Assembly (NCBI GenBank): GCA_017515595.1
Contig: JAFWFL010000040.1
Coordinates: 1-32,397 of the forward strand
Length of the DNA: 32,397 nt
Direction: 5' to 3'
Source of the DNA: Coriobacteriales bacterium
GTDB lineage: Bacteria; Actinomycetota; Coriobacteriia; Coriobacteriales; UMGS124
Part shown: one piece after another, positions 1 through 32,397 of the stretch
Layout of the letters: every line of letters starts with the position of its first letter
How positions within the stretch are numbered: position 1 is the stretch's first letter
The notes under the pieces: model-generated
Seen by the model: only the letters and a program-made list of their open reading frames with translations
Databases searched by the model: none
What the model was told of the DNA's origin: nothing
Made by a program: the position numbers and the translations under genes

Positions 1-42
1 ACAAGTCCCGAGAGTGAAGCTACAAGTCCCGAGGCTGAAGCT
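1..42 (+). repeat. Two tandem 21-base direct repeats
   Basis: Bases 1-21 and 22-42 differ at only two positions and encode TSPESEA followed by TSPEAEA. The array may continue to the left outside the window. In-frame tandem repeats of this kind in a disordered linker can change copy number by slippage. Confidence 0.7.
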
Positions 43-591
43 TCAACACCAGACGGCCAAGAGTCTGAAGGTGCGGCTGAGGTTGTAAAGTCTCAGGCCC
101 AGGTTCATATTGACGAGACTTTTGAACAGGCAATTTCTTATTATGATCGCTATCTCGCACTCGATCCTGATTCAAAATCAGTCAGTGTAAACCGTATCTC
201 ATGCATTTATACAAGCGGACAGGAAGAACAGGCAATTTCAGAGCTTGAAGACTTCACCGCTACCGATGACAGTTTCTCGTATGCCTGGTATACCTTAGGT
301 ATGTTCTATTTCCAGCAGGGAGAGAATGAAAAAGCAAAAGCTGCTTTTGATAAAGCTGCGGAGACAGATGCTGTAGACCCGTACGGATATGGTACTATGG
401 CCCAAATGTACAGTTCGCTTGTCCAGTCTTATATTGATGCAGAAGCCGAGGCCGCTGCTGAGGTTGAGGCAGAATCTGAAGACGCTGCTCAGACAGAAGA
501 GACTTCAGAGCCGCTTGCTCCGGAACTTTCTGATTCCGAGACGAGCAAAAACGAGACTGCGTCTGAATCAAATGCACCTGCTAATGCATAA
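1..591 (+). CDS. TPR-repeat protein, C-terminal part (5' end outside window)
   Basis: The frame is open from the first base and ends in TAA at 589-591, so at least 196 residues of a longer protein are visible and its start lies upstream. It begins with a Ser/Pro/Glu-rich stretch containing two TSPE repeats. Helical pairs resembling tetratricopeptide repeats follow, for example around 'AISYYDRYLALDPDS', 'AISELEDF' and 'AWYTLGMFYFQQGENEKAKAAFDKAAETD'-like spacing (codons at about 133-375). The last 60 residues are Glu/Ala/Ser-rich and probably disordered. TPR units normally mediate protein-protein contacts. No partner can be named, and whether the protein is secreted or anchored cannot be told without the N-terminus. 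It is followed by a 138-base gap with no clear promoter. Confidence 0.7.
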   Translation, partial: TSPESEATSPEAEASTPDGQESEGAAEVVKSQAQVHIDETFEQAISYYDRYLALDPDSKSVSVNRISCIYTSGQEEQAISELEDFTATDDSFSYAWYTLGMFYFQQGENEKAKAAFDKAAETDAVDPYGYGTMAQMYSSLVQSYIDAEAEAAAEVEAESEDAAQTEETSEPLAPELSDSETSKNETASESNAPANA

Positions 592-729
592 TATTTGAGC
601 GCGGGCTTAAAAAGTTGTGTTGATGCTTAGGACTTCAAAAAAGGTGCGTTGATTTTTGGCGCACATGGGTAATCATGCAACTTGCCCTCTGGGTGATTGG
701 TTGGATTTACACAAAAATGATGGGAGTGT

Positions 730-1059
730 ATGCCAATGGAGCTTGATGTTACCGTTACACTTGACCCGCAGGAAACCTTTGTTTATGTAACCGGCGAAGT
801 TGACGTGAGCAATGCCGATGTTCTTCGCAACGGCATAGATGATGCGTTTGGTGTTCCTCAGGTACGTTCGGTAGGCGTCGACCTTTCTGAAGTTCCCTAT
901 ATTGACTCAACGGGAATTGGCGTATTGGTTGGTGCGAAGCATAAAGCAGATGAACTCGGTTGTGAGTTTAAAGTGATTAAGCCTCAAGACAATGTGGCAC
1001 GTATAATGAGTCTTTTGGGCGTTGACGCCATTGTGCTGCACGATGCGCCGGAGAAGTAA
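730..1059 (+). CDS. STAS-domain anti-sigma factor antagonist
   Basis: This 109-residue protein has the length and layout of SpoIIAA/RsbV-type anti-anti-sigma factors. The phosphorylation loop reads 'YIDSTGIGVLVG', placing the likely phospho-Ser at residue 60. In this family an anti-sigma kinase phosphorylates that Ser, and the unphosphorylated form binds the kinase and frees an alternative sigma factor. A GGGAG Shine-Dalgarno element at 722-726 supports the ATG at 730; an in-frame ATG two codons later is possible. No kinase or sigma gene is adjacent, so its partners are encoded elsewhere. Family assignment is firm, but the sigma factor it controls is unknown. Confidence 0.88.
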   Translation: MPMELDVTVTLDPQETFVYVTGEVDVSNADVLRNGIDDAFGVPQVRSVGVDLSEVPYIDSTGIGVLVGAKHKADELGCEFKVIKPQDNVARIMSLLGVDAIVLHDAPEK

Positions 1060-1092
1060 CTGCGCATGTCTCGCGAATTGTTTGTGGTTAGC

Positions 1093-1120
1093 TTGGTTTT
1101 GCAAAAGAATTAGTTATACT
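1093..1120 (+). promoter_or_regulatory. Candidate sigma-A-type promoter for the tat-hyp genes
   Basis: A TTGGTT hexamer at 1093-1098 and a TATACT hexamer at 1115-1120 are separated by 16 bases. They lie in the gap between the STAS gene and tatA, about 50 bases before the tatA start. This is a motif match only. Confidence 0.45.
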
Positions 1121-1173
1121 ATGTTAGTTTCAGCGTAAGGTAGTATGAGTTTGAGCAACGAAAGGCACCAACA

Positions 1174-1776
1174 GTGTTAGGAATAGGTGGTACCGAGCTC
1201 GTCATCATCTTAATATTTGGTTTCCTGCTTTTTGGTCCTGACCGCTTGCCTTCTATGGGTAGGACCATAGGCAGGGCTCTGCGTCAGTTCCGTTCTGCGC
1301 AGGATCAAATGAACCAAATGGTGAAGACCGAGATCTATGATCCAATTAATCAGGCTGCTAAAGAGCCAATCAAAAAGCAAGGCCCCAAAAAGAAGGTTTC
1401 GGGTAAAAGCGCTTCTTCTAAGCCGGAGACCTTTGCCGAGAAGAAGGCCCGTTTGGCAGCAGAAGCCCAGGCAGCTTCAAAACAGCCCTCTGATGCCGCA
1501 GCAACAGAATCTCAAGAAGCTCAGGCAGTTGAGGTACCGGTCAAGAAATCCGGCAAGTCAGAAACCTTTGCCGAGAAGAAAGCCCGTCTCGATGCCGAGA
1601 AGAAGGCCGCAGAAGCCAACAAGGCAGCCGGCACCACCGCGGCAAAGCCTGCTACCACTACTGTTAAGAAAACAACTACTACCAAAGCAGCCAAGCTGTA
1701 CGGTATTGATAAAGAAAAGATTGCTGCGGCACGCGCGGCTGCAGCCCAAAAGAGCGGAGAGGGGGAGCAGGCGTAG
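1174..1776 (+). CDS. tatA: Twin-arginine translocase subunit TatA
   Basis: TatA oligomerises to form the membrane-permeating element of the Tat pathway, which exports folded proteins. The protein begins with a short periplasmic end and one transmembrane helix (about residues 8-21). It then has the family hinge 'FGPDRLP' and an amphipathic helix (about 27-45). The start is GTG at 1174, with AAAGG at 1161-1165 as ribosome-binding site. At 200 residues it is about twice the usual TatA length. The extra length is a Lys/Ala-rich cytoplasmic tail holding two near-copies of 'ETFAEKKARLxAE' at residues 85-97 and 130-142. It could also be labelled TatB-like, but no separate TatB is seen here. tatC follows 27 bases downstream. 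Confidence 0.9.
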   Translation: MLGIGGTELVIILIFGFLLFGPDRLPSMGRTIGRALRQFRSAQDQMNQMVKTEIYDPINQAAKEPIKKQGPKKKVSGKSASSKPETFAEKKARLAAEAQAASKQPSDAAATESQEAQAVEVPVKKSGKSETFAEKKARLDAEKKAAEANKAAGTTAAKPATTTVKKTTTTKAAKLYGIDKEKIAAARAAAAQKSGEGEQA

Positions 1777-1803
1777 AGCATAAGCGTCTAGCCTCATTGT
1801 ATT

Positions 1804-2649
1804 ATGCCTATTGGACCAGCGCGCATGCCCTTAATGGATCACCTTGGCGAGCTTCGCCGCAGGTTGACCATTATTGTAGTATCGCTTTTTGTAACGGCAA
1901 TGATTCTCTATTTTGCCACTCCGACTCTTATTGAGTTTCTCATGCATCCTGTTATGCCATATTTGGCAGATGCAGAAGGAGGTCAGGCAGACCTCTATGT
2001 TTTCTCACCGTTGGGCGGCTTCTCAATTAGGTTCCGTGTTGCTATTTTTATGGCATTGGCCGTATGTTCGCCCATTGTATTGTGGGAAATTCTCGCGTTC
2101 TTTTTGCCGGCGCTCAAGCCAAACGAGCGTAAATGGGTGCTTCCCACGCTCGCATGCGGCGTTGTGCTTTTTATCCTTGGTTTGATCTTCTGCTATTCCT
2201 TTATTCTTGGCGTTGCATTCCAATGGATGATTGGTGAGTCTGAGGCGTTTGGTACGGTATTGGCTGATTCCCAAACGTATCTCAAGGCAATTCTCGGTCT
2301 TGAGATTGCTTTTGGATTTGCTTTCCAGCTTCCGCTCATTGTATTCTATCTTACGGTATTTAACCTGGTGCCTTATAAGACATTCCGCTCTAACTGGCGT
2401 ACGGTCTATGTTGTTCTTTTGGTTTTGTGCGCGGTTGTTACCCCTGATGCCAACCCCATGACCATGGTCTTCATGTTTGCGGCAATCATAAGTCTTTACG
2501 AGCTCTCGCTCTTTGTTTCGCGCATTGTATTGCGTAAGCGCATTGAGAAGCAAAAGGCAGAGGGCACCTGGATTGACCCTGATGAAGACGATGAAGATGA
2601 TGAAGACGAGGACGAAGACTCTGAAGACGAGGACGACGAGGATAAATAA
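1804..2649 (+). CDS. tatC: Twin-arginine translocase subunit TatC
   Basis: TatC is the polytopic receptor that recognises twin-arginine signal peptides. The 281-residue protein shows the family's N-terminal 'HLGELRRRL' (residues 13-21) and the loop motif 'FFLPALKPNER' (99-109) with the conserved Glu at 108. About six hydrophobic segments end near residue 243. The position matching the intramembrane Glu of E. coli TatC (E170) appears to be Gln175 ('FAFQLP'), a variation I believe also occurs in Gram-positive TatC. The last 23 residues (about 258-280) are almost only Asp and Glu. No strong ribosome-binding site precedes the ATG at 1804, and coupling to tatA is likely. Confidence 0.95.
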   Translation: MPIGPARMPLMDHLGELRRRLTIIVVSLFVTAMILYFATPTLIEFLMHPVMPYLADAEGGQADLYVFSPLGGFSIRFRVAIFMALAVCSPIVLWEILAFFLPALKPNERKWVLPTLACGVVLFILGLIFCYSFILGVAFQWMIGESEAFGTVLADSQTYLKAILGLEIAFGFAFQLPLIVFYLTVFNLVPYKTFRSNWRTVYVVLLVLCAVVTPDANPMTMVFMFAAIISLYELSLFVSRIVLRKRIEKQKAEGTWIDPDEDDEDDEDEDEDSEDEDDEDK

Positions 2650-2652
2650 ACC

Positions 2653-3003
2653 GTGCATGAGTACTCGATAGTCCAAGGTATTCTCGACGCTGTTATTCCT
2701 TCTGCACAGCAAGCAAACGCTAACCGTGTGCTTGCTGTGCGTTTGCGTATTGGCGACATGACCGAGGTTGTAACAGAATCTCTTATGTTTTTGTGGGATA
2801 TTGCCTGTGAAGAGCGCGGCGAGCTTGTTGAAGGAGCAGAGCTTGTGGTAGAAGAAGTAAAACCACGCTCTGCCTGTGTAGTATGCGGTACCGAGTTTGA
2901 ACATGACCGTCTGCACGTGCGTTGCCCAAAATGCGGCAGTGCTCAGACACTGCTTTTACAGGGCAGAGAGCTTGAAATTACTGCGATTGATGTGGATGTG
3001 TAA
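2653..3003 (+). CDS. hypA: Hydrogenase nickel-insertion protein HypA
   Basis: HypA delivers Ni2+ to the large subunit of [NiFe]-hydrogenase together with HypB. The start is a GTG at 2653, three bases after tatC. This start gives the family's MHE N-terminus, in which His2 and the amino end bind nickel. The zinc site is two CxxC pairs at C75/C78 and C91/C94. At 116 residues it has the normal length for the family. Tight spacing to tatC suggests co-transcription, which is sensible because many hydrogenases are Tat exported. No hydrogenase structural gene is in the window. Confidence 0.95.
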   Translation: MHEYSIVQGILDAVIPSAQQANANRVLAVRLRIGDMTEVVTESLMFLWDIACEERGELVEGAELVVEEVKPRSACVVCGTEFEHDRLHVRCPKCGSAQTLLLQGRELEITAIDVDV

Positions 3004-3063
3004 GAAAACCGTTTCTTTTTGATGCTTTAACGCAGTCAGACGAATTATTATTGGTTGAGGACA

Positions 3064-3090
3064 GGGAGGGTTTGTAATACCCGCCCTTTA
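3064..3090 (+). terminator. Weak hairpin between hypA and hypB, possible attenuator
   Basis: GGG-A-GGG at 3064-3070 can pair with CCC-G-CCC at 3080-3086, with one A/G mismatch and a 9-base loop, followed by TTTATAT. The short T-run makes full termination doubtful. Alternatively the AT-rich stretch at 3087-3099 is a -10 region for hypB. Confidence 0.25.
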
Positions 3091-3113
3091 TATTATAGTC
3101 TAGAGGAGTGTCT

Positions 3114-3794
3114 ATGTCTTTAGCTACCATTGATGTTTCCCAGCATATCTTAGGCAAAAATGAGGCCTTGGCCAAAGAACTCAGGGATCTGTATGCAAAG
3201 CACGGTATATGCGTGGTAAATTTGCTGAGCGGTCCCGGAGCCGGGAAGACATCTACCATTCTCGCTACCATAGAAGCTCTTAAGGATTCTTATCACATAG
3301 CCGTTATTGAGGGCGATATTGCGAGCGATGTTGATGCTCAAAAGGTAAAAGAGCATGGTGCGCAGGCGGTGCAGATTAATACGGGGGGACTTTGCCACCT
3401 CGAAGGCGCTATGATAAAGCGTGCGACAGAGATACTTGATCTCAATCAGACAGATTTGATTATCATCGAAAACGTGGGCAACCTCGTATGTACCGTTGAT
3501 TTTGACTTGGGCGAATCGTTTAAAGCAATGATACTCTCGGTGCCTGAAGGACATGACAAGCCGCTTAAGTATCCCGGTATATTCCAGGCACGCAACGTGA
3601 TTCTGCTCAACAAAATTGACACGCTTCCGGTGTTCGATTTTGATACTGATGCGTTTTACCGGGAGATAGATGATTTAAATCCGAATGCACAGATCTTCCC
3701 CATTTCTGCAACAAAGCACGACGGTATGGACGCGTGGATTACGTATCTCACGCAGCGCATAGAAGAAGCGCGTTCGGTTGCACTCAGCGAGTAG
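3114..3794 (+). CDS. hypB: Hydrogenase maturation GTPase HypB
   Basis: HypB is the GTPase that couples GTP hydrolysis to nickel insertion into [NiFe]-hydrogenase. The P-loop is 'GPGAGKT' at residues 40-46. The G-domain metal site is visible as Cys94-His95 in 'GGLCHLEGAM' and Cys126 in 'NLVCTVD'. The NKID guanine-specificity motif is present in 'LLNKIDTL'. I choose ATG at 3114, because GAGGA at 3103-3107 is six bases upstream; an in-frame GTG at 3108 abuts that element and is unlikely. The protein has 226 residues and lacks the His-rich N-terminal nickel store found in some homologues. topA follows after 13 bases. Confidence 0.95.
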   Translation: MSLATIDVSQHILGKNEALAKELRDLYAKHGICVVNLLSGPGAGKTSTILATIEALKDSYHIAVIEGDIASDVDAQKVKEHGAQAVQINTGGLCHLEGAMIKRATEILDLNQTDLIIIENVGNLVCTVDFDLGESFKAMILSVPEGHDKPLKYPGIFQARNVILLNKIDTLPVFDFDTDAFYREIDDLNPNAQIFPISATKHDGMDAWITYLTQRIEEARSVALSE

Positions 3795-3807
3795 AAGCGG
3801 AGTTTGT

Positions 3808-6378
3808 ATGAAGCTTGTTATTGCCGAGAAAACAAACGCTGCCGACAATATTGCAAAAGAACTTGGCACGAGCGTCAAAAAAGACAAGGTTTTCTCAACG
3901 CCCGTTAACCGCTTTATGCGTAACGGTGAAGAATGGGTTGCAATGGGTTTGCGCGGCCATATTTTAGCGGTTGATTTTCCTGACAAATTAACTTGGTCAA
4001 AAACAACAGGTTGGCAGGGACTGAATACAGACGGCACAACCGTACAGGCCTCTATTCCCAATAACCTTCCAAAACCTCCGTATGAAAAGGCAAAAAGGCC
4101 GTTTACCAAAGACGGAGTTGATCTGAAGGGCTGGCAGGTTCCGAGCCTTCCCTATCTTGTCTGGGCTCCGGTAGAAAAGAACCCGGCCGAGAAGGATATT
4201 ATCAGAACCCTTAAGAACCTCGCAAAAAAGGCCGACGGCATTATTATCGCAACCGACTTTGACCGTGAGGGTGAGCTTATTGGCAGCGATGCGGTAAGTA
4301 TGGTGCGCGAAGTAAATACCGAGGCGCCCGTTACACGAGCTCGTTATTCCTCGTTTACCCGTGCCGAGCTGGAACATGCGTTTGACCCTAAAAACCTTGT
4401 AGATGTTGACGAGAACCTCGCCGCTGCCGGAGAATCCCGTCAGTATATCGATCTTATTTGGGGCGCGGTTTTAACGCGTTATCTTACCATGGCAAAGTTT
4501 GGCGGCTTTGGCAACGTCAGAAGCGCCGGCCGCGTACAAACTCCCACGTTAGCTCTTGTAGTAAATCGTGAAAAAGAACGACTTGCCTTTGTGCCCGAGG
4601 ACTACTGGCAAATCAAAGCTCTGATGACATGCGAATCAGGCGAGACGTTTAGGGCAACTCACAAAACAGGGCGGTTTAAGGTTCTGGAAGAGGCAAAGAA
4701 GGCTTATGAACGCGCGTCTTCAGCTTCGACCGGCACCATTACCGATGTTACCAAAAAGACTCGCAAAGGACCCATACAGACACCTTTTAATACAACGTCG
4801 TTGCAGGCGGCTGCAGCCGCAGAAGGATTGGTGCCGGCCCGCACCATGCGTATAGCCGAGTCGCTGTATATGAGCGGTCTTATTTCATATCCTCGTGTTG
4901 ACAATACCGTGTATCCTGATACTCTTGATCTTGCCCAAACGGTTCGTGAACTCGAGCAGGTACCGGCTTATGCTCCGTATTGCCGTAAACTGTTATCGCA
5001 CCAGCCGCTTAAGGCAACACGCGGCAAACAGCAAACAACCGACCACCCGCCAATTTACCCAACAGCTGCCGCTCAACAGGACAAACTCAAAGCTGAGGAG
5101 TGGAAGCTCTATAACCTCATTGCCCGGAGGTTTTTGGCGACACTCTCGGATGTGCCTGTTATAGAAGCCACAACGGTAACCGTTGATGTAGCGGGCGAGC
5201 CTTTTGTGGCTAGCGGTGATGTACTCATCAAACCGGGTTACCGCGAAATATATCCGTATGGTGCAAAAAAGGATGAAGAGCTTCCGCAGGTACAGGTTGG
5301 CAAAACTGTTCTTGTAAGCGACGTGGAACTTGAAGCCAAGCAAACAGAACCTCCTGCCCGCTATAGTCAGGGCAAGCTCGTTCAAGAAATGGAGAAGCTC
5401 GGTCTTGGCACTAAGTCAACACGAGCATCAATTATTGAACGACTCTATGAGGTTAAATATCTTAAGAATGACCCCATAGAGCCAAGCCAGCTGGGTATGG
5501 CAATTATTGAAGCGCTTGAGACCTATGCAAACCGCATCACAACGCCTGATATGACAAGTGAACTCGAAACCGACATGAACGCGGTAAGCGAGGGCGGACA
5601 GTCACAGGACGAGGTTGTTTACCATTCGAGAGAATTGCTGTTTGGTTTATTGGGCAGTCTTTTAGAGCATAAGGATGACCTCGGCGCAGCTATCAGCGAT
5701 GCGGTTACAGCGGATGCGCGCGTAGGTGCCTGTCCAAAATGTGGCCGTGATCTGGTAGTTAAGCAGTCAGCAAAGACCCGCTCGTCTTTTATTGGCTGTA
5801 TGGGCTGGCCTGATTGCGACGTTACCTATCCTTTGCCGCAGGGCAAAATTGATCCCGTTGAAACAGTATGTCCGGTTTGCGGTTGTCCGCAGATGCAAGT
5901 GAGACCGTTCAGAGCAAAACCGTATGTAACCTGCATAGATCCTGCTTGTCCCAGCAACAAAGAGTCTGATGTTATAGTAGGAAATTGTCCTGTATGCGCT
6001 GCTGAGGGCCGTGAAGGTTCTCTTATTGCTCACAGAAGTGAGCGAACCTTAAAACGCTTTATACGCTGTTCCAATTACGAGCAGTGCCAAACCAGTTATC
6101 CCTTGCCGCAACGTGGAGATATTAAAGCTACCGGTTTGGTATGCGAGCATTGCGGAGCGCCCATTGTTGAGGTTAAAACATCGCGGGGTCCTTGGAAAAT
6201 CTGCGTCAACATGGATTGCCCCGCTAAAAAAGCTAATGCTTCTGATGACGCCCCCAAGAAGGCAGCAAAAGCCGTTACGGCCAAAAAGCGTACAACAAAG
6301 ACCGCAACAAAACGTACATCTTCTGCAAGTACGGCAAAGCGTTCTTCTGCAAAAGCAACCAAAACGTCTGATAAATAA
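3808..6378 (+). CDS. topA: Type IA DNA topoisomerase, archaeal-type TopA with four zinc ribbons
   Basis: It relaxes negative supercoils by a transient 5'-phosphotyrosine link. The start is ATG 3808, preceded by AAGCGGAG at 3795-3802. The 856-residue protein opens with a Toprim domain whose acidic triad is D150, D152 and E154 ('ATDFDREGELI'). The active tyrosine is probably Y361 in 'LISYPRVDNTVYP', and a 'DHPPIYPT' motif follows at 412-419. The later motif 'GLGTKSTRASIIE' (about 532-544) has the archaeal form; as I recall, common bacterial TopA has GRPSTYA there. Four Cys4 zinc ribbons follow (C642/645/664/670, C688/691/709/714, C727/730/754/760, C779/782/799/804). The last 40 residues are Lys/Ala/Thr-rich, like the DNA-binding tails of actinobacterial TopA. 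Confidence 0.93.
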   Translation: MKLVIAEKTNAADNIAKELGTSVKKDKVFSTPVNRFMRNGEEWVAMGLRGHILAVDFPDKLTWSKTTGWQGLNTDGTTVQASIPNNLPKPPYEKAKRPFTKDGVDLKGWQVPSLPYLVWAPVEKNPAEKDIIRTLKNLAKKADGIIIATDFDREGELIGSDAVSMVREVNTEAPVTRARYSSFTRAELEHAFDPKNLVDVDENLAAAGESRQYIDLIWGAVLTRYLTMAKFGGFGNVRSAGRVQTPTLALVVNREKERLAFVPEDYWQIKALMTCESGETFRATHKTGRFKVLEEAKKAYERASSASTGTITDVTKKTRKGPIQTPFNTTSLQAAAAAEGLVPARTMRIAESLYMSGLISYPRVDNTVYPDTLDLAQTVRELEQVPAYAPYCRKLLSHQPLKATRGKQQTTDHPPIYPTAAAQQDKLKAEEWKLYNLIARRFLATLSDVPVIEATTVTVDVAGEPFVASGDVLIKPGYREIYPYGAKKDEELPQVQVGKTVLVSDVELEAKQTEPPARYSQGKLVQEMEKLGLGTKSTRASIIERLYEVKYLKNDPIEPSQLGMAIIEALETYANRITTPDMTSELETDMNAVSEGGQSQDEVVYHSRELLFGLLGSLLEHKDDLGAAISDAVTADARVGACPKCGRDLVVKQSAKTRSSFIGCMGWPDCDVTYPLPQGKIDPVETVCPVCGCPQMQVRPFRAKPYVTCIDPACPSNKESDVIVGNCPVCAAEGREGSLIAHRSERTLKRFIRCSNYEQCQTSYPLPQRGDIKATGLVCEHCGAPIVEVKTSRGPWKICVNMDCPAKKANASDDAPKKAAKAVTAKKRTTKTATKRTSSASTAKRSSAKATKTSDK

Positions 6379-6388
6379 AGGATGGTTT

Positions 6389-7951
6389 ATGTTTTCACAA
6401 AAAGTTACACGCCGAGAAGTACTGGGTGGAGCTCTTGCTTTTTTGGCGTTAGCCGGGCTTTCCGGTTGCAATGATACTCCGGAGCAAAAAGACGGCCAGC
6501 AAGGGAATCAAACTGACGCAACGTCAGCTTCTTCTTCAGATCAAAAAGTGCTTAAAATGGGAATCGGTGTGGATCCTGACGGTTTGGATCCTCAAAGGAC
6601 TGCTGCCGCGGCAACCCTCGAAATCACCGCAAACCTCTATGACACACTCGTGGAAGTTACCGTTGACGGCGATATCATACCCGCTCTTGCAAAAAGCTGG
6701 GATGTTTCTGAAGACGGACTCACGCTTACCTTTACTCTTCAGGATGGCGTGACCTTCTCGAACGGGAACCCCTGCGATGCAAATGCCTGTGTTGCGTCAT
6801 TTGAACGCTTGCTTGATCCCGCCAGTCCTAAGATAAGCCAGTATAGCGGCTATACCTTTGAAGCGCTCGATGAGACAACGCTCGCGGTACATACCAAGAC
6901 ATTAAACGTAAGTGCGCTTTCTGATTTTGCATATGCATGGGCTGCCGTTGTTGACGTTACTGCCGGCGAAAAGCTTTCTTCACAGCCGGTGGGTACTGGT
7001 CCTTATAAGCTTGATGTATGGACTCCTCAGCAAAAAGTGGTTTTGGTACGCAATGAGAAGTACTGGGGCCAAAAACCGGATATTGACCGCATTGAGTTTA
7101 CTGTTTTGCCCGATTCTACCTCACAGCTTGTATCACTGCGCAAGGGCGAGATTGATCTCTTGATGGGTACAAGCGAGCAGGTTGAGGCATTGCAGGACGA
7201 TACGACGTTCCAGTTCATCCAGGCGCCGCAAAACGGTGTACAACTCATGGCTATGAACAGCGAAAACAAAGCCCTGGCTGATGTTCGTGTACGCAAAGCC
7301 ATTAATTATGCGGTTAATAAACAAGAGCTGATTGACTCGGTTTGGTGGGGTCAGGGTATTGCGATTGGTTCACATTATCCGGTTATGCTCAAAGGTTATA
7401 TTGATTGCAGCAACACGTATCCCTATGATCCCGAAAAAGCAAAAACCTTGCTTAAAGAAGCCGGTTATGAGAATGGTCTCACGCTCAATATGCGTTTGCC
7501 CAAAGATTACCAAATGTATGTTGATGCCGGCCAAATTATCGCCGATGCTCTCAAAAAGGTTGGCATAACCTGCAAAGTTGAGATTTTGGAGTGGGCTGCT
7601 TGGTTAGACGAGGTCTATACCGGCCGTAAGTATGATCTCACGGTTGTTGGCCATACGGGTCGTCTCGATCCTATTACGCTCCTTGCGCGCTATGAATCTA
7701 CGAGCTCGGAGAATTATATGAACTTCTCAAACGAGGAGCTCGATAAAATGCTTGCTCAGTATAGAACCGAACTCGATGAAGAAAAGCGAATCGCGATTGT
7801 TCAGGATATTGAGACACTCCTTGCACAAGAGGTTCCCGCTTTGTATATTCAGGATCCTATTACTACCTATATTGCAGCACAAAAGGTACAAGGGTTTGCA
7901 ATGTATCCTATTGACATTTACCAGTTTAAGTATGTGACATTAAGCGAGTAA
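6389..7951 (+). CDS. Tat-exported lipoprotein, family 5 solute-binding protein of nickel/peptide ABC importer
   Basis: This is the extracellular binding protein of the importer encoded just downstream. Its 520 residues match SBP family 5 (DppA/OppA/NikA). The N-terminus reads 'VTRREVLGG', a hydrophobic stretch, then a lipobox 'LSGC' with Cys27. This is therefore a twin-arginine signal combined with a lipoprotein anchor. The mature part starts with a Ser/Asp/Gln-rich linker, then the typical beginning around 'GVDPDGLDPQRT'. ATG at 6389 is chosen because AAAGGA at 6377-6382 lies six bases upstream and the signal peptide begins there. Upstream hypAB suggests nickel as ligand; sequence alone cannot separate nickel from peptides. 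Confidence 0.88.
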   Translation: MFSQKVTRREVLGGALAFLALAGLSGCNDTPEQKDGQQGNQTDATSASSSDQKVLKMGIGVDPDGLDPQRTAAAATLEITANLYDTLVEVTVDGDIIPALAKSWDVSEDGLTLTFTLQDGVTFSNGNPCDANACVASFERLLDPASPKISQYSGYTFEALDETTLAVHTKTLNVSALSDFAYAWAAVVDVTAGEKLSSQPVGTGPYKLDVWTPQQKVVLVRNEKYWGQKPDIDRIEFTVLPDSTSQLVSLRKGEIDLLMGTSEQVEALQDDTTFQFIQAPQNGVQLMAMNSENKALADVRVRKAINYAVNKQELIDSVWWGQGIAIGSHYPVMLKGYIDCSNTYPYDPEKAKTLLKEAGYENGLTLNMRLPKDYQMYVDAGQIIADALKKVGITCKVEILEWAAWLDEVYTGRKYDLTVVGHTGRLDPITLLARYESTSSENYMNFSNEELDKMLAQYRTELDEEKRIAIVQDIETLLAQEVPALYIQDPITTYIAAQKVQGFAMYPIDIYQFKYVTLSE

Positions 7952-8007
7952 AGCGGTAAAATGGCCGGGCTCATAAACAGCGATGGCAACACGAAAGGCC
8001 TAAAAGC

Positions 8008-8958
8008 ATGTTAAAGGTAGTGGCTTATAGATGCGGAGCTGCCTTGGCCGTACTGTTTGTGTGCTCGCTTATGGCGTTTTGTATTTTGCGTGTTGCACCG
8101 GGAGATGCGGCAACTCTTATTTTAGGGCAGGAAGCAACACCCCAGGCAGTTGAGACTATGCGCCAGGAACTTGGGTTGAACACACCGCTTGTCCAGCAGT
8201 ATTTTGGATGGCTTGGAGGCGTTTTGACCGGTAATCTGGGAGAGTCACGCCTCTATGCAATGCCGGTTACCGGTGTTATTGCTCAGGCATTCCCGGTCAC
8301 GCTGCTGCTTTCTCTTTATGCAACTGCTCTTGCTTTGGTAATATCACTGGGCTTTGGCATTGCAGCAGGGCTGCATCCCAATTCATGGGTAGATGTTGTT
8401 GCCCGCATTTTGACGCAGTTTGGGTCTGCCATGCCGGCTTTTTGGCTTGCGATAATGCTCATGCTGTTTTTCTCGTCATACCTGGAATGGTTCCCGGTGA
8501 GCGGATATGTTCCTTTGCAAGAAGATCCTCTCGGGTGTATTGCAAGTCTCACGCTTCCGGCTTGTGCATTGGCGGCAGGTGAGTGCGGCGTTCTTTTAAG
8601 AACGGTACGCAACTCGGTTCTCGAAGCGGCGTCTCATGACAGTATGTTGTCGACGCAGGTCAAAGGGCTCACAAGAGTACGTGTTATTTGCATTTATATC
8701 TTAAAAGGTGCATTGGTTGCGCCGGTGACTTCTGCCGGAATGCAAATGGCCAAGCTTTTGGGCGGAACAGTCGCAATAGAGAGCATCTTTGCGCTGCCCG
8801 GACTTGGCAGGCTGCTTCTGACCTCGGTTGAACAGCGCGACCTCATGCTTGTGTTAGGCGTAGTAATTGTGATCGCAGCCTGTATAGTGTTGGTAAATCT
8901 GCTCTGTGATCTTGTCATTATGGCCTTAAACCCCGGTGCAAGGCAAAAACAGCCATGA
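8008..8958 (+). CDS. ABC importer permease 1 (DppB/NikB family)
   Basis: This 316-residue inner-membrane permease forms half of the importer channel. It has the family N-terminus (one helix ending in 'FCILRVAPGD'), an extracytoplasmic segment with 'LGLNTPLVQQYFGWLGGVL', then a five-helix core. The EAA loop that contacts the ATPases is recognisable as 'EAASHDSMLSTQVKGLT', somewhat diverged from the usual form. The C-terminal motif 'ESIFALPGLGRLL' is typical. GAAAGG at 7993-7998 precedes ATG 8008. The 56-base gap after the binding-protein gene contains no clear terminator. Confidence 0.92.
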   Translation: MLKVVAYRCGAALAVLFVCSLMAFCILRVAPGDAATLILGQEATPQAVETMRQELGLNTPLVQQYFGWLGGVLTGNLGESRLYAMPVTGVIAQAFPVTLLLSLYATALALVISLGFGIAAGLHPNSWVDVVARILTQFGSAMPAFWLAIMLMLFFSSYLEWFPVSGYVPLQEDPLGCIASLTLPACALAAGECGVLLRTVRNSVLEAASHDSMLSTQVKGLTRVRVICIYILKGALVAPVTSAGMQMAKLLGGTVAIESIFALPGLGRLLLTSVEQRDLMLVLGVVIVIAACIVLVNLLCDLVIMALNPGARQKQP

Positions 8959-9809
8959 GTACCAACACGCAGAAAACACGCAGCAGAATAAGGAGAGGAC
9001 ATAGGATTTCCTGGTACATTGCCGTGGTTTTCTCGGCAATTACGGTTATTGTATGCTTGGTATCCTTGGTTTGGACTCCATATGATCCTTCCGCGATGGA
9101 TCTTCCCATGAGATTTGCTTTGCCCAGTTGGAGCCATCCGTTTGGATGTGACCAATTTGGCCGGGACATTCTGTCGAGAACCATGGTGGCAGCCCAGCCT
9201 GCTTGTGCCGTGGGTTTTGGCGCCGTATCACTTGGGGCTTTGGCCGGCAGCGCCATAGGAGTAATCGCTACTATGGGATCCCGTGTTATGAGAGCTGTTC
9301 TTATGAGAATTATTGACGGAATCATGGCGTTCCCGGGCATTATGCTTGCGCTCATGCTTGTTCTTGTTATGGGCAGAGGACTCCTGAGCGCTCTTATTGC
9401 GGTAAGCGTTTTTGTACTCCCAACGTTTGCGCGTATTTCTTACCAGCTCTCGCTTGATGTAAATCAAAGTCTGGCAGTACGGGCGGCTCAGAGCTATGGC
9501 TGCTCTCCGGTGAGAATAGCGCTTTGTCATGTGGTTCCCCATATTGCAAGCGCTCTTTTGGTTCAACTGAGCGCGGCTATTGGTACGGCAATGCTTTTGG
9601 AAGCAGCGCTGAGCTTTTTGGGCCTTGGCATTCAGCCTCCGCTTGCAAGCTGGGGTACTATGTTGTCTGAGTCATTTACCTATGTAATTCTCCATCCTCA
9701 TATTGCGGTTGCGCCGGGCTGTGCGCTTTTGGGGAGTGTTCTGGGTTTTAATATGCTGGGTGACGTTATTAGCGACGTACTTACGCAGAGGGGGAACCAT
9801 GCTGCTTGA
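8955..9809 (+). CDS. ABC importer permease 2 (DppC/NikC family)
   Basis: This is the second permease half, 284 residues. Its ATG overlaps the stop of the previous permease gene in an ATGA junction. The family motif 'HPFGCDQFGRDILSR' sits after the first transmembrane helix. The EAA loop appears as 'AVRAAQSYGCSPVRIA', and the C-terminal 'EAALSFLGLGIQPPLASWG' is a hallmark of DppC/NikC proteins. It pairs with the upstream permease and the two ATPases downstream. Confidence 0.93.
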   Translation: MSTNTQKTRSRIRRGHRISWYIAVVFSAITVIVCLVSLVWTPYDPSAMDLPMRFALPSWSHPFGCDQFGRDILSRTMVAAQPACAVGFGAVSLGALAGSAIGVIATMGSRVMRAVLMRIIDGIMAFPGIMLALMLVLVMGRGLLSALIAVSVFVLPTFARISYQLSLDVNQSLAVRAAQSYGCSPVRIALCHVVPHIASALLVQLSAAIGTAMLLEAALSFLGLGIQPPLASWGTMLSESFTYVILHPHIAVAPGCALLGSVLGFNMLGDVISDVLTQRGNHAA

Positions 9810-10806
9810 AGTATGTGATTTGCGCATAACAGACGCCCGGGACAAGACGCTTGTGGCGCATGCGAACCTTTCCCTCAAAGCAGGCCAGGCGCTTGGCCTT
9901 GTGGGCGAAACAGGCTGCGGTAAAACATTGACGGTAAGGGCCTGTCTGGGTCTTTTGCCACCCCGTGTGATGTGCGAAGCCACACGTCTTATGCTTATGG
10001 GTTATGATATGCAAAATGCTGACGCCAACCGGGTGCGCACTATTTTGGGCCGGCATGTTGGTTTTGTTCCCCAAAACACCATGGCTTATTTACACCCCCG
10101 TCTTAAAGTACGTACACAAATGATTGACGGGTATCTTACCTGGCACAAAGGGGTAAAAAAGGCTGCTGCCTATGAGCGCGCACGGGAGCTTTTGGAGAGC
10201 GTCGGAATTAAGGATACGCAGCGGGTGCTAAACTGTTATCCGCAAGAACTGAGCGGCGGCATGAGGCAGCGCGTGAACATTGCAAGCGCTCTTATGGGTA
10301 ATCCTTCATTGGTGGTGGCTGACGAGCCCACTGCCGCGCTTGACAGTGTTACCCAGCAGGCGGTTGCAGATGTTTTGCTTGCGGCTGTGCACAGACAGCA
10401 AAGCGCTTTGCTGCTCGTAAGTCATGATCTTGAACTTGTGCGCTCGCGCTGTGATTCTGTTGCGGTTATGTATGCCGGGCGAATTGTAGAAGTCGGGCCA
10501 TGCAAAGATGTTCTCCATAACCCCGGCCATCCTTATACGCAGGCTCTTATTGATGCGGTTCCCCGTGTTTCTCTTTTAGGTTTTGAGCGTCTTTGTGATG
10601 TGGCCGGTTCTATGCCCGAGAAGAACCGCGAGAGCATGCTTTGTGCTTTTGCGCCGCGATGCCCGCGTGCCCGTACCGGTTGCTTTAATAAAGAGGTGTC
10701 GTGGCAGTCATGTGACGATTCTCAGTTGTCTGAGCCGCATGAGGCATGGTGTCTGCATGCCTGGGAAGATGCCAAAGCGCCTGAGAGTGAAGGTGTTTTA
10801 GCATGA
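9799..10806 (+). CDS. ABC importer ATPase 1 (DppD/NikD family)
   Basis: This 335-residue ATPase powers the importer. Visible motifs are Walker A 'GETGCGKT' (36-43), the Q-loop near Q92, the signature 'LSGGM' (151-155), Walker B 'LVVADE' (171-176) and the switch His209. The C-terminal part contains 'CAFAPRCPRA', part of the oligopeptide/dipeptide transporter C-terminal domain of DppD-type ATPases. I choose ATG 9799 because a strong GAGGGGG element lies at 9788-9794; an upstream in-frame start inside the permease gene is unlikely. It overlaps the permease gene by 11 bases. Confidence 0.93.
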   Translation: MLLEVCDLRITDARDKTLVAHANLSLKAGQALGLVGETGCGKTLTVRACLGLLPPRVMCEATRLMLMGYDMQNADANRVRTILGRHVGFVPQNTMAYLHPRLKVRTQMIDGYLTWHKGVKKAAAYERARELLESVGIKDTQRVLNCYPQELSGGMRQRVNIASALMGNPSLVVADEPTAALDSVTQQAVADVLLAAVHRQQSALLLVSHDLELVRSRCDSVAVMYAGRIVEVGPCKDVLHNPGHPYTQALIDAVPRVSLLGFERLCDVAGSMPEKNRESMLCAFAPRCPRARTGCFNKEVSWQSCDDSQLSEPHEAWCLHAWEDAKAPESEGVLA

Positions 10807-11603
10807 GTACGCTCGAAGCGCGGCATATCACTTTTGCCTATTCAAAACATGATGCTTTGGCTGTTGATGATGTTTCGTTTGTGCTTGAACAGGGCAAAAC
10901 GCTTGGTATTGTAGGCGCCAGCGGCTCGGGAAAATCAACATTAGCCCAGATAGTAGGCGGGTTGTTAAAGCCCACGCAGGGGCAGGTATTTTTTGACGGC
11001 CGCGATTTGTTTGCACAGTCTGCCAAAGAAAAACGTTTATTAAGACGCTCCATCCAGTTTATATTCCAGGATCCTCTGGGTTCCATGGAAGCCCGCTGGA
11101 AAGTAGGGCAAATTATCAGAGAACCTCTCGATATCTATGAATCACACATGACCACGCACGAACGGGATGCGCTTTGTTGTGACATGCTCGAACGCGTAGG
11201 ATTAGACAGTCAGGTCATTTCAAAACGGGCGTACGAGCTCTCAGGCGGCCAGTGCCAGCGAGTAGCAATTGCACGGGCTTTGGTGCTTAATCCACGTGTT
11301 CTTATTTGTGATGAATGTACGAGTGCGCTTGATGTTCTCGTCCAGGCACAGATACTTAATTTACTTCATGATATTCAGGACGAAGTCGCATGTTCATATG
11401 TATTTATTGGACATAACATTGCAGCGGTCGCAAATATGTCGCATGATATTCTTGTTATGCATAAGGGGTCTGTTGTTGAACACGGTGACCGGAACAGTAT
11501 TCTTATGAATGCACAGCACGCGGCAACAAAAGACCTTCTCAAAGCTGCGGGCGTACAATTGACCGAGACGAAAGGTATTTATGACAGCATCAAACAACAC
11601 TAA
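10803..11603 (+). CDS. ABC importer ATPase 2 (DppF/NikE family)
   Basis: This is the second ATPase of the importer, 266 residues, joined to the first by an ATGA overlap. Walker A is 'GASGSGKST' and the signature is 'LSGGQCQR'. Two catalytic surroundings deviate from the family norm. Walker B is followed by Cys in 'LICDECTSALD', where Pro is usual. The switch region reads 'IGHNIAAV', where 'SHDL' is usual. The catalytic Glu and switch His are kept, so it should still hydrolyse ATP. Unlike its partner it lacks the C-terminal oligopeptide-transporter domain, which fits the NikE-like shorter form. Confidence 0.92.
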   Translation: MSTLEARHITFAYSKHDALAVDDVSFVLEQGKTLGIVGASGSGKSTLAQIVGGLLKPTQGQVFFDGRDLFAQSAKEKRLLRRSIQFIFQDPLGSMEARWKVGQIIREPLDIYESHMTTHERDALCCDMLERVGLDSQVISKRAYELSGGQCQRVAIARALVLNPRVLICDECTSALDVLVQAQILNLLHDIQDEVACSYVFIGHNIAAVANMSHDILVMHKGSVVEHGDRNSILMNAQHAATKDLLKAAGVQLTETKGIYDSIKQH

Positions 11604-12645
11604 GACGCCAAAAAAAGCAGCGGTGTCACAAAGTGTAAAAGGTTCTTTTGCTTTTGATATGGACAGTCTCATTCACGTGATCCAGCCTTCAAAATCTGCA
11701 GACGGTTCGTTTCAGATTATCCTTCCGGTGTTTAATACGCAGGTCTCGGTTAAAGCTTTTCCCGGAAGTAAAAACCTTACAGATAATGCTCTTACCCAGG
11801 CGCTTATTGAGCTGCGTGAGCTCGCTATGGAATTCGAACTTTCTCTTTCACGCACACGTAAAACAAGCGAAATTACACGCTTGAATGATGCACGGGGTCA
11901 AGCGGTTGAGCTCTCGGCACGCACAATCGACCTTCTCGATAAGTCGCGCTTTTACTGTGAAGCTTCCCGGGGTGTGTTTGATATTACCATGGGAATTGTA
12001 ACCCCGCTTTGGGATTTTCATGAGGGTATTATTCCACGGGAAGAAGACCTGAGCGAAGCTCTTAAGCATGTTGATTGGAGAATGCTCGAGGTAGACAAAG
12101 AACATAACACAGCCCGGCTTGCTGACCCGGTAGCTCGCGTAGATTTGGGCGGTATTGCCAAGGGTTATATTGCTGATGCCTTTGCAGATTTGCTCAAAGA
12201 GCATGGATGTGATTGCGCATTTGTGAACCTGGGAGGCAATGTTTTAACCATTGGTTCACGACCTGACGGAACGTCCTGGCGTATAGGTGTAAGGGATCCT
12301 GCGCATCCCGAGCAGTTGCGGGCAGTTGTACAGGCGAGCAGTATGTCTGTTGTAACGAGCGGCTTGTACGAACGGAATTTTACAAAAGACGGCGTGTTTT
12401 ATCATCATATTCTTGATCCTAAAAACGGAATGCCCGTTGAGACTGACATTGGCGGTGCAACCATTCTCAGTAAAAAGTCACTTGACGGCGACGGGTTCTC
12501 GACTACACTATTTGCGTTGGGAATTAAGAATGCGCTCGAGTTTGTAGAAGAACGCGAGAACCTCGAAGCGCTCATAATTGGGCTTGACGGCTCCGTTCAT
12601 ATGACACAGGGCATTAAGTCTTTGGTTCAGCTTGTTGAGGTGTAA
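11581..12645 (+). CDS. apbE: FAD:protein FMN transferase ApbE
   Basis: ApbE proteins attach FMN covalently to Thr/Ser of target flavoproteins, such as subunits of Rnf/Nqr complexes and extracellular flavoprotein reductases. The 354-residue protein shows 'DLGGIAKGYIAD' (188-199), 'NLGGN' (216-220), 'SGLYERNF' (260-267), 'HHILDPKNG' (275-283) and a metal-site segment 'DGDGFSTT' (302-309). It has no signal peptide or lipobox, unlike many ApbE lipoproteins, so it probably works in the cytoplasm. It starts inside the end of the transporter ATPase gene (23-base overlap) and is therefore probably co-transcribed with it. No FMN-acceptor protein is in the window. Confidence 0.92.
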   Translation: MTASNNTKTPKKAAVSQSVKGSFAFDMDSLIHVIQPSKSADGSFQIILPVFNTQVSVKAFPGSKNLTDNALTQALIELRELAMEFELSLSRTRKTSEITRLNDARGQAVELSARTIDLLDKSRFYCEASRGVFDITMGIVTPLWDFHEGIIPREEDLSEALKHVDWRMLEVDKEHNTARLADPVARVDLGGIAKGYIADAFADLLKEHGCDCAFVNLGGNVLTIGSRPDGTSWRIGVRDPAHPEQLRAVVQASSMSVVTSGLYERNFTKDGVFYHHILDPKNGMPVETDIGGATILSKKSLDGDGFSTTLFALGIKNALEFVEERENLEALIIGLDGSVHMTQGIKSLVQLVEV

Positions 12646-12648
12646 TAC

Positions 12649-14232
12649 ATGTGGCCCCGGTTGCGTATAGATGATGTATGTACCATAGTGCATTTTTTGG
12701 GCACTATGGTGCTTGCAATTGGGGTTGTTATGCTGATTCCTCTTTTGGTAGCCCTTCTCTGCAATGAGCCTGAACCTGCGCTTGACTTTTTTGTGGGTTT
12801 TGGTGTTGCTTTTGTAGCGGGAGCCGCAATGCGTCTTGTGAAGCCTAAACGCAAAGGCCTCACCGGCATGCAGGCCTTGGTTATTACCGGTCTTGCATGG
12901 GTTGCCGCAGCGTTGGTCTCGGCTGTTCCCTTTTTTGTAGGTGGATATTTTGATACGTATTTTGATGCGTTTTTTGACTCGGTTTCTTATTACACTGATA
13001 CCGGCATGGCGCTTTTGCAAAACCTGTCGCATCTCCCAATTTCGTTTGGGCTGTGGCGCCAGATTATGCTTGTCATAGGCGCTGAAGGCATTGTTTTGGT
13101 AGCTTTGGGACTGGGTACAATCAGCGGCTTCTCGGGTGCAGGATTGTTGTTTGAGGCTGAAGGGCATCTCGACCGCATATCTCCGAGATTTGCCGATACA
13201 TCGCGTTTGCTTGCAGGCATTCTCGGCGCTTTTATTGTATTTGGTACGCTTGTATGCACGCTTTTATGCCGTGTTCTGTGCGGTATGAGCGGGCTTCGTG
13301 CGCTTTATCACGGGTTCTGTCTTGCTGCTGCGGCTGTATCTACCGGCGGTCTTACCGCAATGGATGCGGGAGTTGGCTATTATCATCAGCCGATACTCTA
13401 TGCAGTGCTCATGGTGCTCATGTTTGCCGGTATTTTTAGTTTTGTGGTTTATTTGCGCATGGCCGTTAAAGGTCCTCGAGAGTTCTTCCGCGATATCGAG
13501 ACTCGCATGATACTCCTGTGGAGCTTCATTATCATAATTCTGCTAAGCGTTGCATTCGCACACGACGGTTATTTTGGTTCGATTGGTACTATTATTGATA
13601 AGGGACTTTTTAATGCGGCAAGTGCTCTTACCGGCACCGGTTTTTGTTCCCTGACTTCGACTCAGCTTACCGGAGTCGCATCGTCGGGTATCCTTTTTGC
13701 TTATATTCTGGCTATGTCCATGGGCGGAGCCACATCTTCTACAGCCGGCGGTATTAAGGCCATACGTATGGCCATTGTGTTCAAGTCTATTGCAAGCGAA
13801 GTCAGACGCAGGCTTTTGCCGCAGCATGCACGGTCTGTGATTCGTTATTACCATCTGGGAGAACAGACGCTTACAGATGAGCTTTCACGAAACGCCATGC
13901 TTGTTTTGCTGCTTTTTTTGGTGACATATATCACCGGTGCTATTATGGGCATGCTGTGCGGATACAGCCCTTTGAGCGCAATGCTCGAGAGTGTCTCGTG
14001 CACAAACAACTGCGGTATATCTGCGGGTATCATAGGAGAGGGTTTGCCCACGCCGCTTAAGATAACGTATCTCATCCAGATGCTTGCCGGCCGTCTCGAA
14101 TTCATAACATTCCTTTCTACCATTACGAGTTTGCTTGTTTCGGTGGGCCGTGGTTGCATTGATTCAAAGATAGGGAGCGCTTTTATTAAAAGGTTCCCGC
14201 CATCAGCCGCGTTGTCAGTGATTCCAGCATGA
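12649..14232 (+). CDS. trkH: TrkH/KtrB-family potassium transporter subunit
   Basis: This 527-residue polytopic protein forms the K+-conducting part of Trk-type uptake systems. Four pore-loop/filter repeats can be traced: 'SYYTDTG', 'AAVSTGGLT', 'SALTGTGF' and 'CTNNCGIS'. Each keeps the filter glycine. The 'GGATSSTAGGIKA' segment typical of TrkH follows the third loop. It begins three bases after apbE with GAGGTG upstream. The regulatory RCK partner (TrkA) is not adjacent and must be encoded elsewhere if the system is complete. Confidence 0.9.
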   Translation: MWPRLRIDDVCTIVHFLGTMVLAIGVVMLIPLLVALLCNEPEPALDFFVGFGVAFVAGAAMRLVKPKRKGLTGMQALVITGLAWVAAALVSAVPFFVGGYFDTYFDAFFDSVSYYTDTGMALLQNLSHLPISFGLWRQIMLVIGAEGIVLVALGLGTISGFSGAGLLFEAEGHLDRISPRFADTSRLLAGILGAFIVFGTLVCTLLCRVLCGMSGLRALYHGFCLAAAAVSTGGLTAMDAGVGYYHQPILYAVLMVLMFAGIFSFVVYLRMAVKGPREFFRDIETRMILLWSFIIIILLSVAFAHDGYFGSIGTIIDKGLFNAASALTGTGFCSLTSTQLTGVASSGILFAYILAMSMGGATSSTAGGIKAIRMAIVFKSIASEVRRRLLPQHARSVIRYYHLGEQTLTDELSRNAMLVLLLFLVTYITGAIMGMLCGYSPLSAMLESVSCTNNCGISAGIIGEGLPTPLKITYLIQMLAGRLEFITFLSTITSLLVSVGRGCIDSKIGSAFIKRFPPSAALSVIPA

Positions 14233-14251
14233 GAGGGGGCAATGAGTAACC

Positions 14252-14974
14252 ATGGCTTCTCCTGAGCGTCAGCGCACCAAGAAGACACAAAGCGGGACAT
14301 TGCCAAAGATGCCAAAGCTCATGGGTACGGTAGGCTGGATTTTGCTCTACTGCTTTATTATCATTGCCGCTTTATTGGTTGTGGTATTTGTAGTCTTTCT
14401 TGCGACGCCTTCTTCTAAAGCCTTGGCCAGTGAGGCGCCGGTAACCGTTGCCGTTACAGAGCGACGATATCTCACAACCGAGCTTGGCAAAGACCATGCA
14501 ATTCTTCCTTCTGATGTTCCGTCAATGCGTTCGACATATGTAAGCATTAACCGTCTGGCAAATGCAGATACAACACTTGATTCTACGCTTGTTACTTTTA
14601 GAGGGGAAGTTGTGGGAGATGTTCTTGCGTCTGCCACAACCGGTAGACGCTGGATAACAATGCAGGCAACAAGCGGTGCCCGTGCAACCATTGGCGTGCT
14701 TATGGACGAAACCCAAATAGCGCTCATTAGCTACTACGGTGCTTACCAAACCAAGGGTACAACGCTCTTGGTAACGGGTATTTACCGTGTCGCAGATGAT
14801 AACGAAACCGGAACGCTTGATGTAACCGCTTATGATGTGAGCGTTGTTGAAGAAGGCGGATACCATCCGCAAAAGATTACTATATCAAAGCTTTATGTTG
14901 GCGGAGCTTTAACCTTTGTAGGTATTACTCTTTTGGTTGTGGGCTTTGTTTTAAAGAGAAGGAATCGTGCGTGA
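14252..14974 (+). CDS. Unknown membrane protein with two anchors and an outer beta-rich domain
   Basis: I do not recognise this 240-residue protein. It has a basic N-terminus, a transmembrane helix at about 26-50, an exposed domain of about 160 residues, and a second helix at about 215-233 followed by 'KRRNRA'. The exposed domain contains alternating hydrophobic segments such as 'LVTFRGEVVGDV' and 'GTTLLVTGIYRV', which suggest an OB-like beta barrel; this is only an impression. The strongest ribosome-binding site (AGAGGGGG at 14232-14239) is 12 bases before this ATG. It is better placed for ATG 14243, which gives only a seven-codon frame. The gene sits between trkH and rsgA with a GTGA overlap to rsgA. 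Confidence 0.7.
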   Translation: MASPERQRTKKTQSGTLPKMPKLMGTVGWILLYCFIIIAALLVVVFVVFLATPSSKALASEAPVTVAVTERRYLTTELGKDHAILPSDVPSMRSTYVSINRLANADTTLDSTLVTFRGEVVGDVLASATTGRRWITMQATSGARATIGVLMDETQIALISYYGAYQTKGTTLLVTGIYRVADDNETGTLDVTAYDVSVVEEGGYHPQKITISKLYVGGALTFVGITLLVVGFVLKRRNRA

Positions 14975-16164
14975 GTAAACAGTTTAAAGCCAGCGGCACA
15001 CAACGACAAAAAGCATTAAAAAGCTCCTCTGAAAACCAAAATCGCAAGCACAGCCGTACCGTTCTGTATGAATCTATGGATCCTACCATGCAGGAATCCT
15101 TTGAAGACCCATTTACCCCAGCTTATGACGAGATACTTCCGTCAAGTGAGTTTGAGGACAAAGCATACGCATGGTATCGCGAGGAGTTTGCCGAGAATAG
15201 CATGAATCCTCCGGAGGAGTGCGTGCTTGGTTGTGTGGTAAGACTGGACCGGGGATATCCTTTGGTTGTGACAAAACTGCAAACCGTGCGGGCCGAACAC
15301 GCAATCGCCCTGGTAAAGAATGCTGATAAACGCGCGGCAGTTGGAGATTGGGTATTGGTAAGCATTCCGCAAACTCATGACAAAGCCCGCATAGAAGCGA
15401 TTCTACCTCGTAAAAGCGAACTTACTCGTTGGGATGGGAGCAACCGCGGCCAGCGTCAGGTACTTGCCGCCAATCTTGACTTGCTCATTGCCGTGCAGGC
15501 ATTGTCTAAGCGGCCGGTAAGCTGTGAGCGTATTATGCGCTCGTTAGTAATTGCCTATGAAGGTAACATGCAAGCTGCCGTTGTTCTTACAAAAGCAGAT
15601 AGAAGTGCCAATGTAGAAGCTGATGTCAAGCTTGTACGCGCTGCTATTGGTCCAAATATCCCTCTTGTGGTAACAAGCAGTTTGGATAATACGGGAATCG
15701 AACAGGTAAAAGCTCTCGTCCCGTTCCAAACAAGCGCACTTTTACTGGGCGAAAGTGGTGCAGGAAAGTCTACCCTCGTGAATACCATGGTGGGTTCTCC
15801 GGTCTTGGGCACCTCGGCCGTACGCGAGAAAGATGATTTAGGAAGACATACAACTGTTGCTCGTCGTATGCTTAAGCTCCCTGACGCAGGTGTTTTGGCT
15901 GATGCTCCCGGTCTCAGGTCATTGCCGCTTCTCAACGAGGACCGCGGTTTGGCATGCGTATTCCCGGAGATTGATGAACGCATTCACGCATGCCGTTTTA
16001 GAGACTGTTCTCACGGAAGCGAGCCGGGATGTGCGGTACGCGAGGGCGTGGCTTCAGGAGAAGTGGATCCTGACCGCCTTGAACGATACCGTGCTTTTAC
16101 AGCAGAAATGCTTCATAATCGCAGGAGTCTTGATTTGTCGGCTCCGTTATCTTTGACTAAATAG
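14971..16164 (+). CDS. rsgA: Ribosome small-subunit maturation GTPase RsgA
   Basis: RsgA is a circularly permuted GTPase that checks late 30S assembly. The order of motifs shows the permutation: G4 'TKAD' (207-210) comes before G1 'GESGAGKST' (260-268), G2 in 'GRHTT' (291-295) and G3 'DAPG' (311-314). A zinc finger follows with C341, C346, H348 and C354. An OB-fold precedes the GTPase (about 85-145). Its N-terminal extension of about 80 polar residues is longer than in E. coli. It starts with GTG at 14971, overlapping the previous stop. It is the last gene before the large palindrome. Confidence 0.95.
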   Translation: MSKQFKASGTQRQKALKSSSENQNRKHSRTVLYESMDPTMQESFEDPFTPAYDEILPSSEFEDKAYAWYREEFAENSMNPPEECVLGCVVRLDRGYPLVVTKLQTVRAEHAIALVKNADKRAAVGDWVLVSIPQTHDKARIEAILPRKSELTRWDGSNRGQRQVLAANLDLLIAVQALSKRPVSCERIMRSLVIAYEGNMQAAVVLTKADRSANVEADVKLVRAAIGPNIPLVVTSSLDNTGIEQVKALVPFQTSALLLGESGAGKSTLVNTMVGSPVLGTSAVREKDDLGRHTTVARRMLKLPDAGVLADAPGLRSLPLLNEDRGLACVFPEIDERIHACRFRDCSHGSEPGCAVREGVASGEVDPDRLERYRAFTAEMLHNRRSLDLSAPLSLTK

Positions 16165-16171
16165 TTAATAA

Positions 16172-16316
16172 GGAATACTCCAGAACAGTATTGCCTTTAT
16201 TCAAAAAATGGGCTGATACACATACCATCCTTCGCTTTCGCCTCATAAAAACGCTCAGGACGGAATGTGTATCAGCCCATTTTTTGAATAAAGGCAATAC
16301 TGTTCTGGAGTATTCC
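16172..16316. repeat. Perfect 52-bp inverted repeat around a 41-base centre
   Basis: Bases 16172-16223 are the exact reverse complement of 16265-16316. With two single mismatches the pairing continues inward to 16231/16257, giving 60 positions and leaving a 25-base loop. It begins 7 bases after the rsgA stop. I see no coding capacity and no obvious target-site duplication. It could be an extended terminator, a palindromic mobile repeat or an assembly artefact. Confidence 0.95.
16203..16285. terminator. Bidirectional intrinsic terminator at the palindrome core
   Basis: The 14-bp stem from GGGCTGATACACAT (16210-16223) to its complement (16265-16278) is preceded by A6 (16203-16208) and followed by T6 (16280-16285). 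It can therefore act on either strand, although the loop is large for a classical terminator. It would close the rsgA transcript before the Tad operon. Confidence 0.65.
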
Positions 16317-16399
16317 ATACTTACTATATGTTACATAAGATGTGTCGCATTATGATTATCAGATGCGTTATTTATGGGATAGAGCATAGTTTATAAGCT

Positions 16400-16476
16400 T
16401 TGACCTGCTGTGTTAGATGAGTGTTAGGTCAATTGAGACAACACAATTTGTCTATATACTTTTGGGCGGGTATACC
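16400..16476 (+). promoter_or_regulatory. Promoter of the Tad operon with overlapping palindromes
   Basis: A -35 TTGAGA (16433-16438) and a -10 TATACT (16455-16460) are 16 bases apart. TTGACCT (16400-16406) and its complement AGGTCAA (16426-16432) lie immediately upstream of the -35. AGACAA (16436-16441) and TTGTCT (16448-16453) form a second dyad filling the spacer. GGTATACC (16469-16476) is a palindrome near the expected transcript start. These are operator-like arrangements. The remaining bases 16317-16399 of this 369-base gap show nothing I recognise. Confidence 0.6.
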
Positions 16477-16533
16477 GCACAATAGTAGGTACCCCCTCAG
16501 CAATATGCTTGCATTTACCTGGGGGAGGATGCT

Positions 16534-17223
16534 ATGTCGTTTAAGGTGCGCATTATTGTGGCTAGTGTTTGCGCGGTTCTGGCGATTGCATTTATGGCTG
16601 CATATGCGCTGCAAATTCGTGGGGAGGCAGATACCAAACGTGCTGATGCTATTGCACGGTATGGTGGTGAGACAGTATTTGCATATGTTACAACGCGAAG
16701 TATTACGCGCGGAGAGATGTTTTCTGAGCGTAATGTAGAAGCAGTGGAATGGCTTGTTGACCTGTTGCCTGAGGGGGCTCTGACCAACAAGGAACAGTTT
16801 AAAGGCGCGTATGCGGCATCTGATATTGCCGAGAATACCCCGCTTTCATTGGTAAATCTTGAACAAACCGGAGAGCAGCTAGAGGTGCCTTCGCAGAAGG
16901 TCGCGGTAACCGTTGCCTGCTCACTGGTTGGAACGGTAGGAGGAGCTCTTATTCCTCATGATTTAGTTGACATCTATGTGATCTCACAGGGGAGTGCGGC
17001 GGTCCTCGGTATTGGTATTGAAGTTTTAAAGTGTGATATTCGCGGCAGCTCGCAGGCGTCATCTGTGACACTTGCGGTGGATAGATCCCTGGTGGAATCG
17101 GTTATAGCTGCTTCAACCCTCCAAAGCTTGTATCTTGTTTTGCCCGCGGCTGACGCCGCACTTCAGGAGGGTACCGTTGTGAGTAGCCGCAGCGCAACAG
17201 GTTCGGTTGAGGCTGTTAAATAG
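16534..17223 (+). CDS. cpaB: Flp pilus assembly protein CpaB (SAF domain)
   Basis: CpaB/RcpC proteins are membrane-anchored, outward-facing components of Tad pilus machines. The 229-residue protein has one N-terminal transmembrane helix (about 6-26). A SAF-type domain follows ('VFAYVTTRSITRGEMFSE' and 'PLSLVNL'), then a further beta-rich part ending near residue 210. The ribosome-binding site is a very strong GGGGGAGG just before the ATG. A CCCCC run at 16491-16495 could pair with it in the leader. It is the first gene of the Tad operon. Confidence 0.85.
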   Translation: MSFKVRIIVASVCAVLAIAFMAAYALQIRGEADTKRADAIARYGGETVFAYVTTRSITRGEMFSERNVEAVEWLVDLLPEGALTNKEQFKGAYAASDIAENTPLSLVNLEQTGEQLEVPSQKVAVTVACSLVGTVGGALIPHDLVDIYVISQGSAAVLGIGIEVLKCDIRGSSQASSVTLAVDRSLVESVIAASTLQSLYLVLPAADAALQEGTVVSSRSATGSVEAVK

Positions 17224-17257
17224 TTCGTTAGTTGCCCTTGCCAAGGAGAGGATTACT

Positions 17258-18973
17258 ATGATGAGATCCACAAAATGGTTATTGTGCTGCGGCCCTCACG
17301 AGTACCTTGTCTGTGCAGAAGCTCTCGTTAAAGCAGGGCATGTGGGAGGCGTTGAGTGGGAACCGGTTGCTGCCCGCGCAGCCTCACGAATTTCGCAGCT
17401 CAAACATGAAGTTCCTTACATTTTAGTGGCTGACGGTATTTATGATATGCATACACAAAATGCCGTTAATACCTTTGGTAACCTTGTGCAAAACCCCAGA
17501 CGTATAGTGCATGTTGTTGACGATCCATTGTATGAACGGAATGCATGCTGTGGTGTTACCGTGGTAGGTATAGTTGAGCTTTTTGATTTGCTGCAGACGT
17601 TTGAGGCAGATGATGAAGGCGATGATTCTCACGGCTGTTGGGATGGTGACCCGGTGCCTGACGCCGTTCTGGATGATATCTATGTTTGTGAACTGCCGGA
17701 AGCTCTGGTAAACGAAGAGCTCAACATGCTTATTACCCGGGGGGCATCAGGTGGATCAAACCGTTTCTCTCGGGAGAACGGTTTGACACCAAAAATATAC
17801 GGTACATTCGCAGCCAGGGAAGAAACCGAGTCTAATGCGGCTCATTTGCGGGGAATCAGAGCTTCGGGAATGCTTTCGCGTATACCATCCTGTTCAACAG
17901 ATGCTGACGCAGTATCTGAAACAGGTATTCCCGGGGCTAAACAGAACGATACCTACATACCCAAACATTCAATTTCTGTGGTTAGTGAAGCTGATTCTGT
18001 TGAGATAGTTGATGCTCAGCCGAGTGCATGTATTCATTTGGGATTGTCTCCCGGTTCATATCCGGTTATTCGGGCAGAGAATGTCCTTGCTCAGTCTGGT
18101 GATATACATATCCCTACCATTTGTATGGCATCGGCACGCGGAGGTGTGGGTAAGAGCTCAATTGCGACACTTGCGGCATTAACGCTTGCCCGGGAAGGTT
18201 TTGCAGTCGCTTTAATTGATTTAGATTTTCAGTTTGGCACGTGTTTGGGATATCTGGGTTCAGAAGAAACTGACGGTCTTTTTGATGCGGGTCAGATTCC
18301 CTCCGAGATTCTTTTGGACAACCGCACGCTTGCGCGTTGCAGATGTAATCCTGAACCGGGACTTGCAGGTTATGAATTCTGCAGCCAGCCCGAGTATGCC
18401 GAGCTTTTGGGACCGCTTGCAAAAGATCTGATTCTTGCGGCATCGGCACAGGCAGACATTGCGATTGTAGATTTGCCTTGCGGAGTAGGAGAAGCTGCTG
18501 CACAAGCGTTTGAAATCGCCGATAGGTGCCTTTTGGTGTCTGACAGACGTGCTTTGGCCTTGGAGTCACTTGGAGCTCAGCATGCATTATGTGTCCGCAT
18601 GGGTATTCCTCGTACCAAGCTTATCTCTGTTATCAACAGATGTGATCCGCGTCATCGGGATGAAAGCTTTTTCTCACGGGCAAGTTTTGAGCTTCAAACA
18701 CCGCAGATTCTCCGTGTAGCTGACGGTGGTTCAGAAGTCGCGCAGCTCATGTCTATTGGCAGCGCGGGCGAGCTTGTAGCTCTCCGCAACAAGTTTGCTC
18801 TCTCCGCAGCAGATCTTATACATACTATCTGCGCTGATTTGGGATGTGCTCTATCACAGACCGGAAGCGGAAGGTTAACATTGGCGGCAATGCAGCTTGC
18901 TCCGTCAAGACAAGGTAAGAGCAATCGGTTTTGGCAACCTCAAAAGAGCAGACAACTTCTGAGCCAAGTCTGA
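17258..18973 (+). CDS. cpaE: CpaE/TadZ-like MinD-family ATPase for pilus localisation
   Basis: CpaE/TadZ proteins position the Tad machine and belong to the ParA/MinD ATPases. This 571-residue protein has a receiver-like N-terminal part (about 1-115), a long polar linker (about 115-280) and the ATPase domain. The deviant P-loop is 'ASARGGVGKSS' (291-301), with Arg294 where ParA/MinD proteins usually have Lys. The 'DLDFQFGT' segment (321-328) is the second Asp motif. AAGGAGAG at 17243-17250 supports ATG 17258; a following ATG at 17261 is equally possible. The linker is low in conservation and its DNA contains a strong hairpin. Confidence 0.85.
   Translation: MMRSTKWLLCCGPHEYLVCAEALVKAGHVGGVEWEPVAARAASRISQLKHEVPYILVADGIYDMHTQNAVNTFGNLVQNPRRIVHVVDDPLYERNACCGVTVVGIVELFDLLQTFEADDEGDDSHGCWDGDPVPDAVLDDIYVCELPEALVNEELNMLITRGASGGSNRFSRENGLTPKIYGTFAAREETESNAAHLRGIRASGMLSRIPSCSTDADAVSETGIPGAKQNDTYIPKHSISVVSEADSVEIVDAQPSACIHLGLSPGSYPVIRAENVLAQSGDIHIPTICMASARGGVGKSSIATLAALTLAREGFAVALIDLDFQFGTCLGYLGSEETDGLFDAGQIPSEILLDNRTLARCRCNPEPGLAGYEFCSQPEYAELLGPLAKDLILAASAQADIAIVDLPCGVGEAAAQAFEIADRCLLVSDRRALALESLGAQHALCVRMGIPRTKLISVINRCDPRHRDESFFSRASFELQTPQILRVADGGSEVAQLMSIGSAGELVALRNKFALSAADLIHTICADLGCALSQTGSGRLTLAAMQLAPSRQGKSNRFWQPQKSRQLLSQV
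17756..17786 (+). repeat. Strong hairpin inside cpaE linker
   Basis: TCAAACCGTT (17756-17765) is the exact reverse complement of 17777-17786. After one bulged T, CTC (17767-17769) pairs with GAG (17774-17776), leaving a four-base loop TCGG. No T-run follows, so it is not an intrinsic terminator. Confidence 0.8.
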
Positions 18974-19022
18974 AGCATAACAATGAATCCAACCAAAAAG
19001 ATCACATAAAGGAGCGGTCATT

Positions 19023-20348
19023 GTGTCGGTAATGGAACGAGTTGCAAAGAATGCCGGTACCCACCTAAGCGGAGGCCGCTGGTCTCGTTTGCGCTCGAAT
19101 CTGCGTGAGGCCCTGGTTGTAAGACTGGGGTATCGCGAAATTGCCCGCATAACAGATGTTCATGATACTGAGCGGGCAAAAGCAGAGCTCAGCGTGACCC
19201 TGTCTGCTATCTTAAATGAAGGCGGTTTTGAGTCAATGACCGAGACCGAGCGCTCTATGCTTATCCAGGAGGTGATAGATGATGTTGTGGGTCTCGGCCC
19301 TCTCGAAGCATTTATGAATGATGATTCGGTGACTGAGGTTATGGTAAACGGCACGCAGTCGCTCTTTTATGAACAGGGCGGACGTCTCATCCCGGCTCAG
19401 CGTGTTTTTGATAATGATGAACAGATACGTGCGGTTATAGATCGGATTATTGCGCCTTTGGGAAGACGTATTGATGAACAAAGCCCCATTGTTAATGCGC
19501 GTCTTAAAAACGGATACCGAGTAAATGCTGTAATTCCACCCATTGCAATAGACGGTCCGGCCGTGACCATTCGTAAGTTCTCGCATCAGGTGATGACCCT
19601 CGATGCGCTTGTGGAACAGAATGCAATGCCTTCCTGGTATGCGTGGCTTTTGCGTATGGCGGTAAAAAGCAGACAAGATATAGCCGTAGTAGGAGGTACC
19701 GGCTCAGGGAAAACAACCATTCTTAATGCATTGTCCTGCGAAATCGATACCGGGGAGCGCATTGTGACTATTGAAGACTCGGCTGAGCTGAAGTTCCATA
19801 ATCACCCCCATGTGGTTCGTCTTGAAGCTCGTGACGCATCAATTGAAGGCACCGGAGTTATTACCATCCGTGATTTGGTAAAAAACGCATTGCGCATGAG
19901 GCCGGACCGCATTGTTGTGGGAGAGGTACGTGGTGGCGAGGCTATTGATATGCTTCAGGCAATGAATACCGGGCATGACGGTTCGCTTACGACTCTTCAT
20001 GCGGGAACCCCTGAAGAAGCGATTCTGCGTTTGGTTCTTTTGGCACGTTTTGGTATTGATTTGCCGGCATCTATTATAGAAAGCCAGGTTGCAACCGCGC
20101 TTGATCTCATTGTTATGACTATGCGTCTTCCCACGGGAGAGCGGGTTGTGGGAGACCTGAGTGTATGTAAGCGCTCTCGAGAGGGGCTTGTAGAATTGCA
20201 AAGTCTGGCAGTATTTCATGAGTCTTCACATACCTGGGAACTTGTAAGTGAACCGGGCTTTATTGAGCAAGCCGTACATTTGGGTCTGGTAGGTCGGGAG
20301 GAAGCAGAATCATGGCTTACATCTGCGCGTACACGGCTTGCATCCTGA
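19023..20348 (+). CDS. cpaF: Tad pilus assembly ATPase CpaF/TadA
   Basis: This is the hexameric secretion ATPase that powers Tad pilus extension. The 441-residue protein shows a conserved N-terminal domain ('[20 protein letters not shown]', 91-110), Walker A 'GGTGSGKT' (224-231), an Asp box 'TIEDSAEL' (249-256), Walker B around Glu301 ('IVVGEVRG') and a His box '[12 protein letters not shown]' (316-327). GTG 19023 is chosen because AAAGGAG at 19008-19014 is eight bases upstream. A 49-base gap separates it from cpaE. Confidence 0.95.
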
Positions 20349-21265
20349 TGGGGGTTTCTGTTATTACGGTAGTCTTAGGTATACAGAAGCAACATGTACA
20401 AAGCATTACTCAAAAGGTTTCGAGGCCCCGGCAATTAAAAGAACGGTTCTATGCTTTGGTGGAATTATTGGGCCACAAGCCGCAACTCATAAAGTTATCG
20501 CGTCGCGAATTCGTGGAGCCGCTGCTTAAGCGCTTACATGAGATGCTGACAGAATATGGGTTCGAATTTACATGTTTTGGAAGCCTGGCTTTTGTCTTTA
20601 TATTGACCATAAGCTTCATGCTGGCCGGAGTTTTTATAAGCCATTCTTTATTTGGGATACCTGTTGGATTGGTATTGTGCGCCACCCTTTTGGTAACGCT
20701 TGTAGGGAGGTATGAATCACGCTTACATAAACAAGAAATCGAACAAATGCCTGAGGTTTTGCGCATACTTTCTGCCGCTTTGGGAGCCGGTAAATCATTG
20801 CCCCAGGCAATTGAATACGCAGGACAAAACCTTACCGAGCCGTTTGGATCGCAGTTTTTGCAGGCTTCGTTTGAGATTAAGGGAGGTTGCTCGGTAGAAG
20901 AAGCGGTTGATGCTCTTTGTGGCAGAGTGCATGCACCGGGAATCGCTTTACTTGCTACCGCACTTACTATTTCGCAAAGAACGGGATCGCCCTTGGATGA
21001 ACTGTTAATGAGAACAGCTCGTATGGTTACTTCAAATGTAGCGCTGCGCAGAGAGCTTGATGTAAAGACTTCTCAAGCACGGTTATCCGCAAAGGTTGTC
21101 TCGGTGATACCTGTTTTACTTGCTGCCGTATTGACGCTTTTATCACCTGACTATAGGGCAGGGTTGTCTACATCAATAGGAAGCACAAGCATATGCATTG
21201 CAATTCTGATGGATGTGCTGGCTCTTTTGATAATCAGATCGCTTATGAACAGGAGCGTATTATGA
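20312..21265 (+). CDS. tadB: Tad inner-membrane platform protein TadB (T2SS F family)
   Basis: TadB forms the membrane platform of the pilus motor with TadC. The 317-residue protein has an N-terminal helix, two central hydrophobic segments (about 90-135), and a cytoplasmic type II secretion F domain. That domain begins at about residue 145 with 'QMPEVLRILSAALGAGKSLPQAI' spread over two helices. C-terminal membrane helices follow. It overlaps the end of cpaF by 37 bases and its ribosome-binding site (GGGAGGA near 20297) lies inside cpaF. Confidence 0.9.
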   Translation: MAYICAYTACILMGVSVITVVLGIQKQHVQSITQKVSRPRQLKERFYALVELLGHKPQLIKLSRREFVEPLLKRLHEMLTEYGFEFTCFGSLAFVFILTISFMLAGVFISHSLFGIPVGLVLCATLLVTLVGRYESRLHKQEIEQMPEVLRILSAALGAGKSLPQAIEYAGQNLTEPFGSQFLQASFEIKGGCSVEEAVDALCGRVHAPGIALLATALTISQRTGSPLDELLMRTARMVTSNVALRRELDVKTSQARLSAKVVSVIPVLLAAVLTLLSPDYRAGLSTSIGSTSICIAILMDVLALLIIRSLMNRSVL

Positions 21266-21945
21266 TTGCCGTGGTTTTAAGCGTTGTCTGTGCTTTGTGT
21301 ATTGGATACGGCAGCTGGGTTATAAGTGATATTGCTTGCGTCATGACAGTTCGAGGGTCATTAAAGCGCTTCACCCGTCGTATGTTGATTATGAGGCAAA
21401 AAGAGCCGGTTCAATTTGAAGATTTGCCCGTTATTGCTCATCTTAAACAAAAGTTTGGTATACAAAAATCAAAACGAGAAGTACGCGCCCTACGTTTGGC
21501 TTGTTTAAGCGAGTTACCCGAGCTTATTGATGTCGTTGCGCTGGGACTGCAAGCGGGAGTCTCATTTGATGCGGCGCTGTCTTTGTATTGCAAGCGTTAT
21601 GAAACTATGCTGGCCGCAAAGCTTGAAGATTGCGAAAGATCCTGGCAATTGGGGCTTACAAGCAGGCGAGAAGCTCTTAATGCATTGGCTCGGGAGCTTG
21701 ACGTAGATGCTTTTACCACATTTGTGTCGACCGTGACGGAGTCACTGGAATTTGGTGCGCCTTTAGCAGCCGTATTAGTAAATCAGTCGCAGGCTGTACG
21801 TGATTCACAAAGGCTTATGGTTGAAGAACGTATTGAACAGGCTCCCATAAAGATGATTGTACCAACTGCTGCTTTGGTTTTGCCTGCTTTGTTATTAACA
21901 ATTATGGGCCCGCTTATGGCTTCAATGGTTACGGTTATGTCCTAG
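21262..21945 (+). CDS. tadC: Tad inner-membrane platform protein TadC (T2SS F family)
   Basis: This is the second platform protein. The F-domain is visible around 'LSELPELIDVVALGLQAG' and 'GVSFDAALSLY', with an N-terminal helix and a C-terminal hydrophobic pair ('LVLPALLLTIMGPLMA'). I choose ATG 21262, which overlaps the tadB stop in an ATGA junction and has AGGAG at 21251-21255. An earlier in-frame ATG inside tadB lacks these. The protein is 227 residues. Confidence 0.88.
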   Translation: MIAVVLSVVCALCIGYGSWVISDIACVMTVRGSLKRFTRRMLIMRQKEPVQFEDLPVIAHLKQKFGIQKSKREVRALRLACLSELPELIDVVALGLQAGVSFDAALSLYCKRYETMLAAKLEDCERSWQLGLTSRREALNALARELDVDAFTTFVSTVTESLEFGAPLAAVLVNQSQAVRDSQRLMVEERIEQAPIKMIVPTAALVLPALLLTIMGPLMASMVTVMS

Positions 21946-21982
21946 TGTCTGACCAATACAATTCTGAGAGAAAGAGGTATTT

Positions 21983-22198
21983 ATGGAACTGCATCCCGGT
22001 ACATTACTTATGAGCGCTTATGCAAAAGCTGTTGCAGCGTGCAGACGTGTTTTGCGGGAACAGGATGGCCAGGGTACAACAGAATATGCTATTTTAGTAG
22101 GTGTTCTGGTTGTTATCGCCATCGTAGCGATCCTCGCGTTCAGAGGCCGAATCCAATCACTGTGGGAGACCATTACCAACTCCATCAATGGTCTTTAG
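21983..22198 (+). CDS. flp: Flp-type major pilin precursor
   Basis: This 71-residue protein is a class IVb prepilin. A 29-residue leader ends in 'EQDG', and the predicted peptidase cut is G29/Q30. The mature protein begins QGTTEY, with Glu at +5 and Tyr at +6 as in Flp pilins. A hydrophobic helix and a short polar end follow. AGAAAGAGG precedes ATG 21983. Its position after tadC and strong ribosome-binding site fit the major subunit. Confidence 0.92.
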   Translation: MELHPGTLLMSAYAKAVAACRRVLREQDGQGTTEYAILVGVLVVIAIVAILAFRGRIQSLWETITNSINGL

Positions 22199-22718
22199 GC
22201 GTTTGCGGGCTCTCCTTGCGGGAGTATGTATTGTTCTGATTATTGGGTTTGTTATTACGATTATTCTTATCTGGAACACCCAACCGGTATCTCTGAGTTC
22301 CAATACATCGTTTTATAAACAACCAAACCAACCGGCTGATGCAGTATCAGAAGATTATTCGGCTTATATAACATATCCTTTAATAAGCACATTGCAGGGA
22401 GAGCTGCAATCATCTCATGCCAATACTTTGGGTTTCAGCGTTACTTGGCTTATACATGATTCTTTGTATAACACTGCGTTACAGATTCTCAAGGAATACG
22501 AAGACGCAGGGTATAGTTTGTATTATGACGGATATCTTGATCTGTTTCATTCTGTATGGGCTTGTGTAATAGCCGTACCGGGTGTATGGGTGGAATATGC
22601 AATTGTGGACGAAAGAGAGGCCGCACTTGGACCGGATAGTTCACAGGAAGAAAACAAATGCCTTCTTACTGTTACGAGACTGGGTGAGCATGCACTTGAG
22701 GATTTCGCACAAAGATAG
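22188..22718 (+). CDS. Unknown membrane-anchored protein inside Tad operon
   Basis: I do not recognise this 176-residue protein. It has a basic N-terminus 'MVFRRLR', one hydrophobic segment (about 8-29) that could be a signal anchor, and a mostly polar exterior with several Tyr and Trp. The gene starts inside the flp stop region (11-base overlap) and lacks a ribosome-binding site, so it is probably translated by coupling. Location between two pilin genes suggests a pilus accessory role. The downstream pilin gene begins inside its 3' end. Confidence 0.6.
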   Translation: MVFRRLRALLAGVCIVLIIGFVITIILIWNTQPVSLSSNTSFYKQPNQPADAVSEDYSAYITYPLISTLQGELQSSHANTLGFSVTWLIHDSLYNTALQILKEYEDAGYSLYYDGYLDLFHSVWACVIAVPGVWVEYAIVDEREAALGPDSSQEENKCLLTVTRLGEHALEDFAQR

Positions 22719-22965
22719 ACAAAGTGCAGTCTGGTTTATGTGGCAAAAAGATATCGGCACAGATTGTACTGCACATGAAGAGGGACAATCGACTATTGAA
22801 TACATTGCGGTAGTCCTTGCGCTCACGGCCATTACTGTTGCACTCATGGCATTTGTGAAGTTCGCAGTGGCAGGGGGTTTTGGTGAGCTTGCTACAAAAG
22901 CAGCATCTCATTCTGTCTCAGGATGGGGATTTCGAGGCTTACTCTATGATGTCTTTATGTTCTGA
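22690..22965 (+). CDS. Second Flp-like prepilin
   Basis: A class III leader is followed by a cut site in 'EEG/QSTIEY' (G32/Q33 with this start), Glu at +5 and Tyr at +6. A hydrophobic helix of about 22 residues follows. The mature tail is longer than that of the first pilin and ends 'LLYDVFMF'. The start is uncertain: GTG 22684, ATG 22690 and ATG 22738 are in frame and none has a strong ribosome-binding site. ATG 22738 would leave a 16-residue leader. It may be a minor pilin. Confidence 0.7.
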   Translation: MHLRISHKDRQSAVWFMWQKDIGTDCTAHEEGQSTIEYIAVVLALTAITVALMAFVKFAVAGGFGELATKAASHSVSGWGFRGLLYDVFMF

Positions 22966-23467
22966 TAGAGATGGATCAGTTTTGACAGGTAAATATCCCA
23001 GGCGCGATGAAGGACAGGCAACGCTTGAGGCTGCCCTTGTTTTGCCGGTATTCATGCTGCTTCTTGCCTTGCTTGTTCAACCGGCGTGTATTCTTTACAC
23101 GCGTGCCGTTATGCAGTCTGCTGCTGCCGAAACCTGCCGAGTTCTTACGACGGCAACTTCGGCTCCTACCAGTTCGGCATTTGCGGAATATACCCTGCGC
23201 AGGCTTTCTGCCATCCCTAACATTAATATCTTTCATACGGGAGGTTCGCAAGGGTGGGATTTAGAGTTTGAAGGGTCGCTGTCTTCGCATTCTGTAAGAG
23301 TCAGTATTTCCGGCAGTGTTGAGCCTTTACCATTTTTGGGCATTGTACCTGCGCTTATGGGAACACTTGATGAAAACGGCAATATTATACTTCATGTGGA
23401 AGTAACTCATATTACCAGACCAAGCTGGCTTGAGGGAGGGTACAGTGACTGGGTGTCTGTTTGGTAA
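22946..23467 (+). CDS. tadE: TadE-like pseudopilin
   Basis: TadE proteins are pseudopilins needed for Flp pilus assembly. The processing site is 'DEG/QATLEA' (G23/Q24, Glu at +5), followed by a hydrophobic helix to about residue 45. A beta-rich outer part of about 125 residues follows. GAGG at 22934-22937 supports ATG 22946, giving 173 residues and a 20-base overlap with the preceding pilin gene. The next codon is also ATG. Confidence 0.8.
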   Translation: MMSLCSDRDGSVLTGKYPRRDEGQATLEAALVLPVFMLLLALLVQPACILYTRAVMQSAAAETCRVLTTATSAPTSSAFAEYTLRRLSAIPNINIFHTGGSQGWDLEFEGSLSSHSVRVSISGSVEPLPFLGIVPALMGTLDENGNIILHVEVTHITRPSWLEGGYSDWVSVW

Positions 23468-25586
23468 GCAACCAGATCAAAATCAGGACTTTGCTTTGGA
23501 GAAGCAGGAACAAACTTTCAGGAAATCTCGCGTACTCATACCTCTCGGCATTGAGCTATTTACTGACCAAAACGGTTCGACTACTATAGCTGCAGCCGTG
23601 GCTTTAATGGTAAGTATTGCTTTGGTGTTTGCATTGGCCACAAATGAGTGGATCACCACCCAGGCTGCAGATGTTCAGGCTGTGGCAGATGCCGGAGCGC
23701 TTGCAGGAATGAATGTGGTAGCTAGTTATGTTACCTGCGCTCAGGTTATTGATGCACTTGTATTAAGTTTGGGTTTTATTGGTCTAGTGGTTTTGGCAGT
23801 AGGGATTGTTCTCTCTTTTATCCCGGTGATTAACAGCCTTGCACCGCCTGTTTTAAAGGCAGCGCAAGCTGTATTAAACGCAAGGACAACTTTATCAAAA
23901 ACAGCTGCAAAAGGTTTGGCTGCCGCAGAGGACGCGCTTCCGTATCTCATAGCCGCAAATTCATTGCTTGTTATCCGTGCGAATGCGACCCAAGCCTCTT
24001 CTTATGTGGGTGTGGCTGTTCCGTATCCCCTGGAAAGCGAGAGTAACTTTGATGATTTGGAGTCATTGGATATTACAGAGAAGACAGATGAAGCTTTAGA
24101 TTATGCCGGTGAGCATTCAGAGCTTGCAAGCAGGCTTGACGAGTTTAAACAAGATGCGGATGAAGCGCTTCTAAAAGGTTGGGCAGCCGATACCGGTTCA
24201 GATATATGTATGCGCGAGCGTGCATCAACTCTTGCGCAACTTGATGATGTATTAAATCCACATTATCCTACGGTTACGGGCTGGGACTTTGGCGTTGCTA
24301 TCCTGCGAGCCAGATCATACTACGCGGTTCGCTTGGCCCATGAAGCTCCGCTCGGCTCACAAATAGATGAGATAGTGCGTTCAAGAGCACGTGCTGCTTT
24401 TTATGATTTTGCGCTTGAGCAGGTTAATGCGAGTACATACACTGTTGCTTATGACGGAACTGTAACATGCGACTTACACAGCCTGCCCCGCAATACGGCA
24501 GATGTGCGTGCAACTCGCCTTTATACCGATACTATATGGCCTTTAACCAGTGAAGCAAACGGAACAACATTGCATGCTTGTCTTGAATGTCAGGGGGCAA
24601 GGGGCGGACTTTGCGGGTACGGAAGTCTGTCGCAAATAGACGAAGGCAGCGTAAATGAGTGTCCTGTATGTCACTTTACGATTACTGATATTGGAATGGC
24701 TCCCTCGGCATCAACATCTATTGATAACGGTTTTGAGTACTATTGGAAAGTTGTGGTTGACGCATCACGTGAATACCAAACAGCTAAAGACAATGAAGAA
24801 GCGCTTGAGCGGGAGTTGCGTGAGGCAGAGGATAACTCAAAAAACCTTTTTAAAGAAGCGCTCGAAAAACTCAGTCCAACCAGGGTGAAGCTTTGTCCTC
24901 CCGGGAGATATGGCTGCATTGCTTTTGTAGTGGCCGGTGGAGCACAAACTCCGTTAGACCTGCAGAATGTATTGAGCAGTGAGGCTCAGCTGCCTGCCCG
25001 CGTGGCAATTGCAGGAGCAGTATTGGCACGCGATTCCACATCTTCGAGTTCAAATATTCTGGCAGGTTTCTTTGATGCACTTGTAGCTCAGGGAGGCACC
25101 AGTGGCGCGGCGATGGGAATTCTTGATGCGGTGATGACGGGTTGGGGAGATTTGCTTGTGTCTTATGAGAACAGCTTTGATGCATTTCATGCAGCAACTC
25201 AAAGTGCATTTGAAGACTTGGAATCTCTGGGATTTGTAGGCCTATCGACTTGGCTGCGAAACGCTCTGGAAGATATTATAACTCTAACCGGTTTAACTCC
25301 TGCAGATACAACCGCGAAGAAACCGGTTCTGACAGACACAAACAGTATAATGACACAAGCCGGTAACGAGTGGTACAGCATACTTCATGCTTATGTTATG
25401 AGTGTTCAGGATCTTCCCCCTGATGCTTCGGTTTCACAGATACTGGCAACACTCGGACAGTTCTTTGAAGAGTATTCCGGTTCGAGCATTATAACCATAG
25501 CCGAGTTTGAAGTTCCGGTTCTGGGGACTAAGATTCCTCTTGAGCTTGATCTAAAATGGCTGGCCGAGCTGGCTGATGCAGCATGA
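23445..25586 (+). CDS. Large TadG-like pilus protein with cysteine-knuckle insertion
   Basis: This protein of about 713 residues has the TadG hallmarks. An N-terminal hydrophobic helix (about 47-66) is followed by 'DVQAVADAGALAGMN'. A second hydrophobic segment spans about 107-131. The leader-like site is 'DQNG/STTIA', with Ala at +5 in place of the Glu of its neighbours. The outer region is mostly helical and unlike any family I can name. It contains C379, C382, C390, C406 and C409, arranged like two CxxC knuckles. GTG 23445 has GAGGGAGGG (23432-23440) four bases upstream; a TTG at 23430 is less likely. It overlaps tadE by 23 bases. Confidence 0.75.
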   Translation: MTGCLFGKQPDQNQDFALEKQEQTFRKSRVLIPLGIELFTDQNGSTTIAAAVALMVSIALVFALATNEWITTQAADVQAVADAGALAGMNVVASYVTCAQVIDALVLSLGFIGLVVLAVGIVLSFIPVINSLAPPVLKAAQAVLNARTTLSKTAAKGLAAAEDALPYLIAANSLLVIRANATQASSYVGVAVPYPLESESNFDDLESLDITEKTDEALDYAGEHSELASRLDEFKQDADEALLKGWAADTGSDICMRERASTLAQLDDVLNPHYPTVTGWDFGVAILRARSYYAVRLAHEAPLGSQIDEIVRSRARAAFYDFALEQVNASTYTVAYDGTVTCDLHSLPRNTADVRATRLYTDTIWPLTSEANGTTLHACLECQGARGGLCGYGSLSQIDEGSVNECPVCHFTITDIGMAPSASTSIDNGFEYYWKVVVDASREYQTAKDNEEALERELREAEDNSKNLFKEALEKLSPTRVKLCPPGRYGCIAFVVAGGAQTPLDLQNVLSSEAQLPARVAIAGAVLARDSTSSSSNILAGFFDALVAQGGTSGAAMGILDAVMTGWGDLLVSYENSFDAFHAATQSAFEDLESLGFVGLSTWLRNALEDIITLTGLTPADTTAKKPVLTDTNSIMTQAGNEWYSILHAYVMSVQDLPPDASVSQILATLGQFFEEYSGSSIITIAEFEVPVLGTKIPLELDLKWLAELADAA

Positions 25587-26095
25587 AGTCAATAAAAAAC
25601 GTTCTAAAACGGTATGGTAATGCTCTTGGCAAAGAAGAAGGCCAGGTTGTGGTTGAACTGGCGGTTATTACCCCCGTTATGCTGGGAATTTCTCTGGTTG
25701 TTTTTAATCTTATGGCATTTCTTGAAGCTTCGGCTCGATTTGACAGATTGGTTCCAAATATCATTACAGCTGTGGCGATTTCTCCCGGAGGATATTCAGA
25801 ATCTACGGGAGCAGATCAATCTCAGGCAGTTGCCCAAGAACTCATACAAGCCATGGACGGGCTTTGGAATGTTAGCATTGAAGTACATACGCAATCTTCA
25901 TGGCATAGCGGGTCGAGCGGAGAATTACCGGGCTTCTCATTTGCACCGCATCTAACGCGTTATGTTTGTACCATGGTATACAGTCCATGGCCCCAGGCTT
26001 TAACCATTGGTTTTTTCAGTACGCAAGCTCCGCTTGTTTTGGAGCATACAAAGACGTTTACCGTTGATACATACAAATCCGGGGTGATCTTTTGA
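25583..26095 (+). CDS. TadE/TadF-like minor pseudopilin
   Basis: This 170-residue protein starts in an ATGA overlap with the TadG-like gene. It has a 20-residue leader ending 'KEEG', a predicted cut before 'QVVVELAV' (Glu at +5), a hydrophobic helix and a beta-rich outer part. It lies where TadF usually lies. The two proteins TadE and TadF are thought to form a tip or priming complex in Tad systems. The downstream DUF192 gene overlaps its stop by three bases. Confidence 0.75.
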   Translation: MKSIKNVLKRYGNALGKEEGQVVVELAVITPVMLGISLVVFNLMAFLEASARFDRLVPNIITAVAISPGGYSESTGADQSQAVAQELIQAMDGLWNVSIEVHTQSSWHSGSSGELPGFSFAPHLTRYVCTMVYSPWPQALTIGFFSTQAPLVLEHTKTFTVDTYKSGVIF

Positions 26096-26442
26096 GAGTC
26101 TGGTATATCACCTGTTATAAAGCGACTGGTTTTAAGGACAGGCTTTTTGGCATGTCGCATGCATCAGTAAAAAAGTTTGGAGACATATGCTATTGTTTTG
26201 AAAACTGCAAGAGTGTGCACACCTTTGGTATGCGCTTTAGTTTGGACATCGCATTTTTTGATCAAAACGGGATCGTTCTTGACATACGTCGCAACGTAAG
26301 ACCCTTGAGTTTTGTGACCTGTTCAACAGCCTCGCCAAGACACTGTACGACGACCTTAGAAAGACCTCACAAACCGGGTCTCTGGCTTATGAAAGGCGAT
26401 AAGGTGCGTTTGTTGTTTTCTGATCAAAAGACAGAGACGTGA
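26092..26442 (+). CDS. DUF192-family protein at the end of the Tad operon
   Basis: The 116-residue protein matches DUF192, a small beta fold of unknown function. The core is around 'SVHTFGMRFSLDIAFFD' and 'VLDIRRNVRP' (about residues 42-71). The best start is TTG 26092, overlapping the previous stop, with GGGGTGA at 26081-26087. I see no signal peptide with this start, whereas many DUF192 proteins are exported. DUF192 genes recur at Tad loci in Gram-positive bacteria, as far as I recall; their role is not known. Confidence 0.75.
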   Translation: MRVWYITCYKATGFKDRLFGMSHASVKKFGDICYCFENCKSVHTFGMRFSLDIAFFDQNGIVLDIRRNVRPLSFVTCSTASPRHCTTTLERPHKPGLWLMKGDKVRLLFSDQKTET

Positions 26443-26499
26443 ACAATTCTCAAACAGTTTTCGAATGTGGAGGAATGCTGATTCTTGTGGTCTATACTC

Positions 26500-26528
26500 T
26501 TGACTTCTTATATGATAACGCGTAAAGT
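26500..26528 (+). promoter_or_regulatory. Promoter of tRNA-Phe
   Basis: TTGACT at 26500-26505 and TAAAGT at 26523-26528 are 17 bases apart and end 19 bases before the tRNA 5' end. The -35 is near consensus and the spacing is ideal. Confidence 0.65.
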
Positions 26529-26547
26529 ACTTCCTCACGTTGCACGT

Positions 26548-26623
26548 GGCCAGATAGCTTAGTTGGTAGAGCAGGGGACTGAAAATCCCCGTGCCAGTGG
26601 TTCAAGTCCCTTTCTGGCCACCA
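26548..26623 (+). tRNA. tRNA-Phe (GAA)
   Basis: The 76 bases fold as a cloverleaf. The acceptor stem GGCCAGA pairs with TCTGGCC, and the anticodon stem GGGGA/TCCCC encloses the loop CTGAAAA with anticodon GAA. The T-loop is TTCAAGT, and the terminal CCA (26621-26623) is encoded. Confidence 0.97.
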
Positions 26624-26638
26624 GATGAAACCTCTGAA

Positions 26639-26665
26639 GGGAGCTGACATCCAGCTCCCTTTTTT
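26639..26665 (+). terminator. Intrinsic terminator after tRNA-Phe
   Basis: GGGAGCTG (26639-26646) pairs with CAGCTCCC (26652-26659) around a five-base loop, followed by six T residues. It isolates the tRNA transcript from the downstream fusion gene. Confidence 0.9.
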
Positions 26666-26704
26666 CTTATATATCGGCACGTATAAAGAAAGAGGAGTAG
26701 GTAC

Positions 26705-29284
26705 ATGAAGACCGCATTTTCTACCATTGGTTGCCCGGACTATTACTGGCATGATATTTATCCAATGGCAAAAGACCTTGGATATGACGGAATCGAGATT
26801 CGCGGTCTTGAAGGAATCCTATCGCCTCTCAATGCAGTTCCGTTCAGGCCCGAAAACCGTGTGGCTACTCGCGATCAGCTTAAATCACTTGACCTTGAGA
26901 TCAGCTGCTTTGCATCAAGCGTTAACCTTGGTGACACAGCGCGCAAAGCTCCCAATATTGCCGAGGTATCCAGGTATATCGCTCTTGCACAAACGCTTGA
27001 AGCTCCCTTTGTGCGCGTTTTTGCAGAAGCTCCTGCAAAGCAAAGCACCGGAGACATTGACGATGCATCGGTTGAGGGTGTGCTGCGAATGCTTATTGCC
27101 CGTGCGGAGTCAGCGAATGTGACACTCCTTATAGAAACCTGCGGTGTTTATGCAGATACCAAACGTCTCCGCAAGGTTATTGATGCAGTAGACAGCCCAT
27201 ATCTGGGAGCTCTTTGGGATATCCACAGCCCATACCGCATTGGCGGAGAAACCCCTCAGCAAACGGTTGAGAATCTTGGAAATCATATTAAGTATGTCCA
27301 TATGAAGGACTCGGTTATCGAGGCAGACGGGCGTATTTCTTACCGTATGATGGGCGAAGGCGATATGCCTCTTGATGACATTATGTCATCGCTTAAGGCA
27401 ATAGATTTTGACGGCTATCTCACCTTTGAATGGATACGCCGTTGGGCGCGTGATATTGCCGTTGGCGAAGCCGGTATTGTCTTCCCTCATTACATTGATT
27501 ACATTCATGAACACCTGGGTACTACCGTCAGTGGTGATCTTCAAAAATCAATGAGCGGCGAGGGTTATTATCCATGGCCAAAAGAACATCTTATTGATTT
27601 TACCTTCCCACAAGTACTTGACCATATTTGCGAGCTCTTCCCTAAGCAGTATGCGTTCCGTTTTACAGAACCCGACAGCTATTATGCGCCGGAACCTGAC
27701 GAAAACGGTGAATACTATGTACGTACCTACCCAGAATTCCGCAATGATGTTGATCAATTTGCCCGGGCGCTTATTGCTATGGGTGTTCGTCCGGGAGACC
27801 ATGTGGCAATTTGGGCAACCAATGTGCCGCAATGGTATCTCACGTTCTGGGCAACAGTAAAAATCGGTGCAGTTCTGGTTACTGTTAACACCGGTTATAA
27901 GCTACACGAACTTGAATACTTGCTCCGTCAGAGCGATACGCATACCCTTGTTATGATTGATGAATACAAGGGTACCAGCTATCTCGACATTGTAGACGAG
28001 CTTATTCCGGAGCTTTCCAAATGCAGGCCGGGCGCTCTTTATTGTAAAGAACTGCCTTATTTACGCAACGTTATTACCATTGACGGCCCGCATCGCGGAT
28101 GCTTCTCTTGGGGAGAAGCCCTCTCATTTGCAGATGATGTCGATATTGAATTTGTAGAAACGCGTGCAAAGGCCATCCAAAAAGATGACGTATGCAATAT
28201 GCAGTATACGAGCGGTACAACCGGTTTTCCCAAAGGTGTTATGCTGACTCACTATAATGTAGTAAATAACGGCAAAGCCATTGGTGACTGCATGGATCTT
28301 TCGACAGCAGACCGCATGATGATCCAGGTACCAATGTTCCACTGCTTTGGTATGGTACTTGCCATGACAGCCTCTATGACTCATGGAACAACCATGTCGC
28401 CTATTCCGCAGTTCTCTCCGCGTAAAAGTCTTGCATGCATCAACAAAGAAAAGATTACCTGTTTCCACGGCGTTCCTACCATGTTCATTGCCATGATGAA
28501 TACCCATCCCGCTTTTGAAGAAACAGATTTCTCTCACATGCGAACCGGTATTATGGCCGGCAGTCCCTGCCCTATAGAAAAAATGCGCGAAGTGACTCAA
28601 AAGATGCATATGCCCGAGATTTGCATCACCTATGGTCAAACAGAAGCAAGCCCTGCAACCACTATGTCAAAGACCACAGACACTCTCGAACAGCGCGTTC
28701 AGACCGTGGGCCTTCCCATCTTTGCGGTAGAGTGTAAAATTGTTGACCCGGAGACCGGTGAAGAGCTGCCCGACGACACTCCCGGCGAATTCTGCAGCCG
28801 CGGTTACAATACCATGAAGGGCTATTATAAGATGCCTGAGGCCACTGCAGCGGCTATTGACAGCGACGGCTGGCTTCACTCGGGCGATATTCTGTTACGC
28901 CAGCCTGACGGATACTATCGCGTTACCGGCCGCGTAAAAGACATGATTATTCGTGGCGGTGAGAATGTGTATCCCAAAGAGATCGAAGACTTTTTGTACA
29001 CACATCCCGCAGTGCGCGATGTCCAGGTTATTGGCGTACCGGATGAAGTCTATGGCGAGCAGGTTATGGCCGAGATTATTCTCAATGAAGGCATGACAGC
29101 AACCAAAGAAGATATTCAGGAATACTGCCGCGGCAATCTCGCAAAAGAGAAGATTCCGTATTATGTACGCTTTGTCGACGGATTCCCCATGAACGAAGCA
29201 GGCAAGATTCAAAAATACAAAATGCGTGAGGAAGCGGTTGAGTATTTGAATCTTCAGGCTGCAGCGGCTATAGAAACGGCATAA
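26705..29284 (+). CDS. Fusion of TIM-barrel sugar isomerase-like domain to acyl-CoA synthetase
   Basis: The 859-residue protein is one uninterrupted frame with two enzyme domains. Residues 1-270 form an AP-endonuclease-2/xylose-isomerase-like TIM barrel. Its metal ligands look intact: E144 ('LLIETCG'), D172 and H174 ('WDIH'), H199 ('YVHMKD') and E242 ('FEW'). From about residue 290 it is an AMP-forming acyl-CoA ligase. Motifs there are the phosphate loop 'YTSGTTGFPKG' (501-511), 'YGQTEAS' (643-649), 'GWLHSGD' (722-728), the hinge 'GRVKDMIIRGGENVYP' (742-757) and the catalytic Lys834 in 'GKIQK'. Such ligases activate carboxylates to acyl-CoA. The substrate is unknown; the barrel may make or modify the acid. 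GAGGA lies upstream of ATG 26705. Confidence 0.9.
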   Translation: MKTAFSTIGCPDYYWHDIYPMAKDLGYDGIEIRGLEGILSPLNAVPFRPENRVATRDQLKSLDLEISCFASSVNLGDTARKAPNIAEVSRYIALAQTLEAPFVRVFAEAPAKQSTGDIDDASVEGVLRMLIARAESANVTLLIETCGVYADTKRLRKVIDAVDSPYLGALWDIHSPYRIGGETPQQTVENLGNHIKYVHMKDSVIEADGRISYRMMGEGDMPLDDIMSSLKAIDFDGYLTFEWIRRWARDIAVGEAGIVFPHYIDYIHEHLGTTVSGDLQKSMSGEGYYPWPKEHLIDFTFPQVLDHICELFPKQYAFRFTEPDSYYAPEPDENGEYYVRTYPEFRNDVDQFARALIAMGVRPGDHVAIWATNVPQWYLTFWATVKIGAVLVTVNTGYKLHELEYLLRQSDTHTLVMIDEYKGTSYLDIVDELIPELSKCRPGALYCKELPYLRNVITIDGPHRGCFSWGEALSFADDVDIEFVETRAKAIQKDDVCNMQYTSGTTGFPKGVMLTHYNVVNNGKAIGDCMDLSTADRMMIQVPMFHCFGMVLAMTASMTHGTTMSPIPQFSPRKSLACINKEKITCFHGVPTMFIAMMNTHPAFEETDFSHMRTGIMAGSPCPIEKMREVTQKMHMPEICITYGQTEASPATTMSKTTDTLEQRVQTVGLPIFAVECKIVDPETGEELPDDTPGEFCSRGYNTMKGYYKMPEATAAAIDSDGWLHSGDILLRQPDGYYRVTGRVKDMIIRGGENVYPKEIEDFLYTHPAVRDVQVIGVPDEVYGEQVMAEIILNEGMTATKEDIQEYCRGNLAKEKIPYYVRFVDGFPMNEAGKIQKYKMREEAVEYLNLQAAAAIETA

Positions 29285-29327
29285 TACTCTCTGACACACA
29301 GTCTGTATGGCATAGTTGGGAGATATT

Positions 29328-30182
29328 TTGAGGGTTACCATATTTACAACAGGCAAGCAATTTTGCTTTGAGCGCAAGGTAACCCTCATGTTTGTTTGTA
29401 TGGTTCTCGCTCTTGGAGCATTTATATATGCAGCACAGAGTTTTGCTCAAGATTACTATGTGAGTCCCGGCGTACAAAATCCCAAGACTCTGTCACGGCT
29501 ACTCTCTCCTGAGGATTTGGCTGTTGTTATGGACACCGGTACCAACCCAAAGGCTGTTTGGACACTGCGATCAATCAAAGTAACACCGGCTCAGCTTAAT
29601 GCAATGCGCATAGCTCTCAACATAGAAGAAGATTTTCGCGACTCATTTATTCATGGTTACAAAGGGGTCGAATACCAAAGGTATATTGTATTGCATGATA
29701 CTGAAGGCGATACAGACCCACATAACATAGTGGACTATTGGGACTACAGCGGTCAAGGCGTTGCCTCGCACTTTGTTATTGGCAAAGACGGACGCATTAT
29801 ACAGTGTGTCGATATGGACGTAATCGCTCACCATACCGGATACGGAGACGCGGGCCATAATGAACTTTACGGCGTTTTGGATGAATCGCGAGATGATTTT
29901 GTAGGAACGGTGCCAATTGGTGATTGGGCCCCGGATTATGGCATGAATTCCTACTCAATAGGCATTGAGATGGTACACGTGAGTGGTGAAGGTTTCTATC
30001 CTGAGGCCCAGTTACAGGCTCTGGATGCACTTATTGCCTATATTGATGCCTATTACGGGTATGAAAGTGTTATCATAGACCATAAAGAGTGGCGCAGCTA
30101 CAACTCGGACACATCGCCCGAATTTGCTGACTACCTTGAATCGTATAAGATTACGCGTAACCATGATGGTCTTTGGAGATAA
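29328..30182 (+). CDS. Secreted N-acetylmuramoyl-L-alanine amidase (Amidase_2/PGRP fold)
   Basis: Amidase_2 enzymes cut the bond between muramic acid and the stem peptide. After a hydrophobic export segment (about 18-40, ending 'QSFA'), the catalytic domain runs from about residue 115. Likely zinc ligands are H123 ('IVLHDTEGD') and H252 ('IIDHKEW'), with D261 as the third. H168/H169 lie in 'AHHTGYG'. The start is taken as TTG 29328, with GGGAG at 29318-29322; an in-frame TTG at 29316 is less likely. The 284-residue gene precedes another wall hydrolase by three bases. Confidence 0.85.
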   Translation: MRVTIFTTGKQFCFERKVTLMFVCMVLALGAFIYAAQSFAQDYYVSPGVQNPKTLSRLLSPEDLAVVMDTGTNPKAVWTLRSIKVTPAQLNAMRIALNIEEDFRDSFIHGYKGVEYQRYIVLHDTEGDTDPHNIVDYWDYSGQGVASHFVIGKDGRIIQCVDMDVIAHHTGYGDAGHNELYGVLDESRDDFVGTVPIGDWAPDYGMNSYSIGIEMVHVSGEGFYPEAQLQALDALIAYIDAYYGYESVIIDHKEWRSYNSDTSPEFADYLESYKITRNHDGLWR

Positions 30183-30185
30183 ATC

Positions 30186-31328
30186 ATGAGAACTTGCACA
30201 CGCCGCGCATTCATACTACAGGCAGGTTCAACGCTCGGACTTCTTGCAATTGGTGCATGTGGAGTACGAACTTCTCGGCTTATTATGCAAAAAGCACATG
30301 CCGAGGAATCAACAGCTGCCGCTCTTGCGAGCGCTCAGGAGCAATATGAGGCTGTTCAGGCACAGATTGATGCATACGCCTGGCAGACCGAGCAAACCAG
30401 TATTGAGCTCGCAGATACACTTGACCAGATTGAAAATGCCCGGCTGCTCTTGGACCAATCCCGGGAACTCATGATGCAAACACAAGAAGAGCTCAATCAA
30501 TCTCAGAATGAGCTTGCTCAAGTTATGATCCAAAACTACAAGTCAGGTTCATTGCAACCCGTTGAGATTCTGCTTTCGTCAAGATCATGGGACGAGCTTA
30601 TTCAGAACGTTTATTACCTCACCAAGATCAACGATGCTGATGTTCAGCTAATTGAGCATACACGCGAAGTTAAAAGAACATATGATATGCAAGTCTCTGC
30701 ATACGAATCATGGTTGTCAGAACTTGAGTATTATCAAAGTCTTCAGGAGTCACAGCTTGCTGAATTGAGCGAGCAGCAAAATGCCACTTATGCTTTGCTT
30801 TCGAGCCTTGGCGAAGAAGTTGCCGCACTCACAGACCAATACAACGCCGAGCTTTTTGCCCAGGCACAGGCAGCGGCTGCATCACAAGCCGGGTATTCAG
30901 AATCTTATAGTGAAGATGGCTCATATCAGGATTATGGTGTTTCTTACTCGGGAGGATCTGCACAGTCTGTTATTAACGCCTGCTCTTATACACCTTCGCC
31001 CGGGCAAGGCTGGTGCGCGGCCTGGGTTACCAATGTATTTGTGAATGCGGGTATTGGTTATATTGGCGGTAATGCCTGTGATATGTACGGATGGTGTTAT
31101 AGCTCGGACATTGGATCTCTGCAGCCCGGTATGATTGTTGCCGTATCGACCCACAATCTGTCTTCTGCCGGACGTATCTATGGACACGTGGGTATCTACG
31201 TGGGTGGCGGAATCGTAATGGACAATGTTGGCTATATCAACTCATCAGATATTTATAGCTGGATCTCTACGTACAGCACTACCGTTCCCGTGCGCTGGGG
31301 CTGGCTTGGCGGCATTGTACTGGGATAA
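30186..31328 (+). CDS. Tat-targeted coiled-coil wall hydrolase, CHAP/NlpC-P60 type
   Basis: This 380-residue protein resembles PcsB/CwlO-type peptidoglycan endopeptidases. Residues 3-25 form a twin-arginine signal ('TCTRRAFIL', then a hydrophobic run). It ends either in a lipobox-like 'IGAC' (Cys25) or later at 'AHA' (37-39). A long coiled coil (about 41-230) and a Ser/Tyr/Gly linker follow. The catalytic domain has Cys277 in 'GWCAAWV' and His334 in 'YGHVGIYVGGG'. It probably acts with the preceding amidase in wall turnover. GGAGA at 30175-30179 precedes the ATG. Confidence 0.83.
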   Translation: MRTCTRRAFILQAGSTLGLLAIGACGVRTSRLIMQKAHAEESTAAALASAQEQYEAVQAQIDAYAWQTEQTSIELADTLDQIENARLLLDQSRELMMQTQEELNQSQNELAQVMIQNYKSGSLQPVEILLSSRSWDELIQNVYYLTKINDADVQLIEHTREVKRTYDMQVSAYESWLSELEYYQSLQESQLAELSEQQNATYALLSSLGEEVAALTDQYNAELFAQAQAAAASQAGYSESYSEDGSYQDYGVSYSGGSAQSVINACSYTPSPGQGWCAAWVTNVFVNAGIGYIGGNACDMYGWCYSSDIGSLQPGMIVAVSTHNLSSAGRIYGHVGIYVGGGIVMDNVGYINSSDIYSWISTYSTTVPVRWGWLGGIVLG

Positions 31329-31354
31329 TACTTGTTCTTAAATTAATAATGGGA

Positions 31355-31439
31355 TGGTGCCCGAGGTGAGACTCGAACTCACACGACCGAAATCGGAGGT
31401 TTTTGAGACCTCTGCGTCTGCCAATTCCGCCACTCGGGC
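31355..31439 (-). tRNA. tRNA-Leu (CAA)
   Basis: The minus strand folds as an 85-base class II tRNA. The acceptor stem GCCCGAG pairs with CTCGGGC, and the anticodon stem GAGGT/ACCTC encloses loop CTCAAAA with anticodon CAA. A variable arm is present and the terminal CCA is encoded at 31357-31355. It faces the end of the wall-hydrolase gene. Confidence 0.96.
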
Positions 31440-31459
31440 AAAGTGTTTGCATATCATAG

Positions 31460-31504
31460 CGCAAAATATCAGATTATATAGCCAAAAATCATGATGATTT
31501 TGCG
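31460..31504. promoter_or_regulatory. Nested dyads between divergent tRNA-Leu and lysA
   Basis: AAAATCAT (31485-31492) and ATGATTTT (31494-31501) form an 8-bp dyad around a single G. CGCAAAAT (31460-31467) and ATTTTGCG (31497-31504) form a second one, 29 bases apart. The region is AT-rich. These could be operator sites for either divergent gene; I see no lysine riboswitch signature. Confidence 0.4.
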
Positions 31505-31583
31505 AGAAAACACGTATGCAACATCTGACTGTCAAAATGTTTCACGGTAAAGAATTATGTTGTCTGCCAAAGGAAGTGTGTTT

Positions 31584-32397
31584 ATGGAGAAGAAAGCTTT
31601 TTTAACCCTTGACCAGGCTCGTGCAATAGCTAAGCAAATTCCGACTCCGTTTCATGTATATGATGAAGCCGGTATAAGGGAGCGTGCACGTGCGGTAAAT
31701 AAAGCGTTTGCTTGGAACCCGGGTTTTAAAGAGCATTTTGCGGTAAAGGCGACTCCCAATGCCGCTCTTTTGGAAATTCTGCGCGAAGAAGGCTGCGGTG
31801 TTGACTGCTCGAGTTACACCGAGCTTTTGCTTTCTCATGCGTGTGGTTTTACAGAGCATGAGATTATGTTTTCAAGCAATGAAACTCCGGCTCTCGACAT
31901 GTATGAGGCATTACGCCTTGGTGCTCTTGTCAATCTCGACGACGAAACCATGGTAGATTTTATAGAACAAATCGGAGAAGTCCCGGAGACAATCTTTTGC
32001 CGCTATAACCCGGGAGGCGTGTTTGATCTGGGCAACGGTATTATGGACAACCCCGGTGAGTCCAAGTATGGTATGAGCGAAGAGCAAATGGTTGCATCAT
32101 TTAAACGTCTCGCTCAGGCCGGTGCCAAGACCTTTGGAATCCATGCGTTCTTGGCTTCGAATACCGTAACCAATGAATACTATCCCGCTCTCGCAGCACA
32201 GTTATTTGAACTCGCCGTCAGGGTAAGCGAACAAGCCGGCGTGCATATTGGTTACATCAATCTTTCTGGCGGTGTAGGAATTGATTACCGCCCAGACCAG
32301 TCTGCAAATGATATCGCAATCATAGGCGAAGGTGTGCGCAAGGCATATGAACGCATTCTTGTACCAGCAGGAATGGGAGATATTGCCATACTGACCG
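31584..32397 (+). CDS. lysA: Diaminopimelate decarboxylase-like PLP enzyme, N-terminal part (cut by window edge)
   Basis: The frame is open from ATG 31584 to the last base, giving 271 complete codons. AAGGAAG at 31569-31575 is the ribosome-binding site. The fold-type III barrel has the PLP lysine at K55 in 'HFAVKATPNAALL' and the phosphate-binding 'LSGGVGIDYRPD'. LysA converts meso-diaminopimelate to lysine. The segment 'GIHAFLASN' replaces the more common HxHxGS motif. I recall this variant from LysA-like proteins of anaerobic Gram-positives. Other decarboxylases or racemases of the same fold are less likely alternatives. Confidence 0.82.
   Translation, partial: MEKKAFLTLDQARAIAKQIPTPFHVYDEAGIRERARAVNKAFAWNPGFKEHFAVKATPNAALLEILREEGCGVDCSSYTELLLSHACGFTEHEIMFSSNETPALDMYEALRLGALVNLDDETMVDFIEQIGEVPETIFCRYNPGGVFDLGNGIMDNPGESKYGMSEEQMVASFKRLAQAGAKTFGIHAFLASNTVTNEYYPALAAQLFELAVRVSEQAGVHIGYINLSGGVGIDYRPDQSANDIAIIGEGVRKAYERILVPAGMGDIAILT

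Follow-up and report, generated by a model that had tools for sequence, protein, structure and literature searches.

A dispersed REPIN-like hairpin family with a conserved center and apparently rewritten, copy-specific arms in a Coriobacteriales genome

The genome of a Coriobacteriales bacterium (assembly GCA_017515595.1) carries a dispersed family of hairpin-forming palindromes that is real and well supported, and whose layout is unusual: a conserved center is flanked by arms that appear to have been rewritten. The best explanation, which we regard as fairly probable from the pattern of sequence changes, is that of a REPIN-like element whose arms would be written and kept identical by hairpin-templated synthesis, i.e., template switching.

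The palindrome between rsgA and the Tad-like genes

The window (the whole 32,397-nucleotide stretch analyzed, from contig JAFWFL010000040.1) contains a perfect 52-bp inverted repeat, exactly where the original prediction had placed it (Table 1). In an inverted-repeat search the arms extend to 78 nt each, with 90% complementarity and a spacer of 11 nt. The earlier description of some 60 positions with two mismatches was nearly right, the actual figure being 3 mismatches in the 62 columns outside the innermost 10. Chance can be excluded because the second-longest perfect inverted repeat within the window is of only 16 bp (spacer at most 150), and we hold the anatomy of the palindrome and its exact coordinates with high confidence. 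The predicted folds are very stable (-105 kcal/mol on one strand, -115 kcal/mol on the other), and the palindrome could extrude as a hairpin, as had been suggested. The arms run tens of bp past the T tract, which upholds the view that they are far longer than a terminator needs. No Rfam family reaches its gathering score at the palindrome, the only such matches in the window being two tRNAs elsewhere; miRNA models that score below their cut-offs at the palindrome were rejected as hairpin noise.

Table 1. Features of the window in and around the palindrome
Feature	Position	Strand	Remarks
Left arm, rsgA side	16161..16238	.	Matches the right arm perfectly over 16172-16223; its outer part occurs in the window copy alone
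Right arm, Tad side	16250..16327	.	Repeats the left arm in inverted form; free of mismatches over 16265-16316
Family center GAGCGTTTTTATGAGGCGAAAGCG	16233..16256	-	Near-invariant, asymmetric; read on the minus strand; contains predicted hairpin CGUUUUU/GAAAGCG
Covariance model R1 extent	16200..16288	-	89 positions: center plus 32-pair stem; ~50 genome places
A6 tract + GGGCTG, half of a terminator-like stem	16203..16215	.	Sequence, alignment A2
Partner of this half-stem, CAGCCC + A + T6	16273..16285		
rsgA (RsgA GTPase, PF03193)	14971..16164	+	Stop codon abuts the left arm at its outer edge
cpaB/rcpC	16534..17223	+	First of the Tad-like pilus genes
ParA-like	17207..18973		Tad-like gene after cpaB/rcpC
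T2SSE	19023..20348		Tad-like gene after cpaB/rcpC
T2SSF	20312..21265		Tad-like gene after cpaB/rcpC

About fifty copies share one center

A search of the genome (3.3 Mb in 134 contigs) with the whole palindrome recovers about 40 places, nearly all of which match its middle only. A covariance model (R1) built from 28 copies, together with a pattern scan, raises the tally to ~50 places at which the near-invariant center GAGCGTTTTTATRAGGCGARAGCG (~24 nt) recurs; many copies lie at contig ends and the true number may exceed this. These places confirm the dispersed palindromic repeat that the original prediction had entertained. The search that it proposed, with the arm sequence, would have missed the family, since the outer arms of the window copy are unique to it and match nowhere else, whereas the center does.

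DNA searches did not find the element in 59 relatives, and the covariance model gave only five weak, gapped matches near 30 bits among 298 further genomes from this order, which we judge to be chance. The exact and degenerate center patterns had zero matches in the public genome_contigs and viral_contigs collections, which may not include this genome's own records, and plasmids yielded a single weak 31-base match. We also considered an autonomous partner with half of the center and rejected it: no separate half sites occur, and the pattern matches are the known copies.

Arms agree within copies and differ between them

When oriented on the center, each copy has its own inverted arms of ~30-110 bp, which end abruptly and share neither a terminal sequence nor a fixed length. 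In 34 copies with 1765 outer-arm columns in total, 48 columns (2.7%) are mismatched within a copy, about half of the copies having no mismatch at all, while related arms such as those of L009 and L025 differ by 17-23% between copies and agree inside each. This low divergence within copies against the high divergence between them is, as read from the alignments, the pattern of concerted change within a copy.

The 28-copy alignment bears this out at the level of individual pairs, 95.2% of which form, as opposed to 75.2% in shuffled and 42-52% in slid alignments. The outer 24 stem pairs display 177 double changes against 5 single-side changes (summed by hand). Such changes do not look like stepwise compensation via G-U pairs; they would instead be the signature expected of an arm copied from the other arm after a short inner stem anneals. 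In the innermost 8 pairs certain mismatches are fixed: 34 of their 224 cells are unpaired, against 14 of 672 in the outer stem. This is what would be expected if the inner bases prime the copying. The covariation establishes pairing, from which the folded structure itself is predicted. Separately, one copy (L156:142-300, G000:C132) has in its left arm a short tandem duplication, with CTCTTAAAACGGGG repeated, that is absent from the right arm.

Host sequence is found in the arms

The clearest view of where arms may come from is provided by L091, in which convergent maf and glycosyltransferase genes both end in IFKFN*, with their last codons and stops lying in the two outer arms. In relatives the glycosyltransferase itself terminates in KFN, and in most of the 40 genomes examined its alignment runs through to the final residue, while the Maf domain stops at residue 186 of 197, short of the IFKFN tail. 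Hence, the glycosyltransferase side is native and the tail of maf is the inverted copy. By this comparison, L091 is the single clear case of one flank having been copied, inverted, onto the other side. A stretch of ~15 nt in the middle differs between its two arms, which therefore likely changed afterwards or took several events to form.

A second case is suggested by L006, at a contig end, where the terminator beside rplQ (a gene named by eye) is present in both arms; the direction of copying is thus shown in L091 and suggested in L006. At L035/L078 (G000:C47:27439-28068), an ORF of 210 residues, counted from its ATG, contains the entire palindrome in frame. This ORF sits between lexA-like and nrdR-like genes (named by eye), a yneA-like position, and extends further at the N-terminus than in the relatives G047 and G051. 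Its N-terminal part is not conserved among the homologs that were compared in search of the native arm. The family also shows how the C-terminus of a protein can be altered by a non-coding hairpin next to its gene.

A model for the writing of arms

We propose an element in which copy-specific inverted arms enclose a conserved, asymmetric center of ~24-47 nt; in single-stranded DNA, center and arms would form a hairpin together. As a replicating or repairing strand crosses the element, a few bases of the inner stem could anneal, and the 3' end would then copy the arm already made, plus its flank, before synthesis goes back to the normal template. The outcome would be an inverted copy of one flank on the other side and, later, arms that are held identical; no host function is needed. 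In parts of the family, entire palindromes may also have spread, some of which have REP ends of the RAYT type, and RAYT transposases may move them. That template switching is the copying step in this genome is something we infer from arms that are near-identical within a locus and different between loci, from the copying of the other flank by one arm in L091 (and, as suggested, in L006), and from the residual mismatches in the innermost stem. Template switching is known in E. coli to make and perfect inverted repeats and has been invoked for the evolution of hairpins (PMC7202029, PMC8794818). It does not account for the center reaching new sites, which counts against the model, and our confidence in the mechanism overall is moderate.

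We also tentatively entertain, with clearly less confidence than the template-switching model, the idea that the center (24-47 nt) is a mobile module causing inverted duplication of neighboring host DNA on arrival, the arms being a product and not a part of the element. Were this so, every insertion would build its own palindrome and could rewrite adjacent gene ends.

Palindromes and the presence of SbcCD

Neither SbcC nor SbcD, which form the hairpin nuclease of E. coli (PMC3315005), was detected in the genome, which is 97.7% complete; such long palindromes would probably be able to persist for this reason. In samples from related genomes, with N runs left out (they gave false repeats in G002 and G003), perfect inverted repeats of at least 25 bp number 22 in 1000 kb from seven SbcCD-lacking genomes, four of which have them, and 0 in 594 kb from six SbcCD-bearing ones. 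Three genomes lacking SbcCD (G030, G032 and G013) have zero such repeats, as does G001, a close relative with ambiguous SbcCD status, in 200 kb. The link between absence of SbcCD and persistence of palindromes is suggestive, based as it is on 13 related genomes with three lacking ones free of repeats.

G031, from another family of the same order and with SbcCD not detected, contains palindromes with 26-35-bp perfect arms at L183, L185, L186 and L187. Three of these four are built around a CGACCTGGGNAAACGC-like center and possibly represent a similar family.

Relationship to REPINs and Y1 transposases

The foremost alternative, which we consider unlikely but worth weighing, is that of a REPIN-type element moved as a full palindrome by RAYT (Y1) transposases, the arms being identical either on account of the copies being recent or from their being made via a filled-in single-stranded half-element. 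The genome does code for six Y1_Tnp proteins (PF01797) over the cut-off, which are RAYT-like, and has 89 GGGGACGGTTCT-like sites (at most 1 mismatch) versus 16 for the reversed control. Moreover, REPs occur in the outer arms of several family copies, and there are subfamilies whose arms are shared by descent. The family further resembles REP-RAYT systems (PMC3116915, PMC2817692) in consisting of intergenic, dispersed hairpins in tens of copies, with compensatory changes across the two sides.

Against this stands the absence of a REP from the window copy and many others, which thus lack the two inverted, conserved REP ends of a REPIN, and of any common outer-end sequence or fixed length. The conservation is also the reverse of that in REPINs, whose ends are conserved and whose middle is less so (PMC3116915): here the middle is near-invariant and the ends are variable and copy-specific, on arms that are longer and nearly perfect. 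The ends of host coding sequences within the arms of L091 are likewise not expected from such transposition. We classify the family as REPIN-like and not as REPINs, since these two defining features fail.

The genome additionally carries REPIN-like palindromes with GGGGACGG-type REPs that lack the family center. Their arms are likewise near-perfect and copy-specific, and the arm-homogenizing process therefore appears to be general in this genome and not special to the center. Other palindromes of this genome are of note in their own right. Directly after a Y1 gene, of which it is a candidate REPIN, lies a 48-bp perfect palindrome carrying a GGGGTCAGG repeat (L055:1888-1992, G000:C16). Another group (L138, L145, L149, L151, L155, L157) has GCCGAGAAACCC- and CCTGGCCTTTT-like centers and arms such as GTGCAAGTTTTGACGGG or ACAAATTTTGAATGTGTGACCA. 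L114:665-905 (G000:C66) is a nested palindrome without the family center, with three TGGGACGGTTCT repeats per side and 49-bp perfect outer arms, and L139:13795-14121 (G000:C79) is an inverted repeat that is perfect over 61 bp and has a spacer of 205 bp.

Genomic placement and transcription termination

By hand count, the genes neighboring the copies are convergent in 9 cases, divergent in 6 and codirectional in 15 (7 sense and 8 antisense), a count that omits L006 and a few contig-end copies wrongly mapped to longer loci. The copies have no preference for gene 3' ends or for a strand, which argues for an element acting at the level of DNA over a terminator or transcribed motif. The window copy does lie downstream of a gene; across the family there is no such bias. 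The original prediction had the palindrome guarding the Tad operon, a role that does not survive the presence of the same element at ~50 unrelated places, which also rules out a unique terminator.

It had also seen a bidirectional terminator in the core. Generalized to the family, this becomes the proposal that the copies are bidirectional terminators or RNA-processing hairpins kept perfect by selection on pairing, which we think improbable. An A-tract, GGGGC stem and T-tract do recur in the arms of most copies, and the fold is very stable. However, the scan for intrinsic terminators is empty at the palindrome, where a GC stem and a T tract are present but the loop is long, and this part of the prediction is weakly supported. 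The lack of 3'-end bias, the extension of the arms beyond the T tract, the near absence of single-step intermediates and the copy in frame inside an ORF all tell against the family being maintained in this manner. Local termination of transcription may be a by-product of the element.

Other origins of the palindromes

Insertion of the center into the loops of pre-existing palindromes would account for a constant center with variable arms, but we deem this very unlikely: natural palindromes with perfect arms of 30-110 bp are too rare, perfect repeats of at least 25 bp without the center occurring at ~20 per Mb (400-kb sample of the own genome), several of them REP-type palindromes. An assembly or library fold-back artefact, which several copies at contig ends (e.g., C114, less safe in this respect) might bring to mind, is the least credible of all, because ~34 two-arm copies, nearly all mid-contig, combine different unique flanks with matching arms, unlike fold-back reads, and the ~30 mid-contig copies with two distinct flanks have small copy-specific arm differences and shared subfamilies.

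Significance and comparison with known systems

With ~50 long palindromes whose arms are apparently rewritten from neighboring DNA, a single genome here supplies its own natural replicates. Two questions become testable with them: can long bacterial hairpins be built and maintained by template switching, and do palindromic repeats spread once SbcCD is lost?

Rickettsia palindromic elements are dispersed palindromes of ~100-150 bp that can be inserted in frame. In the present family one of ~50 copies is inserted in frame inside an ORF, in-frame insertion into protein genes thus not characterizing it, and the arms are copy-specific. The hairpin elements of sponge mitochondria (PMC2800124) are dispersed and mostly intergenic, as here, but combine conserved stems with variable loops, the reverse of the arrangement that we describe. 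The coding palindromes of Nematomorpha mitochondria (PMC6649704), as presented in the available part of that account, are many, long and perfect, with arms that stay identical and template switching as the proposed cause; they differ in being mitochondrial and within coding sequence, and that part does not mention a shared center. Closest to the template-switching model is quasipalindrome correction (PMC7202029, PMC8794818), in which arms are likewise perfected or extended by copying the other side, with leftover mismatches near the start of the hairpin. Those are single, mostly short events, whereas here ~50 dispersed copies share one center, with arms of 30-110 bp and, in one instance, a copied gene end.
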